Shown one piece after another: positions 1 to 58,139 of a stretch of DNA of 58,139 bases. Every line of letters starts with the position of its first letter. Positions within the stretch are counted from its first letter, which is position 1. Below the pieces are notes generated by a model. That model ran no database searches. It saw only the letters and a program-made list of their open reading frames with translations, and was not told the DNA's origin. This stretch comes from Anaerolineae bacterium. GTDB lineage: Bacteria; Chloroflexota; Anaerolineae; Aggregatilineales; J027. Location of the stretch: contig JAJTXY010000024.1 in the NCBI GenBank assembly GCA_021463865.1, positions 1-58,139 of the forward strand, read 5' to 3'. The position numbers and the translations under genes are program-made.

Positions 1-62
1 CGATAGACCATATAGTTCTCGGTTTCCACGAGGGTCTCGGTCAGAATTTCGTGATCGTCCAT
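1..62 (-). CDS. Start of an unidentified protein, cut by the window edge
   Basis: Only the first 20 codons are present, reading leftward from ATG at 60-62 and beginning MDDHEILTETLVETENYMVY. A purine-rich stretch (complement of gctgctcc) precedes the start. The fragment is acidic, with no signal peptide or membrane segment, so a cytoplasmic protein is likely. It follows the 100-aa gene on the same strand by 28 nt and may be cotranscribed with it. The family cannot be recognised from this length. Confidence 0.5.
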   Translation of the reverse strand, partial: MDDHEILTETLVETENYMVY

Positions 63-90
63 TTTGGGCTGCTCCTTTGTTGAGCCGCTA

Positions 91-393
91 TTATCCGTTA
101 TTTGCCGCATAGGTTTCAAGGGCATTCAGCACATCAATCAACGCCAACAAACTCGCCCCGCTGTGGGCCTGCTCATCCAAACCCTCCACTCGAAAGCGGC
201 GTTCAATCAAATTTTTCTCAAAATCCGGTTGCTGGGTTACGGCTATCACCTGTGCTTTCATCTCACAGATACGCGCCATATCCCATTGGGTCGCCATTTT
301 TGTCCAATAGATACGAAATCCAAAATCTATACGTGCTTCGGTCAGGGGTGTACCGGGTGGAATAGGTTTTGATTCAGCGTCATTGGATAGCAT
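91..393 (-). CDS. Small cytoplasmic protein of unknown function (100 aa)
   Basis: The 100-aa protein has no signal peptide or transmembrane segment. Its middle, IYWTKMATQWDMARICEMKA, suggests amphipathic helices, and the C-terminal half (LLALIDVLNALETYA) looks helical. It starts 9 nt after the stop of the AI-2E-family gene on the same strand and is followed after 28 nt by another minus-strand start, so the three probably form one transcript. I do not recognise the family. The reading is supported by tight spacing and by the lack of a better alternative on the other strand. Confidence 0.55.
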   Translation of the reverse strand: MLSNDAESKPIPPGTPLTEARIDFGFRIYWTKMATQWDMARICEMKAQVIAVTQQPDFEKNLIERRFRVEGLDEQAHSGASLLALIDVLNALETYAANNG

Positions 394-402
394 ATCGGTT
401 AT

Positions 403-1698
403 CTATTCTTCCTCTACAATTTCGCCTTCCGAAACATCCTCGCCCCCACCATTTGGGCTTACTAAGGCGGCTGGCATAGCTGGAATCAAAACCGGATTGC
501 GTGAAATGACGGTTGTAACACGCCGCCGCGATGGACGATGGAACATATCTATATCAAACAACTTGCTCCATAGATAAGTGCCAATCAAACGCAGGGTCGC
601 CGTCACAGGCGCGGCCAAAATCACGCCTAGCACCCCGGCAATTTTGGCCCCGAATACCACGGCCACCAACACCACAAACGGATGTAGATTGAGCGTGCTG
701 CCCATGACACGTGGCACGAGCAAAACCGCCTCTAATTGTTGAATCAAAAAATAGGTCGCCATAACCACAAACGCATAGGGCGGGCCACCCAAGCCGGGGA
801 AGGTCGTACTTTCTGCGACTATTGCAATCAGCACCGCCGGAATCGCCGACAGTGTTGGCCCGATATTCGGAATAAATTCCAACAATCCCGCAATAAACGC
901 CAGCACCAACGGCTGTGGCATCCCCAATAACGTCATAGCGATATAGGTCGCCAGTCCCACACTCAGGCTCAAAATGAACTGGCCGCGATAATAGGCGTTC
1001 CAAATTGAACCTAATTCGCGCAGCAAAAACCGCATATCATCCTGATAGTCCTGCGGCACAAGTTCTGTCACGGATTGAACAAAATGCGAACCGTCCTTCA
1101 TCAAATAAAACATCATGACAAAGATAAACAGCAGATTGTAAAAAAGGGTGAACACTCCGCCAATCAATCCTGCGGCGGGGTCAATCAGTCCGGTGGCCGT
1201 ATCCCGCAGCGTGGTCGAAAGGCCATCATTCGCGTCTACATTTTGCCCGTCAGCATTAAATAGACCCTCTAATAAATCGGCGGGCACAATTTTGTTGTTG
1301 CCGATGCGAATCGGCTCACTTAACTGGTCTTGAAGGTCTTGGCTTGTTTCTTGAATTAGAGAGGGAGCATCAGTCGCAAATTCCTCCACCTGCTCTGACA
1401 AACGTGGGACGATGACGATGCCCACGAGAACAATCGTAGCAATCACCAGTGCAAAGGTCAAAAAAACCGAGAGGGTACGCCGTACCTGCTGAAGTGGCAC
1501 AAACCACAAGGCCGTCTCTAATTCGTTGACCAGCGGAATCAGCAAATAGGACAGCAGCACAGCAATCAATACAGGTGTCCATGCCGTGCCCAAACGCACA
1601 CTAATATAAAACATCAACCCCAACGCGACGAGTGTTACGATGCGTTTGGTACGTGGTGACCATGGTGGACTGGTTAACACAGGCAAATCACTCGGCAT
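403..1698 (-). CDS. AI-2E family transporter (PF01594-type permease)
   Basis: This 431-aa integral membrane protein has the layout of the AI-2E/YdgG/PerM family. Two N-terminal membrane helices (about residues 20-70) lead to a third helix and an amphipathic extracytoplasmic region containing VEEFATDAPSLIQET (about 105-170). A C-terminal block of helices follows, including GLLEFIPNIGPTLSAIPAVL, the family's most conserved stretch, and LVPRVMGSTLNLHPFVVL. Members export small molecules or act as Na+/H+ antiporters, and the substrate here cannot be deduced. The tail is acidic and ends in a Glu run. The ATG at 1698 has only a weak upstream purine stretch. A second family member lies at 27617-28975. 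Confidence 0.9.
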   Translation of the reverse strand: MPSDLPVLTSPPWSPRTKRIVTLVALGLMFYISVRLGTAWTPVLIAVLLSYLLIPLVNELETALWFVPLQQVRRTLSVFLTFALVIATIVLVGIVIVPRLSEQVEEFATDAPSLIQETSQDLQDQLSEPIRIGNNKIVPADLLEGLFNADGQNVDANDGLSTTLRDTATGLIDPAAGLIGGVFTLFYNLLFIFVMMFYLMKDGSHFVQSVTELVPQDYQDDMRFLLRELGSIWNAYYRGQFILSLSVGLATYIAMTLLGMPQPLVLAFIAGLLEFIPNIGPTLSAIPAVLIAIVAESTTFPGLGGPPYAFVVMATYFLIQQLEAVLLVPRVMGSTLNLHPFVVLVAVVFGAKIAGVLGVILAAPVTATLRLIGTYLWSKLFDIDMFHRPSRRRVTTVISRNPVLIPAMPAALVSPNGGGEDVSEGEIVEEE

Positions 1699-1908
1699 TC
1701 TGGTTTCGAGGTTCCAACTAAAATTCGCCTAACCGATTCGATTGTACACCAGATTTGACCACCTCTCACGCAAGCGAGGCTTGAGATTTAAATATCAGGC
1801 TATAAGCATATTAAGGGTAACTCTCGTCTAAATTCAACCTTTTGTCTCATCAACCCACCTATAATCATCGCAGTGCCATGAGGACAATATCAAAAGGAGA
1901 CCGTTTTT

Positions 1909-2847
1909 ATGGCCCAAAATTCAGTTATCCAGACCCACAACCTAACCAAGAAATATGGCGGGGTGGTTGCCCTCCAAGATTTAAACCTAGAAGTCCATCG
2001 CGGGGAGGTTTTTGGTTATCTGGGGCCAAATGGCGCAGGCAAAACCACGACCATTCGCACCCTGCTTGATCTCATCCGCCCCACCAGCGGCACAGCCACC
2101 ATTCTCGGCCTCGATTCACGGCGGGATAGTGTCAAAATCCATGCTCAAGTCGGCTTCCTCCCCTCAGAAATGACCCTCTATCACAACATGACAGGCCGCC
2201 AATATGTCCGGTTCATCGAACGGGCACGCGGCGTGGCGTGTATGCAAGAAGCCGAACAACTTGCCGAACGTCTTGATTATGATCTAAACCGCTCATTAGA
2301 AGGCTTAAGCACGGGCAATCGTCGCAAAATGGGCCTGATTACCGCGCTCATGCACCGTCCACCCCTGCTGATTTTGGACGAGCCAACCTCTGGCCTTGAC
2401 CCCTTGATGCAGCAAACCTTCAATGAGTATATACGCCAGATTCAAGCCGAGGGTCGCACCGTCTTTCTGTCCTCGCACAATCTACCCGAAGTTGAGACCC
2501 TCTGTGACCGCGTGGGTATTTTGCGGGCGGGCAAACTTGTCGCCGTCGAGACTATTCAAGCATTGTCGGGTCTGCGTTTCCGTTGGTTCGTTTTGGAATT
2601 CGAGCGGCCCATCGAAATTGAGCAGTTCCGCGCCCTATCCAATGTGACTGCCTTAGAAACCAATCTTGAAAACACGCGGCTGCGGATTCAGGTCAGCGGT
2701 GCAATTGACCCCGTAATTAAATTGGCGGCGCACTATCCGCTGCGTGATCTGTCCGTCGAACACCCCTCCCTAGAGGAAACTTTCCTAGAGTTCTACGGCA
2801 GCAATAACAAACATGATCCTCAGACACAGAAAGAGGTGCGGGCATGA
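1909..2847 (+). CDS. ABC exporter ATP-binding protein
   Basis: This 312-aa ATPase is of the CcmA/NatA/DrrA type that powers ABC-2 exporters. Visible motifs are Walker A GPNGAGKTTT (residues 39-48), an ABC signature LSTGNRRKMGL in place of the common LSGGQ form, Walker B LLILDEPTSGLDP, and a switch histidine in FLSSHNLPEVE. A C-terminal region of about 90 residues follows the nucleotide-binding domain, as in many exporters of this class. An AGGAG-type site 11 nt upstream supports the ATG at 1909. The stop overlaps the permease start by 4 nt (ATGA), so the two subunits are translationally coupled. Drug, lipid or peptide export is possible and the substrate is unknown. Confidence 0.93.
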   Translation: MAQNSVIQTHNLTKKYGGVVALQDLNLEVHRGEVFGYLGPNGAGKTTTIRTLLDLIRPTSGTATILGLDSRRDSVKIHAQVGFLPSEMTLYHNMTGRQYVRFIERARGVACMQEAEQLAERLDYDLNRSLEGLSTGNRRKMGLITALMHRPPLLILDEPTSGLDPLMQQTFNEYIRQIQAEGRTVFLSSHNLPEVETLCDRVGILRAGKLVAVETIQALSGLRFRWFVLEFERPIEIEQFRALSNVTALETNLENTRLRIQVSGAIDPVIKLAAHYPLRDLSVEHPSLEETFLEFYGSNNKHDPQTQKEVRA

Positions 2848-3644
2848 CATGGGCCATTTTTCGTAAATCCGTCCGCGATTCGTGGAAAGGCATGTTCGGT
2901 TGGGGCATTGGCCTCGGTCTCTATGCCCTGCTGGTCATTGGCCTCTATCCCTCCGTCGCAGCCCAAAAAGCCGATTATGAAAAACTGATGGAAAGCTACC
3001 CAGATTCCATGATGGATATGTTCGGTACGGATGATTTGTTCTCACCCATTGGCTATCTGCAATCCCAATTGATGCTGTATATCCCCCTTCTGTTAGGCAT
3101 CTACGCCATCTTGCAGGGTTTGAATGCCGTCACAGGTGAGGAGCGTAAACAGACAATGGACACCCTCGCCGCCCTACCCATCCCCCGCTGGCAAATCCTG
3201 ACCGAGAAATTTTTGGCGACATTGGTCATTATGATCGGCATCCTAACTCAGTTTTTCCTATCGCTGGTACTGGGGCGAGCGCTCTGGCCCGAACTGGACA
3301 TTAGCGTTGATAAATTAGCGATGGCGACCTATGCCAGCCTGCTGCCGATTATGGTGGTCGCGGGGGTGGCCTATTTGCTCTCAGCAACTTTGCCCATGCA
3401 CCGTCGTTGGGGCGGGATTATCTCGGCCCTATTTCTCATCGGCACGTATCTAATCTACGCGCTGGGTAATGCCAGCCAGACGATTGAGAAGTTTCAACCG
3501 TTTACCCCCTTTGAATATTACGATGCGGTAAAAATCCTCAAAAGCGGCCTACAAATAGCCGACCTGCTGGTGCTGATTATCGCCACCCTCGTATTGTGGG
3601 TAGCCTCGTTGTACACCTTTGAGCAGCGTGACTTGGGGACATAG
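2844..3644 (+). CDS. ABC-2 type exporter permease
   Basis: The 266-aa protein has about six hydrophobic helices: an N-terminal one (GIGLGLYALLVIGLYPSV), a pair around residues 85-105, a LATLVIMIGILTQFFLSLVL helix, two around 165-215, and a C-terminal helix (LLVLIIATLVLWVASLY). EERKQTMDTLAALPIPRW is the cytoplasmic loop typical of ABC-2 permeases, which contacts the ATPase. It overlaps the ATPase gene by 4 nt, giving a two-gene exporter. No dedicated regulator adjoins. The transcript probably ends in the palindrome-containing gap up to 3777. Confidence 0.9.
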   Translation: MTWAIFRKSVRDSWKGMFGWGIGLGLYALLVIGLYPSVAAQKADYEKLMESYPDSMMDMFGTDDLFSPIGYLQSQLMLYIPLLLGIYAILQGLNAVTGEERKQTMDTLAALPIPRWQILTEKFLATLVIMIGILTQFFLSLVLGRALWPELDISVDKLAMATYASLLPIMVVAGVAYLLSATLPMHRRWGGIISALFLIGTYLIYALGNASQTIEKFQPFTPFEYYDAVKILKSGLQIADLLVLIIATLVLWVASLYTFEQRDLGT

Positions 3645-3733
3645 AAAATTTCACAGGGGCGACTTATCTCTAAGTCCCCCCTGCTGTTTTTCAAAAGAGG
3701 GGAAGAACAGAAAATTCCATCTGATTGATCTGC

Positions 3734-3765
3734 CTAGATTCAGCACGGTGGCTTTAGCCCCGTGT
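3734..3765. repeat. 32-nt palindromic repeat, copy 1
   Basis: The 32-nt sequence from CTAGATTCAG to CCCCGTGT is identical to 10035-10066. It folds into a hairpin in which CACGG pairs with CCGTG and GGCT with AGCC, around a TT loop with one bulged T. It sits between the convergent genes ending at 3644 and 3778. It resembles a REP-type dispersed palindrome and could also act as a bidirectional terminator, although no strong T-tract follows. Confidence 0.75.
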
Positions 3766-3777
3766 AATAAAACCGCT

Positions 3778-4719
3778 TTACGGCAAGCTGCAATTCGATG
3801 AACCACACGCCTCAAGCAGCGATTGAACCGAACTGGAAGCCGTCAATGGGCTGTAGAGGTTAATCGCTTGTTGATACCATTCAATTTTGCTGGTGGCATC
3901 CGTTGAAAAGTCGCCCAACCGGGCTGCGGCTAAGGCCTGACTTGCCGTGTCGCCAATTTCGCCGCCGACAGTAAACGCGCAGTTGAGGAATTGTTCACTG
4001 GTTTCCGTGCCCTCAATCAGATGATACCATTCACCCAACCGAATATAGGTTGTCGGTGATTCAAACATACTAATCACCCCATCGGAGGTATCCGGTTCCA
4101 CAAAGGGGCGTTCTACACATTGACGGGTACTGGTCGCCAGAATGGTGTTGATCGCATCATAGTAGAGGCCAAATTGGGCATACAAATTGGCAGTCCCATA
4201 GGCCAGCGATTCTTCATCCAAGCCCATCGAACTGAGTGCCGCTAACCCACTGTTGAGAATCGCCTCATCTTCAGGGCTAATGCTGATTGTCGGAACCCCA
4301 TCTGAGCCGGGAGGGATAGTGGAGAAAGCGGTTGCGGCAGGTGTCGGCTGTGGCACATCGTTCCACATCACCTCATTTGAATAAACAAACGCCGATGGAT
4401 TGGGGTTGGAATTGCACTCCACAATCCCGTCCGCATACTGCTCTGCAATCGTTAAATCAGCGCACAAAATCACCGCTTGGCTGTTGCCCGTCACCTGCAA
4501 ATAGTCACGCGCACGCACAGGCGTCCCCGGAAAAGCAGGCGAGAATGTATTATAATCGTCCCACCCTTCGCGGTTCACTCCTACCGTACCGCTGGTCGCC
4601 AACAGCAGATGGGTAATCTCTTCTTCGTCGGATTGCGCGGTGACACCACCCGTTAATGGGATCAGTGTCAAAGCTAGCACAATACCTATCAATACTTTAA
4701 ACCGAATCTTTTTGTACAT
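3778..4719 (-). CDS. Secreted protein of unknown function (313 aa)
   Basis: An N-terminal signal peptide is clear: KK-R-K, a hydrophobic stretch of about 15 residues, and a likely cut near TAQ-SDEEE (residue 29). Residues 40-110 contain two short cysteine-bearing strands. After a Pro/Thr-rich linker (about 130-150) the C-terminal half is helical and alanine-rich (YGTANLYAQFGLYYDAINTI; AQALAAARLGDF-type segments), resembling degenerate TPR units. Six or seven cysteines suggest disulfides outside the cell. It lies 154 nt downstream of the membrane TPR gene on the same strand, so the two may work together. An AGAGGGCAG site precedes the ATG at 4719. No enzyme motif is visible. Confidence 0.75.
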   Translation of the reverse strand: MYKKIRFKVLIGIVLALTLIPLTGGVTAQSDEEEITHLLLATSGTVGVNREGWDDYNTFSPAFPGTPVRARDYLQVTGNSQAVILCADLTIAEQYADGIVECNSNPNPSAFVYSNEVMWNDVPQPTPAATAFSTIPPGSDGVPTISISPEDEAILNSGLAALSSMGLDEESLAYGTANLYAQFGLYYDAINTILATSTRQCVERPFVEPDTSDGVISMFESPTTYIRLGEWYHLIEGTETSEQFLNCAFTVGGEIGDTASQALAAARLGDFSTDATSKIEWYQQAINLYSPLTASSSVQSLLEACGSSNCSLP

Positions 4720-4873
4720 GGTGGTTACTGCCCTCTACCCTCTTCATTCCTGTGCTACGACAGGGCCTATCAGCTATCATACGACGAGCCATGCAATATT
4801 GCCTGTCGTTTAATCCACGATTCAAAACGCTTAATCAACGCTTAACCATCGCTCCTGAAAACCCTTATGACCT

Positions 4874-6625
4874 TTATCCTCCGCCCCCAAAAGGTGAGGA
4901 GGTGTTGTTCTTTAAATCCAAGCAGGTGGGTGTTCGACCCAATGCCGAATCACGCGCCAAACGCACTTCCGCCTCATCTTGCCGGGTATCTTGCCGACTG
5001 CTGGTCGTGCGACCCAACCGCACTTCGTTCCATGCCGAAAGGGCCGCCTGCGAATCCGCTGTCCCGGAGCATATGGCATCAAAAGTTCGCGCCTCAAAAT
5101 ACCACAAATCAATCTCGGTGGTTGCCACATACGCCGACAATCGTTCATCTGGGGCACACGGGAGTTCAACTGGTCCGTTCACATTCGGCAGATCAAAAGT
5201 CCCCAAACTGGCTTGGGCGCTGCTCAAATTCGCTTTGGCCTGCTGATACGTCCCGGCTTCCAAATAGGCCCGCCCCAGCGACAAGTGCAGCAAATATTCA
5301 ATCTGCTCCGCCACTGCTTCGTCTTCGATATATGGGCGCAAAATATCATTTTCTACATTGTCGGGGTTCGCCCGCGCACTCGCCAGCAAATTTAACCCAT
5401 CCGTCAGCAGTTGCAGGGATTGAGCATACTCGCCGTTATCACTGTTCAATTCGGCCAGATAATACCGCGCCAACAGCAAGCGCGAATCGGCCTCTAGTAC
5501 CCGCTCAAACACACTTTGTGCCCGGTCGGGTGATCCCAATGTCAAATACAAGCACCCCACCTCCAATAAATTCGAGGCATGGGGATCGGGGTCAAGCCGG
5601 GTCGCCGATTCCAAATAAAGTTCGGCTTCAGCAGCATTACCAGAATCAATCGCCCGCTGTCCAAACCAGTTATAGACATCGGCGGCGGCAGGCGGTGCAA
5701 CCAAATAAAACATCATCACCACCACAAAGAATAGGGTGGCAAGTGCAAAAGTGGCCTCCCCCTGCCATGACCGCCCCGAAGAACGATCAAAGAAAAAGGC
5801 GTTTAATACTTCGCGCCCTGCCAAAATGGAGGCAAGACCTAAGACCAGTTGGGCAATTGCCGATGCCCCCGACAGCGCATCTGGCCCATCAATTGAGAGG
5901 CGCTGCGTCAACAAGGTGATCAAAACAATCGCGGCTAAGGCCGGCACGGTTGCCAGCACAAACCACAGCGCATTGAGACGACGGGCGCGGCGTGAACGGC
6001 GATTATCCAAAAACCACCACCATGCCTCCGCTTTGGGTGGGGTTGGCTGCGCTTTACGCAATTTTGCCGGGTCCAAATCGTAATGTTCAACAACTTCACG
6101 CCGTAAATCATCTAACAAATCATCATGTTCAATTAAGTAGGTCAGCGCATCCCGTTTGATGTTATAAGGAACAGGTTCTGGCTGTTCCAAAACATACTGC
6201 ACATAATCCCGCGACCATAATGTTTCCAAAAGTAAATGCTGTATCCGGGCTGTTTCTTCTTCGGCGCGACGGATCGCCAAAGTGCGTGAGCGATTTTTTT
6301 TGTTGCCCAGCGCATCTCGAATATCGTTATTGACATCGCGGGCCATCTCACCCAATTCGCGCAGCAGGTTTCGCAGTAGGCCAATTATCCAAAGCACCAA
6401 ATCAAGGGGCACCCGAACGATTGCTGTACCAACATTTTGACGCTTCAGTTCAGTCGTCAAACGACGTTTATCTTGTTGAAAACCGGGCATCGCTCTTCGT
6501 AAATTATCCAAGGCAATTTGATACGCACGACGCGCCGATTCAAGGTCTACCCCCGCTTCAATCGCTTCAGGGCTGCCTTCAAATTCGCCATTTATAGGCG
6601 TTTCTGGTGGATTTTCGCCCAGCAT
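4874..6625 (-). CDS. Membrane-anchored TPR-repeat protein (583 aa)
   Basis: The ATG at 6625 is chosen because AAGGAAATTATCA lies directly upstream. A GTG 36 nt further out has no comparable site. The N-terminal 190 residues are charged and helical, probably cytoplasmic, with one amphipathic stretch (LDLVLWIIGLLRNLL). Three hydrophobic helices follow at about 210-235, 250-270 and 290-315. TPR-like pairs then appear from about 330 to 480 (AEAELYLESATRLDPDP; AQSVFERVLEADSRLLLARYYLAEL; LSLGRAYLEAGTYQQAKANL). The C-terminal 90 residues are not recognised and end inside a G/C palindrome. It is probably a scaffold for protein-protein contacts at the membrane. The secreted 313-aa gene lies downstream. 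Confidence 0.8.
   Translation of the reverse strand: MLGENPPETPINGEFEGSPEAIEAGVDLESARRAYQIALDNLRRAMPGFQQDKRRLTTELKRQNVGTAIVRVPLDLVLWIIGLLRNLLRELGEMARDVNNDIRDALGNKKNRSRTLAIRRAEEETARIQHLLLETLWSRDYVQYVLEQPEPVPYNIKRDALTYLIEHDDLLDDLRREVVEHYDLDPAKLRKAQPTPPKAEAWWWFLDNRRSRRARRLNALWFVLATVPALAAIVLITLLTQRLSIDGPDALSGASAIAQLVLGLASILAGREVLNAFFFDRSSGRSWQGEATFALATLFFVVVMMFYLVAPPAAADVYNWFGQRAIDSGNAAEAELYLESATRLDPDPHASNLLEVGCLYLTLGSPDRAQSVFERVLEADSRLLLARYYLAELNSDNGEYAQSLQLLTDGLNLLASARANPDNVENDILRPYIEDEAVAEQIEYLLHLSLGRAYLEAGTYQQAKANLSSAQASLGTFDLPNVNGPVELPCAPDERLSAYVATTEIDLWYFEARTFDAICSGTADSQAALSAWNEVRLGRTTSSRQDTRQDEAEVRLARDSALGRTPTCLDLKNNTSSPFGGGG
4878..4902. repeat. G/C-rich palindrome at the 3' end of the TPR gene
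   Basis: CCTCC (4878-4882) pairs with GGAGG (4898-4902) across a loop containing a CCCCCAAAAGG core. The TPR gene reads into it, so its last residues are SSPFGGGG, the signature left when a gene has run into a dispersed G/C-rich palindrome. It resembles the palindromes at 9416-9480, 24463-24487 and 54786-54813. Confidence 0.45.
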
Positions 6626-6729
6626 TGATAATTTCCTTTTGATTGCCTTATTTTCTCTCACACCACAATCTACAATTTTGATTATAGGCGATTTGCCAGT
6701 CGTACAAAAGCGCCCAAACTTTCGGGGGT

Positions 6730-6906
6730 CTAACGATTACCCTTCATTATCAGTCGCTGTCGGTCACTGTCAGGTAGCGTCAGGCAAACGTGGGTAAAGC
6801 GTTTCCAGTTCGGCATAGCGTCGGAATGCACAAACCTGTAGGATTTGCCCTTGCATATGGTGAATTGGGCCTGATAAACTTCATTGCTCAAAATATCCAA
6901 ACTCAT
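6730..6906 (-). CDS. Possible small protein (58 aa), doubtful
   Basis: The 363-nt gap between the divergent TPR and glycosidase-like genes holds a minus-strand reading frame with a rather natural composition (YQAQFTICKGKSYRFVHSD, then WKRFTHVCLTLPDSDRQRL). A GGGAGG stretch lies 14 nt before ATG 6906, and a TTG at 6918 is too close to it. An in-frame TAA lies just upstream, so the frame is complete. I do not recognise it. It may be a remnant of a larger gene. Nothing else is evident in the gap. Confidence 0.3.
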   Translation of the reverse strand: MSLDILSNEVYQAQFTICKGKSYRFVHSDAMPNWKRFTHVCLTLPDSDRQRLIMKGNR

Positions 6907-6988
6907 GCACGCAATCAAGTCCTCCCAAATGGCTTAAAACGACCTGTCTATTATCAGTATGGGTCGAGAAGGAAAGGATAATTTAACT

Positions 6989-8368
6989 GTGAAATCCCGT
7001 TCTGTGATGCTTATTGTGACCACGCTGGCAATCGCAATGCTTGTTTTCGCCCCGATGGTCGCAAATGCCAATACATCCACACCAGAGCGTGCGTCCAATG
7101 CTCAGGGTGGCCCCACTGCTACTCCAAATGACCCCACATGGCTTGGTTTTGCCGCCGCTCGTGATGCGCTTTCCAAGAAAATTAATCAGCGTATTACACT
7201 GGTAAAAAATTATACGTGGGCGCAAGTTTCTTTCCCCGATGGGATGCTGCCCGGTTGCACGACGATTGAAGAAGGCGTGAATCCTCCCCCAGAGGCCTAT
7301 TTCGGCTGGCGCTATGTCATCACCTTGCTGAACAACAACCAATATGAAGTGCGCGTCAGTTTCGACCTTAAGACCGTTCTGATTTGCGATAAGGTCACTG
7401 TGGGTACCACAACTGAGACAGGCTCAACTGGCCCTGTTGGACAAGCGGTACCCGGCGCGTTGGAAGTCGGCGGCCAGATTCAAGGCTCATTGAGTGATGC
7501 CGCTTCTAATGCTGCCAAGACTGCCAAGATGAATTGGATCAAGCGTCAGGTACGTGTTGGTGAAGACGCGGCTGGTCTGATTGCCGATATCAAAGCGAAA
7601 GGCTTCAAAGTCTTCCTGTCCGTCATCGGTGATAAAGCACAGGTCATGAACGCTACCTATCAAGACACCTATGCCAGCTATGTGGCGGGCCTTGCAAAGG
7701 CAGGCGCAGACGCCATTCAGGTGTGGAACGAACAAAATATTGACCGCGAATGGCCCAATGGTCAAATCAGCGGCGCAAACTATGTCGCCCTGCTCAAGAA
7801 AGCCTATCCCGCCATCAAAGCCGCCAACCCCAATACCATCGTGGTCACGGGTGCCCCTGCCCCAACTGGCGCGGGCGGCGGTGGCACCGGCTGTATCCCC
7901 GCCCTCTGCAATGACGACGCCTACTATGCCCAGATGGCTGCTGCGGGAGCCGCTCAATATACGGACTGCATCGGTGTTCACTATAACGAAGGCGTGGTTA
8001 GCCCCAAGCAAACTTCCGGTGACCCGCGCGATAATTACCCGACCCGTTACTTCCAAACAATGTTGAGCCGCGCTCTGCGCAACTTCCCCGGAATGCGTGC
8101 CTGCTTTAGCGAACTGGGTTATCTCTCGCCCGACGGCTACGGCCCACTGCCCGGTCTGTTTGCGTGGGGTCAAAACACCAGCGTTCAGGAACAGGCCCAA
8201 TGGTTGGCGGAAGCCGTCGTGCTGGCCTCTCAACTCGGCAGCGTCCGTATCATCATCGTCTTCAATCTCGACTTCAAGACCTACGGTGATGACCCACAGG
8301 CGGGTTATGCGATTATCCGTGCCGACGGTTCATGCCCTGCCTGTACCTCCATCGGTGGAACTCGCTAA
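6989..8368 (+). CDS. Secreted glycosidase-like protein (GH39/cellulase-type TIM barrel)
   Basis: The GTG at 6989 is preferred over the ATG at 6959 because AAGGAAAGGA lies before it and it gives a compact signal peptide (KSR, then VMLIVTTLAIAMLVFAPMVANA). A linker and a domain of about 110 residues follow (ARDALSKKINQRITLVKNYTW). The rest, from about residue 140, looks like a TIM barrel: MNWIKRQVRV, a probable acid/base pair in QVWNEQNIDREW (Asn-Glu after strand 4), GVHYNEG, and CFSELGYLSP as the likely nucleophile strand. That N-E plus S-E layout matches clan A glycosidases. The substrate is unknown. It is exported and probably acts on outside or wall polysaccharide. A strong terminator follows. 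Confidence 0.72.
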   Translation: MKSRSVMLIVTTLAIAMLVFAPMVANANTSTPERASNAQGGPTATPNDPTWLGFAAARDALSKKINQRITLVKNYTWAQVSFPDGMLPGCTTIEEGVNPPPEAYFGWRYVITLLNNNQYEVRVSFDLKTVLICDKVTVGTTTETGSTGPVGQAVPGALEVGGQIQGSLSDAASNAAKTAKMNWIKRQVRVGEDAAGLIADIKAKGFKVFLSVIGDKAQVMNATYQDTYASYVAGLAKAGADAIQVWNEQNIDREWPNGQISGANYVALLKKAYPAIKAANPNTIVVTGAPAPTGAGGGGTGCIPALCNDDAYYAQMAAAGAAQYTDCIGVHYNEGVVSPKQTSGDPRDNYPTRYFQTMLSRALRNFPGMRACFSELGYLSPDGYGPLPGLFAWGQNTSVQEQAQWLAEAVVLASQLGSVRIIIVFNLDFKTYGDDPQAGYAIIRADGSCPACTSIGGTR

Positions 8369-8390
8369 CGCTATTCATCTGATTTTCGGA

Positions 8391-8421
8391 GGGGTGCAGT
8401 TTAACCACTGTACCCCTTTTT
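8391..8421 (+). terminator. Rho-independent terminator after the glycosidase-like gene
   Basis: GGGGTGCAGT and ACTGTACCCC form a fully paired 10-bp stem (one G-U) around a 6-nt loop, followed by TTTTT. It begins 23 nt after the stop codon. Confidence 0.9.
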
Positions 8422-8439
8422 GATTTGTCCAAAAGTTTC

Positions 8440-8468
8440 TTGGCTATATTCATCAAAGATGTTATAAT
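8440..8468 (+). promoter_or_regulatory. Sigma-70-type promoter for the AraC-like gene
   Basis: TTGGCT (8440-8445), a 17-nt spacer, then TATAAT (8463-8468), with TG one base before the -10 as an extended element. It lies 40 nt upstream of ATG 8508, inside the gap after the terminator. Confidence 0.7.
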
Positions 8469-8507
8469 AAACGCACAAACGTTCTAGGCATCTCGTGGGA
8501 TAAATAG

Positions 8508-8918
8508 ATGACGGCTATTGGATACATACCTCATGATGAACGACTTCATATGGCACGGGCCTATCTGGATTCCAACTACGCCAGCGCGATCACGATTCAA
8601 TATGTAAGCCGGGAAGCGGCACTTTCCCCCTATTATTTCATTCGATTGTTTTGTCGAGTCTACAAGCAAACACCCTATCAATATCTCATTCAACGACGAA
8701 TTGATCGGGCCAAAGAACTGCTCCGATCAAGCAATCTTTCCATCACTGAAATTTGCCTAGAAGTAGGGTTCGAAAGCCTCGGATCGTTCAGCACCCTCTT
8801 TCGCAAAACCACCGGGTTATCGCCAAGTGAGTACCGCAAAAACTCCACCAAACCACTTCAGCCATCACACATTCCGTTATGCGTGTGTCTGATGCACGGC
8901 ATCAACCCTGACCCTTAA
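8508..8918 (+). CDS. Single-domain AraC-type transcription regulator
   Basis: The 136-aa protein is almost only the AraC/XylS DNA-binding domain. Helix-turn-helix 1 lies at about 29-50 (TIQYVSREAALSPYYFIRLF) and helix-turn-helix 2 at about 75-100 (SITEICLEVGFESLGSFSTL), followed by the family's FRKTTGLSPSEYR signature. The usual N-terminal effector-binding domain is missing, so it is probably constitutive or modulated by partners, as in MarA/SoxS. The last 25 residues are unrelated to the family. It has its own promoter. The VOC gene starts 77 nt downstream and may be a target. The regulated genes are otherwise unknown. Confidence 0.88.
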   Translation: MTAIGYIPHDERLHMARAYLDSNYASAITIQYVSREAALSPYYFIRLFCRVYKQTPYQYLIQRRIDRAKELLRSSNLSITEICLEVGFESLGSFSTLFRKTTGLSPSEYRKNSTKPLQPSHIPLCVCLMHGINPDP

Positions 8919-8995
8919 AAACGCGCAATTTTCGAGAAGCAACCTTAGTCCAAACATTTTACACTTTAGGCATCATTCACATTCAGGAGATGCGT

Positions 8996-9406
8996 ATGTT
9001 AAAAAACCTTGTCGCCACCCATATCTACGTCAAAGACCAGAATGAAGCCCTGCGCTTTTTCACCGAAATACTTGGCTTCGAAATCCGCGCCGATGTCACC
9101 AATGGCGATTTCCGCTGGTTGAGTGTTGGCCTAAAAGATCAACCCGATCTGCAATTTGGCCTCTTAGCCCTCAAACCCGGCGGTCCACTCAATGAGGAAG
9201 ATGTTACCGTGCTGACCAAACTGGTTGAAGAGGGAAAGCTGGGGGCTGGTGTGTGGAAAACAGGCGACTGCCGCGCAACCTACGAGCATCTGAAAGCCAA
9301 AGGTGTGGAATTTATCATACCACCCACTGATCGTCCCTATGGAATGACAGAAGCCGTGTTTAAGGATAACAGCGGCAACACGTTTGTCCTCCAATCCGAT
9401 AGGTAA
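8996..9406 (+). CDS. VOC (glyoxalase/bleomycin-resistance fold) protein
   Basis: The ATG at 8996 is used because CAGGAG ends immediately before the earlier ATG at 8990, leaving no spacing for it. The 136-aa protein has two beta-alpha-beta-beta-beta units. The first begins KNLVATHIYVKDQNEALRFF and the second is around ATYEHLKAKGVEFIIPPTDR. It ends DNSGNTFVLQ, the typical VOC close. Metal-ligand positions are His near residue 8 and possibly Glu in the second unit. Relatives isomerise, cleave or sequester small molecules, and a precise substrate cannot be assigned. A palindrome follows and then the split-barrel gene on the same strand. Confidence 0.85.
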   Translation: MLKNLVATHIYVKDQNEALRFFTEILGFEIRADVTNGDFRWLSVGLKDQPDLQFGLLALKPGGPLNEEDVTVLTKLVEEGKLGAGVWKTGDCRATYEHLKAKGVEFIIPPTDRPYGMTEAVFKDNSGNTFVLQSDR

Positions 9407-9415
9407 TCCTGCCTC

Positions 9416-9480
9416 CAACCCTTCCCCAAACAGGCTACATGACGGCTTTTATTCCCTTCCCTATGCTTGGGGAAGGGTTG
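9416..9480. repeat. 14-bp perfect inverted repeat with nested hairpin
   Basis: CAACCCTTCCCCAA (9416-9429) is the exact reverse complement of 9467-9480. An inner CCCTTCCC (9454-9461) can pair with the same right arm, so two exclusive hairpins are possible. It lies between two plus-strand genes and resembles the palindromes at 24463 and 4878. It could be a REP-like element or a switchable 3' structure. Confidence 0.6.
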
Positions 9481-9528
9481 AACGGATCGGCATTACCCAA
9501 ATCTGGTATCAGATAAAGGAATATCAAG

Positions 9529-9969
9529 ATGAGTTGGCATGAATTTGCAGCAGCCGCACCCGCATTAGCAGAATTTGGGGAAAAACGCCTAAGCAGTGGC
9601 GTCGCATATTTGGCAACCATCCGTGCCGATGGCTCCCCGCGTGTCCATCCGGTAACGCCGATCATAGGCGAAGGCCGCTTAATGCTCTATATGGAGCCAA
9701 CTTCCCCAAAGGGCAAGGATTTGCAACGCGATAGCCGCTACCAACTACATTGTGCAGTGGAAAATCAGGAGGGTGGCGGCGGGGAATTTTACATCACAGG
9801 GCGGGCACGGCTCATCGGCAAGGAAGAGACTGATATTTGGGCATCGGTGGGTCGTGTCGGCTATCAACCGAAACCCCACTACATTTTGTTCGAGTTGAGT
9901 GTGGAAGGGGCTTTCTCCACCGTCTATGAAAGTGCGGGGCCTGTTCGCCGACGCTGGAACAAAGAATAA
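9529..9969 (+). CDS. Pyridoxamine 5'-phosphate oxidase-like FMN split-barrel protein
   Basis: The 146-aa protein shows the split-barrel pattern. A first strand pair, VAYLATIRADGSPRVHPVTP (about 25-44), carries the flavin-contacting region. GRLMLYMEPTSPKGKDLQRD holds the conserved K-DL-R motif. ARLIGKEE and ILFELSVE form later strands. Members bind FMN or F420 and reduce or oxidise small substrates. This is a short general-stress-type member, not the full PdxH enzyme. An AAGATG-type site before ATG 9529 is weak. It ends before the 32-nt repeat in a convergent gap. Confidence 0.85.
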   Translation: MSWHEFAAAAPALAEFGEKRLSSGVAYLATIRADGSPRVHPVTPIIGEGRLMLYMEPTSPKGKDLQRDSRYQLHCAVENQEGGGGEFYITGRARLIGKEETDIWASVGRVGYQPKPHYILFELSVEGAFSTVYESAGPVRRRWNKE

Positions 9970-10034
9970 GTGCCCCACCATTTTGATGACGAGGCACTTG
10001 GGAAGATTTTCACGTTGATTGACCCGTATCCCGG

Positions 10035-10066
10035 CTAGATTCAGCACGGTGGCTTTAGCCCCGTGT
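10035..10066. repeat. 32-nt palindromic repeat, copy 2
   Basis: Identical over 32 nt to 3734-3765 and again in a gap between convergent genes (ends at 9969 and 10095). The same bulged hairpin forms. The flanks differ, so the repeat unit is sharply bounded. Confidence 0.75.
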
Positions 10067-10094
10067 GCATTTTCAGTGCGTTTTCAGACCGTCC

Positions 10095-10808
10095 TTACAT
10101 CGAACCCGGATAATACACATCTGGATAGACTGTCGGCGTTGGAATAGTCGGGTCGGGTGTATTGGTCGGCGTAGCAGTCGGCACAATCGGCGGTGGGCCA
10201 TAATCGTGATGTGAAATAATTGTCCAGTCTTCAGGCGGCCAATAGCGCACCCATGCCCGACCCACAATCTGGCTCCGTTTAATCGCCCCAAAATCATGGC
10301 TGTCTTGGCTGGAATTACGATTATCCCCTAGCACGAAAAATTCATCCTCGCCCAAAAACCATTCCCGATCTCGACAAGTCGCCGAACGGCACAGGGCTTG
10401 GACGTATGGCTCATCAATGGGTTCGCCATTGATATACACCAGTCCATTTTTCATTTGGACATGCTCACCGGGCAGGCCAATAATGCGCTTAATGAAGTCG
10501 CGTTTGTTTTCGACATCATAGTGGAACACAATCACATCTCCGCGTTCCGGTTCACCGATGATATAGGCCAAGCGTGACACGATCACAAACTCATTGGAGT
10601 GGAAATTGGGTTCCATACTGCGCCCTTCCACCACAAACCGTGCTGTACTCAAATTGACCAACGCATAAATCGCAATCACCAGTAGCAAGGTTTCGGTAAT
10701 TTCGCGCATCACCCCTTGCCGCCGCGTAATTTTGGGGCGGGGTAACGACGGCGCATCTATCTCTTGGGGGGTAGAATCATGCTCCCCCACCGTCCATTGT
10801 GAACTCAC
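10095..10808 (-). CDS. lepB: Signal peptidase I with an unusual Pro/Thr-rich tail
   Basis: This 237-aa membrane endopeptidase cleaves signal peptides. One transmembrane helix (about 38-55) precedes the catalytic Ser64 in GRSMEPNFHS. The general-base Lys is K107 in NKRDFIKRIIGLPGE, and the family's GDNRNSSQDSHDFGAI motif follows at about 165-180. The last 30 residues form a repetitive Pro/Thr tail (PTATPTNTPDPTIPTPT) beyond the catalytic domain, which is uncommon. The GTG at 10808 has GAGGAG six bases upstream. It lies 14 nt downstream of gyrA and is probably cotranscribed with it. Many secreted proteins in this window would be its substrates. Confidence 0.95.
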   Translation of the reverse strand: MSSQWTVGEHDSTPQEIDAPSLPRPKITRRQGVMREITETLLLVIAIYALVNLSTARFVVEGRSMEPNFHSNEFVIVSRLAYIIGEPERGDVIVFHYDVENKRDFIKRIIGLPGEHVQMKNGLVYINGEPIDEPYVQALCRSATCRDREWFLGEDEFFVLGDNRNSSQDSHDFGAIKRSQIVGRAWVRYWPPEDWTIISHHDYGPPPIVPTATPTNTPDPTIPTPTVYPDVYYPGSM

Positions 10809-10822
10809 ACATCACTCCTCAG

Positions 10823-13414
10823 TTAAAAATCGTTGTCGCTGGCTGCTTCAATCTCGCCCGTCTCGTCCTCGTTGGGGGCCACATAGCCGTTGCTGCTGTG
10901 GCTTTGCTCTGTCGGAACAGAGCTAGGAGCACCGCTGTTCACCAACGCGATGCTGACCACCGTATCATCCGGGTCAATGTGGATGATTTTAACGCCTTGA
11001 GCCGTGCGCCCGTAAGTGCTAATTTCATTCACGGGTGTGCGCAGCGCAATGCCGTTACGGGTTATCACGGTCAGGTCATAGGAATTTTCATCTTCCACGA
11101 CCCCCGCCCCCACGATATGGCCTGTCTTACTGAGGTCATTGGAAATCGCCCGCACCCCTTGACCATAGCGCCCCTGCTGGCGAAATTCATCCACCTGAGT
11201 CCGCTTCCCATAGCCGCGTTCAGTCACAATCAGCAGGTCGGCATCAGCTTGTTCGGGCGTGATAACATCCAGCGCCGCGATTTGGTCATCATCTGTCAAT
11301 CGCATGGCATTCACACCTGCTGCTGTGCGACCCATCGTGCGGACATCGGTTTCATGGAAGCGAATGCCCTGCCCAAGCCGCGACACGAGGATAATATCAT
11401 CATCGCCGCTGGTCATACGCACCCAACCAAGTGTATCGCCATCATCCAACGTCATCGCCATCAAACCGGACGGGCGCACATTGGCAAATTCATCCATCGT
11501 CACTCGTTTGATACGACCCTGCTCGGTACACATAATGAAATAGCCGTCCACATCCTCAAATGTTGGGACTGCCACCGTTGCCGTCACCCGTTCTAGCGGA
11601 TTCAGCGGCAAAATACTTTCCACCAATGTACCTCTACCTGCCCGATCATATTCCGGCAGGTTAAAAGTCCGCAGGCTGTAGACCCGTCCCTGTGAGGTGA
11701 AAAACAACAGGTGGTCAAGCGAACCCGCGCTTAACAGATGCTCTACCACATCTTCATCGCGTGTGCCCATGCCCGTGCTGCCTTTACCACCGCGCTTTTG
11801 CTGACGATAAATGCTGGCCGGGGTGCGTTTAACATAGCCCCGCTGCGTCAGACTAATCAATACTTCTTCATCCCGCACCAAATCGCTTTCATCAAAGGCC
11901 AGTGATAGAGAGGGATCATAGCTGGTGCGCCGGGCATCCCCATATTTCGCCGCCAGTTCGTTCAAGTCATCGCGGATAAGGGCCAATACTTTGCGGGGAT
12001 GAGCCAGCAAATCTTCCAGATAGGCAATGCGATCCAGCACTTCCTGATACTCGGCCTCAATCTTCATCCGTTCCAATGAAGCCAAGCGGCGGAGTTGCAA
12101 ATCCAAAATGGCCTGTGCCTGAAGTTCACTCAGGTCAAACAAAATCATCAATTCTTCGCGGGCGGCCTCGGCTGAATCAGCCTGACGAATGGTGGCAATG
12201 ATGTCATCAATACTCGCCAGCGCCTTGAGCAGCCCTTCCAAAATATGCCCACGTGCCTGCGCCTTCGCCAATTCATAGCGACTGCGGCGTTCAATGACTT
12301 CCTGCCGATGCCCAATCCAGATCATCAACAGGCGCTTCAGGCTCAACAGACGTGGTTCTTGATTGACCAGCGCCAACAACTGCACCCCAAACGTCGTCTG
12401 CAATTGGGTGTATTTGTAGAGTTGATTGAGAACCGTGAACGGCTGTGCCCCGCGTCGCAGTTCAATCACAATCCGCATCCCTTTACGATCCGACTCATCC
12501 CGTAAGGTAGCGACGGCCTCCAGACGCCCCTCATTGGCTAAGGCGGCGATACGTTCCAATGTGGCGGATTTATTGACCTGATAGGGAATTTCGGTAATCA
12601 CAATGCGGTGGCGTTCATTGCCAAATTCTTCAATTTCGGCCCGCGCCCGAACAATAATCCGACCTTTTCCAGTGGCATAGGCTTCTTTGAGTTCGTCGCC
12701 CCCCATAATCGCCCCGGTGGGGAAATCTGGCCCTTTGACAAAATACATCAAATCATCCACCGTGACATCTATGACGGCTTCTTCAAGGGCCTCACCCTCA
12801 AAGTGAATCATCAGATTCAGCAAATAATCAATTGCCCCGCTGATTTCGCGTAGGTTATGGGGTGGAATGTTGGTTGCCATCCCCACCGCGATCCCGCTAC
12901 TGCCATTCAACAGCAAATTTGGCAGACGAGCGGGCAACACAATTGGCTCGTCAATTGACCCATCGAAATTCGGCGTATAATCCACCGTCTCGGCTTCAAT
13001 ATCCGCCAGCATTTCTTCTGCCATGCGCGACATCCGGGCTTCGGTATAACGCATGGCGGCAGGCGGGTCACCATCTACCGACCCAAAATTGCCCTGACCA
13101 TCTACCAGCAGATAGCGCAGCGAAAAATCTTGCGCCATACGTGCCATCGCATCATACACCGAGCTATCGCCGTGTGGGTGGAATTTACCCAAGACCTCCC
13201 CCACGATACGGGCACTTTTACGATACGGAGTACCGGGACGGACACCCATTTCGTGCATCGCAAACAAGATTCGGCGGTGTACGGGCTTAAGGCCATCACG
13301 GGCATCTGGCAGGGCGCGGGCGACGATCACGCTCATTGCGTAATCCAGATAGGCCCCACGCATTTCCTCGTCAATCTTGACAGGCTTGGCAGGCCGGAGC
13401 ATGTTAACATCCAT
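10823..13414 (-). CDS. gyrA: DNA gyrase subunit A
   Basis: The 863-aa subunit breaks and rejoins DNA during supercoiling. The winged-helix region carries [12 protein letters not shown] (residues 79-90), where Ser84 and Asp88 match E. coli Ser83 and Asp87, so the common quinolone-resistance changes are absent. The catalytic Tyr is Y123 in [10 protein letters not shown] coiled-coil arm follows (about 370-500). The C-terminal beta-pinwheel begins with the GyrA box QKRGGKG near residue 545, which separates it from ParC. The tail is acidic, ending [24 protein letters not shown] precedes ATG 13414. A promoter lies at 13503-13531. gyrB is not in the window. Confidence 0.97.
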
Positions 13415-13502
13415 TGTGAAAGTTCCTCATCAGAGGCTGGTTGGGAAAAAGCCCCTCAATACGACAAAATGCCCGCCAGAAGCGGGTAAACGCATGGTTT
13501 AA

Positions 13503-13531
13503 ATTATACCAGATTTAGGACATTTTTTCCA
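13503..13531 (-). promoter_or_regulatory. Promoter of gyrA
   Basis: On the minus strand TGGAAA (13526-13531), 17 nt, then TATAAT (13503-13508), with TG one base before the -10 (TGGTATAAT). It lies about 90 nt upstream of the gyrA start. Expression may respond to supercoiling, but no further evidence is visible. Confidence 0.65.
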
Positions 13532-13603
13532 GTTGGAGATATGACTGAAAGTATAGGGAATTGGATTATTCTGATAGCCTATCTTCTATTTCGCACTCTT
13601 GAC

Positions 13604-14131
13604 CTACCGCTTGTCAAATACATCTAATTCCATATCATAATCAAGCCCTGTTTCCAACTGAATTAAGTCAGGGCCAGTCTTATGTTTTTTCCATTCCAAT
13701 TGCTGGATAAAAAATCCCGAAAGGCTATCTGATAGCCTTGAAAATCCCTCCCAAGCATCATGATAACCATAAACAGGAGGGTTAGATTTCTGAGTGCCTT
13801 TTGTCCGAAAAAAATAAAAAATGTAGCCTTGATGATCATTGAATACAAAAATATCGGCAGGATATTTCAGATTTTCACGTTCGGTGATGCTATCAAATCT
13901 GTCTTTCAAGACATGGAGATCATAGTAGGTACAGTCTCCTTCCAAAACCCGATATATACCAGATCGCCCCATTACTTTGAGCAGATCTCGGTATACCTTT
14001 GGGAGATATGAAACGCCCTGTTTCTGCATAAGAAAATTTATTTCTTCTTGTGTGCAGCCTTCGAACATGCTCTCTGAGTGAGATTGAAATGTATCCAACC
14101 ACGCCTTTTTGAAAGACTTCCCAAATGACAT
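13604..14131 (-). CDS. SMI1/KNR4 (SUKH)-like protein
   Basis: The ATG at 14131 is chosen for its upstream AGGTGGAG. Two earlier possible starts lack such a site. The 175-aa protein has the SUKH pattern: TQEEINFLMQKQGVSYLPKV then YRDLLKVMGRSG (about 25-60) as the opening helix-strand unit, ADIFVFNDHQGYIFYFF (about 95-115) as the central strands, and a C-terminal helical part with the conserved-type DSLSGFF. SUKH proteins are often immunity proteins for contact-dependent or Rhs toxins. No toxin adjoins, so its role is open. Its A+T-rich composition stands out from gyrA and the aldolase gene, suggesting acquisition. Confidence 0.7.
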   Translation of the reverse strand: MSFGKSFKKAWLDTFQSHSESMFEGCTQEEINFLMQKQGVSYLPKVYRDLLKVMGRSGIYRVLEGDCTYYDLHVLKDRFDSITERENLKYPADIFVFNDHQGYIFYFFRTKGTQKSNPPVYGYHDAWEGFSRLSDSLSGFFIQQLEWKKHKTGPDLIQLETGLDYDMELDVFDKR

Positions 14132-14219
14132 GAATCTCCACCTGTTCCTCATTACGAAACCTTTATATGAAATGGTATCATGAGGTAAGTTATTTTGAAT
14201 CAAAACTTCTAAGGCCGCT

Positions 14220-14264
14220 ATGTCCTACTCCCTCAACGTCGAACGCTGTCCACAAAATAAATGA
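14220..14264 (+). pseudogene. Stub of a class II aldolase N-terminus
   Basis: ATG at 14220, with TAAGG five bases before it, reads MSYSLNVERCPQNK and stops. The intact aldolase gene at 15186 begins MPYSLNTERRLREQ. Seven of the first nine residues match, and 21 of the first 27 bases are identical, after which similarity ends. It looks like a remnant of an aldolase start left when the WD40 segment came in between. Confidence 0.55.
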
Positions 14265-14279
14265 CAAAGGTGATACCCA

Positions 14280-15185
14280 ATGATTCGGCTCGATGGGCAT
14301 TCAGATGTATATAGCTTGGCATTCAGTCCATCAATGCCTCTTCTCGTTTCAGGCGATTACAGCGGGAAAACAAAACTATGGAATCTGGATTTGAATACCC
14401 ATGTAGATTTGATGCCTTCAAGGAACGTTCAATGCTACAATGCGGCAACCGCTTCATTTAGCTTAGATGGAACTCGGCTAGCCACCGCCGCAGTACATGA
14501 TGGGGATTTTCTACGAATATGGGATGTTTTCACCCTACAACCGATGATTACTCAGTTTGATACCCCTGAAATAACATCCATTGCATGGAGTCCCGATGGT
14601 AAAAGCATCGCTTGTGCATCTTACGATTTAATTCTAATCGGGAGCGACACCGGAAAAGTCATCAAACAATTATCTGGGTTTCCCGAATTTCTAACCAGCG
14701 TCGCATGGTCGCCAGATGGACGATATGTAGCTGGCGGGACAAATCTATATAGTCCGACAATCATGGTTTGGAGTATCAAAAATTTTCAATTACACGCAAC
14801 TTTGCCAAAAGATATTCCCGATGGCCTAAACACAATCAGTCAAATGGTCTTTCAAAGCCCCGAGAAACTTACCTTTATTCAAGACTATGGTATCGTCCGC
14901 GTATGGGATATTGCAACAGATACTGTCACGACATTATTTGATCCTAAATGGAAATATCCCGCCGAGTTAGACTGCCAGATTGACCATTGCTGTGCCATCA
15001 GCCCAGACGGGCAATTGGTTGCTTATGCTATGGCAGTGGGTAAACCTAAATCTGTGAAAGATGAGCATGGGACAACGGGAATACAAATCGAGCAAGTAGA
15101 AGGCTGGCCTTTGGACGCTGTTTATGTCGTAGATATTATAATTGCTTGTATAGTATTTTCAACTACTCCCGTCAGGATTTTTTAA
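14280..15185 (+). CDS. WD40-repeat protein, probably truncated at its C-terminus
   Basis: The 301-aa protein is made of WD40 blades: HSDVYSLAFSPSMPLLVSGD with KLWNLD, TASFSLDGTRLATAA with LRIWDV, ITSIAWSPDGKSIACAS, LTSVAWSPDGRYVAGG with IMVWSI, and IVRVWDIATD. Five to six blades are visible, whereas a closed propeller usually needs seven. After CAISPDGQLVAYAMAVG and DAVYVVDI the sequence turns into an atypical hydrophobic tail (IIACIVFSTTPVRIF), so the last blade is probably lost. The stop is immediately followed by the aldolase ATG. There is no signal peptide. AAAGGTGA precedes ATG 14280. It probably served as a protein-interaction scaffold. Confidence 0.8.
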   Translation: MIRLDGHSDVYSLAFSPSMPLLVSGDYSGKTKLWNLDLNTHVDLMPSRNVQCYNAATASFSLDGTRLATAAVHDGDFLRIWDVFTLQPMITQFDTPEITSIAWSPDGKSIACASYDLILIGSDTGKVIKQLSGFPEFLTSVAWSPDGRYVAGGTNLYSPTIMVWSIKNFQLHATLPKDIPDGLNTISQMVFQSPEKLTFIQDYGIVRVWDIATDTVTTLFDPKWKYPAELDCQIDHCCAISPDGQLVAYAMAVGKPKSVKDEHGTTGIQIEQVEGWPLDAVYVVDIIIACIVFSTTPVRIF

Positions 15186-16010
15186 ATGCCTTATTCCCTC
15201 AACACTGAACGCCGCCTACGTGAGCAAATCTGTCACATTGGCGAATTGATGCACCGCTTCCAATACATTGATGCCACTTCCGGCAATATCTCCGCCCGTC
15301 TCGACCATGACCGCATCCTAGCCACGCCCTCCGGCCTCGCCAAAGGTTTTATGAAACCGGATGAATTGATTGTCGTAGATATGGAAGGCAAAAAAGTCGG
15401 CCCCAGTACAGCCGCCAACCGCGACCTCAAGCCGACCTCCGAAATCCTGATGCACCTTGAAGCCTTCAAACAGCGGCCTGATGTCATGGGAGTCGTCCAT
15501 GCCCACCCGCCTACCGCCATCGCCATGAGTATTGCCGGGATTAGTTTTCAGCAGTGTACCATCCCCGAAGCGATTGTCGTCTTGGGCCTTGTCCCCACTG
15601 CCCCCTATTCCACCCCATCCAGTGCCGAAAACCGTGATGCCATCAGCCAACTCATTGTCATGCACGACGCCATTATGCTGGCCTATCATGGCTCCCTCAC
15701 CGTCGGGCCGGATGTCTGGACAGCCTATATGCGCCTCGAAACATTGGAACATACCGCCAAAATCCTCTACATGGTGCATCAACTCGGTGGTGGCCCGGCC
15801 CTACCCCCTGAACAAGTGCAAAAATTATTGGATTTGCGGAAACAGTTGGGTCTATCACGCCCCGGTGATGACGAACGCTATTGCGAAAATTGTGGTCTGT
15901 GTCATCCCACAGGCGTGCATATCTATCAGCAAGCGCCTACCCCGGCGGAGATTGAGTTTAAAATTCGGGAACGGGTCGCAGCGGTGGTACGTGAAACTTT
16001 GGGGAAATGA
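15186..16010 (+). CDS. Class II aldolase/adducin family protein with a Cys-rich tail
   Basis: The 274-aa protein has the AraD/FucA fold: TSGNISARLDHDRILATPSG (about 34-55), a metal-site HAHPP (about 102-106), DAIMLAYHGSLTVGPDVW carrying the third His, and a likely Glu near residue 75. Family members cleave or epimerise phosphorylated sugars with Zn2+. The substrate here is not evident. Unusually, the C-terminus extends into RYCENCGLCHPTGVHIY (about 228-245), three cysteines and two histidines that could bind a metal. AGGATTTTTTAA precedes the ATG at 15186, which abuts the WD40 stop. The araD at 48659 is a separate gene with a different role. Confidence 0.85.
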   Translation: MPYSLNTERRLREQICHIGELMHRFQYIDATSGNISARLDHDRILATPSGLAKGFMKPDELIVVDMEGKKVGPSTAANRDLKPTSEILMHLEAFKQRPDVMGVVHAHPPTAIAMSIAGISFQQCTIPEAIVVLGLVPTAPYSTPSSAENRDAISQLIVMHDAIMLAYHGSLTVGPDVWTAYMRLETLEHTAKILYMVHQLGGGPALPPEQVQKLLDLRKQLGLSRPGDDERYCENCGLCHPTGVHIYQQAPTPAEIEFKIRERVAAVVRETLGK

Positions 16011-16089
16011 AGTTTAAAGAAAGGTTAAATGTGCTGGCACTTGACAAGTGCATCCCTTTCACAGACTGCACAAAGTCCTTTTTATGACG

Positions 16090-16126
16090 CTGTAAAACAA
16101 ACAAGAGTAGGTTAGCCCTACCCTTG
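16090..16126 (-). terminator. Terminator of ino1 (minus strand)
   Basis: On the minus strand ACAAGGGTAGG pairs with CCTACTCTTGT (one G/T position), with a 5-nt loop and TTGTTTT after it. It begins 21 nt beyond the ino1 stop. On the plus strand the same stem could stop transcription from the aldolase gene less efficiently. Confidence 0.75.
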
Positions 16127-16146
16127 TCATATGCAGTAAAAAGCTA

Positions 16147-17304
16147 TTACTTGTTTTGCGGGGCTTTCTTAGTGGGTTCTGGCATCGGGATCACCGCATC
16201 ATCCGCAGGTTTAACCACCTGATTGTATTCCCCGGCAATATATTGTTCGGTGATATTGCGAGCAATATCATCGGGGTGCTGGACGGGTGGTGACTTCATA
16301 AAATAGCTGGCAGGCCCTTCCAATGTCCCGCTCAGGCCACGATCCAAGCCGAGTTTAGCACAGCGTACTGCGTCAATGATAATACCAGCGCTGTTGGGGC
16401 TATCCCACACTTCCAATTTCAGTTCAATATTCAATGGCACATCACCAAACGACTGCCCTTCCAAGCGGATGTGTGCCCACTTGCGATCAGTCAGCCATGG
16501 CACATAGTCGCTTGGCCCGATATACACATCGTCCGGGGACATCTGATAAGGCAGTTGGCTGGTGACGCTGTTGGTCTTGGAGATTTTCTTGCTTTCCAGA
16601 CGTTCACGATCCAGCATGTTATAGAAGTCCATATTGCCGCCGACGTTCAATTGGCTGGTACGCAGCAGGCGCACACCACGATCATTGAACAGATTGGTCA
16701 GCACGCGATGGACAATCGTCGCCCCCACTTGGCTCTTGATGTCGTCGCCAATCAATGGCAAGTTATGTTGGGCAAAACGACGCTGCCAATAGGGTTCACG
16801 GGCAATAAACACGGGAATGGCATTCACAAACGCGCAACCCGCATTCAGAATTTGCTCAACATACCACTTGGTGGCCTGTTCGCTACCGACGGGCAAATAA
16901 TTGACCACCACATCGGTCTTAGTATCTTTCAAAATTTGCACAATATCGGCGGTTGAACCGGGGGCTTTAGTGATTTTGCGTGCTAGATAAGTGCCGAGGC
17001 CGTCATGGGTCATCCCCCGCGCGACTGGCACATTAAGATGTGGTACATCGGTGAATTTAATGGTGTTGTTTTGACCAGACCAAATCGCTTCACTTAAATC
17101 TTTGCCGACTTTTTCGACATCAATATCAATAGCCGCGCTAAATTCAATATCCCGCACATGATAGCCGCCCAAATTGACGTGCATCAAACCCGGAATTTTT
17201 TCATCCTCAGCGGCATTGCGATAATAATGGACGCCCTGTACCAGCGAATTCGCGCAGTTCCCTACGCCGATAATCGCTACACGGACTTTTTTCTTATTCG
17301 TCAT
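16147..17304 (-). CDS. ino1: myo-Inositol-1-phosphate synthase
   Basis: The 385-aa enzyme converts glucose 6-phosphate to 1D-myo-inositol 3-phosphate with NAD+. It is the shorter actinobacterial/archaeal type. The Rossmann motif [14 protein letters not shown] lies at about 11-24. [16 protein letters not shown] follows, then [14 protein letters not shown] (about 136-149) and the active-site region [19 protein letters not shown] (about 186-204). [12 protein letters not shown] is also family-typical. The protein ends in a Lys/Pro-rich tail. CAGGAG precedes ATG 17304. The product may feed phosphatidylinositol-type lipids or compatible solutes such as di-myo-inositol phosphate, but no such genes adjoin. 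Confidence 0.95.
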
Positions 17305-17537
17305 TTCGACTCCTGATGAACAGACTAAAAAGCAAATTGCTCAATGGATGTTAAACGGAGAAAATTCAGGCCAGTGTAATTCTACAAAGGGGTGTTATCA
17401 AGACTGAACCCCGCCCTTTAGTAAAATTAGCTCAATCCCCCACCCTTAAAGAACCCCCGACATAAATAAACGATTTGCCCACCAAAAGTTTTTTGACCAA
17501 CTAAATTGCTTATTTTTAGACTCCGAATTTCAACCGT

Positions 17538-18743
17538 CTAAATTTCCCACTCTGCCTCATCAATCAACGTATTGTTGACGTCGCGGACCATCACAACAAT
17601 CTTATCGTGGTGGATTTCGACTAGAAGATAATGCGCCAGTGACAAGGCCTTTTGACTCCATCCCACCTTTTCCCCAACGGCATAAATTGATTGTGATCCA
17701 CCCCCAGAGGTAATGTAGTGAACACCATCCAAAAACAGCCGTTCAAACAGATGGGCATGAGCCGCAATTACCAGCCCAACTCGATTGGCAGCATTCGTAA
17801 ATCGGCTGTACCAATCACCTTCAACGGGTAGTCCATCCTCCCGATGCACCGAACTCGATGTCCACAGTGGAATATGGAAAAAAGGAACGGTTGCCCGGAA
17901 ATTTGTATCAGCAAGGCGCTCATCCAGCCACTGGTTTTGTTCGGCCCGTCCGGGGTCAGTATAAAACACCTGCGAATCCAACGAGAGAAACTGGACATCA
18001 TTGACCACAAACGATGACCACTGGCGCCGCCCTTCAAATGCTTCATCTGGGTTATAGGGTGGAAATGCCCAATAGATAAACGACTGTCCATCCAAAAGGG
18101 TCGTTCCTTCGCGGTCATGATTGCCCACTGCAACATAATGGGGTACTTGGCGCAGCACTTCACTGAACGGCCCGTAATATTTCAGTGCCCAATTCAGCCA
18201 TAAATCATTATTGTTTTCATCACTGTTATAGACCACATCTCCTAGATGGATAAAAAAATCTATATCCTGTTGGGCGATATGTTTCGCCAACTGCAACGTC
18301 ACGGCATCCCCAAAACCGCTATCTCCCAAAGCCGCAAATCGGATAGGCCACTCATAGGGCTGGGTGCGAAATGAAATCGGCCCCCATACTTCCTCTTGCC
18401 CTACCAGTGAAGGTGACTGTCCGCCCACCAAAATCTCGGCTTGATAGGAGGTGGATTTATCAAGGTTTTCAATTGTGACCAATTGACGCAATTGCTGTGT
18501 CGCATCCACAGGAATCCGCTGAACTTCTGTCCCAGCATGGGTGATAATCACTTCCGCCTCATCAGTATAGGCCGATAAGCGGAAATACAATACGGCACTG
18601 TTTTTGGTGACATGAAGGGTAGTAGGTGGGATAAAAAACTGCTGGGTGGTTAAATTTTGGGCAAAAAGTGGATTGAATCGGCGCAAAAATGAATAGCTTG
18701 CCGTCAGTGCCACCAACGACTTAAGAAAATCGCGCCTCTTCAT
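17538..18743 (-). CDS. Tat-exported metallophosphoesterase (purple acid phosphatase-like)
   Basis: The ATG at 18743 gives MKRRDFLKSLVALTA, a twin-arginine signal with the RRDFLK box. Two upstream ATGs would bury it. The 401-aa protein has a fibronectin-like N-terminal domain (about 35-125, VLYFRLSAYTDEAEVIITHAG) and then the calcineurin-like catalytic domain. Its motifs are ALGDSGFGD, FIHLGDVVYN, VAVGNHDREG, a central FHIPLWTSS and AHAHLFERLF, supplying the two-metal ligands. The C-terminus has a short beta region (LLVEIHHDKIVVMVRD). The likely role is phosphate-ester hydrolysis outside the cell. Its start lies 7 nt after the LCP stop, so the two are cotranscribed. Confidence 0.88.
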   Translation of the reverse strand: MKRRDFLKSLVALTASYSFLRRFNPLFAQNLTTQQFFIPPTTLHVTKNSAVLYFRLSAYTDEAEVIITHAGTEVQRIPVDATQQLRQLVTIENLDKSTSYQAEILVGGQSPSLVGQEEVWGPISFRTQPYEWPIRFAALGDSGFGDAVTLQLAKHIAQQDIDFFIHLGDVVYNSDENNNDLWLNWALKYYGPFSEVLRQVPHYVAVGNHDREGTTLLDGQSFIYWAFPPYNPDEAFEGRRQWSSFVVNDVQFLSLDSQVFYTDPGRAEQNQWLDERLADTNFRATVPFFHIPLWTSSSVHREDGLPVEGDWYSRFTNAANRVGLVIAAHAHLFERLFLDGVHYITSGGGSQSIYAVGEKVGWSQKALSLAHYLLVEIHHDKIVVMVRDVNNTLIDEAEWEI

Positions 18744-18750
18744 CACGGGT

Positions 18751-19698
18751 CTACCGTAGATGCTCATCAATCCACACCTCCAATTTATCCATATTTGGGC
18801 GTAGAGTACCATCTACAACAATCATGTAGTCGGTGTTAATCACCAACTGCTGCAAGCTATCTCCCCGTCCATACAATACCAGTGCCGGGGCTAGGCGAAA
18901 TGCTTCTTCGGCAGTCAAATCTGTCTCATAATGCTTGTCAATGACTTCCCACGCCTCCGACCAGTGTAGGGGATTCGCTAATTTTTTCATCAGGGCTTCC
19001 ATAACCTGCTGCTGACGGGCGGCGCGTCCATAATCGTCATCTTGATGGCGTGTCCGGGCGTATTGCAGCGCCCGTTCCCCATCCATCGTTTGTTTGCCCG
19101 GTTCAAAAACCACTTCCATCGTGCCACCATCGTGGGTGGGATATTGTCGGTCTACAATGCGTTTGGGCACATCAATTTCAATCCCCCCCACCGCATCCAC
19201 CAATTCCACAAACCCCTCAAAGCTAATCCGCACGGTGTGGTCAATATCCACATTGAAAGTGGTTTCCAACGTATTGACAATTTCGTCTTCGCCCGTTCCC
19301 GGCGCATAAACTTCGGCATTTCGCACCACCGTATTCGCCATTATCAGGCCATAATTAGGCGATTCAACATACATCCCACGCGGTACAGAAAGCATACTCA
19401 CCTGCTTGCCATCCGGGTCTATGCTCATGATAATAATGCTATCCGTTCGTGCGATTTTCTCCTCATTCGTGCCGGGTCGTGCATCCCCGCCCAATATCAA
19501 AATATTGGTTTGTTCGGGTGGATCGGCAAAATAAAACCCAAAACTCGCCACACAGCATAAACAACTCAGCCCCACTATTAAAATAATCACACCCGCCCCA
19601 CACGATAAACACGTTCGCAAAGGCGAAGCCGTTCGACGCGGCGGACGCAAGGCTGTTGAATAGCGAACAGGCGTGGGTGGTGGTTTCATAAATAACAT
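18751..19698 (-). CDS. LytR-CpsA-Psr (LCP) family phosphotransferase
   Basis: The 315-aa protein has a cytoplasmic N-terminus, one membrane helix (about 33-58, GVIILIVGLSCLCCVASFGF) and an extracellular LCP domain. Conserved features are ILGGDARPGTNEEKIARTDSI (about 71-90), LSVPRGMYVESPNYG, VDAVGGIEIDVPKRIVD and YARTRHQDDDYGRAARQQQV (about 213-233), whose Arg and Asp residues bind the polyprenyl-phosphate donor and Mg2+. LCP enzymes attach anionic or teichoic-type polymers to the wall. AGAGG lies 2 nt before ATG 19698 and 11 nt before ATG 19689, so the latter may be the true start. The phosphoesterase gene follows. Confidence 0.92.
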   Translation of the reverse strand: MLFMKPPPTPVRYSTALRPPRRTASPLRTCLSCGAGVIILIVGLSCLCCVASFGFYFADPPEQTNILILGGDARPGTNEEKIARTDSIIIMSIDPDGKQVSMLSVPRGMYVESPNYGLIMANTVVRNAEVYAPGTGEDEIVNTLETTFNVDIDHTVRISFEGFVELVDAVGGIEIDVPKRIVDRQYPTHDGGTMEVVFEPGKQTMDGERALQYARTRHQDDDYGRAARQQQVMEALMKKLANPLHWSEAWEVIDKHYETDLTAEEAFRLAPALVLYGRGDSLQQLVINTDYMIVVDGTLRPNMDKLEVWIDEHLR

Positions 19699-19854
19699 AA
19701 CCTCTTGTGCTTGAATACCAGAGCTAATAATACGACAAAAAATGCCGAGTTCAATCGGCTGTCTGTAGATTATTTTGAGATTATTGTGCTACTACTGGTC
19801 GCTGATTGGCTTACTTGCCCAAGAAGATCATAACCTTGTCCATCGAGGTCTATC

Positions 19855-20730
19855 CTAAGTGAGAATACGTTGATATAAGCGGCTGGCAATCAGGTTAAGA
19901 AGCACCGTGATACTTGCTAAAATAAGTATATCCCACCCTACTCCAAATTGGCTGTAGCCGCCCTCAACCATCATCGCCCGCAGCGCATCCACCGTGTAGG
20001 TCAGCGGATTGATATGTGACAACACCTTTAACCATTCCGGCATAATGCTAATTGGATAAATGGCATTGCTGGCAAAAAATAGCGGCATAATGATGACCTG
20101 ATTAATCCCCACCAACCGTTCGCCTCGTTTAACAATACAAGCGATGATAAGCGAAAACATGGCAAACAGAGCCGAACTCAGCACAATTGTCAGCAGTGCC
20201 CCCAACAATGCCAGCGGATTGGGGTTGATATGCACGCCCACCAACACCCCCAATAGGCCAATCGCCAACGCCTGCGGAATAGCCCGTACCCCTGCCGAAA
20301 GCGCTTTGCCTGCCACCAATGCCGCACGCGGAACGGGGCTTGCCAAAAATTTGTGCAGTATCCCCAAATCACGTTCCCAGATGGTAGCGATGCCATAAAA
20401 AATGGCGGTGAAGAGCATCCCCTGTGCCAAGATACCGGGGGTCATATAATCCAAGTAGCTTAATTCGCCTGTCGGAATCACCCGCGCTCGATTCAACACT
20501 TGCCCAAATACCAATAACCAGAAAACCGGGCCAGCCGAGCGCATAATCAGTTCGATGGGGTCACGGCGCACTTTTCGCGCTTCCATTTCCGCAACTACCA
20601 GCGCCTTATAGATGAAATTCACAACGGCTTTTGCCCACTGCTCTACACCAGATAATTCCAAGCCCTTTTCAACCGAGACGGCGGGCTGTACGTCGTGTTC
20701 TTGCAATGTCACGGTAGGTGCTGCTCCCAT
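19855..20730 (-). CDS. ABC-2 exporter permease (DrrB-like)
   Basis: The permease (291 aa from ATG 20730, or 309 aa from an earlier start at 20784) has an N-terminal cytoplasmic stretch and six membrane helices starting near residue 70 (SAGPVFWLLVFGQVL). ATIWERDLGILHKFLASPVPRAALVAGK is the diagnostic ABC-2 cytoplasmic loop, and MPLFFASNAIYPISIMPEWL is the conserved exit-side motif. It pairs with the overlapping ATPase. Daunorubicin-type exporters are the nearest general model, with the substrate unknown. With either start it overlaps the ATPase gene by 62-116 nt. Confidence 0.9.
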   Translation of the reverse strand: MGAAPTVTLQEHDVQPAVSVEKGLELSGVEQWAKAVVNFIYKALVVAEMEARKVRRDPIELIMRSAGPVFWLLVFGQVLNRARVIPTGELSYLDYMTPGILAQGMLFTAIFYGIATIWERDLGILHKFLASPVPRAALVAGKALSAGVRAIPQALAIGLLGVLVGVHINPNPLALLGALLTIVLSSALFAMFSLIIACIVKRGERLVGINQVIIMPLFFASNAIYPISIMPEWLKVLSHINPLTYTVDALRAMMVEGGYSQFGVGWDILILASITVLLNLIASRLYQRILT

Positions 20731-21475
20731 TCTCTGCAAATTGATCCCCTGTATAATAGGCAAAAACATCGTCCAAACTGACATTTTCGCCTGCTACCGA
20801 CGATTTCAGCGTGGCAGGCGTATCACAAGCCACCACCCGCCCCCGGTGCATAATCGCAATCCGATTACATAACACGTCGGCTTCTTCCATATAATGCGTT
20901 GTCAGCAAAATAGTCATGCCAAATTGGGTTTTTAATTCCTGAATGTGCCCCCAAACGGCCTTACGTGCTACCGGGTCTAGCCCCACTGTCGGCTCATCCA
21001 AAAACAACAGTCGTGGGCGGTGCAGCATAGATTGGGCAATTTCCAGTCGTCGCACCATCCCGCCCGAATAATTCCGCACAATTTTATGGGCGGCCTCGCC
21101 CAATCCCATAAATTCTAGCGCCTCGGTCAAACGGGCTTTTAATTCACGGCGCGGCACGTCATACAACTTGGCAAAAATGAGCAGATTTTCATAACCCGTC
21201 ATGTTGCCATCCGCCGACAAAATCTGGGGCACATATCCGACTACCCGCCGTACCCTCGCAGCTTGACGTTTAATATCATAATCTGCAATGGTCGCCGTTC
21301 CGGTAGAAGGGGACAGAAGCGTGGTCAGCATTTTGATGGTCGTGCTTTTGCCCGCACCGTTTGGCCCCAACAGACCAAACACCTCGCCCGTTTCCACCCC
21401 GATATTTAAGTCATCCACTGCCCAAAAATCGCCAAATCTGCGGCCCAGTTGGTTAATCTGCAAAATGGTCGTCAA
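20669..21475 (-). CDS. ABC exporter ATP-binding protein (DrrA-like)
   Basis: The 268-aa ATPase shows Walker A GPNGAGKSTT (about 38-47), a Q-loop region VGYVPQILSADGNMTG, signature YSGGMVRRLEIAQS and Walker B LLFLDEPTVGLDP, then the switch TTHYMEEAD. The last 45 residues contain the exporter-type LDDVFAYYTGD motif and continue into an Arg-rich tail whose codons overlap the permease gene. Transcription is leftward with the permease. A divergent XRE-family regulator starts 132 nt away and is a plausible controller. Confidence 0.93.
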   Translation of the reverse strand: MTTILQINQLGRRFGDFWAVDDLNIGVETGEVFGLLGPNGAGKSTTIKMLTTLLSPSTGTATIADYDIKRQAARVRRVVGYVPQILSADGNMTGYENLLIFAKLYDVPRRELKARLTEALEFMGLGEAAHKIVRNYSGGMVRRLEIAQSMLHRPRLLFLDEPTVGLDPVARKAVWGHIQELKTQFGMTILLTTHYMEEADVLCNRIAIMHRGRVVACDTPATLKSSVAGENVSLDDVFAYYTGDQFAENGSSTYRDIARTRRTARRLG

Positions 21476-21571
21476 TGCGTGGCCTCCTCATCGTTCTGGG
21501 TTACTACCTCTATCCTACCGATGGATTCACCATCCGCCCATAGCAATATCAGCCGATTTAGGGTAATGTCG

Positions 21572-21587
21572 TGACCGATTTTGGTCA
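21572..21587. promoter_or_regulatory. Possible operator in the ABC/XRE divergent gap
   Basis: TGACC (21572-21576) and GGTCA (21583-21587) form a short inverted repeat 20 nt upstream of the XRE gene start. It could be its binding site controlling both directions. The evidence is weak. Confidence 0.25.
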
Positions 21588-21606
21588 TTCTGTGGGAGAA
21601 TAACCG

Positions 21607-22497
21607 ATGGGCAACCGTGAATTTGGAACATTCATTAGTGCCTTACGTCGCCAACGCACTTTTTTTGATGAACAGGGGGTGCTGCGCCAATGGACACAGA
21701 CCGAACTTGCCCGCCGTGCTAATCTCTCTACCCGCCAAGTCTCCAAAATTGAGCAGGGTGACGTAATTGACTTGCGACGGCTACTAGACTCATTAGCGGC
21801 TGCTTTCCAGCTAAACGAATCCGAAAAAGCCGAATTTTACACCATCGCGGGGTTTGTTTACCCTAATACCCAAAAACCCCACACCCACAATCGTGCGGCC
21901 CTTGAATTATTCCTACGCCAATTCCCCTACCCCATGACCGCCCGTAGCATCTTGGGGGATTATGTAGCTTTTAACAGCTATAACCAAACTCTGTATGGCT
22001 ACACCCCCGAAAAACTCCGTCATTTGAATGAGGGTGAACTCGGCCCAAATCTCCTGCGCGTCCTATTTGACCCTGAATTTGATTACATGACTTATATCGG
22101 CGGCGAATCCAAATGGCGGCGGGACGTGCGGCTCTCCCTACAATTTTTCCGCGCCCGTACCTTTCGCTACATCGCCACTGCCCGTTATCGGCAAATTATC
22201 CAAGCGATGAAACATTTCGCTGCTTTTGATCGCCTATGGGATTTATCGTCGAACGATCCCCAAATTGAATCGAGCAACCCCGACGGTACGCCGACCCGAC
22301 CCTTTACCTCCATCCATCACCCGGAATTTGGCCTGCTCGAATTTATGCCCCTGCGTGTTCCACCCCGCCATTTTGGGCCGCTACTCGAATTAATTGTCCT
22401 CGTGCCGATTGCTGTCAGAGAAGATAACTACCAACGCCTACGGGCCAGCATCCAGCAAAATAAGCTCTATTTTTTTGATGAGCGCCCGGTGGAATAG
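21607..22497 (+). CDS. XRE-family regulator with MmyB-like ligand domain
   Basis: The 296-aa protein begins with a Cro/C1-type helix-turn-helix (about 28-62: TQTELARRANLSTRQVSKIEQGD, then LLDSLAAAFQLNESEKAEF). The second part (about 100-260) matches the MmyB-like fold seen in Streptomyces regulators: ELFLRQFPYPMTARSILGDYVAFNSYNQTLYGY, then NLLRVLFDPEF and a late FTSIHHPEFGLLEFMPLRVPP. That domain probably binds a fatty acid or similar ligand. GGGAGAATAACCG precedes ATG 21607. It is divergent from the DrrAB-like exporter, so ligand-dependent control of that exporter is the natural reading. Confidence 0.88.
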   Translation: MGNREFGTFISALRRQRTFFDEQGVLRQWTQTELARRANLSTRQVSKIEQGDVIDLRRLLDSLAAAFQLNESEKAEFYTIAGFVYPNTQKPHTHNRAALELFLRQFPYPMTARSILGDYVAFNSYNQTLYGYTPEKLRHLNEGELGPNLLRVLFDPEFDYMTYIGGESKWRRDVRLSLQFFRARTFRYIATARYRQIIQAMKHFAAFDRLWDLSSNDPQIESSNPDGTPTRPFTSIHHPEFGLLEFMPLRVPPRHFGPLLELIVLVPIAVREDNYQRLRASIQQNKLYFFDERPVE

Positions 22498-22614
22498 GAT
22501 AAAAATCCGTCACCTGACCTATGTCAAAAGCAGCCATCTAACGGTTTACGAAGCCCACAGCTTGCTCTATGCTGTTCGCGTAAACATTCATTGCACAGCG
22601 TAAGGAGCGACGCG

Positions 22615-23322
22615 ATGTTTCCACTTCGGGATCAACTCCCCACACGCAGTTTTCCAATTGTCAATTATGTGTTGATTGTTCTAAATATCCTCATGTTTTT
22701 GCTTGAACTCACCGTCGGGCTAGAAAACGAACAGTTTTTCAGCGAATACGCCTTGATTCCCAGCAATGTCACGAACGGCGTCGGGGTTGGAGATGCGTTC
22801 GATTTCCTGACGAGTATGTTTATGCACGCAGGTCTCGCCCATATCGCAGGTAATATGCTGTATCTGTGGATTTTTGGCGATAACGTTGAGGATGCCCTCG
22901 GTCATATCCGTTATTTGTTCTTCTATTTAGCGGGCGGGGTCGCAGCCGCCATTACCCATATTGTATTCGACCCCAATTCCACAATCCCGACGGTAGGGGC
23001 CAGTGGTGCGATTGCAGCAGCATTGGGTGCGTATCTCATCCTCTACCCACAGAGTAAAGTACAAACGATTGTTCCGGTTGGGCGTGCCGCTTCAGTAACA
23101 TTGGTTCCGGCTATTTTCGTGTTGGGTCTTTGGTTTGTCCTCCAACTGTTTCAAGGGATCGCGTCCTTGGGCGTAGATGAAGAGGTCGGCGGCGTAGCAG
23201 TGTGGGCACATATCGGGGGTTTTGTGTTTGGATTGGCCCTTGCCAAACTGCTGGCTAAACCGCGCAGTGAATATGGTGGTGCAAATTTTGACGCGGGAGT
23301 CCAGCGCCCTCGACTAGCCTGA
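22615..23322 (+). CDS. Rhomboid family intramembrane serine protease
   Basis: The ATG at 22615 is chosen because AAGGAG lies 8 nt upstream. An earlier ATG at 22591 has none. The 235-aa protein has six or more membrane helices. The L1 region MFMHAGLAHIAGNMLYLWIFGDNVED (about 65-90) includes the conserved His/Asn pair. GASGAIAAALGAY (about 130) holds the catalytic Ser in GxSG, and AHIGGFVFG (about 200) holds the catalytic His. All active-site residues are present. Rhomboids cleave membrane proteins within the bilayer. LMW-PTP and a pseudo-M50 membrane protein follow on the same strand. Confidence 0.93.
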   Translation: MFPLRDQLPTRSFPIVNYVLIVLNILMFLLELTVGLENEQFFSEYALIPSNVTNGVGVGDAFDFLTSMFMHAGLAHIAGNMLYLWIFGDNVEDALGHIRYLFFYLAGGVAAAITHIVFDPNSTIPTVGASGAIAAALGAYLILYPQSKVQTIVPVGRAASVTLVPAIFVLGLWFVLQLFQGIASLGVDEEVGGVAVWAHIGGFVFGLALAKLLAKPRSEYGGANFDAGVQRPRLA

Positions 23323-23353
23323 TCCTCAATGAATCCACTCCACGTAAACGCCA

Positions 23354-23409
23354 TTGGAGTATATGGGGTCGCTCAAACGAGCCTCTCGCTATATACTCCA
23401 AATTGTTTT
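23354..23409 (+). terminator. 11-bp inverted repeat with T-run after the rhomboid gene
   Basis: TTGGAGTATAT (23354-23364) is perfectly complementary to ATATACTCCAA (23391-23401), with a small GCTC/GAGC stem in the loop, followed by TTGTTTTT. It lies between the rhomboid stop and the LMW-PTP start. It probably terminates or attenuates, so the phosphatase may be expressed separately or at reduced level. Confidence 0.55.
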
Positions 23410-23439
23410 TACCGGGATGTTGTTAAAGAGGAATTGGAA

Positions 23440-23904
23440 TTGATTAGAGTTCTATTTGTATGTTACGCCAATATCTGCCGTTCAACGATGGCAGAGGGCC
23501 TTTTCCACTATATGCTGGAACAAAATGGACTGACCGATCGGATTGAGACCGATTCTGCCGGAACCCATTCCAGCGGCGGAAAAACAGCCCACCCCAACAC
23601 TCTCGCCATTTTAACCGAGCATGGTATTCCCTATAATGGGATTTCGCGCCGTCTTGCCCTCGAAGATTTCTCAAAATTCGATTATATCTTGGCAATGGAC
23701 AACGAAAATATGGAGACCATTGAGTTGATCCAACCGCCGGATGCACGGGCCAAAGTGTCCCTTTTGCTGGATTACGCCCCCCATTTGCCCTACCGTGAGG
23801 TCGCCGACCCTTATGTGCATGGACGCTACAACGAAACATTCGAGACGCTGCAAATTGGCTTACAAGCACTATTAAGCACCTTACGTGAAAGGCATCAATT
23901 GTGA
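23440..23904 (+). CDS. Low-molecular-weight protein tyrosine phosphatase
   Basis: The TTG at 23440 is preferred: AGAGG lies 8 nt before it and translation begins at the canonical first strand, LIRVLFVCYANICRST. Longer upstream starts add about 37 unrelated residues and would cross the terminator-like hairpin. In the 154-aa product the C-X5-R loop has Cys8 and Arg14 with Ser15, and the general-acid Asp lies in VADPYVHG (about 126). The usual Gly of CxGNICRS is Ala here. Such enzymes dephosphorylate protein Tyr or Arg and often control polysaccharide export. Its end overlaps the next gene by 4 nt (GTGA). Confidence 0.88.
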   Translation: MIRVLFVCYANICRSTMAEGLFHYMLEQNGLTDRIETDSAGTHSSGGKTAHPNTLAILTEHGIPYNGISRRLALEDFSKFDYILAMDNENMETIELIQPPDARAKVSLLLDYAPHLPYREVADPYVHGRYNETFETLQIGLQALLSTLRERHQL

Positions 23905-24455
23905 ACCCCGCCGCGCGTGAGTTCCCACTGTTTACCATCAATGGCTTCAAAATCAGCGCCACCCCTTCGGCCATTGTCGGATCGCTGGTTTTATGGGTCT
24001 TGCTCACGATGGTCGCCCTTGTCTTTACGGATTTGTCGCTCATTGCGGCTGTAGTCGCTGGTTTTCTCACCATGCTGCTGCATTGGGCCTTTGAAATCAT
24101 CCATCAAATGGGTCATGCGTCTGCCGCTAGAAAAACGGGCTACCCTATGTTAGGTGTGCGGCTCTATTTAGTGCTAGGGGCATCGCTCTACCCCTCCGAT
24201 GAACCCAATTTGCCTGCCCAAATACACATCCGACGGGCATTGGGTGGCGCGAAAATCAGTCTAGCAGTCTTAGCTATATCCACTTTTATCTTACTTCTCG
24301 TCTGGTCGGCGGCAGGAGACTTTGTGCGGATGTTGGCGCTATTCGCCTTTTTAGATAACCTACTGGTTTTCACCATCGGCGCAGTGGTTCCATTCCCATT
24401 TCCCAACCTGATTGAAAACGATGGAGTCACACTCATGCGCTGGCGGGGTAAATAG
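23901..24455 (+). CDS. Site-2-protease-like (M50-fold) membrane protein lacking the catalytic Glu
   Basis: The 184-aa protein starts with GTG overlapping the phosphatase stop. It has four hydrophobic helices (about 22-45, 46-67, 118-140, 145-165). Helix 2 runs into FEIIHQMGHASAARKTGY (residues 65-82). That matches the M50 motif HExGHxxxA except that Gln69 stands where the catalytic Glu should be. The second M50 motif (normally N/PxxPLDGG) appears only as PFPFPNLIENDG. Metal binding may persist, but proteolysis by the usual mechanism is unlikely. It may be a pseudoprotease that holds or presents membrane substrates, perhaps to the nearby rhomboid. That role is inference. Confidence 0.7.
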   Translation: MNPAAREFPLFTINGFKISATPSAIVGSLVLWVLLTMVALVFTDLSLIAAVVAGFLTMLLHWAFEIIHQMGHASAARKTGYPMLGVRLYLVLGASLYPSDEPNLPAQIHIRRALGGAKISLAVLAISTFILLLVWSAAGDFVRMLALFAFLDNLLVFTIGAVVPFPFPNLIENDGVTLMRWRGK

Positions 24456-24462
24456 AGCTTTT

Positions 24463-24487
24463 CCCCTCCCTAATGCTTTAGGAGGGG
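24463..24487. repeat. G/C-rich hairpin between convergent genes
   Basis: CCCCTCC (24463-24469) and GGAGGGG (24481-24487) form a 7-bp stem with an 11-nt loop between the genes ending at 24455 (+) and 24501 (-). It could be a shared terminator or a member of the palindrome group noted at 4878 and 9454. Confidence 0.5.
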
Positions 24488-24500
24488 CAGGGATAGTTTA

Positions 24501-26711
24501 TCAGGGTTGTGCCACCGTCAAGGCCAATAGGCGGCGGAATACGGGCGAATCCAGCGGTGCCCAAATCTCCGGCAGATTCCAGCGCATGGCATCGGCTCGT
24601 TCACGCAGCATTGTAGCAAGGGCCTCTATTGCCAATACGCGCAAAGTTTCTGTTTGGGTGGGATCAGCTTTGGCTTGTTCCCAATCTTGCATCGTGCGGG
24701 CCGCTGCAAATTCCATCCGCTGCCACGCATGGAGATAATCCAATAGCGGTTCGACCACTTCCAGCACCTGTTCCAATTCTGGCCCCAACAGACTGCCACT
24801 GCATATCAGCGAATCAGCCAGACGGCGCAGCACTACCTCAAAACTGTGCATCACCTCAATCGAGAGCAAGATTTCCAAATTAGCATTCCAACCCGCCCGC
24901 GTCACACGGTCAATCACTTGACGGGCAGCACCAAGATAGGCCCAAACGCGGGTCGCAATCATACCACTGTAGGGAGGGGGGTCATCTTTTTGATACACCA
25001 ATTTGGTTTGGGCGGCTGCCAGCCATTGCGAATAGGGGCGGCTCCGCAGCAGGATCAGCAATTGCTGGGCCGATTCGTTGGCATGGGCTTTGTAGCCCTC
25101 GCAAATCGCCGTCAACTGGGCAATCGCCTCCGGGTCGTCGTGATCGGGGTCAGTTTCATCCAACAGACTGGTACTTCGATCAAACAGGGCCGCCCTGTGG
25201 AGGGCACTCTTAATCGCTTCAGCCAACGCATGACTCGTGGCATCATCAATTCGACTAGGTTTCGTACCGGGAATAAGCCATTCCCATACCCCGATCAAGC
25301 GTTGATACTCTGCCCACATGGGGGTTAACATGCCTGCTTCACCATTACGAAACCGACCCGCGACATATTCAAAGCGCCGAGCATAATGCACTCGCAGAGC
25401 GTTGCTCACTTCTACTGCCGAAGCCAACGCCTCCAAATTGGGCCATAGTTCCGGTGCATCCGAGGTTTTTAAGACACCTTGTTCGGCACTAATAAATCGG
25501 ATTTGCGCCTCTTTAAACAGCCGATTCCACAGATCACTTTTTTGTTCGGCTCGCACCATATCTACGGCTGCTTCCCGACCACTGACCTCCAAAATAAGCG
25601 TACCGGGAGTAGAGCGCCAATGTTGAATCGTGCTGGTTTGGGTATGGCTGAAATCAAGACCAATTCCCATTCGCAGTAAGGCGGCTAATGTCTCGGCATG
25701 GCCTAAGATATGCTTGGGCAATTTAACCGACGCCGGGAACTGATGCACACGCGGTAAGGTGCGATGCAACCCTGTCATTACAGCAATAAGCTGGCGTTCT
25801 TCGCTGCTTATATCTTTTAACTCATATTGCAGAATCAAATCCCGTCCGCTGAGATGATGTTCGATGGGGTCGCTGGCAAACGTGATGTTATGCAGTAGAG
25901 CCGCCGCGTGCAGCAAATCTCGATAATGCTGGGGGAGGCGGTGAATGCTGGCCGTGATGTCAAACAATTCTCGACTAAGGTTGCTGATATGCCGTGCATG
26001 GGCCATGTCCACATTATAGGCTGCTGCCAATGCGCTGACACTAATGGGTTCAGCCGTGCTAGGTGGATGAACAGTCGGTGGTTCAGCGACTGGCGGATGC
26101 CTAGGTTCGATATGGGCGACCACCATACGCGGAGTTGGGGCAATTTCGACTCCCACATCTTCGGCATCTCCGGTCAATAGGAATTCTAAACCCTCGGCAA
26201 CCGCTTCATCTATGGAAATAAGAGGGGATTCCGGGGGCGCTACCTCACGTGGACGACGAGCAGTGCTTCGACGATCAGGACGTCCTCCTTGCTGTTTGGG
26301 GGGACGACGGGAGGAACTTTCTTCGTCTTCAGGCGGGCGTTGAGTACGCGGGCTACGTGGTCGCGGTTGGCGGAGATTCACCCGACGGCGCTGACCCGAC
26401 TCTGGTTCATCCCCTAGAGCTTCGTTGACAGGCGCTTCAGACATTTCCTCAACCGGAGGCTGCGGTATTTTTGCCGCTGGTGATACGGGTTGTAGAGCCG
26501 ATCCAAATAAATCCAAGCCTTCAGTTTCAAAGCGCTCGGCCCACTGCTGTACTTCTTTGCGGGGACGGCGGACAGATCGGGCGATTTTTTCTACATCCTG
26601 TCCAGACGTCAGAGCTAATACAATTCGCGCTGGAACACTGTACTCATGTTCATCTTGTTCAGCGAGCCGAACAAGGGCTTTGCGGGTTTCACGATCCAAT
26701 GAATGGTTCAT
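24501..26711 (-). CDS. HTH / HD (Ppx-GppA type) / CHAD-like protein, probably polyphosphate-related
   Basis: The 736-aa protein combines three parts. Residues 1-62 are a homeodomain-like helix-turn-helix (VEKIARSVRRPRKEVQQWAERF). Residues about 65-165 are a disordered Pro/Arg/Glu linker. Residues about 225-345 resemble the C-terminal HD domain of exopolyphosphatases (AHARHISNLSRELFD, LLHAAALLHNI, then HHLSGRDLILQYEL), but the metal-binding HD pair is His-Asn. From about 425 to the end the helical sequence (VVLRRLADSLICSG; AMRWNLPEIWAPLDSPVFRRLL) suggests a CHAD domain, a polyphosphate-binding fold. No Ppx ASKHA domain is present. The CHAD call is moderate. It may be a polyphosphate-sensing regulator. 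Confidence 0.72.
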   Translation of the reverse strand: MNHSLDRETRKALVRLAEQDEHEYSVPARIVLALTSGQDVEKIARSVRRPRKEVQQWAERFETEGLDLFGSALQPVSPAAKIPQPPVEEMSEAPVNEALGDEPESGQRRRVNLRQPRPRSPRTQRPPEDEESSSRRPPKQQGGRPDRRSTARRPREVAPPESPLISIDEAVAEGLEFLLTGDAEDVGVEIAPTPRMVVAHIEPRHPPVAEPPTVHPPSTAEPISVSALAAAYNVDMAHARHISNLSRELFDITASIHRLPQHYRDLLHAAALLHNITFASDPIEHHLSGRDLILQYELKDISSEERQLIAVMTGLHRTLPRVHQFPASVKLPKHILGHAETLAALLRMGIGLDFSHTQTSTIQHWRSTPGTLILEVSGREAAVDMVRAEQKSDLWNRLFKEAQIRFISAEQGVLKTSDAPELWPNLEALASAVEVSNALRVHYARRFEYVAGRFRNGEAGMLTPMWAEYQRLIGVWEWLIPGTKPSRIDDATSHALAEAIKSALHRAALFDRSTSLLDETDPDHDDPEAIAQLTAICEGYKAHANESAQQLLILLRSRPYSQWLAAAQTKLVYQKDDPPPYSGMIATRVWAYLGAARQVIDRVTRAGWNANLEILLSIEVMHSFEVVLRRLADSLICSGSLLGPELEQVLEVVEPLLDYLHAWQRMEFAAARTMQDWEQAKADPTQTETLRVLAIEALATMLRERADAMRWNLPEIWAPLDSPVFRRLLALTVAQP

Positions 26712-26806
26712 TTTGATAACGAATCCAAGAAAAAAGTAATTGCCCTCTTAGTGTATCGCAACGATATACTTCATCACAACATTCACCTATAAGGAAATAT
26801 CCGTCT

Positions 26807-27214
26807 ATGCCTATCAAGATAAATCACCTCGCCATTGTTGTCCCCAATTTAGAAAGCGCCCTCGCCTTTTGGCATGACGCGATCGGCCTCGAATTGGGAG
26901 GTCGGGAAGAAAATCCCGGCGAAAACGTGAATATTGGCTTTCTACAGATTGGCGACAGCCGCATTGAACTCCTTGAACCCACCAATAATGACAGCGGTAT
27001 TGGGCGCTATTTGGAAAAGCGTGGGCCGGGAATGCACCATCTGTGTATCGAAGTGGAAAATCTGGAAGCGTCAATGGAGCAACTTCGACAAAAAGGAATT
27101 GAGTTGATTAATGACACACCTAAGATACGTCATGAAGATGGCATCCGCTATTGTTTTATCCATCCCAAAAGCGCTTTCGGCGTGATGGTCGAGCTATATG
27201 AACTCCCACATTAA
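26807..27214 (+). CDS. mce: Methylmalonyl-CoA epimerase
   Basis: The 135-aa VOC enzyme interconverts (2S)- and (2R)-methylmalonyl-CoA in propionate and branched-chain catabolism. It starts INHLAIVVPNLESALAFWHDAIGL, with metal-ligand His5. IELLEPTNNDSGIGRYLEKRGPGMHHLCIEV (about 47-78) contains the family's diagnostic IELLEP and GMHHL, and IHPKSAFGVMVELYEL closes the protein with the C-terminal Glu ligand. The mutase and propionyl-CoA carboxylase genes are not in the window. The branched-chain amino-acid importer at 42-47 kb would supply precursors. AAGGAAATATCCGTCT precedes ATG 26807. Confidence 0.93.
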   Translation: MPIKINHLAIVVPNLESALAFWHDAIGLELGGREENPGENVNIGFLQIGDSRIELLEPTNNDSGIGRYLEKRGPGMHHLCIEVENLEASMEQLRQKGIELINDTPKIRHEDGIRYCFIHPKSAFGVMVELYELPH

Positions 27215-27289
27215 GAAATTTCTGACTTGCCCGACAAACCAGTGCGCTGTATGCTTTGGGCATGTTAATGCTGTAGTGAGGAGAAATAG

Positions 27290-27589
27290 ATGATGAGCAA
27301 CCGACCCAGCAATAGACCTCCAAGTCGCCCTTCAAGCCGACCACCCCAGCAGCCCAAGCGTGACTCGGATTTTGACAGCTTAAATAGTCTCCGATACAAA
27401 GCGCTGGCGGAAGATGATGACCCCTTTAGCGGTTTTGAGGATAAAGCCGTTAGCCGCCGAGAAGTGGATGAAGGTCGGATTTTTGGCTTAAACGCAGTGG
27501 AGCGCATGTTCCTATCTATCGGCCTATTTTTGGTCGTGACGGTCTTGAGCGTTTTACTCCTCATTTTGACCGACAGCATCCAACTTTAA
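27290..27589 (+). CDS. Small single-pass membrane protein of unknown function (99 aa)
   Basis: GAGGAG six bases before ATG 27290 gives a good start. The first 30 residues are a disordered Arg/Pro/Ser repeat region (RPSNRPPSRPSSRPPQQP). An acidic middle follows, then one C-terminal membrane helix (about 75-95, MFLSIGLFLVVTVLSVLLLIL). The topology puts the Arg/Pro tail in the cytoplasm. It lies 27 nt upstream of the AI-2E-family gene and is probably cotranscribed, so it may be an accessory protein. No family is recognised. Confidence 0.75.
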   Translation: MMSNRPSNRPPSRPSSRPPQQPKRDSDFDSLNSLRYKALAEDDDPFSGFEDKAVSRREVDEGRIFGLNAVERMFLSIGLFLVVTVLSVLLLILTDSIQL

Positions 27590-27616
27590 CTATCACAGAA
27601 AGACTAGCACCGCAGC

Positions 27617-28975
27617 ATGATGACCAAAAACTTTGACCAGCGAGAATTCGTCTATCGGATTCTGTTAATCATTTTCCTCGTGGGACTCGCGCTGGCATTG
27701 TGGTCTCTGCGCGGTGCTATTATGCTCCTATTCTTAGGGGCAATTTTGGCGACAGCCCTCTCTATTCCGGTCAGTTTTCTACGGAAGCGTGGCCTTTCCA
27801 ACGGGCAAGCCGTCTTAATTACCGTGATTGGAACATTAACCGCAATTTTATTGGTCGGGGTCTTGATCATTCCGTCATTTGTCCAACAAGCAGGCAATCT
27901 AGTAGACCGCTTGCCCAACGCGCTAGATGAAGCCAATACTCAATATAATCAATTTGCCAAAGATTCAGGCCTGCTTCCGACTATCGAAACCGGGGCCGAC
28001 AATCTCCAACAAAAGCAAATATCGAACTTTATACGTGACCAAGCCGACAATGCCACCGGGCAAGTCCTGCCATTTTTGGGTACGGTAGGAAGCATAATAG
28101 GCAATTTGTTGATTCTTTTTGTCTTGACTGTCTACTTCCTTGCTGAACCGACTGACTATGTTGAAGGCGTGCTAACCCTTGTACCCCGTGCCTACCGCCC
28201 ACGTGCCTTAGAAATAATCACCTCGCTAGGCAAAAGCGTTCGTTTGGCGGTCATTTCCCAAATATTTTCGTCCTTGCTGGTTGCAACGTTCACCACCATT
28301 GGATTGTTTATCTTGGGAGTAGATGACGCCCTCGCGTTAGGCATTTTGGCGGGCTTTTTTAATTTCATTCCCAATTTTGGGCCGCTGGTATCTTTGCTTG
28401 TCGGAGTAATTTTTACGCTCGCCTCCGGTGGGCCGGTCGTTTTGGTCATTATTCTATATCTGGTCGTACAGCAGCTTGAATCCAACGTAATTACTCCACG
28501 CATTATCCGCCAGACCTTGAGTATGCCGGGGGCTGTCGTCATTGCGACGCAACTTGTTGCTGGTGCGTTATTTGGATTCTTAGGCCTGTTACTGGCAGTG
28601 CCATTGGTCGCCGTCATCATGACCATCGTCCGTGAGATGTATGTGTACGATGCCCTCAACAGCCGTAAAGCGGTTATCTTGCGAAAACGCTTGGAGACTG
28701 GGAATGAGGTCTTGGTTGTCACAACTGACCCCTATCGCCCCGAACAACTCTCCCCCGGTGAAGCCGCCAAACTCTCAATGCAGGGCCAAGACCCATTTGA
28801 ATTTGTGCAAGGCCAGCAAACCATTGAAATTGTCGGCCCATCCACTGAGCAGATGAATCGTGTCACCACCAATCAACAAGCGGTGTGGGTAGCAATTTTG
28901 GCGCTGGTTGGCGCACAAGCCATTTCGCTAATTCAGGCTATTCTGAAGGAAAATCGGCGTGGGGCAGATCGCTAA
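27617..28975 (+). CDS. AI-2E family transporter, second copy
   Basis: The 452-aa protein has the same family layout as the product of 403-1698. Helices lie at about 15-35, 37-55 and 65-90. The soluble stretch NLVDRLPNALDEANTQYNQF precedes a C-terminal bundle with GFFNFIPNFGPLVSLLVGVIF and VITPRIIRQTLSMPGAVVIAT. It differs in carrying an extra cytoplasmic region (about 365-425) and a final helix (VWVAILALVGAQAISLIQAI). The two copies are clearly diverged, so they are not a recent duplication. The substrate is unknown. The start has a weak ribosome site and probably depends on coupling to the 99-aa gene. Confidence 0.9.
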   Translation: MMTKNFDQREFVYRILLIIFLVGLALALWSLRGAIMLLFLGAILATALSIPVSFLRKRGLSNGQAVLITVIGTLTAILLVGVLIIPSFVQQAGNLVDRLPNALDEANTQYNQFAKDSGLLPTIETGADNLQQKQISNFIRDQADNATGQVLPFLGTVGSIIGNLLILFVLTVYFLAEPTDYVEGVLTLVPRAYRPRALEIITSLGKSVRLAVISQIFSSLLVATFTTIGLFILGVDDALALGILAGFFNFIPNFGPLVSLLVGVIFTLASGGPVVLVIILYLVVQQLESNVITPRIIRQTLSMPGAVVIATQLVAGALFGFLGLLLAVPLVAVIMTIVREMYVYDALNSRKAVILRKRLETGNEVLVVTTDPYRPEQLSPGEAAKLSMQGQDPFEFVQGQQTIEIVGPSTEQMNRVTTNQQAVWVAILALVGAQAISLIQAILKENRRGADR

Positions 28976-28997
28976 ACCGCGTGTTCTATTAAAAACC

Positions 28998-29140
28998 TTG
29001 ACAATTTATTAACAATCCTTAAATGGGGTTTTGATTTCTACCTGCAATAATGTAGATAGTACAGAGTTAAAACCTCATACGAGTTTGGCACTTGATGATC
29101 GTTCCCTCCCTGGCTCCCACCCGATTTGATCATCAAGTGC
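28998..29140 (+). ncRNA. Possible small RNA or der leader between AI-2E gene and der
   Basis: The 298-nt gap has TTGACA at 28998-29003 with an imperfect -10 (TTAAAT, 15-nt spacer). It also has a perfect 13-bp inverted repeat, GCACTTGATGATC (29088-29100) with GATCATCAAGTGC (29128-29140), across a 27-nt loop, followed within 10 nt by a strong terminator. A transcript of about 120-150 nt with two stable stems would result. No reading frame or known riboswitch core is recognised. Confidence 0.35.
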
Positions 29141-29148
29141 TTTCGCTT

Positions 29149-29196
29149 ATGCCCACCACTCTCCTCTGTTCATCTATCGGTGGGCATTTTGTTTTC
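29149..29196 (+). terminator. Rho-independent terminator
   Basis: ATGCCCACC (29149-29157) pairs with GGTGGGCAT (29179-29187), followed by TTTTGTTTT. It ends the AI-2E transcript or the proposed small RNA and insulates der. Confidence 0.85.
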
Positions 29197-29226
29197 ATCT
29201 CCATCCAATAACCACTAGACGCCGCA

Positions 29227-29235
29227 TGGTATAAT
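29227..29235 (+). promoter_or_regulatory. Extended -10 promoter element for der
   Basis: TGGTATAAT (29227-29235) combines a TGN extension with a consensus -10, 39 nt before the der ATG. No good -35 is seen at the expected distance. Confidence 0.5.
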
Positions 29236-29273
29236 CGCTCCCACGTATAAGCGTTAAATATTGAAACTAACCC

Positions 29274-30650
29274 ATGAAAAAACCACTGGTTGCCCTTGTC
29301 GGACGTCCCAACGTCGGAAAATCTACACTTTTTAATCGCCTCATCGGAGAGCGCCGCGCCGTCATTTCCGATATTGCCGGGACAACTCGTGATCGTTTGC
29401 AAGGGGACACAGACTGGAATGGGGTAATCTTCACTGTTGTAGATACGGGTGGGATTGAGATTCACAACCCCAAAGCCGGGCAATCAACTGAGCCACTGGC
29501 CGAAGATTCTGTCCAGTTCATTCCACAGATTCGTGCCCAAGCCTTAGTAGCAATTCAAGATGCGGATGTGATTGTATTGGTCACCGATACTCAGCAAGGC
29601 GTCACGGCTGCGGATGAGGAAGTAGCAGAAATTCTACAAAAATCCAATAAGCCGATTGTCATTGCTGCCAATAAAGCCGATCATCACAAAGCCTTTGACG
29701 AAGCAATGGACTTTTATACCCTCGGCTTGGGCGAGGTCATCCCGCTGAGTGCCCTACATGGGGATGGCACAGGCGACCTCCTAGATCGCATCGTCGAATT
29801 ATTCCCCCCTGCTCCTGAATATGGCAGCGAGGAAGAAGAAGATCATCTCAAGATTGCCATTATTGGGCGTCCAAATGTCGGCAAATCAAGCCTGCTAAAT
29901 AAATTATTGGGCGAAGAACGGGCCATCGTCTCGGATATTGCAGGCACGACCCGTGATGCGCTCGACTCCGATATTCAATGGCATGGACAAAGAATCACCC
30001 TAATTGACACGGCGGGGATTCGGCGGCGTGGCAAGATTGAGCCGGGGATTGAGCAATACAGTGTGCTGCGTACCCTGAAGGCCATTCAGCGTGCCGACGT
30101 AGCTCTGTTACTGATTGACGCCTCAGAGGGTATCACCGCGCAAGATACTCATATCGCGGGCATGGTTTTGGACGAACTCAAGAGCCTGATTATTGTGGTG
30201 AACAAGTGGGATATGGTCGAAAAAGATTCGTACACCATCTACGAATTCACCGACAAAATCAAAGAGGATTTCAGTTTCATGGCCTATGCGCCGATTTTGT
30301 TTATTAGCGCTTTGACCGGACAGCGGGTTCACCAAATTTTGGAAACGGCCATGAGTGTTTATGAGGAACGGGTACGCCGCATCCCCACCAGCGAACTTAA
30401 TCGTATCGTGCGTGAAGCCGTCGCGCGTCATGCCCCGACTAGCCAAGACCTCCGCAAATTGAAGATTTATTACGCCACCCAAGTGCGCGTAGACCCACCC
30501 ACCTTTCTGTTCCATGTGAATGAAGCGGAATTGGTGCATTTTTCGTATGAGCGCTACCTTGAAAATTCCATCCGCGAGGCTTTTCCCTTTGCCGGAACAC
30601 CCATCCGTTTGAGTTTCCGCAGTCGGAGTGGCGGTTTAGAGGAATCTTAA
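29274..30650 (+). CDS. der: Ribosome-assembly GTPase Der (EngA)
   Basis: The 458-aa protein carries two tandem Era-like GTPase domains and a KH-like C-terminal domain, the arrangement unique to Der. Domain 1 has GRPNVGKSTLFN (about 10-21), DTGG and a fourth motif NKAD. Domain 2 has GRPNVGKSSLLN (about 200), DTAGIRRRGK and VVNKWDM. The KH-like domain runs from about 365 to the end (LRKLKIYYATQVRVDPPTF then FVN-type strand FLFHVNEAELVHFSYERYLEN). Der is needed for maturation of the 50S subunit. It is transcribed alone between terminators at 29149 and 30786. Confidence 0.97.
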   Translation: MKKPLVALVGRPNVGKSTLFNRLIGERRAVISDIAGTTRDRLQGDTDWNGVIFTVVDTGGIEIHNPKAGQSTEPLAEDSVQFIPQIRAQALVAIQDADVIVLVTDTQQGVTAADEEVAEILQKSNKPIVIAANKADHHKAFDEAMDFYTLGLGEVIPLSALHGDGTGDLLDRIVELFPPAPEYGSEEEEDHLKIAIIGRPNVGKSSLLNKLLGEERAIVSDIAGTTRDALDSDIQWHGQRITLIDTAGIRRRGKIEPGIEQYSVLRTLKAIQRADVALLLIDASEGITAQDTHIAGMVLDELKSLIIVVNKWDMVEKDSYTIYEFTDKIKEDFSFMAYAPILFISALTGQRVHQILETAMSVYEERVRRIPTSELNRIVREAVARHAPTSQDLRKLKIYYATQVRVDPPTFLFHVNEAELVHFSYERYLENSIREAFPFAGTPIRLSFRSRSGGLEES

Positions 30651-30785
30651 AAGATCGTCACTGAGAGTTCATAGATATTAAACCTGAGAAATACGGCTCA
30701 AATTTCCCATATTATTGGGCCGCGCAATGGATACGCGATTTCTACAGCTAACCTACGCCCTTCAATTGAGATCATAATCCTATAA

Positions 30786-30815
30786 GCCGTCTTCCTGCGT
30801 AGGAAGCGGTTTTTT
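30786..30815 (+). terminator. Rho-independent terminator downstream of der
   Basis: GCCG-T-CTTCCT pairs with AGGAAG-CGG around GCGT, with one bulged T, then TTTTTT. It lies about 135 nt after the der stop. The rest of the 294-nt gap up to 30944 shows nothing further that I can support. Confidence 0.85.
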
Positions 30816-30944
30816 GTCGTTGACCAAATTCAACTCGTTCCACTCTGTGTAGGAAATGGGGGGCTTGCTTTAAACAACCAATTTCGCATAAATTGATTCT
30901 ACCGTCTCGTAAACTTTACTTGTATATGCGAAAGGGATTCCCTC

Positions 30945-32525
30945 ATGAGTTTGCATCCGAAGAGACTTCGACATGTTGTATTTAGCTTGACCACACTCCT
31001 TGTCCTAGCCATTGTGGCTCTTATCGTCAATTCATCTCTCTCCACCACCTATGCCCAAGATGGTCAGCGTCTGGGCTATGGCGAAAACCTCATTGGGCAG
31101 ATTACTGGGCCAGAAGGTAGCTTGTTCTTTTTTGAGGGCAAGGCAGGGGATGTTGCCAAAGTAGAGATTCTAGGTGTCGGCTTTGCACCAAGCATCGCCC
31201 TATTGGATGGGACTCGCACGGTTGTCTTGCTGGTGAATGACAATCTGGCCCTCGAACAAACTGCCACATTGGAATACACCCTCATCACTGATGGCACGTA
31301 TTTCATCCAAGTCCGTGCCGCCGATAATTTGACGGGTCAATTTGCCATTACCCTCACCAAAGGGGAACGACAACTCCCACCCGGTGTTCCACTCGCAGCC
31401 GGGGCAGCCGTACAGGGCACAGTTGCCAGCACCGACCTGCCTGCCGTCTATGATTTCTCGACCAACCCAACTGAGGCCAGCAATCTGCGCGTTCAGTCCC
31501 TCACTCCCGGTTACAGCCCTGTGATTACCATATTGTCACAGACCAATGAAACCATCGCCACTTTGAATAACCCGCGTCTGTTGGGCACAACTTTGATGTT
31601 CGCGCCGGGTCAAGAAAGCCTAAAATTGGTAATAGATTTGGGTGGGGCTGTTGGGCCTGCTCAGGTGGAAGTCCAATTGACCTATGGCGGGGGAACCTCT
31701 ACAAGTGGGGGTAATGTCCCTGCTGGCACTGAAGAACCTTCTGGCGGTGGTGGCTTGCCCGTATTGCCTACCAGTGGTCAATGTGTGCTGGCAACCCTTG
31801 AAAACCAAGCAGTGAATGTACGCAGCGGCCCCTCCACCGACTACCCCATCTTAGTTACCATCTCACCCCAATCCATCTATAACGTAGTGGGTCGGAATAA
31901 CGATAGCTCATGGTATCTTATCAGCTATGGTGGTGGCAACACTGGCTGGGTCTCCGGCACAGTAACCCGTCTGGGTGGCAATTGTACCGCAATCCCCGTC
32001 GCTACTTTTGCGCCACTACCAACGACCTCTGGGCCAACCCGCACACCAACTGCGACGCTCCCCGGTGGTGTCACTGCTACTCCAAGCGCAACCCTTCCCG
32101 GCGGCGTGACGGCCACTCCTAGCCCCACTGGGCAGGCCCAGATTGCTCCGGCGGATAGTGACTACTTCCTGAATGTGGACATGGGCAACCAGAACGGCGC
32201 GTTTACGCAGGGCAGCGTCAGCAATGTGGTGTCGCACCCCACTGGTGACTTTGAGGATCGCGTCTTTTTCTCCACCAACAACATCAACAATCAGGGCGGC
32301 TCCGGCACCTTGGTACGTCAAATCTTCAATTTCTCCTGCTCTGGTACAGGGACCGAGGTCATTGCCTTCTACACTGGCGGGCAAACCTATGAATGTGGCG
32401 ACACCTACATCATCAACGCTGCTGGCCCGGACAGTGATACCGGCTCGATTCTGATCAGCGCCAATGGCGGCAGCAACACCTATGTCCAGTGGACGGTGTT
32501 TATGCAGGTTGAACGTCTAAACTAA
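30945..32525 (+). CDS. Secreted multidomain protein with PPC-like and SH3b domains
   Basis: A signal peptide (about 1-38, ending TTYA-QDG) leads into two beta-sandwich units resembling PPC domains: NLIGQITGPEGSLFFFEGKAGD with YFIQVRA (about 47-135), and VQGTVASTDLPAVYDF (about 155-245). After a Gly/Ser linker comes an SH3b domain (about 278-345: LENQAVNVRSGPSTDYPILVTI, WYLISYGGGNTGWVSG). A Thr/Pro linker with a 12-residue tandem duplication follows, then a C-terminal beta domain (about 400-526) not recognised by family. SH3b modules bind wall or surface polymers, so the protein is probably surface-attached. AAAGGG precedes ATG 30945. Confidence 0.82.
   Translation: MSLHPKRLRHVVFSLTTLLVLAIVALIVNSSLSTTYAQDGQRLGYGENLIGQITGPEGSLFFFEGKAGDVAKVEILGVGFAPSIALLDGTRTVVLLVNDNLALEQTATLEYTLITDGTYFIQVRAADNLTGQFAITLTKGERQLPPGVPLAAGAAVQGTVASTDLPAVYDFSTNPTEASNLRVQSLTPGYSPVITILSQTNETIATLNNPRLLGTTLMFAPGQESLKLVIDLGGAVGPAQVEVQLTYGGGTSTSGGNVPAGTEEPSGGGGLPVLPTSGQCVLATLENQAVNVRSGPSTDYPILVTISPQSIYNVVGRNNDSSWYLISYGGGNTGWVSGTVTRLGGNCTAIPVATFAPLPTTSGPTRTPTATLPGGVTATPSATLPGGVTATPSPTGQAQIAPADSDYFLNVDMGNQNGAFTQGSVSNVVSHPTGDFEDRVFFSTNNINNQGGSGTLVRQIFNFSCSGTGTEVIAFYTGGQTYECGDTYIINAAGPDSDTGSILISANGGSNTYVQWTVFMQVERLN
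32052..32123 (+). repeat. In-frame 36-nt tandem duplication
   Basis: Two 36-nt units (32052-32087 and 32088-32123) each encode ATLPGGVTATPS. They differ only at synonymous positions, so they are old enough to have drifted while the peptide was kept. They lengthen the Thr/Pro linker of the PPC/SH3b protein. Confidence 0.85.
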
Positions 32526-32554
32526 CCGCTATTCCTCATTCACAAATTCAAGAG

Positions 32555-32585
32555 CGCCCTATCTCGGATAGGGTGTTCTTTTTTT
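32555..32585 (+). terminator. Rho-independent terminator between convergent genes
   Basis: CGCCCTATC pairs with GATAGGGTG around TCG, followed by TTCTTTTTTT. The T-run reaches the stop codon of the convergent minus-strand gene. It serves the plus-strand gene best. Confidence 0.9.
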
Positions 32586-34680
32586 ATGAAAGGACTTTGG
32601 TCAGTAGCTTTTCTAGGGCCTCCACTGTATTCACAGGTGCATCACACACAAAATTTTGGCACACATAGACGGTGGGCAATCCATTTCGGCGGGTACGATG
32701 AGCCAGTAGTGTAGGTATGGCCTCCTCGCCTTGATCAGCCTCCGCTAAAGCCGTAACAACAGTGGGACGATAAGGTTTTTGTACGGTATCCAACAACTCA
32801 CGGGTCTGAGTTTCAGCCTGATCCCCAATAATTGCCACTTCAATCGGACGCCTAACCAGTAAATTTAATGCACTCAACGCCTTGCCAAATGCACTTGGAT
32901 ATTCACGCATCGCAGCGGCAATTTGATTCAGAACACCAACAGCGGCATCTTCATAGGCGGCCTTCCCTGTATAGGCTGCCAATTTGATCAAAGTGTAGGC
33001 CATCAAATTCGATCCAGCAGGTGTGGCGTTGTCCTGCATATTACGTGGTCGAGCGATTAATGCCTCATGGTCGTCGCTCGTATCAAAAAATCCACCAGCA
33101 GGGTCAGCGAAATGCACCAAGACATGGTCTGCTAAGCGTTCAGCCTGCTCAAACCAATACGGCTCAAAGGTTGTCTGATATAACTCAATCAGCCCCTCTA
33201 TAACACAGGCATAGTCTTCCAAATAGCCATTCAGCTTACTTTGACCCGCCCCATCTGCCATCCGTTTATAGGTACGATACAATCGCCCATCATCTATGCT
33301 TAACTCGGTTAGCAAAAACTGGGCATTCCGTTCCGCGATTTGCCAATAGCGATCATCGTCCAGCACCCGCGCCGCCTCCGCAAAGGCCGCCAGCATCATA
33401 CCATTCCATGCCGCCAGCATTTTTTCATCCCGCCCCGGCTTAATACGCTCCTCGCGGGCTATGAACAAACTGTCTTTGGCCTGCTGTACTGCCTGTCGCA
33501 GTTCCTCTACATCCATCCCCCCACTCGCCGCCGCGACATCCTCCAGCCGATGGGGGATATTCAAAATATTACGCCCCTCAAAATTGCCGCGCTGCGTCAC
33601 ATTAAAATACGCCAGCACCGGCCCAAGCTGTTCTGGTGACAACATCCCCCGTAACAATTCCTGTGCTTCGACTGACGACCAGATGAAAAATCGCCCCTCT
33701 TCGCCTTCGGAATCGGCATCTTGTGTGCTATAAAACCCGCCGGAGGGATCAAGCATTTCCCGTTCCACATAATTCAGAATTTCGCGGGTGATTTGGGCAA
33801 AAAATTCATCCCCTGTTACCTGATAGGCATGTAAATACACTCGTGCGAGTTGGGCATTGTCATAGAGCATTTTTTCAAAGTGGGGCACAAGCCATTTTTC
33901 ATCCACGCTGTAGCGATGAAAACCCCCGCCTAACTGGTCATACATGCCCCCATGTGCCATCTTGCGTAGCGTAAACAAAACTACCCTTAGAATTTCTTCA
34001 TCAGTGGAATGGGCATGATATTGCAGCAAGTAGTCCAATGTCATCGGCTGTGGGAATTTTGGCTGACCGCGATGCAAGCCCCCATAAATCGGGTCAGCTT
34101 GGGCAATCAGTTTTTGGGCGGCATGGGTAAGCAAATCACCGTCGAGTTCGATGCCACCTTTTTCTTTGGATAGGGCCAAGCCAACCCGCTGCAATGAATG
34201 GGTGACTTCGTTCGCTGCATCCTCCAACTGCCCCCGCCGATTTTGGTATGCTTCTGACGCCGCCAATAAGACTTGTCGAAAACTGGGCATCCCGTAACGT
34301 GGCTCCGGTGGAAAATAGGTCCCTGCATGAAAAGGCCGTCCATCTGGCGTCATGAACACCGTCATGGGCCACCCGCCGTGTCCACCTGTAAACATCAAGG
34401 TCGCCTGCATATATATGTCATCTACATCGGGGCGTTCTTCCCGATCTACCTTGATGTTGACAAAGAGCCGATTCATCACATCTGCCGTTTCTTCATCCTC
34501 AAAACTTTCATGTTCCATGACATGGCACCAATGGCAGGCGGAATAGCCAATGCTCAATAAAATCGGTTTATCTTCGGCTCGTGCAGCAGCAAAGGCGTCT
34601 TCACCCCATGCGTACCAATCCACTGGGTTATCCGCATGTTGTAACAAATAGGGGCTGGTTTCATATTGCAGGCGATTCAT
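32584..34680 (-). CDS. YyaL/SSP411-type thioredoxin-domain protein (DUF255)
   Basis: The ATG at 34680 follows AAGGATGTGGG. Nine extra residues from an upstream start are atypical. The 698-aa protein opens with the DUF255 thioredoxin-like domain: [21 protein letters not shown] and [18 protein letters not shown] (about 42-60), with a CxxC pair, then [24 protein letters not shown]. The remaining 500 residues form an alpha/alpha-toroid like glycosidases ([44 protein letters not shown]). It ends with a [14 protein letters not shown] motif adding two cysteines. The biochemical role is not known. It is a housekeeping-type gene found in many phyla. Confidence 0.92.
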
Positions 34681-34754
34681 CCCACATCCTTTTTTAGAAT
34701 TTTGCAAACGTTCATTGATTTTATTCGGTCAGGCAAGCGGCGTCAAAAGAAAAA

Positions 34755-34783
34755 TTGTCGAGAGCGCCTACTTAAACGATAAT
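34755..34783 (+). promoter_or_regulatory. Promoter for the SH3b/M23 gene run
   Basis: TTGTCG (34755-34760), 17 nt, then GATAAT (34778-34783), about 50 nt before the start at 34836. It probably drives the run of genes up to 40757. Confidence 0.55.
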
Positions 34784-34835
34784 AGTAAAATACATTCTCG
34801 CTGTTGGGCGGATTGGAACCAAAGGAGTGCTATTA

Positions 34836-36488
34836 ATGCCGACCCCTTTTGATAAACGAATATTTTGGATTCATTGGAGTGGCAGTGCTGTTGGCGAAAA
34901 TACCATTGAGGAGCTAGTCGAAACCGTCAAGCAGTACAGTCCCAATGTGGCGGGCATCGCCATCAAAACCAGCGATGGGGAGGATTGGCAGGCACGGTAT
35001 GACGACAAAGCCGCTATGGAAATCAAAGGCCCAGATGATATTTTGAAATGGACAAAGGCCCTTGCGCGGCGCGGTCTGCAAACCTATCTATGGCATGTGG
35101 TACGTGGGCGCAATGTTCAAGGCGAGATCAACGTCGTGACGGCGGCCTGTCGTGTGCCGGGGGTGCGGGCCATGATTTTGGACGTGGAAGATGGGGCACT
35201 CTATTTCGGTGGGCAATCAGCAGCCACAGCACGGGCGTTGGCTTCGGGAATCAAAGCAGGTGCGCCTCCCGGTTTCCATCTTGCCCTCAATTTTGATGCA
35301 CGTGGCAACCACCCGGCTAATATCCATATCAATGAATGGCTGCCCAATATCCAAAGCCTGCATCCAATGGTCTATCATTGGCACTTTAGTGAAGGCACAC
35401 GCGGCCCAACCACCTATATTGAAGAGGCCATGCGGGTCTGCAAGCAGTGGAATATGCCCGTTGTACCGATGCTACAAGCCTATCCTGATCCCAGCAGTGG
35501 TACCCGCGTCCCTGAAGATGATGTATTGACGGCTGGTATCTACTCATTTCAAAAAGGAGCAACGGGGATTAGTTATTTTCGGTTGGGCACGGCAGGTACA
35601 GCCGAATTTCGTGCCGTCAGCAAAATCAATCCCAATAATATCCCGCCGGATGGTCTGCCGCCTGATACCCAAAAGCGCGTATTTCAGGTGGTTACGCCTG
35701 CCCTCAACGTTCGCACCGAACCCAGTACCGAGGCAAAAACATTGCTCCCGTCCGAACAACTTCGCATGGGTGAACGGGTGGAAGCCATTGCCACGTCGCG
35801 CACCGAACGGGTCGGCTTTGTATGGTGGCAGCATCGCACAGGCTGGTCAGCCGAACGCAATTTATCCACCGGAGAAGTCTTGATGGCGGACATCAATCAG
35901 GGTTTACCAGCCCCCGCCTTTGTTTTCCAGCGCCTGCCACTCGACCTGAATACGATGAGATGGTTCTATTATTATGGCAATACTGTCTTTGCTTTTCTCT
36001 ACGGGCGGGCCAACAACTACCCCGGCTACAGTCAGGGCTTGCACGGTGGTCTCGATTTCGGGCATCCCGGCGGCGCTCCGGTTTATGCAGGTGTCAATGG
36101 TATTTTCGATTACAGTGGCAGCGAACGTGCTTTCGGCCCCAACCGGGTAGATGTGATTGTCGGCAACCATTTAATCATTTATGGGCATGTCGCCAACCCG
36201 ATTAGACTCGCTCGCGGCACGCCTGTCACCCCAGATACGATTGTCGGCTATATTGACAATGGGGCAAAACACATGCACCTTGAAATCCGCTATGACAAGT
36301 CCAATCAGAATTTGATTCTGAATCCACTGACCTATATGACGAATCAGATGTTTAACGAACTCAACACAAAATTCCCACCCGTCGGCGATTATGCCTTCTA
36401 CCGCAGTTCACGCTGGGAACGTTGGTTGACTCCTTTCGATCAACCCACTATTGTGCGTGGTGGGCCGGTGATTGGGCCAACGGCATAA
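34836..36488 (+). CDS. Glycosidase-like barrel / SH3b / M23 peptidase fusion
   Basis: The ATG at 34836 has AAAGGAG 8 nt upstream. The GTG at 34827 overlaps that site. The 550-aa protein has three parts. A TIM-barrel-like region (about 1-265) contains RIFWIHWSGSA, MILDVEDGALYFGG and LALNFDARGNHP. An SH3b domain (about 280-345) contains TPALNVRTEPSTEAKTLLP. An M23 LytM-type domain follows at about 395-490. Its zinc ligands are all visible: HGGLDFGHPGG (HxxxD), LIIYGH and HMHLEIR (HxH). So it could be both a glycan hydrolase and a peptidoglycan endopeptidase. No signal peptide is evident, which is odd for a wall enzyme. It may be released by lysis or exported another way. Confidence 0.82.
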   Translation: MPTPFDKRIFWIHWSGSAVGENTIEELVETVKQYSPNVAGIAIKTSDGEDWQARYDDKAAMEIKGPDDILKWTKALARRGLQTYLWHVVRGRNVQGEINVVTAACRVPGVRAMILDVEDGALYFGGQSAATARALASGIKAGAPPGFHLALNFDARGNHPANIHINEWLPNIQSLHPMVYHWHFSEGTRGPTTYIEEAMRVCKQWNMPVVPMLQAYPDPSSGTRVPEDDVLTAGIYSFQKGATGISYFRLGTAGTAEFRAVSKINPNNIPPDGLPPDTQKRVFQVVTPALNVRTEPSTEAKTLLPSEQLRMGERVEAIATSRTERVGFVWWQHRTGWSAERNLSTGEVLMADINQGLPAPAFVFQRLPLDLNTMRWFYYYGNTVFAFLYGRANNYPGYSQGLHGGLDFGHPGGAPVYAGVNGIFDYSGSERAFGPNRVDVIVGNHLIIYGHVANPIRLARGTPVTPDTIVGYIDNGAKHMHLEIRYDKSNQNLILNPLTYMTNQMFNELNTKFPPVGDYAFYRSSRWERWLTPFDQPTIVRGGPVIGPTA

Positions 36489-36499
36489 AGGGTTCTATC

Positions 36500-37759
36500 A
36501 TGAGAAAGTGTCTTTGTTTTGTCCTAGTTATTTGCATAATGGTGTTGGGGGGCACAGTTCCCTCCACTCAAGCTCAAGATGGCCCATTGCCCCCGCTGAC
36601 CCAAATGATCACTCTGCAAAGCGAAGTTGGCAAAATGACCATGCAGTTTCCATTTGGCTGGCGTGCTGGCAACCCCTATGAGATAGAGGCAACCTATATT
36701 GAGGTAGATAATGGCACGGCGACTGTCCCCGCGACAGCCGTAATTGAGGTGATTATCGCCCCATTTGATTCCCTGCCATTTGAATTTGACACCCATACTG
36801 ACAACCCCGCCGAGGCCTACTTTTCCGCCTTCAGTCGTCAGCGTCTCCAAGATCGTTATGGGGTCTATGGTCGAGTCATCCCGGCGCGGTTTGGCCCAAG
36901 TCTTGACCCTTATAATGGCGCGATGATGATGACGCTTGAACGACCCGGCAGTAGCCCATACCTGTATGATGAGCGTGTCATCGGCCTCGGTGTAGGGATT
37001 GCTGTCTCCGAGAATACCTTATTAATCCTATCGTTCCAAAGCCGCGTAGAAGATTTTGAGGGCTGGCGTAATACATGGATCGCTATGTTGGATACCCTTA
37101 CGTGGAATGATATTCCATTGTTGAATACGACCAGCCTCGAACGTACCACTAATCTTGAAGACTCCATCACGATGGAGGGCCTCTATAGCACACTATTTCC
37201 CGACAACGCTGCTGGCAATGTCTCTACGTTAGCTGTGCCCATTGTCATCACGACGCCAAACCACAGCCTCAGCTTGTTTCCACCCAATGGCTGGCAGCAC
37301 ACAACCGACGATGGAATTTCCAACCCCATCGTTTTAAGCCCCATCGAGTCAACGACTACTTTTGCGGCCATTCGCTGGATTCGAGCTGGAACAGGGTATG
37401 GCGGGTTGGTCATCCATGATGAATCGCTGGCAGCGGCCCGTCTGTTGATGGGTGCAGCGTTGGTTCAAGAAATTACAGTCAACCTACGGGGTGGCGTCAC
37501 GCAAGCCACCACTTTTGACTGGGATGGGTATGCTGCCGCCGCCGTTGCTTATCAATTTACCAGTAGCATCCCCAACATTCGGTACCTTATCGCGCTACCA
37601 GAAGATGGCTTTCTCGAAATTACCTTACAGGCTTTACCTACGGAATGGGTACAAGTAGGCATCGCTTTCGACGGTTTACTCACCAGTTTGACCCTTGATG
37701 GTGTATTATTGGACTCGGAGGCGGCTCGTGAAGTCCGCCGAGAATTCAGTGTTCAATGA
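36500..37759 (+). CDS. Secreted protein of unknown function (419 aa)
   Basis: The ATG at 36500 follows AAAGGGTTCTATC and opens a signal peptide (MRKCLCFVLVICIMVLGG, cut near AQ-DGPLP). Two similar beta-rich halves are visible. Each begins with a strand like MTMQFPFGWRAG (about 45) or LSLFPPNGWQHT (about 255) and ends with an ITLQAL/LILSFQ strand then a W-V-A-type helix (WRNTWIAMLDTLTW; WVQVGIAFDGLLTSLTL). This suggests an internal duplication of a PsbP/Mog1-like fold. No catalytic motif is seen. It lies 11 nt after the M23 gene and 12 nt before the zinc-ribbon gene, so one operon is likely. Confidence 0.75.
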   Translation: MRKCLCFVLVICIMVLGGTVPSTQAQDGPLPPLTQMITLQSEVGKMTMQFPFGWRAGNPYEIEATYIEVDNGTATVPATAVIEVIIAPFDSLPFEFDTHTDNPAEAYFSAFSRQRLQDRYGVYGRVIPARFGPSLDPYNGAMMMTLERPGSSPYLYDERVIGLGVGIAVSENTLLILSFQSRVEDFEGWRNTWIAMLDTLTWNDIPLLNTTSLERTTNLEDSITMEGLYSTLFPDNAAGNVSTLAVPIVITTPNHSLSLFPPNGWQHTTDDGISNPIVLSPIESTTTFAAIRWIRAGTGYGGLVIHDESLAAARLLMGAALVQEITVNLRGGVTQATTFDWDGYAAAAVAYQFTSSIPNIRYLIALPEDGFLEITLQALPTEWVQVGIAFDGLLTSLTLDGVLLDSEAAREVRREFSVQ

Positions 37760-37771
37760 GGTCAATTCAAG

Positions 37772-38623
37772 TTGTCTGTAATGCTTTGTCCACACTGCGG
37801 CGCCAACCGCGAGGGCATGAATGACCAGCAACCGTGCTGGCGCTGCAAAAAACTACCCTATTCGACTGTTGCCCAACCCGCCCATTCAGCAGCCGGATAC
37901 CCCCAATATCCGACTGCGACTGCTTCACTCTACCCGTCCTATGCCAATCTGCCAAAAGAGAAAAGCAGCAGTTCCTGTCTTGTGATAAGTGGCGCTGCGC
38001 TGGCAATGGCTTTACTGATGGGAGTGGTCGCGTTTTTGGTGATGACCTTGCTCAATAATGACGACAACACTCCTGCCACTCCCGATGGGGTAGCGGTTGT
38101 CCAATCCAACGAAACCCTACCTGCCCTGCCGCAAGTCGGCACCCCACTACCAACCAATACCACTTTCTCTAATGGTGGTGAAGCGGGTGGTGTTATTCCA
38201 CCTGCCGCGAGTCCACAAGTCGCCATCGGCTCGCTTGCCGAGACATCAGCGGCTCAACAAGCTCCCGTCGCCACGTTAACTTTTACCCCACTACCCACCC
38301 CAACATTTGCCCCCACTTTCACTTTAGCGGGAAATACAAGTGCTGGGATTGATCCTGCCAGTATCGCCTGCCCCGGTTCCCCTGCCACCCGCCTGAGTCT
38401 TAATCGGCAGGCCACTGTCATTTACAACCCCTCAGTGAGAATGCGCTCTGATCCCGGCCTTGAGGCTCAAATTTTGCAAGAGGTCACCTATGGGACAACC
38501 GTGAGCATTACGGGCGGGCCAGCTTGTGTATCAGATCTGCTGTGGTGGCAAGTCCAACTCAACAGTACCGTCGGTTGGATTGCGGAAGGTCAAGCAGGAG
38601 CGTATTATTTGGAACCACGCTAA
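37772..38623 (+). CDS. Membrane-anchored zinc-ribbon and SH3b protein
   Basis: The 283-aa protein starts with a cytoplasmic zinc ribbon, C6-x2-C9 and C22-x2-C25 (CPHCGANR; QPCWRCKK). A Pro/Tyr linker and one membrane helix (about 69-94, LVISGAALAMALLMGVVAFLVM) follow, then a long Thr/Pro/Ser stretch outside and a C-terminal SH3b domain (about 205-280, VIYNPSVRMRSDPGLEAQILQEV; WWQVQLNSTVGWIAEG). It could link the wall to a cytoplasmic partner. The TTG at 37772 follows GAGG by about 10 nt. An ATG at 37781 is the alternative. Confidence 0.75.
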   Translation: MSVMLCPHCGANREGMNDQQPCWRCKKLPYSTVAQPAHSAAGYPQYPTATASLYPSYANLPKEKSSSSCLVISGAALAMALLMGVVAFLVMTLLNNDDNTPATPDGVAVVQSNETLPALPQVGTPLPTNTTFSNGGEAGGVIPPAASPQVAIGSLAETSAAQQAPVATLTFTPLPTPTFAPTFTLAGNTSAGIDPASIACPGSPATRLSLNRQATVIYNPSVRMRSDPGLEAQILQEVTYGTTVSITGGPACVSDLLWWQVQLNSTVGWIAEGQAGAYYLEPR

Positions 38624-38648
38624 TCTGTCACCGTAAGGAGAAATTTCT

Positions 38649-40757
38649 GTGGAATCATCGCCACGAACCTCTGTCCGTGTAATTGCTGGCACATTGTTCT
38701 GGTTATTGCTGGCGATGTTTCTCTACTACTGGGTACACAAACCCGTCACTCCAGTTTTTGTCAAAGCCTTTGGCGGCGGGATTCTTGACCTGCTTACCGT
38801 GTCTGTGTTGGTCGTGGTAAGCGCTGGTTTAGGCCGCACGTTGATCCGCTATATCGTCCCCACCTATTCCAGTATTCTGTCCCAACCAGAGCAACTGGCT
38901 GGTGAGGCACTTTTGGGGTTAGGTGTCCTCAGCATTTTGATTTTTGCTATCGGCCTCATCTGGTTGCACGCGGTTTCGCTGGTGTTGGTACTGGTGGTGA
39001 TTGGATTTTTCACCCGCGAAAATCTGGGTGGGTGGTTCTATCATATCTATCTTTGGATGGATACCTCCCGTCCCAAAAATCGCCTTGACCGCTGGTTGCT
39101 GATTTTTATTGCCTTCAGCCTTGTGCTTGGCTTGATTATGGCCCTAGCTCCCCCCACCAAATTTGACTCCTTGACCTATCATCTGGTCGGTCCCAAGCTG
39201 TGGGTTGAAAATGGGCGATTTGAAAGCCTACCGGGAAATCATTTCTTCGGCTTTCCTCAGCTTGTCCATACCCTATTTGCTGGTGAAATGGCCCTCACCT
39301 TTGGGCGTTTGACAGGCGGCGCGGTCATTCATTGGGTATTTGGTGTGCTATCACTCGTGGCGGTGGGCGGCTATGGGTGGCGACGATTTTCGCCGCGTGT
39401 CGGCATTTTGGCAGCGGCGATTCTGCTCGCAGCCCCCTCAATTTGGCTGCAACTGAGTTGGCCTTATGTAGACCTGCCACCCATCGGTTTTGCCATGTTC
39501 ATGTTCATTGCACTCGAACAATGGCGCGAACGTGATTTTGATACTCGCTGGCTGATACTGGCTGCCGTGTTTATTGGCTTTGCTATGTCGGTTAAGTATC
39601 CATTGGTTTGTTTGGGTGTCGCAGCAGGCCTGTATATCTTGCTGTACGGCAAAAAATCGCGTTGGCTACACGATGGCATGGTGTTGATTGGGGTTGCCTC
39701 GCTCATATTGGCCCCTTGGTTGCTGCGAAATCTATTTTTTTACGATAACCCGCTTTATCCCTTTGGCCCAACGGTCGGTGAGTGGGACAGCCTCGCCAAT
39801 GAGTGGTACACCAATTCCGAGATGGCCCTGATGCGTGATCTACCCGGTTTCTATTGGGGCACACCGATCATGTCCACCGTTTTTGGTATCGAGGGTGCGG
39901 GGGGGTTCGCTGCCACAATCGGCCCATTTTTCCTACTACTAATCCCTCTATTGACTCTCTCTTGGAAAAAACTTGACCCCAAATGGCGACAAAGCCTTAA
40001 AAGCATGGCGGTGATTATCGCCTGTATATTCATCTTTTGGATGGCCTCTGCTGCGACCAGTGTCTATGGCGCTCAAACTCGCCTGTGGTATGCTATGTTC
40101 CCCCTACTGGCCCTGATCGCCGCTGTTGGTTTTGACGGTCTACGTCATCTCCCCACCAAACCCGTTGATCTGCGTTTTGTAATCCAAGCTCTTGTCGTAC
40201 TCATTTTTACTTTCACCGCCGTAGATTATGTACGCGGCGTCCGTCCCGAAAATGATCGCATCGAAGGTACAACCCTTGTCAGCCATTTCCTCGACAGCCG
40301 CGCCCTCGACTATTTAACTGGGGTCATTTCCAAAAACGAGTATTTGGATGAAAACCTCGGCTGGCATATTGAAGCCATGCGTCAGGTCAACAAATTACCA
40401 GATGACTCGAAGGTGCTGTTTTTATGGGAGACCCGTTCGCTTTATTGCGATGAACCACGCATTGAATGTGTCGAAGATTGGATTTTGCTGCGCTGGTGGT
40501 ATGACCGCCGCACCATTGATAAACAAAATGGCTCGTTTGCCAGCGCCGAAGCTATTCTCAATGCGTGGCGCGAACGCGGTATCACACACATTCTGGTTTG
40601 GGAAGCCGGACGCGATTTTGAATTTGACGATAATCGTAAAATCACAGCCGATGACCAAGCCGAATGGGCCAAAGTTCCCCCGCTGTTGGAAATTATCTGG
40701 CAGGCAGAGGATGAATATTCCCTATACGTCCTGAGTTGGAACAAGACACAGGAGTGA
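38649..40757 (+). CDS. GT-C type polytopic membrane protein (GT39-like)
   Basis: The 702-aa protein has about 12 membrane helices, from LFWLLLAMFLYYWV (about 15) to the helix near residue 520. The first extracytoplasmic loop carries PPTKFDSLTYHLVGPKLWVENGRF (about 170-195), a D-x-x-x-Y-H arrangement like the catalytic loop of GT-C glycosyltransferases. SWPYVDLPPIGFAMFMFIALE and LAPWLLRNLFFYDNPLYPFG are further family-like stretches. The C-terminal 170 residues form an outside domain. It would transfer sugar from a polyprenyl-phosphate donor to lipids or proteins outside the membrane. GTG at 38649 follows AAGGAG. Confidence 0.8.
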   Translation: MESSPRTSVRVIAGTLFWLLLAMFLYYWVHKPVTPVFVKAFGGGILDLLTVSVLVVVSAGLGRTLIRYIVPTYSSILSQPEQLAGEALLGLGVLSILIFAIGLIWLHAVSLVLVLVVIGFFTRENLGGWFYHIYLWMDTSRPKNRLDRWLLIFIAFSLVLGLIMALAPPTKFDSLTYHLVGPKLWVENGRFESLPGNHFFGFPQLVHTLFAGEMALTFGRLTGGAVIHWVFGVLSLVAVGGYGWRRFSPRVGILAAAILLAAPSIWLQLSWPYVDLPPIGFAMFMFIALEQWRERDFDTRWLILAAVFIGFAMSVKYPLVCLGVAAGLYILLYGKKSRWLHDGMVLIGVASLILAPWLLRNLFFYDNPLYPFGPTVGEWDSLANEWYTNSEMALMRDLPGFYWGTPIMSTVFGIEGAGGFAATIGPFFLLLIPLLTLSWKKLDPKWRQSLKSMAVIIACIFIFWMASAATSVYGAQTRLWYAMFPLLALIAAVGFDGLRHLPTKPVDLRFVIQALVVLIFTFTAVDYVRGVRPENDRIEGTTLVSHFLDSRALDYLTGVISKNEYLDENLGWHIEAMRQVNKLPDDSKVLFLWETRSLYCDEPRIECVEDWILLRWWYDRRTIDKQNGSFASAEAILNAWRERGITHILVWEAGRDFEFDDNRKITADDQAEWAKVPPLLEIIWQAEDEYSLYVLSWNKTQE

Positions 40758-40769
40758 AATTCGGACAAA

Positions 40770-41828
40770 ATGACCATCTATGACTACGATATTGCATTCT
40801 CCTATGCTGGAGAAGATCGCATTTTTGTTGAGCCATTGGCGAATGCACTAAAACAACATGGCGTTCGGGTCTTTTATGATGTTTTTGAAAAATCGAATCT
40901 ATGGGGGAAAAACTTGTATTCGTATCTCTCAGAGTTATACCAAAATAAAGCTCGATTTTGCGTCATGATTTTGTCCCAACATTACGCCAATAAATTATGG
41001 ACTAATCACGAAAGACAAGCAGCCCAAGCCAGAGCATTTACTGAAAATGAAGAATACATACTCCCTATCCGCTTGGATAACACCGAAATTCCGGGCATTT
41101 TGCCAACTATTGCGTATCTTAATGCTCAAGATGAAAGCGTTGAAACTATTGTTGCCGCCATCCTAAGCAAATTGGGACAGCCTGTTGTGGGCAACCCTCA
41201 AACAAGAAATTTTCCTAACAGCATTTCTTGGGTTAATTCACAGCCCAAATTTATTGAATCTTTTTCAGTCATTGAAAATGACATATTTGCGGCTCAAAGC
41301 CGTATACTTGGAGGAACCCTATTAGTAGGTAAAGAAGAGAGTTGGGAAGGAAAACTTGTGGATGACAGCTACTTGCTAATCAACCATGAAAACCCACCTG
41401 ATGTGAAGTATTTTCATTTTCGCATCAACGATGAAAATCATGCCGAAGCAACATTTTCCCTCGATATCAAACTCAATCTATCTGCAAGCAAGACGGATTA
41501 TTCTGGGGCCGGACTCCTCTATCGCTTTAACCGCGACAAAAAATCTTATTACGCTTTTGTGCTCAAGGCTGATAACGTATTCTCTTTTTACAGGCGTGAC
41601 TCATCTGGTTTTAAAACCCTAGCCACCAGTAGATCTGATGCGATTCGGCTTGGTGCATACAACAATCTGACAATAATGAGTGAGGCACAACGATTTGGGC
41701 TGTATATCAATCGAGAGATCGTGAAAATTGTTGAAGATAAAGCCACCAACTCAGATCAGGGAACCGATATTGGAATTATAGCAATGAGTCTAGGCCTATT
41801 CTATTTTGACCATTTTATCCTCTACTAA
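40770..41828 (+). CDS. TIR-domain protein fused to a concanavalin-like domain
   Basis: The N-terminal TIR domain (about 4-135) is clear: YDYDIAFSYAGEDR on strand A, HGVRVFYDVFEKSNLWGKNL including the BB loop, and FCVMILSQHYANKLWTNHERQAA. In the last, W77 and Glu81 match the W-x3-E spacing of catalytic TIR NADases. EYILPIRLDNTEIPG follows. Residues about 155-352 resemble a concanavalin-like/LamG sandwich (GAGLLYRFNRDKKSYYAFVLK; FGLYINREIVKIVED; FYFDHFILY). There is no signal peptide. The gene is A+T-richer than its neighbours, has a weak ribosome site and lies 12 nt after the GT-C gene. It may be a ligand-triggered NAD-depleting defence effector. No partner gene is seen. Confidence 0.85.
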   Translation: MTIYDYDIAFSYAGEDRIFVEPLANALKQHGVRVFYDVFEKSNLWGKNLYSYLSELYQNKARFCVMILSQHYANKLWTNHERQAAQARAFTENEEYILPIRLDNTEIPGILPTIAYLNAQDESVETIVAAILSKLGQPVVGNPQTRNFPNSISWVNSQPKFIESFSVIENDIFAAQSRILGGTLLVGKEESWEGKLVDDSYLLINHENPPDVKYFHFRINDENHAEATFSLDIKLNLSASKTDYSGAGLLYRFNRDKKSYYAFVLKADNVFSFYRRDSSGFKTLATSRSDAIRLGAYNNLTIMSEAQRFGLYINREIVKIVEDKATNSDQGTDIGIIAMSLGLFYFDHFILY

Positions 41829-41866
41829 ATGCGTATGAGCTTAATCTAGCGGCAATATCTCAAGGG

Positions 41867-41896
41867 CTTGCACAAGAATTCTAAGAGACGTTATAC
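41867..41896 (+). promoter_or_regulatory. Promoter of the branched-chain amino-acid ABC operon
   Basis: TTGCAC (41867-41872), 18 nt, then TATACT (41891-41896), 52 nt before ATG 41948. Confidence 0.65.
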
Positions 41897-41947
41897 TGTA
41901 TTTCCATCCGTAAAAGAAAAATTTAGTAAATATATAAGGAAAAAACC

Positions 41948-43237
41948 ATGAGGATGAAACGTTATCTTGGTTTAGTATTGCTGATTACCATAGCGATGAT
42001 GGCAATGCCAACTGCTAATCACAGTGGCAAAACCGTATCTGCACAAGGTGAAAAAATCAAAGTCTATACCAGTTGGCCGTTGTCTGGTGGAACACAGGCC
42101 GTTGGTGAAAGTATGCTCAAGGCGGCTGAATTGGCACTCGCCCACTACAAAGAAGATCATGACGGTGCTGGCCCCGCCGGATTTGAAGTTGAAATCGTCG
42201 GCTTAGACGATGCGTCCCCTACCACTGGTGCTTGGGACGGCACGATTGAAGCCGAAAACGCCCAACGTTGCGTGAATGACCCCGAATGTATGGTTTACTT
42301 TGGCACCTACAATAGTGGTGCCGCCAAAGTGAGCATGGTCATCACCAACGAAGCGGGCATTGCCCAAATTACCCCTGCCAACTCCTATGCTGGCCTCACC
42401 CGCGCCTGCGAAACCTGCGCCGAAGGTGAACCAGAAATCTATCGCCCCAGTGGTGAAGTTAACTACTTCCGCACCAATGGTACCGATGACTTCCAAGGGC
42501 CATCCGATGCGGCTTGGGCTGTCTGCCTCGGTTTTGAAAGTGTCTATATTTTGGATGATACCCAAGCCTACGGGAAGGGTCTCGCTGACGAGTTTGAACG
42601 TCACGCTGAAGAGATCGGGCTGGAAGTGGCGGGTCGTGCTAGTGTCGAATCTACTGACATTGACTTCCGTGCGCTGCTGACCGATGTATTGGCCTCCGGG
42701 GCAGATTTAGTCTTTGGCGGCTTCGTACTGGATTCCGGTGGCCCACAGGTCATCCAACAGATGAACGAACTCGGCCTGTTTGAAGAAGATATCTATTTCA
42801 TGGGGCCAGATGGTATGGCAAGCCCTGCGTTGTTTGACCAAATCGGTGGCGTGGAAATTGCCAATGATTACGTCTACATCTCCTTCCCCGGCCCATTGCC
42901 CAGTACCCTCGAAAGTGAAAAAGGCGTGCGTTTCTATGAGGGTTATGTGGACACCTATGATGAAGAACCCGATCCCTATTCCGTCTATGCGTATCAGTCC
43001 ATGATGGTCATTTTGGATGCGATTGAACGCGCCGGTGTGGCAGATCGCGCCGCCATTTTAGAAGCCATGCGTGCTACCACCGACTTTGAAGGCCTCTCTG
43101 CTACGTTCAGCTTTGACGAAAACGGTGATGCGACTGTCTCTGGTTTCTATGGCTACGCTGTCGGTGATGACACCTTCATTGATGGGACACTCATCACCCC
43201 CACTATGCACGAAACCTGCGAAGTTGCGTCCGACTAA
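41948..43237 (+). CDS. livK: Branched-chain amino-acid ABC transporter, substrate-binding protein
   Basis: The 429-aa protein has a signal peptide (about 1-35, cut near VSAQ-GEK) without a lipobox cysteine and a periplasmic-binding type 1 fold: IKVYTSWPLSGGTQAVGESMLKAAELA (about 38-64), CMVYFGTYNSGAAKVSMVI, QAYGKGLADEF, FMGPDGMASPALFDQ, and the hinge helix region YSVYAYQSMMVILDAIERAG. Cysteines in CETCAEGE form a likely disulfide loop. It captures Leu/Ile/Val, another amino acid, or urea/amide-like ligands. Membership in the HAAT family is firm and the ligand is not. It heads the operon livKHMGF, with AAGGA before ATG 41948. Confidence 0.92.
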   Translation: MRMKRYLGLVLLITIAMMAMPTANHSGKTVSAQGEKIKVYTSWPLSGGTQAVGESMLKAAELALAHYKEDHDGAGPAGFEVEIVGLDDASPTTGAWDGTIEAENAQRCVNDPECMVYFGTYNSGAAKVSMVITNEAGIAQITPANSYAGLTRACETCAEGEPEIYRPSGEVNYFRTNGTDDFQGPSDAAWAVCLGFESVYILDDTQAYGKGLADEFERHAEEIGLEVAGRASVESTDIDFRALLTDVLASGADLVFGGFVLDSGGPQVIQQMNELGLFEEDIYFMGPDGMASPALFDQIGGVEIANDYVYISFPGPLPSTLESEKGVRFYEGYVDTYDEEPDPYSVYAYQSMMVILDAIERAGVADRAAILEAMRATTDFEGLSATFSFDENGDATVSGFYGYAVGDDTFIDGTLITPTMHETCEVASD

Positions 43238-43268
43238 ATTAATGGGCTTTGAAGTCTGAATAATTGAG

Positions 43269-43293
43269 GGAGAGGACACAGGTTGTCCTCTCC
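43269..43293 (+). other. Intercistronic hairpin between livK and livH
   Basis: GGAGAGGACA (43269-43278) is perfectly complementary to TGTCCTCTCC (43284-43293), with a 5-nt loop and no immediate T-run. Such stems after binding-protein genes protect the upstream mRNA or partly attenuate, making the binding protein more abundant than the permeases. Confidence 0.75.
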
Positions 43294-43319
43294 TGTTATA
43301 TTGGGGAGTTCGTCTTTTT

Positions 43320-44300
43320 ATGTCTATTGATAATCAAGTTTTTATACAAAATGTCATCATCGGCCTGACGGTTGGGGGCTACCTAGCACTCATCGCGTTG
43401 GGCTACACGATGGTGTACGGGATTATTGAACTCATTAACTTTGCACATGGTGACCTTTTTGCATTTGGTTTTTTTATTTCTCTCACTATCTTCGCCGAAA
43501 TAAATCCCGAAATTCCACTGCATGGCTCCGACCTCTATTTCACATTACCCGCAGTGGCGCTTTTGACCATGTTATTAACAGGGTCGCTCAACCTTGCCAT
43601 TGACCAGATTGCTTATAAGCCTCTACGCAAAGCCCCGCGCTTGGCCCCTTTATTAACCGCTGTCGGCGTTTCCTTTATGCTCGAAGCGATCTATGCCATC
43701 TGGAAAGGCCCCATCCAAATCCCCTACCCTCGCTATTTCCCCAAAGAAGATTACATGGAAAATGAACATGTCATCTCTTTCTTTTCAAAGTTAGGCATGG
43801 ACATCACCGAATGGCGCATTGTCTCGTTTACAACCAAAGACCTGTTCTTGTTTGGTGTCACCATCCCACTCGTAGCCTTGCTCACGCTCTTTATTGATCG
43901 CACCCGTATTGGCAAAGCGATGCGTGCCTCGGCCCAAGACCGTGAAGCCGCCATGATGATGGGCATCAACGTCAATCGCATTATTGCCACCACTTTTTTT
44001 GTCGGGGGTGCACTGGCGGGCGTGGCAGGCATGGTTTGGGGACTCTATATCAACTCTGGTCGCTTCACAATGGGTTTTGAAGCTGGTTTGATGGCTTTCA
44101 CCTCGGCGGTCTTGGGTGGCATTGGCAACATCCGGGGTGCCGTTCTGGGAGCGTTTATTATCGGTATGATCAAGGCGATGAGCGACAGCTATATCGGCAG
44201 TGAATGGACACGGGTCGTCATCTTTGGCATTCTGATTCTCATGTTGGTATTCCGGCCATCGGGCATTCTCGGCTCGACCCAATCTATTGAAAAACTGTAG
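43320..44300 (+). CDS. livH: Branched-chain amino-acid ABC transporter permease LivH
   Basis: The 326-aa permease has about eight helices. The N-terminal GLTVGGYLALIALGYTMVYGIIELINFAHGD (about 15-45) is the LivH hallmark. YKPLRKAPRLAPLLTAVGVS follows. The EAA-like loop is MRASAQDREAAMMMGINVNRII (about 200-220), which contacts LivG/LivF. Near the end is FTSAVLGGIGNIRGAVLGAF. It pairs with LivM to form the translocation channel. It lies 82 nt after livK, across a hairpin. Confidence 0.94.
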   Translation: MSIDNQVFIQNVIIGLTVGGYLALIALGYTMVYGIIELINFAHGDLFAFGFFISLTIFAEINPEIPLHGSDLYFTLPAVALLTMLLTGSLNLAIDQIAYKPLRKAPRLAPLLTAVGVSFMLEAIYAIWKGPIQIPYPRYFPKEDYMENEHVISFFSKLGMDITEWRIVSFTTKDLFLFGVTIPLVALLTLFIDRTRIGKAMRASAQDREAAMMMGINVNRIIATTFFVGGALAGVAGMVWGLYINSGRFTMGFEAGLMAFTSAVLGGIGNIRGAVLGAFIIGMIKAMSDSYIGSEWTRVVIFGILILMLVFRPSGILGSTQSIEKL

Positions 44301-44310
44301 GAGTAGCTTT

Positions 44311-45465
44311 ATGCGAGACATACTTGCACATCCACGCTCCATGTTCTCAGGGCAGCTGCGTTGGGTCTTGATTGCCATCTTCGTTGTGCTTGCCCCCCTT
44401 GCCATGAAAGAACTTGAACTGCTGACAAATTTTGGCCTGATTACGCAGGTCAATCGCGCCCTCATTTTTGTGGCGCTTGCCCAAGGGCTAAATATTGTGG
44501 TCGGTTTGGCTGGCCTGCTCGATCTCGGTTATGCCGCGTTTTTTGCGATTGGGGCCTATACTTTTGGCCTGCTGACATGGCCTACTCACGATATTGAAAT
44601 GAGTTTTTTCCTTGCTATCTGGATTTGCGCACTGGTTGCTGCTGTATTTGGAATCATCATCGGTGCACCAACCCTGCGTTTGCGCGGCGACTATTTGGCA
44701 ATTGTGACCCTCGCCTTTGGTGAAATCATCCCAGCCCTTGTGCGTAATTTGGGCGATTTCACGCTGACCTTTCGTGGCAGGGTCTTGATCGAAGACTACA
44801 ACTTAACCAATGGCAGTCAGGGTCTAACACCGCTAGGTCGTCCTGATTTCAGTTTCCTCGAAAATCTCTTTGGGTTGGATGAAGGGGCATTAAACGTTGG
44901 CGTCAATCCAACCTTTTGGTATTTCGCCATAGTCATCACCTCGATGATTGTGCTGTTCTCCGCCATTCGCCTCAATAATTCCCGTCTGGGTCGAGCGTGG
45001 AAAGCCATTCGTGAAGACGAAACCGCCGCTGATTTTATGGGCGTTGATCCCATCCGCACTAAACTGGCTGCCTTTGCAATTGGCGCGTCCTTTTCAGGCT
45101 TGGCGGGTGCGGTCTATGCGTCAATGCTTGGGGCGATCTTCCCCGAACTCTTCAAATTCCAAGTTTCCATCTTCTTGCTGATTATCGTCGTCCTCAGCGG
45201 GCGCGGCAGCATCTGGGGCGTGTTGATTGGCGGCATTATCATTGCCACCTTTGACGGAGTATTTTTGGCACAGGTCTTGCCCGATATTTTTAATGGCGAA
45301 GTCTTGCCTGAATACGATGTGCAAAGTCTGCGCTGGGTATTTTTTGGGATCGGGCTGATTGTGATTATGATCTTCCGACCACAAGGCTTGTTCCCACCCA
45401 AATCTATCGAGACCAAAATCGTGCCACCAACGGTTGAATCAGCGGAGGGGGTACAAAACTCATGA
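44311..45465 (+). CDS. livM: Branched-chain amino-acid ABC transporter permease LivM
   Basis: The ATG at 44311 follows TAGGAG. A TTG at 44287 would include that site. The 384-aa protein has the LivM pattern: ALIFVALAQGLNIVVGLAGLLDLGYAAFFAIGAY (about 45-80), PTLRLRGDYLAIVTLAFGEI (about 118-137), the ATPase-contact loop AWKAIREDETAADFMGVDP (about 225-245) and VVLSGRGSIWGVLIGG. A region of about 50 residues between helices (about 150-200, TFRGRVLIEDYNLTNG) is an outside loop. The stop overlaps livG by 4 nt. Confidence 0.94.
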   Translation: MRDILAHPRSMFSGQLRWVLIAIFVVLAPLAMKELELLTNFGLITQVNRALIFVALAQGLNIVVGLAGLLDLGYAAFFAIGAYTFGLLTWPTHDIEMSFFLAIWICALVAAVFGIIIGAPTLRLRGDYLAIVTLAFGEIIPALVRNLGDFTLTFRGRVLIEDYNLTNGSQGLTPLGRPDFSFLENLFGLDEGALNVGVNPTFWYFAIVITSMIVLFSAIRLNNSRLGRAWKAIREDETAADFMGVDPIRTKLAAFAIGASFSGLAGAVYASMLGAIFPELFKFQVSIFLLIIVVLSGRGSIWGVLIGGIIIATFDGVFLAQVLPDIFNGEVLPEYDVQSLRWVFFGIGLIVIMIFRPQGLFPPKSIETKIVPPTVESAEGVQNS

Positions 45466-46247
45466 GCATCATACTCGAAGCACAGGGCGTCAGCAAAGCC
45501 TTCGGGCGCTTGGTCGCGGTGGATACCCTCGATTACACCATTGAAGCTAACTCGATCAACAGCATCATCGGGCCAAACGGGGCGGGTAAAACCACTTTCT
45601 TTAATGTTGTGACAGGCTATTATAAGCCGACGACGGGCAAGGTTGTCTTTAATCAGCGCAATATCAGTGGATCACGCCCCAACCAACTCACCCGCATTGG
45701 CATTGCCCGAACCTTCCAGACCATCCGGCTGTTCAATAACCTCACGGCCCGTGAAAATGTATTGATTGGGATGCACCACCGCCTCAAATCAGGGGTCTTT
45801 GGCGACATTTTTAGGCCACCTGCCGTGCGCCGCGAAGAAGCAAAGGCACATGAAGAAGCCGGTCAACTTTTGGACTATGTGGGATTGAAAGGCTATGAAG
45901 AACACGCTGCCAAATCATTGCCCTATGGTCATCAGCGCCGCCTAGAAATTGCCCGCGCACTGGCAACCCAGCCGCAATTACTTTTGTTGGATGAACCCAC
46001 CGCTGGCATGAATCCCAATGAAACACAGGACATGATTTTGTTTATCCGTAAACTGCGCGACGAACGAAACTTGTCCATCTTGCTCATTGAGCATGATATG
46101 AAGGTCGTCATGACCATTTCCGACAAAGTTACCGTGCTGGACTATGGCAAAAAGATTTCGGAAGGCCAGCCCGACGAAGTCCAAAAAGATGAACGGGTCA
46201 TTGAAGCCTATCTTGGACGGCGTGCCCTAGAGATGCTGAAGAAATGA
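45462..46247 (+). CDS. livG: Branched-chain amino-acid ABC transporter ATPase LivG
   Basis: The 261-aa ATPase has Walker A GPNGAGKTTFFN (about 38-49), the LivG-typical RIGIARTFQTIRLFNNLTARENVLIGMH (about 75-102), signature LPYGHQRRLEIARAL, Walker B LLLLDEPTAGMNP and switch IEHDMKVVM. The LivG-type insertion (RLKSGVFGDIFRPPAVRREE) is present. It starts within the livM stop (ATGA) and ends in a similar 4-nt overlap with livF, so livMGF are translationally coupled. Confidence 0.95.
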   Translation: MSIILEAQGVSKAFGRLVAVDTLDYTIEANSINSIIGPNGAGKTTFFNVVTGYYKPTTGKVVFNQRNISGSRPNQLTRIGIARTFQTIRLFNNLTARENVLIGMHHRLKSGVFGDIFRPPAVRREEAKAHEEAGQLLDYVGLKGYEEHAAKSLPYGHQRRLEIARALATQPQLLLLDEPTAGMNPNETQDMILFIRKLRDERNLSILLIEHDMKVVMTISDKVTVLDYGKKISEGQPDEVQKDERVIEAYLGRRALEMLKK

Positions 46248-46987
46248 TTAAGGTTATGAGTCAAGAACAACAACCACTTCTGGCAGTCAACAATATCCAT
46301 AGTTACTATGGCAACATCCATGCCCTACAAGGTATTTCATTGAACATCTTTGAAGGCGAGATTGTCACGCTGATTGGGGCGAACGGCGCGGGCAAAAGCA
46401 CTACTATCCGCACCATCAGTGGTGTCATGCACCCCCGCGAAGGGACAATTCATTTCGATGGGCAACCCATTCATCAGCTTCCCGCCCATAACCTCGTTTC
46501 CAAAGGAATTTCACAATCCCCGGAAGGGCGGCGCATTTTCCCTCGTCTATCGGTGCGTGACAACCTTGCGATGGGTGCATACAAACGCAATGACCGTCGC
46601 GCCATCCGCCAAGATATTGACCGTATCTATGATCTTTTCCCTCGTCTAAAAGAACGTGCCAAGCAGTATGGCGGCACACTTTCGGGGGGGGAACAACAAA
46701 TGCTGGCAATTGGACGTGCATTGATGGCCCGTCCACGTCTTCTGCTGTTGGATGAACCCTCAATGGGGTTAGCCCCAGTTTTGGTCGAGCAAATCTTTGA
46801 AATTATTGTTCGTATCAACAAGGAAGAGGGCACAACTATTTTGTTAGTCGAACAAAATGCGCTCATGGCATTGGAAGTAGCCAAACGGGGTTATGTCTTA
46901 CAGACCGGAACTGTCGTCTTGCATGACAATGCCGATGCCCTCATGCACAACGAAATGGTGCGGCGCGTCTACCTCGGTGAAGAATAA
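46244..46987 (+). CDS. livF: Branched-chain amino-acid ABC transporter ATPase LivF
   Basis: The 247-aa ATPase has Walker A GANGAGKSTTIR (about 43-54), the LivF-typical GISQSPEGRRIFPRLSVRDNLAMGAY, signature LSGGEQQMLAIGRALM, Walker B LLLLDEPSMGLAP and VEQNALMALEVA. It completes the five-gene importer and dimerises with LivG. A perfect hairpin follows the stop. There is no regulator in the operon. Confidence 0.95.
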   Translation: MIKVMSQEQQPLLAVNNIHSYYGNIHALQGISLNIFEGEIVTLIGANGAGKSTTIRTISGVMHPREGTIHFDGQPIHQLPAHNLVSKGISQSPEGRRIFPRLSVRDNLAMGAYKRNDRRAIRQDIDRIYDLFPRLKERAKQYGGTLSGGEQQMLAIGRALMARPRLLLLDEPSMGLAPVLVEQIFEIIVRINKEEGTTILLVEQNALMALEVAKRGYVLQTGTVVLHDNADALMHNEMVRRVYLGEE

Positions 46988-46995
46988 TCACCAGT

Positions 46996-47026
46996 TGAGA
47001 GTGGATATTGATATTATCCACTCTCA
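46996..47026. other. 12-bp hairpin between livF and araA
   Basis: TGAGAGTGGATA (46996-47007) pairs exactly with TATCCACTCTCA (47015-47026). The gap is convergent. No T-run follows on either strand, but an A-rich stretch lies on the right, so it may stop transcription with help or protect mRNA ends. Confidence 0.7.
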
Positions 47027-47104
47027 CAAAAACAAAAATCTGCGAATATGCTGCCCTAACAACAGGTCAGGGGTTTCTCATTGTTTCTCGGTGCCCAGTC
47101 AGTG

Positions 47105-48607
47105 CTAGTGACTTGAGAATTGATAATAAACCTCGTTCCAACGGAGTTCGTTCTTGAAATCATGTAAATCCGTATGTTCGTTAATGCGCAAAAACTCCAT
47201 TCCCGCTATTTCTGCAAAATCCGCTAGATGTTCAGCATTGAGAGCTTGACTGAAACCCGTATGATGTGCCCCGCCTGCATAAATCCATGCCGCTGCCGCC
47301 ACCTTTAGATTGGGACGTGGAATCCACAGCGCCCGTGCGACGGGTAGTTTCGGCAATGGAGCATCTGGGGGAACAACATCCACGTCATTCAAAATCATAC
47401 GAAAACGGTTGCCCATATCAATGACCGAGACATTCAGGGCTGGGCCGGGCCGGGTATCAAAAACCAGTCGGGCCGGATCTGCTTTGCCACCTATTGAGAG
47501 CGGATGTACTTCTAGGCTGAGTTGCCCGTCGGCAATAGTCGGACAAACCTCTAGCATGTGTGCCCCCAGCACCTTCATACAGGCCGGATCGAAATGATAG
47601 GTATAATCCTCCATGAAGGACGTTCCGCCCTGCAATCCGGCGCTCATCACCTTCATGGAACGCAGCAATCCTGCCATCTTCCAGTCGCCCTCTGCACCAA
47701 AGCCGTACCCATCGGCCATGAGGCGTTGTGAAGCCAAACCGGGAAGTTGGTGAATGCCATGCAAATCTTCAAAGGTCGTGGTAAAGGCTTTGAAGCCACC
47801 AGCCTTTAAGAACTGTCGCAGGCCTAGTTCAATACGGGCTGCCTCACGTACTGAGTTATGACGCGCACCGCCCACCCGTAGATCAGGGGCTACCGAATAG
47901 ACACCCTCGTATTCTTTGATGAGGTGATCGATTTCACTGTCACTGACCTGCTTCGCCACTGCAACAAGATCGCCCACGCCATAGCCATAAACTGCATAGC
48001 CAAGACGCATTTGGGCTTCCACTTTATCGCCTTCGGTGACGGCTACTGAGCGCATATTATCGCCAAAACGCGCAATTTTAAGCGATTTTGCATCGTGCCA
48101 AGCGCAAGCCGCCCGTATCCACGCTGCTAGACGAGCATGGACTTCCGGGTCTTGCCAATGACCAATAATAACCTTACGGTTAAGGCGCATCCGGCTCATC
48201 ATAAATCCGAATTCGCGGTCTCCATGCGCTGATTGGTTCAGGTTCATGAAGTCCATATCAATTTCAGCCCAAGGAATGTCGCGGTTATATTGGGTATGCA
48301 AATGGGCTAGCGGTTTTTTGAGCGAGGCAAGGCCGCCAATCCAGTTTTGGGCAGGCGAAAAAGTGTGCATCCAAGCAATGACCCCAACGCAGTTCTCCGA
48401 AGCATTCGCCTCCAAACAAACCGCACGAATTTCATCTGGGGTGGTCAAAACGGGCTTATAGACAATTTTTGCCGGGATGGTGGCGGCTTGGTTTAATGCC
48501 CGCACGATTTCTTGCGAATGCAACCCCACCTGTTCAATCGCCTGCGGGCCATATAAATGTTGACTTCCGCTAAGAAACCATAGCTCGTAGTTTTCGAGAT
48601 TAAGCAT
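47105..48607 (-). CDS. araA: L-arabinose isomerase
   Basis: The enzyme converts L-arabinose to L-ribulose. The ATG at 48607 follows GAGGAAATAATCTT. A TTG at 48625 contains that site and is rejected. The 500-aa protein opens [16 protein letters not shown]. The four Mn2+ ligands are visible: GFGAEGDWK (Glu306 in E. coli numbering), [10 protein letters not shown] (Glu333), [10 protein letters not shown] (His350) and GGAHHTGFS (His450). It is the last gene of the minus-strand arabinose operon and lies 51 nt after araD. Confidence 0.96.
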
Positions 48608-48658
48608 AAGATTATTTCCTCTCAAAATTCTCTCAAATAAATGCGTCGTGCTGATACC

Positions 48659-49315
48659 TTATCCCCGTTGCCCATAGACATTCTGATACCGAGCATATAA
48701 CCGATTGATGTCATCTGGCGTAATCAAGATGGGTGTACCAATTTGGAGGGCTGTCCACACAATCGCGGCATTGTCTTCGGTCATAATTGCAGCTTTCACC
48801 GCTTCTTCGGCATTTTTGCCAGTCGCAAAAACCCCATGATTTTGCAGCAGACACGAGGGGCTGCGTCCATTTTCGAGTGTTTCCACGACCACCTGACCGA
48901 TTTCTTCACCGCCAATCAGGGCAAAACGTCCACACGGTATTGGGCCACCGAACTCATCCCCCATCGCGGTAGTCACGCATGGAATTTCGCGTCCCAACAC
49001 GGCAAAAGCTGTTGCATAACGCGAGTGTGTGTGGACAATACCCTTAACATGGGGGCTATGGCGGTAGATATAGCAGTGAGAGGCGGTATCAGACGATGGT
49101 TTATAATCGCCCTCAACCACACGGCCCATTTCATCCACCACCACCATATTTTCGGGGGTCAGGTCAGGAAATTTCACCCCACTGGGTTTGATAACGATGA
49201 GGCCCGTTTCAGGATCACGCCCGCTGACATTGCCGCTTGTCCATGCTACCAAATTATTTTTGGGCAGTTCGGCGTGTAGTTCACATACTTCTTGGCGTAG
49301 CTTTTGCAGCATCAT
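48659..49315 (-). CDS. araD: L-ribulose-5-phosphate 4-epimerase
   Basis: The 218-aa enzyme interconverts L-ribulose 5-phosphate and D-xylulose 5-phosphate by retro-aldol chemistry with Zn2+. Visible features are LVAWTSGNVSGRDPETGLIVIKPSGV (about 22-48) for phosphate binding, SSDTASHCYIYR with the catalytic Asp, the metal pair in HTHSRYATAFA (about 95-105), and LLQNHGVFATG with the third His. The ATG at 49315 overlaps the araB stop by 4 nt. It is distinct from the aldolase at 15186, which has a Cys-rich tail and no sugar-pathway neighbours. Confidence 0.93.
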   Translation of the reverse strand: MMLQKLRQEVCELHAELPKNNLVAWTSGNVSGRDPETGLIVIKPSGVKFPDLTPENMVVVDEMGRVVEGDYKPSSDTASHCYIYRHSPHVKGIVHTHSRYATAFAVLGREIPCVTTAMGDEFGGPIPCGRFALIGGEEIGQVVVETLENGRSPSCLLQNHGVFATGKNAEEAVKAAIMTEDNAAIVWTALQIGTPILITPDDINRLYARYQNVYGQRG

Positions 49316-50970
49316 TGGCCCATCGCCTTGTTGCGAATTTGTTTGAGGCGTTTCATCATATGGTTTTGACCCTCACGCCGACCAAAATAGTCATAGAGGG
49401 TTTTGTATTCGGCATACAGCGCATCGTAAACGGCTTGGTTTTCTGGAATCGGCATAACCACCTCATCCTTAAGTTTCCCCATACGCTCCGATGCCTCTTG
49501 AATATTCGGATACACCCCCGCCGCAACCGCCGCATAAATGGCCGATCCGAGCGCTGGGGCTTGGGACGAGCCAGATAATTTTAGGGGCCGTCCTGTGACA
49601 TCGGCATAGATTTGGCGCAAGAGGGCATTTTTCTCTGGCAGGCCACCCGCCGCGACCAATTCACGCACGGGTACACCCCGTTTTTCAAACGACTCAATGA
49701 TTTCGCGTGTTCCGTAAGCGGTGGATTCAATCAAGGCACGGTAAATATCCGGTGCACGAGTAGCGAGGGTTGCCCCCAGCAATAGGCCAGACACATTCGC
49801 ATCTACGAGGGTCGAACGATTGCCGTTCCACCAGTCCAGCGCAATGAGGCCATGTTCACCGGGAGATTGCTGGCTGGCTTCCTGTTCCAAATATTCATGC
49901 AGCGACACCCCAGCTTGCTGCGCGGCCTCATGATAAACAGGTGGGACGGCATGTTCTACAAACCAATTGAAAATATCACCTACCCCACTCTGGCCTGCCT
50001 CATAGCCATAAAAACCGGGGATAATGCCATCTGGTACAACGCCACACATGCCTTCGACCACGTTGATGCGTTCACCCAGCATCACATCACAGGTCGAAGT
50101 GCCCATAATCATGACCATAATTCCCGGCTCAACCGCTTTGACGGCTGGTGCGGTGACATGAGCATCCACATTGGCAACCGCAACCGTTGTCCCCGGTAGC
50201 AGGCCTGTCCACACGGCGGCTTGTGGGGTTAATCCACCCGCTTTGTCGCCAAGTTGGGCAAAAGTGCGGCACATTTTGTCATCCACCACATCCGCAAAGG
50301 CCGGATCAAGGGAGGCGAAATAATCACGGGATGGGAACTCACCCCCCTGCACCATCGCCTTATAACCCGCCGTACACATATTGCGGGTTTCAACCCCCGT
50401 CAACTGCCAAACGACCCAATCGGCGGCCTCAATCAAACGATCTGCGGCATGATAGACATCAGGGGCTTCTTGCAAAATTTGCAGTGACTTGCTGAAAAAC
50501 CATTCCGACGAAATTTTGCCGCCATAATAATCCAACCATGCCTCGCCCCGCTGACGAGCCACCGCGTTAATTAAATCAGCTTGGGGCTGGGAAGCATGAT
50601 GTTTCCACAGTTTGACCCACGCATGGGGGTTATCTTTCCATTCGTCCAAAACACACAGCGGCGTGCCATCGGCTTTGACAGGCAGCATGGTGCAAGCCGT
50701 AAAATCAATGCCAACCCCCACGATTTCTTTGGGGTCAACGCCGCTCAAACGCAGCACTTCGGGGACGGCGTGTTTAAATACTTCAATATAATCCAACGGG
50801 TCTTGTAAGGCCCATTCTGGTGGCAATGGTTCTCGCTTACCGGGTAGGGTGGCATCAATGACCCCATTGGCATATTCATGGATGGCGGTGGCAATTTCCC
50901 GGCCATCCCGCACATCCACCAGAACCGCCCGCCCCGAAAGCGTTCCAAAATCAATTCCTATGGTATACAT
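49312..50970 (-). CDS. araB: Ribulokinase
   Basis: This FGGY-family kinase phosphorylates L-ribulose at C5. The ATG at 50970 begins MYTIGIDFGTLSGRAVLVD, the standard first phosphate loop. Upstream starts only add unrelated residues. The 552-aa length matches AraB rather than shorter xylulokinases. GVGIDFTACTMLPV, a central GYEAGQSGVGDIFNWFVEH (about 330-350) and LVAAGGLPEKNALLRQIYADVTG (about 450-472) are all AraB-like. Together with araD and araA it makes the complete three-enzyme route from L-arabinose to D-xylulose 5-phosphate. Confidence 0.95.
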   Translation of the reverse strand: MYTIGIDFGTLSGRAVLVDVRDGREIATAIHEYANGVIDATLPGKREPLPPEWALQDPLDYIEVFKHAVPEVLRLSGVDPKEIVGVGIDFTACTMLPVKADGTPLCVLDEWKDNPHAWVKLWKHHASQPQADLINAVARQRGEAWLDYYGGKISSEWFFSKSLQILQEAPDVYHAADRLIEAADWVVWQLTGVETRNMCTAGYKAMVQGGEFPSRDYFASLDPAFADVVDDKMCRTFAQLGDKAGGLTPQAAVWTGLLPGTTVAVANVDAHVTAPAVKAVEPGIMVMIMGTSTCDVMLGERINVVEGMCGVVPDGIIPGFYGYEAGQSGVGDIFNWFVEHAVPPVYHEAAQQAGVSLHEYLEQEASQQSPGEHGLIALDWWNGNRSTLVDANVSGLLLGATLATRAPDIYRALIESTAYGTREIIESFEKRGVPVRELVAAGGLPEKNALLRQIYADVTGRPLKLSGSSQAPALGSAIYAAVAAGVYPNIQEASERMGKLKDEVVMPIPENQAVYDALYAEYKTLYDYFGRREGQNHMMKRLKQIRNKAMGQ

Positions 50971-51035
50971 GTTTCTATCAGCCTTAAATTGATTAAGAGT
51001 TATCACCCCGCACGTTTTTCCAAAGCGCCAGTGTT

Positions 51036-52034
51036 TCATGCCGTTGAGACAGTAGTTGGCCCGACTTGTCGCCTAAACGAGAACAACTTGGGACGGGTGC
51101 TCAACAGTTTTTGCATGGCGATAAACCCGAACAGCAGGCCGCCGACCACGATCTTGATCCACCATGGCGACAGCGAGCCTTCGAGCGTCAGATAGGTGCG
51201 GATGACCCCCGGCAGCAGCACGCCGATAAACGTGCCAATGACATAACCGACCCCGCCGGTAAGCAGTGTACCGCCAATGACCACCGCCGCGATGATGTCC
51301 ATTTCCGCCCCAACTGTAATGGTCGAGTCGCCGGAGCGTTTGGCAAGTGAGAGAACAATGCCCGCAAATGTCGCCAAAAAACTGCTGAGGGTATAGACCA
51401 TGATGGTCGTGCGCCCCACCGGAACACCCATCATCAAGGCGGCTGTATCATTGCCCCCTATCGCGTACACATTCCGTCCAAAGCGGGTGAAGTGCGCCAA
51501 ATAAATGCCGATGACCAACACCGCTAGAAACGCGCCAGCCGCAAATGTGAAACGGCCCTTGTCGGGGAAGATGTACACTAATTTGGACACACGGATATAC
51601 AGGGGGTGGGTGATACGGATAGATTCGGTGGTCAACACATACGCCATGCCACGCGCCAAAAACATGCCGGACAGTGTGACGATAAAGGCCGGAATCTTGA
51701 AATAATAGATAAAGACACCCATCACCGCGCCAAAAATCGTCCCCATGCCCAACACAATAGCGAAGACTAGATAGGGATCCATGCCTTCCCGTGTAATCAT
51801 CAGGGCACAGAACACCCCGGTAAACGCAATCACCGAACCTACCGACAGGTCAATCCCGCCGGAGATAATTACAAACGTCATCCCGATAGCGGCGATTCCC
51901 AGATGGGCATTATCCCGCAGCAGGTTACAGACCACGCGCATCGAGCCAAAGCTAGAAAAGTGATAGTAGCAATAAACATAGATGGCGCTAAACACCAAGA
52001 ATGTTACCAATAGAGGAAAAAACCGCGATTTCAT
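51036..52034 (-). CDS. Sugar ABC transporter permease, YjfF-like
   Basis: The 332-aa permease belongs to the RbsC/BPD_transp_2 family, with about eight to nine helices. AHLGIAAIGMTFVIISGGIDLSVGSVIAF (about 44-72) is the family core, GGNDTAALMMGVPVGRTTI is the ATPase-contact loop and TGGVGYVIGTFIGVLLPGVI closes it. The short form and the sequence around MSRF-type start favour the YjfF partner of the galactofuranose transporter. It lies 17 nt after the other permease and 65 nt before araB. A heteromeric pair of permeases is the arrangement in furanose-specific importers. Confidence 0.88.
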   Translation of the reverse strand: MKSRFFPLLVTFLVFSAIYVYCYYHFSSFGSMRVVCNLLRDNAHLGIAAIGMTFVIISGGIDLSVGSVIAFTGVFCALMITREGMDPYLVFAIVLGMGTIFGAVMGVFIYYFKIPAFIVTLSGMFLARGMAYVLTTESIRITHPLYIRVSKLVYIFPDKGRFTFAAGAFLAVLVIGIYLAHFTRFGRNVYAIGGNDTAALMMGVPVGRTTIMVYTLSSFLATFAGIVLSLAKRSGDSTITVGAEMDIIAAVVIGGTLLTGGVGYVIGTFIGVLLPGVIRTYLTLEGSLSPWWIKIVVGGLLFGFIAMQKLLSTRPKLFSFRRQVGPTTVSTA

Positions 52035-52051
52035 GCCGCTCTCCTAAACGT

Positions 52052-53161
52052 CTATTTGAAAACTGCTCGAAGTTTGAGCACGGGTTTGAACAAACGGCCC
52101 ACCGCTTGTTTAAATTCTTTGGATTGAAGCAACAGCACCAACAAAATGACGATAGCCTTGACAACCAAGTTGGCGTTGGGGTGCAAGTCGCTGATGTACA
52201 GACCGATACGCAGACTTTGGATAATCAGCGCACCCAGCGCACTCAGCACCAAACTAAAACGTCCGCCGCTGAGGAGCGTTCCACCAATGACCACTGCCAC
52301 AATCGCGTCGAGTTCCGACCACAAGCCAGCGGTATGCGGGTCGGCATAGGTGTTTTCACCCGCGACAATCAACCCGGCGATGGCGGCGCAGATACCAGAG
52401 ATAATATAGACAAACAGCTTGATAACGGTGGCATTCACACCCGTGTAGTGACTGGCCTTCGCGTTAATCCCTACCGATTCAATCAGCAGGCCGAGAGCCG
52501 TGCGTCGTACCAGCAAATAAACCACTACCAACGCAATTGCGGCAACATAGACAGGGAAGGGCATTCCAAAGATCGTCCCCTGCCCCATATAGGCGAGGGT
52601 CTCATCGGTGTACGTTGGCGATTGACCATCGGTAATCATTTGGGCAATCCCACGACCCGCCACCATGAGAATCAACGTAGCAATAATGGGCTGGATATCA
52701 AACAGCGCCACCAAGATGCCGTTCCACAATCCACACAACGCCCCCACCAAAATCGCAATTGCAATCACGAATCCCGGATAGTACAAAATGTTGTCCGACC
52801 CAGCCTCATGGCGGTTAATCAGCACAGCGGAAACAGCGGCACAAATCGCCATTACCGCACCCACCGAAAGATCAACACCTTTGGTAGCGATGACCAGTGT
52901 CATGCCGATTGAAAGCAGCATAATCGGCGCGGCCCCGTCCAGCGTATTGATAAGGCTACCTGTTAAGCGCCCATTGACCATACGGACGGTGAAAAAGGTC
53001 GGGGAAACCATGCGATCTACCAATAAAATAATAATGAGTGCCAAGATCGTCCAAAGGGCACGATTATCGCCTCTAAAGATATTGCGCCACTTAAAATTGG
53101 TCGCCCTTTGTGGTTTATTCTCGTTGACAGGCGTCAATACCTGTTTTTCCATCTCTACCAT
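52052..53161 (-). CDS. Sugar ABC transporter permease, YtfT-like
   Basis: The 369-aa permease shares the family core (APIMLLSIGMTLVIATKGVDLSVGAVMA, about 75-102) and the contact loop with VGINAKASHYTGVNATVIK. It also has SGGRFSLVLSALGALIIQSLR near the end. It is longer at the N-terminus than the YjfF-like protein (about 35 extra cytoplasmic residues). It starts 2 nt after the ATPase stop. The two permeases have diverged and are not recent copies. They probably form the channel together. Confidence 0.88.
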   Translation of the reverse strand: MVEMEKQVLTPVNENKPQRATNFKWRNIFRGDNRALWTILALIIILLVDRMVSPTFFTVRMVNGRLTGSLINTLDGAAPIMLLSIGMTLVIATKGVDLSVGAVMAICAAVSAVLINRHEAGSDNILYYPGFVIAIAILVGALCGLWNGILVALFDIQPIIATLILMVAGRGIAQMITDGQSPTYTDETLAYMGQGTIFGMPFPVYVAAIALVVVYLLVRRTALGLLIESVGINAKASHYTGVNATVIKLFVYIISGICAAIAGLIVAGENTYADPHTAGLWSELDAIVAVVIGGTLLSGGRFSLVLSALGALIIQSLRIGLYISDLHPNANLVVKAIVILLVLLLQSKEFKQAVGRLFKPVLKLRAVFK

Positions 53162-53163
53162 CT

Positions 53164-54678
53164 CTACTTCTCCGCAATCGCTTGCATGATAGCGTCTTCA
53201 CTGATTTCATCGCCCGTCAGTTCCGTGAGCTTTTTGCGGTCACGTAGCACGACCACCCGGTCACTATAATCCACGACTTCCGCCAGTTCCGAAGAAATAA
53301 CCATCAGGGCCTTTCCTTCTTTGGCAAGGCGTTTGATGATGTTGATGATTTCGGCGTGCGCCCCAACATCAATCCCACGTGTCGGCTCATCCAAAATCAG
53401 CAATTCGGGATTGGAGACCAGCCAGCGGGCCAAAATGACCTTTTGTTGATTGCCGCCAGAGAGTTCACGCACGGGTTTTTCGGCATCAGTGGTGACGATG
53501 TGCAGGGCTTCAATCATTTCATCAGCATACTGTTCCTGCCGCTTATAGGGGATGTGCCGATACCAGCCCAGCTTGGCTTGGAGTGCGAGGATAATATTTT
53601 CACGGATGGTTAGGTCAGCGATGAGGCCTTCCACTTTGCGGTCTTCGGGGCAAAGGCCAAATCCATAGCGGATGGCTTTGCGCGGGGAACTGATTTTTAC
53701 CTTCTTACTCTCGACAAAGGCCTCACCCTTTTCGCTCCGATTGATGCCAAACACCAGATGGCCCATTTCAGTTCGCCCAGACCCCAACAAGCCTGCCAGT
53801 CCGACGATTTCGCCTTTTTTGATTTCGAGGTCAAAGGGTTCAATCATGCCACGCTTGGCAAAGCCTTTGATATCAAGGAAGGTGTCATGTTTACTGTCAC
53901 CGTTGGTGATTTGGTTGCTGCGTTTACCCAATGTCTCGGTAAACTCGCGGCCCAACATCTCGGAGATAAGTTTCGCTCTCGGTAATTCTTTGGTCAGGTG
54001 CTCACCAACTTTACGTCCATTCCGCAGCACCGTGATACGATCCGAAATTTCATATACTTGATCTAGAAAGTGGGTAATCAACAAAATTCCGATGCCGTGT
54101 TCCTCAAGAGAACGGATCACCGAAAATAGCGTTTCAACTTCATGCCGATCCAAACTGGAAGTCGGCTCATCCAGAATGAGGATTTTGGCGGAAAGATCAA
54201 CGCCACGTACAATCGCCACAATTTGCTGGATGGCGATGGAATAGGACGAAAGATCGCGGGTGACATCAATATCAATATTGAATGTCTTGAGTAGCTTACG
54301 GGCCTTTTTATTCATCAACTGCATACTCACCATGCCGAGAAATCTCGGTTGGCGGCCCACATATAAATTCTCAGCAACCGAAAGGGTAGGGATAAGATTA
54401 ATTTCCTGATATACCGCGCTAATGCCCAATTCTTGAGCATGGCCGGGGCTACGCGGTTCGATGAGTTTGCCATTCAGACGAATGGTTCCGGCATCGCGTT
54501 TATAAACTCCGGTGATGACTTTAATCAGGGTTGATTTGCCAGCGCCGTTTTCGCCCAACACTGCATGAACCTCACCCGGATATAATGTAAAATCAACTTC
54601 GGATAATGCGGGTGTCGCGGTGAACGTTTTGGTGAGACCCCGCACCTCTAGCAAGGCAGGTTGCTCGTTGGTACTCAT
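53164..54678 (-). CDS. Sugar ABC transporter ATPase, YtfR-like (two ATPase domains)
   Basis: The 504-aa protein holds two fused nucleotide-binding domains. Domain 1 has Walker A GENGAGKSTLIK (about 40-51), a degenerate signature (LSSYSIAIQQIVAI) and Walker B ILILDEPTSSLD. Domain 2 has a weak Walker A (GLLGSGRTEMG, about 290), the true signature LSGGNQQKVILARWL and Walker B LLILDEPTRGIDVG. This asymmetry is normal in RbsA/AraG/YtfR proteins. It energises the two downstream permeases. ATG 54678 lies 149 nt after the binding-protein stop, across a hairpin. Confidence 0.93.
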   Translation of the reverse strand: MSTNEQPALLEVRGLTKTFTATPALSEVDFTLYPGEVHAVLGENGAGKSTLIKVITGVYKRDAGTIRLNGKLIEPRSPGHAQELGISAVYQEINLIPTLSVAENLYVGRQPRFLGMVSMQLMNKKARKLLKTFNIDIDVTRDLSSYSIAIQQIVAIVRGVDLSAKILILDEPTSSLDRHEVETLFSVIRSLEEHGIGILLITHFLDQVYEISDRITVLRNGRKVGEHLTKELPRAKLISEMLGREFTETLGKRSNQITNGDSKHDTFLDIKGFAKRGMIEPFDLEIKKGEIVGLAGLLGSGRTEMGHLVFGINRSEKGEAFVESKKVKISSPRKAIRYGFGLCPEDRKVEGLIADLTIRENIILALQAKLGWYRHIPYKRQEQYADEMIEALHIVTTDAEKPVRELSGGNQQKVILARWLVSNPELLILDEPTRGIDVGAHAEIINIIKRLAKEGKALMVISSELAEVVDYSDRVVVLRDRKKLTELTGDEISEDAIMQAIAEK

Positions 54679-54785
54679 GATTCAAAACCCTATAAATTTG
54701 GTAAGATATACACCCTTAAGTGATGTCGGAGGGAAATCAACCTGCAACCTCTCCGCTGCTTTGTTGATTTCCGCTCCGCAATGGT

Positions 54786-54813
54786 CGGAGGGGATTGGGT
54801 TTATACCCCTCCG
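54786..54813 (-). other. Intercistronic hairpin after the sugar-binding protein gene
   Basis: CGGAGGGG (54786-54793) pairs with CCCCTCCG (54806-54813) around a 12-nt loop, without a T-run. Its place (after the binding-protein gene, before the ATPase gene) parallels the livK-livH hairpin and suggests the same use in raising binding-protein levels. Confidence 0.65.
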
Positions 54814-54827
54814 TCCTCACATACTAG

Positions 54828-55778
54828 TTATTGATGATCGGCATCATAGTCGGCGCGGTTGGTATACAGCTTGCCCGCTACCGGAATCCACTTGGGCAGT
54901 TCTTCACCATTGAGGGTCGCAACAACGGCGTCAAACGCAGGGCCGCCCATGAAGGGGCTGAGTTCGACGGTGGCATTGGCTTCACCAGCATCCAGTGAAT
55001 CGAAGATGTCTGGAATCGCGTCAACAGAGACAACCAGAATATCAGTACCGGGAACGAGGCCGGCTTCTTTGATGGCTTCGATGGCACCAATCGCCATGTC
55101 GTCATTATGCGCCCATACGGCACAAATGTTGGCTGGGTCTTCGGAGCTAAGGAAGCTTTCCATAACCTGCTTGCCCTGAGCGCGAACAAAGTCACCCGTT
55201 TCAGAGGCAATGATTTGCATACCGGGGAAGAGCGCGATCACTTCATTGAAACCCGTCATGCGGTCATTGGCCGCAGCGGAACCAACTGTACCTTGCAGTT
55301 CAACGATATTGCACTGTCCAGAAGTGGCTTGCACCAACCATGCCGCGGCCAAACGGCCTTCATGCACGAAGTCGGAGGAAACGCGGGTTACATATAGCGA
55401 GGGGTCAGAGTCTACGTTACGGTCAACGATCACGACGGGGATACCAGCGTCTTGCGCTTCTTGCAGAACATCATCCCAACCGCTCTCAACCACGGGGGCG
55501 AGAATAATGGCGTCTACGTCACCTTGAGCAATCCACGCACGCATGGCTGCAATCTGGTTTTCTTGTTGCTGTTGGGCATCGGAGAACAACAGATTGATAC
55601 CACGAGCTTCGGCTTCAGCTTTCACCGCATCGGTAAAGGATGTGCGCCAAGCGCTTTCGGAACCGATTTGCGAGAACCCGATAGTCAGGCCTTCGCCGCC
55701 ATCTTGGGCTTTCACATTGACTGCGCCCACGAACGTGACCATCAAAGCGAGCAGTAGACAGAACTTCACCAATTTCAT
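54828..55778 (-). CDS. Sugar ABC transporter substrate-binding protein, YtfQ-like
   Basis: The ATG at 55778 has AGGAGG 9 nt upstream and opens a signal peptide (MKLVKFCLLLALMVTFVGAV, cut near VKAQ-DGG). Upstream starts would hide it. The 316-aa protein has the periplasmic-binding fold of the ribose/galactofuranose group: TIGFSQIGSESAWRTSF (residues 27-43) is the diagnostic YtfQ opening. QQQENQIAAMRAWIAQGDVDAIILAP, VVIVDRNVD and AVWAHNDDMAIGAIEAIKEAG follow. YtfQ selects furanose sugars. With araBDA downstream, L-arabinofuranose is the likely ligand, as inferred from context. Confidence 0.9.
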   Translation of the reverse strand: MKLVKFCLLLALMVTFVGAVNVKAQDGGEGLTIGFSQIGSESAWRTSFTDAVKAEAEARGINLLFSDAQQQQENQIAAMRAWIAQGDVDAIILAPVVESGWDDVLQEAQDAGIPVVIVDRNVDSDPSLYVTRVSSDFVHEGRLAAAWLVQATSGQCNIVELQGTVGSAAANDRMTGFNEVIALFPGMQIIASETGDFVRAQGKQVMESFLSSEDPANICAVWAHNDDMAIGAIEAIKEAGLVPGTDILVVSVDAIPDIFDSLDAGEANATVELSPFMGGPAFDAVVATLNGEELPKWIPVAGKLYTNRADYDADHQ

Positions 55779-56048
55779 TTCAAAAATCCTCCTAAGATGA
55801 ATCAATCGAACAGATCGAATTGCGTGTTTAGAAATCGTGTACCAAAAATCAACTGCGATAGACGCCTCCTTTACCAACTATTTGCCGAGTGGAAATATCT
55901 GCGCTGTGATTACCATCCCGTCGAAAGCACACAGCACAGGCGGATTGATCTGAGGTTCAGTCAAGGGTAGGAGAATTGATAACCCGAAGGAATTCATTGT
56001 TTTCCACCCCAACTCTAGATTAAAAAAGAAATTACTTATGTTTAAAAC

Positions 56049-56064
56049 TTGTGATTGTTCACGA
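56049..56064. promoter_or_regulatory. Operator O2 for the LacI-family regulator
   Basis: TTGTGATTGTTCACGA keeps both TGTGA and TTCAC half-sites of the exact palindrome 33 nt away, with changes at the centre. Confidence 0.6.
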
Positions 56065-56081
56065 AATTGAATAAAATAATC

Positions 56082-56097
56082 ATGTGAACGTTCACAT
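56082..56097. promoter_or_regulatory. Operator O1 for the LacI-family regulator
   Basis: ATGTGAACGTTCACAT is a perfect 16-bp palindrome with the central CG typical of LacI/GalR operators. It lies 82 nt before the regulator start and about 300 nt before ytfQ. Confidence 0.8.
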
Positions 56098-56178
56098 ATA
56101 AGTTTTCACATTTTTCTAAAAATGTCAAGAGATTGGAAAAATTTTGTCGTGTATCCATTTTTAAGAAGGTAAAACTCA

Positions 56179-57186
56179 ATGAAGCCTAAAATTGCCCATG
56201 CCACTCTCCATGATGTTGCGGAGCTTGCGGGTGTCTCTCATCAGACCGTTTCGCGTGTGATTAACGACAGTCCGCGTGTTTCCGAAAATACACGGCAGCG
56301 CGTATTGGAAGCGATTCAGCAGCTTAACTATCAACCCAACCACACTGCCCGTGCGCTGGCAACCCGGCGATCCTTGACGCTAGAAATCGTTACTTTTGGT
56401 GTGGGTTATTACGGCCCTGCTCAGATGATGGGGGGCGTAGAACGTGCGGCTAAGGCTAGGGGGTATCGGCTGTTTTTTTCCAACCTAGATCGCCTGACCT
56501 ATGCCGATATGCGAGAGACGGTTGAAGATTTGAAACGGCAGCAGGTTGAAGGTGTCGTATTGATTGCTCCTGTGCGAAGCGTGCTATACGAGGAGTTGAT
56601 TAAAGAACGAAACAATATTCCTGTGGTTCAGTTGGCAACCCAAAAAGATGTCACCTTCCCCTCGATCATCATTGACCAGCATCTTGGTTCTCGGCTGGCA
56701 ACCCAGCACTTGATTGATACAGGCCATTCCAGCATTGCGGCAATCAGCGGCCCCTTGCATTGGAATGACGCCGCCGCCCGTCACGAAGGTTGGCTTGATA
56801 CTCTACAAGACAATCATCTGAACCCGGTTAATTGGACAGAAGGTGATTGGTCAGCGGCGAGTGGCTATCGCGCCGCACACGAACTAATAGATCATGGTGC
56901 GAAATTTACAGCATTAGTGATTGCCAACGACCAGATGGCTCTCGGAGCCATATTAGCGCTACGCGAGCGTGGATTACGCATTCCAGAGGATGTGTCTATT
57001 GTAGGCTTTGATGATATTCCAGAGGCATCTTTTTTCGATCCCCCCTTAACCACCATCCGGCAAGATTTCAGCACGCTTGGAGAACAAAGCGTCGAATATC
57101 TGGTAGAGATTATCGCCGATCCACAGTCGGCAGCAGGGCAACGTGTCCTGACGCCAAGATTGATCCTTCGAAAGAGCCATCGTTAG
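56179..57186 (+). CDS. LacI-family transcription regulator of the arabinose locus
   Basis: The 335-aa protein has an N-terminal helix-turn-helix (about 7-30, TLHDVAELAGVSHQTVSRVINDSPRVS) and hinge helix (about 50-62, NHTARALATRR), then a periplasmic-binding-like sensor. The sensor contains VVLIAPVRSVLYEEL, IIIDQHLGSRLATQHLIDTGHSSIAAISGP, FTALVIANDQMALGAI and IVGFDDIPEASFFDPPLTTI. It probably represses the divergent transport-catabolism operon and itself, and releases DNA on binding arabinose or a derivative. AAGAAGG precedes ATG 56179. Direct targets are the three palindromes at 56049, 56082 and 57268. Confidence 0.92.
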   Translation: MKPKIAHATLHDVAELAGVSHQTVSRVINDSPRVSENTRQRVLEAIQQLNYQPNHTARALATRRSLTLEIVTFGVGYYGPAQMMGGVERAAKARGYRLFFSNLDRLTYADMRETVEDLKRQQVEGVVLIAPVRSVLYEELIKERNNIPVVQLATQKDVTFPSIIIDQHLGSRLATQHLIDTGHSSIAAISGPLHWNDAAARHEGWLDTLQDNHLNPVNWTEGDWSAASGYRAAHELIDHGAKFTALVIANDQMALGAILALRERGLRIPEDVSIVGFDDIPEASFFDPPLTTIRQDFSTLGEQSVEYLVEIIADPQSAAGQRVLTPRLILRKSHR

Positions 57187-57267
57187 ACTAAAATCAAGCT
57201 GCGCGTTGTAACTGCATTCCAAGTAAATGTCACAATGGTAGGCTTAAACGAGGAGTATGCCGAGATT

Positions 57268-57283
57268 GTGTTAACGTTCACAA
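57268..57283. promoter_or_regulatory. Third operator-like site downstream of the LacI gene
   Basis: GTGTTAACGTTCACAA matches the 14-nt core of O1 at 13 of 14 positions (one G to T). It lies 82 nt after the regulator stop in a 333-nt gap (57187-57519) where I see no gene. It may once have controlled a lost downstream gene or may help DNA looping. Confidence 0.6.
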
Positions 57284-57519
57284 ATCAATTTTCAGCATAT
57301 ATTAGATCACCCCCCCTACCCCATCGGCTGATCGAAAATCCAATTCAGGTTGGTACCTCTGACGGCACCAGTATGGCACGCTGCCAACGACTGTGGCGAC
57401 AGGCTACCCAGCGCAAAATGGGAAGAATTGGGCTGGGAACAAGCATCAAAGTGCCGTACATCTCAATCACGCTAATCCAGTCCTTGACTGATAGCCCGGT
57501 CCATACATAAGGCGAATAT

Positions 57520-57723
57520 CTATCCTGTATACCATACCTCTTCCCCAGCAATTAAAGTGGCTATTTGCTGAGGAAACAAGACAAAATCAATCGGTTTGCT
57601 GATAAACTCTGAAAAACCCTGCTCCTGTGTCTTGGGTAAGACGATGGATGCGTCCATTGCCGAAACAGCCACAACCGGTACTTTTTCGAGGTCTGGACTT
57701 AACCGAATTTCATCAAAAACCTC
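57520..57723 (-). pseudogene. C-terminal half of a response-regulator receiver domain
   Basis: Reading leftward from 57723, 67 codons give EVFDEIRLSPDLEKVPVVAVSA, then EQGFSEFISKPID and IATLIAGEEVWYT before a TAG at 57520. VSA supplies the conserved Ser/Thr and SKP the conserved Lys of CheY-like receivers. The first 60 or so residues, including the phosphorylated Asp, are missing. A stop lies just upstream in the frame. The break coincides with the left end of an IS3-like element, so insertion broke the gene. Confidence 0.75.
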
Positions 57724-57853
57724 TGTAGCGTTTCAGAGCGACTCGGACACAGAGATAGGCTAGAATAAAGGAGACTTTCCACCCATTGGAACATCTAAAG
57801 GAGCAAGCAAATGGGCAAGAAAGTATCCACCGAAGCAACCGTCAAGGACATCC
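57724..57853 (+). mobile_element. Left end of an IS3-family-like insertion sequence (fragment)
   Basis: The interrupted receiver gene ends exactly where TGTAGCGTTTCAGAG begins. IS3-family ends start with TG. About 87 nt further, after AAGGAG, an ATG opens the first codons of an IS3-type transposase OrfA. The rest of the element is absent because Rhs sequence follows from about 57854. Confidence 0.55.
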
Positions 57854-57888
57854 GTCGCCAAAGGCGGTGTACTCGTAGGTGTCGGTGA
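57811..57888 (+). pseudogene. N-terminal stub of an IS3-type OrfA transposase
   Basis: MGKKVSTEATVKDIRR matches the opening of the OrfA group that usually continues with TRRK and S-AEEK-type helices. Here it runs instead into QRRCTRRCR and stops, because the DNA after about 57854 derives from an Rhs gene on the other strand. AAAGGAG lies 8 nt upstream of the ATG, so the start signals are intact. Confidence 0.6.
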
Positions 57889-58139
57889 GGTCGCCAGTGC
57901 CATTCAGCAGCGCACGGGTCGAGCCTTGCCCATCGGACAGTTAGTAACTGGTCACACCGCTGCGGGTCTGGGCCAGCAGTTGGCTACCCGCTAAGGTGTA
58001 ACTCGCCAATTCTGTGCCATTGGTTTCGCGCACCACATCACCATACGCCGAGAGTTCATCCCACAGATAATTGGTGGTATCCGAACCGACGGTCTGGCGC
58101 ACCCGCTGTCCAGTGGGATCATAGGTGTAGGCGGCGGCA
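57842..58139 (-). pseudogene. Rhs/YD-repeat core fragment with an in-frame stop
   Basis: Reading leftward from the window edge gives YTYDPTGQRVRQTV, NYLWDELSAYGDVVRE, LAGSQLLAQTRSGVTSY, then TAA at 57941-57943. The same frame continues LSDGQGSTRALLNGTGDLTDT and YEYTAFGD. These are classic Rhs core elements (YDPTGQR, LSDGQGSTR, YTAFG). The expected Tyr after SY is a stop. Homology ends near 57854, at the IS3 fragment, before any toxin domain. It may extend beyond the right edge. Confidence 0.8.

Follow-up and report, generated by a model that had tools for sequence, protein, structure and literature searches.

The minus-strand gene at positions 24501 to 26711 of the window (the whole stretch of DNA analyzed, 58,139 nucleotides of an Anaerolineae bacterium contig) encodes a 736-aa protein in which a helix-turn-helix (HTH) head is joined to the HD fold of Ppx/GppA domain III and to a CHAD fold that has lost its known polyphosphate (polyP)-binding residues. 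Judged from its sequence, the protein is probably non-enzymatic and DNA-binding, built on a polyP module without its known polyP site. An earlier note on this DNA had described the same arrangement of domains and read it as a polyP sensor. The observation itself was confirmed and the interpretation is partly supported; a repurposed DNA-binding protein appears more likely than a polyP sensor. The features of the gene and its upstream region are as follows.

24501..26711, minus strand: whole ORF, 736 aa, with HTH, disordered linker, Ppx/GppA domain III HD fold and CHAD fold (ORF call, dN/dS)
26496..26711, minus strand: residues 1-72, helix-turn-helix of the HTH_29/HTH_23/HTH_28 type (Pfam profiles, predicted model)
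26052..26495, minus strand: residues 73-220, disordered linker (pLDDT, dN/dS)
26232..26399, minus strand: residues 105-160, Arg/Pro-rich basic stretch, net charge +11, 16 Arg, 11 Pro (sequence composition)
25482..26051, minus strand: residues 221-410, Ppx/GppA domain III HD fold (PF21447; 8jgr, Z 21.1 over 163 residues)
25887..25892, minus strand: His274-Asn275 replacing the HD pair, motif LLH274-N275 (alignment)
25662..25664, minus strand: Ile350 replacing the last HD-superfamily Asp, RMGIGLD here and RVADGLD in relatives (alignment)
24504..25481, minus strand: residues 411-736, CHAD fold with decayed polyP-binding surface (clade profile, structure comparison)
25299..25325, minus strand: residues 463-471, TPMWAEYQR, aligned with the CHAD motif HDMRVATRR (CtCHAD His253, Arg256, Arg260; alignment)
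24813..24848, minus strand: residues 622-633, HSFEVVLRRLAD, aligned with HxLRIxxKRLRY (CtCHAD Arg418, Tyr419; alignment)
26712..26771, minus strand: strongly conserved 60 nt preceding the start codon (57/60 identical to L058)
26751..26769, unstranded: imperfect inverted repeat GTATATCG-TTG-CGATACAC, possible operator (7/8 arm pairs)

Integrity of the gene and selection

The AlphaFold2 model of the 736-aa protein had a mean pLDDT of 76.6, with values mostly above 80 in its three folded parts. A homologous ORF of 726-736 aa without internal stops was present across the five genomes of the genus searched. Four of these match named MAG records, and the named relatives are the Chloroflexi bacterium MAGs CFX10 (99%), CFX5 (94%) and NC_groundwater_1614 (78%) and the Anaerolineae bacterium MAG_03 (95%). 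The neighbours of the gene were largely the same in the records compared. Between the window and G232, dN/dS was 0.035 for the HTH, 0.195 for the linker, 0.050 for the HD domain and 0.051 for CHAD. The comparison with L058 gave 0.103, 0.233, 0.035 and 0.060, respectively, values that are less sure since dS exceeded 1, and the N-terminal half of CHAD yielded no dN/dS value there. The folded domains span 0.03-0.10, and the linker has the highest values of the protein (0.20-0.23). The difference between 0.035-0.051 in the folded domains and 0.195 in the linker in the comparison with G232 argues that the gene is not dying. On this pattern of substitution, the gene is in use and its decayed domains are under purifying selection. 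A pseudogene, a frameshift chimera or an assembly artefact is refuted by the stop-free ORF of 726-736 aa in five genus genomes, the shared neighbours and the low dN/dS, which leave it practically no probability.

The C-terminal CHAD fold

The earlier note had called the C-terminal end CHAD-like. In the 736-aa protein the Pfam model for CHAD (PF05235) gave no match even at E-values up to 10, and a Pfam CHAD search of the window's own genome was likewise without a match. Therefore, fold comparison and a clade profile, for which 26 canonical CHAD regions from within the class were taken, were used instead. The profile scored 33.2 bits on residues 411-736, compared to 6.9 for the best of 1000 shuffles and -1.4 for the reversed sequence. 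The best score of an ORF lacking CHAD, HD and HTH among 4469 ORFs of the sampled loci was 10.0, a figure that excludes one ORF with 13.5 bits, which is a C-terminal piece of the G322 homologue itself. A Foldseek search with the whole model returned the CHAD entries of C. tepidum (CtCHAD), 6qva and 6qv7, as top PDB matches (both E 3.6e-7), and VIA-align superimposed 297 residues on 6qva, the polyP complex, with Z 24.6 and an rmsd of 3.1 (Ricinus CHAD, Z 24.9).

Since the alignment behind this first model held canonical CHAD rows, a second model was made as a control from 19 rows comprising only the window protein and its decayed relatives, with no canonical CHAD rows. It matched 6qva with Z 24.2 over 297 residues; its top 30 were CHAD, PPX and other HD-fold or HD-like entries, and everything below had Z ≤ 7.3. 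The second model rules out that the CHAD fold of the first was a product of the canonical rows only. The clade profile together with the fold matches from two models identifies the fold of the C-terminal region as CHAD, and the earlier term CHAD-like holds for the fold and no further. Profile similarity was found for both domains, with PF21447 for HD and with the clade profile for CHAD; a match to Pfam CHAD was not. Within the decayed set, six of the 19 members matched Pfam CHAD at E-values up to 1.

Loss of the known polyP-binding residues

According to the available text of Lorenzo-Orts et al. (2019; PMC6537752), mutation of His253, Arg256 and Arg260 in CtCHAD weakened polyP binding 6-8-fold, additional mutation of Arg296 and Arg418/Tyr419 weakened it about 80-150-fold, and binding by a quadruple mutant of SsCHAD was not detectable. 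We mapped the CtCHAD numbering onto the family motifs HDMRVATRR, VRDLDV and KRLRY by alignment (offset 204). At H253, R256, R260, R296, R418 and Y419 the window protein has T463, W466, Q470, L504, A632 and D633, so that none of the six is kept. Two different MAFFT alignments agree on the six positions, that of R296 being the least certain (Arg506 lies two residues further on).

The positions were read in 54 rows, i.e. 53 HD-bearing proteins and one C-terminal fragment, with duplicates by the last 150 residues dropped and Lys counted as kept for Arg; row L088 is the cut second copy of L038. All six positions were kept in 24 rows, five in 2, four in 4 (one of them cut short), three in 2, one in 10 and none in 12. 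In f1, f3 and f5, three families of the window's order, the 20 HTH-HD-CHAD rows kept 0-1 of the six positions; among these, L141, L142 and L150 are incomplete and L157 is partly masked. The fourth family of the order, f6, kept 6/6 in 4/4 rows. The one equally decayed row from beyond the order was L038 of G224 (with its copy L088).

The CHAD region of the window protein is acidic (net charge -11, pI 5.2). Decayed CHAD regions had a median net charge of -5 and a pI of 5.67 (19 rows), compared to 0 and 7.26 for those keeping 5-6 positions (26 rows), with overlapping ranges of net charge (-18 to 2 and -14 to 9). The replacement of all six mutation-tested positions and the acidity of the domain weaken the claim that the protein binds polyP. 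Binding could still occur through other residues, above all those of the Arg-rich linker.

The HD domain

As the earlier note had proposed, residues 221-410 form an HD domain of the Ppx/GppA type with a His-Asn pair: PF21447 (Ppx-GppA_III) matched residues 224-367 with E 4.8e-13 and 49.7 bits at a cut-off of 27.3, and the pair is H274-N275. The catalytic ASKHA part is missing, again as described. PF02541 (Ppx-GppA catalytic) was absent from the five Pfam families matched at E-values up to 10, compared to 200 bits for the canonical PPX of the genome, and residues 1-220 consist of HTH and disordered linker, with no ASKHA domains I and II. The His-Asp pair and a downstream Asp are what we take to be the metal ligands of HD-superfamily hydrolases. 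With H274-N275 and I350 the window protein does not hold this set; His285/286, Arg290 and His316 are kept.

For the phylogeny we used a quick tree of 105 HD domains from which the column of the second residue of the motif was left out, and in which many inner forks are weakly supported. All CHAD-fused HD domains fell into one group of 56 rows (52 CHAD-fused, three stand-alone and one cut HTH-HD piece) with an SH-aLRT of 100; the other side of the split held 49 PPX-fused, metallophosphatase-fused and stand-alone rows. HN was the commonest state of CHAD-fused domains (29/52, five of them close rows of the window's genus) and occurred in 1/36 PPX-fused, 1/14 stand-alone and 0/2 metallophosphatase-fused rows. 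The HD pair was found in 5/52, 35/36, 13/14 and 2/2 of these rows, respectively, and the remaining 18 CHAD-fused rows had neither. On the tree, 11 changes between HN and not-HN are needed. Within f1 the pair is HN in the window's genus, HR in G322 (L141) and HG in G321 (L196), and none of the three retains the last Asp.

HN being unique to the window protein was rejected, as it is present in 29 of the 52 CHAD-fused HD domains of the class. The change from HD to HN is therefore shared by relatives and no private loss. Of what the earlier note had set as evidence against its reading, orthologues with an intact HD and phosphatase activity, one half is present, as five of the 52 rows carry the intact pair. 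Also rejected was the idea that HN marks the loss of PPX catalysis: two solved PPX enzymes with alignments inspected (D. radiodurans and A. baumannii) have His-Glu at this place, so a His-Asp pair is not what makes PPX an enzyme, and HN is the commonest state in CHAD-fused rows. From the earlier argument that HN makes hydrolysis improbable, the absence of the usual metal residues stands, and the premise of a normal His-Asp pair does not hold for these two enzymes.

Two side observations concern other HD domains. The sole HN among the 36 PPX-fused domains is in L086 (539-2083), and in L037 (1355-2740) and L046 (3041-4342) a calcineurin-like metallophosphatase and a Ppx domain III HD share one chain, a combination that to our knowledge is new.

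The HTH head and the linker

The predicted model of the HTH contains four helices (residues 7-18, 25-35, 40-47 and 51-73). PF13551 (HTH_29) matched residues 28-67 with E 6.7e-5 and 23.3 bits when the whole protein was scanned, which is below the cut-off, and with 28.2 bits, above the cut-off of 28.1, when residues 1-73 were scanned alone. HTH_23 matched 21/21 HTH segments of the family scanned. These matches bear out the DNA-binding type of N-terminus in the earlier description. The best PDB sequence-profile matches were 8vd6 ('CAP REPEAT') and 2lvs; the matches also include DNA-binding domains, all of them weak, with the PAI domain of Sleeping Beauty at E 0.021, TnsB at E 0.022 and sigma factors at E 0.0025-0.007. 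The net charge of residues 1-72 is -1.

The linker was predicted with pLDDT below 50 at residues 77-172 and 176-213 and contains 18 Arg and 28 Pro in 148 aa. The disorder and the Arg/Pro richness noted earlier hold true, and a basic character is confined to residues 105-160 (+11), as the linker as a whole has a net charge of -4 and is not net basic. Its most basic 50 residues have a net charge of +12 in both the window protein and L058. This Arg-rich stretch is kept in L058, a 78-80% relative, weak in G322 (L141) and absent from the other rows compared.

A different basic element is present in f5, where the motif [KR][KR]GR[KR] was found within the decayed CHAD region of all 11 proteins read (L004, L143-L147, L149, L151-L153 and L157); it was absent from the f1, f3 and f6 rows of the same comparison. 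This motif resembles what we take to be the core of an AT-hook.

The upstream region

The 57/60 identity to L058 upstream of the start codon far exceeds that at the third positions of the first 72 codons (36/72 identical), and the 60 nt may represent a conserved promoter or leader. The inverted repeat within them was not significant alone, as 296/1000 promoter shuffles reached the same arm score or better. At ≤ 2 mismatches it occurs at six places in the genome, compared to one for the control pattern read backwards. A palindromic operator with a regulon was rejected, since three of the five other genome places lie inside ORFs and 296/1000 shuffles were as good; the genome-wide pattern search found no regulon. 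In a scan of positions 24350-26950, four promoter-like sites (2.1 ± 1.5 in shuffles), none of them in the upstream region, and one terminator-like site (2.7 in shuffles) were detected.

Distribution and genome context

Among 102 CHAD-bearing proteins, we found the architectures HTH-HD-CHAD (27), HTH-CHAD (25), CHAD alone (21), CYTH-HTH-HD-CHAD (12), HD-CHAD (8), CYTH-HD-CHAD (4), CYTH-HTH-CHAD (2), HTH-HD with CHAD below threshold (2) and CYTH-CHAD (1), in a sample, L088 included, that over-represents relatives of the window protein and the best CHAD matches. By these domain matches, the relatives of the window protein form a [CYTH]-HTH-[HD]-CHAD family. In the accessible text of the open-licence PubMed Central literature on CHAD, no description of HTH-CHAD or HTH-HD-CHAD proteins was found. 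The family may be undescribed, absence from that literature being no proof of novelty.

The window protein was matched in 89/298 sampled genomes of the class, mostly over its HD domain, and in 42/154 genomes of the order. Pfam CHAD was found in 127/154 genomes of the order, the window's genome not being among them, and in only one of the five genomes of its genus (G320, an HTH-CHAD protein of 411 aa). In the other four, the window-type gene is the only CHAD-fold gene found, which could mean that the decayed protein still does the job of a CHAD protein. All 11 f5 genomes with a decayed protein also have a second, Pfam-detected CHAD gene (E 1.7e-47 or better), and in the three that were read (G262, G418 and G421) it has kept the full motifs; such a second gene would be anticipated had the decayed copy acquired a new role. 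In the phylum sample, a canonical HTH-CHAD query matched 163/301 genomes, among the matches listed nearly always with the CHAD part only, so that the HTH fusion looks commoner within the class than elsewhere in the phylum. A plasmid search returned three records, all of them Deinococcus PPX.

The window's genome encodes PPK1 and a single canonical PPX, in which the HD pair is intact; polyP is therefore probably present. Among the 11 neighbour genes compared (19.8-32.5 kb of the window), no polyP genes were seen, as judged from translations, by which we presumptively named these genes. In 36 CHAD-bearing regions (3-20 kb; single-sequence seeds), drawn from 40 retrieved, another polyP-type gene accompanied the CHAD protein in four: PPK1 and a metallophosphatase (L123), PPX (L126), CYTH (L101) and a metallophosphatase-HD gene (L134). 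In L123 (5190-10742), PPK1, metallophosphatase and a CYTH-HTH-HD-CHAD gene lie together. In L101 (158-2251), a separate CYTH gene directly precedes the HTH-CHAD gene, which mirrors the CYTH-HTH-CHAD fusion found in other genomes. Seven class loci picked for PPX (L062, L069, L077, L080, L083, L090 and L091) also contain a separate CHAD ORF, so that PPX and CHAD genes are often neighbours there.

A single origin of the decayed CHAD of f1, f3 and f5 together was not rejected (p-AU 0.668) on a quick tree of 56 HD domains, from which three long rows and the majority of the PPX, metallophosphatase-fused and stand-alone rows had been omitted. One origin is thus compatible with these sequences and not proven.

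Possible role of the protein

In the reading that we prefer, and to which we give about an even chance, the window protein would be a DNA-binding regulator or nucleoid-associated scaffold descended from polyP-handling proteins. Among the relatives in the class, proteins with an HTH and a canonical CHAD in one chain still exist, frequently accompanied by a Ppx domain III HD and CYTH, and the change would have run from such proteins to the window lineage, which would have kept the HTH and retained an HD domain without metal residues and the four-helix bundles of CHAD without the known polyP-binding residues. The HTH would dock on DNA, and the pseudo-HD and pseudo-CHAD domains might act as modules for dimerization, protein binding or a new ligand.

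A polyP-responsive regulator, or a tether between polyP granules and DNA, would contact polyP via the Arg-rich linker or a remodelled CHAD and DNA via the HTH. It is conceivable, though we consider it rather improbable. Relatives with the same HTH and a canonical CHAD (6/6 positions) are common, PPK1 and PPX are present in the genome, and the Arg-rich linker reaches +12 in the window protein and L058; moreover, the available text of PMC9239181 describes a proposal for AlgP of P. aeruginosa in which a disordered basic tail links polyP granules with the nucleoid. This is opposed by the replaced contact positions in an acidic domain and by the f3 and f5 relatives, which show the same residue losses and have no Arg-rich linker. 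HTH folds also serve protein contacts, and the protein might be a structural scaffold that does not bind DNA, its HTH contacting proteins while HD and CHAD assemble a complex. The net charge of -1 in residues 1-72 and the lack of a regulon in our search agree with such a scaffold; however, the PDB profile matches of the HTH, all weak, include DNA-binding domains and f5 has, in addition to its HTH, a basic loop that is conserved, and we regard the scaffold as distinctly unlikely. An active phosphohydrolase of the HD superfamily is more unlikely by far. Despite the retained His285/286, Arg290 and His316 and the relatives with HD pairs (5/52), whose activity is putative, the window protein has HN for the pair and Ile350 for the last Asp, and the variation of the pair between HN, HR and HG within f1 looks like that of a site under no catalytic constraint.

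The repurposed DNA-binding protein can be placed in a wider scheme, which is tentative and which we think doubtful. Anaerolineae HTH-CHAD proteins would be one-chain links between polyP and the chromosome, and in the window's order CHAD would have become a polyP-independent chromatin module, its surface decaying as basic parts arose. The new basic parts would be the AT-hook-like motif of f5 (11/11) and the Arg-rich linker of the window's genus, which could attract nucleic acid. If this were true, the family would form a natural gradation of regulators, with polyP-bound ones at one end and polyP-free ones at the other.

According to the available text of PMC6537752, what CHAD proteins do physiologically has yet to be established, and that of PMC9239181 calls the manner in which polyP granules associate with the nucleoid unclear so far. 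With HTH and canonical CHAD fused in a single polypeptide, a direct link between polyP and DNA becomes accessible to experiment, and the decayed members, including the window protein, provide naturally occurring counterparts for comparison that lack the known polyP site. They also call for caution, as the fold alone is no ground for annotating such proteins as polyP-binding.

Comparison with known systems

With the granule-to-nucleoid linkers AlgP and PhaF, the window protein would share the principle of one chain meeting DNA and a storage polymer via a basic disordered part (available text of PMC9239181); in contrast to them it has a folded HTH and a CHAD fold, and the likeness is one of idea, with no sequence relation claimed. 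From the HTH of the IS630/homeodomain-like type (HTH_29, HTH_23), whose profile matches residues 28-67, it differs by the fusion to HD and CHAD, and no transposase domain was found. Like domain III of Ppx/GppA exopolyphosphatases (D. radiodurans 8jgo-8jgt), it has an HD-like domain (Z about 21, 30-31% identity). Unlike these enzymes, it lacks the ASKHA catalytic domains and has HN where two solved enzymes have HE and 35/36 PPX-fused rows have HD, and its HD domain falls into the CHAD-linked group that the quick tree sets apart with an SH-aLRT of 100. E. coli ygiF (CYTH-CHAD type, 5a60) also bears CHAD at the C-terminus, and relatives of the window protein have an N-terminal CYTH (12 CYTH-HTH-HD-CHAD), whereas the window protein itself is without CYTH and begins with an HTH. 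With the CHAD proteins or phosins (CtCHAD 6qva, R. communis 6qv5 and S. chartreusis PptA 6rn5), the fold is shared over the whole domain (Z 24-25 to CtCHAD and RcCHAD, Z 17 to PptA). The His of the second motif is kept as H622 (Gln in L058), but the window protein is acidic, is missed by the Pfam CHAD model and has all six CtCHAD polyP-contact positions replaced.
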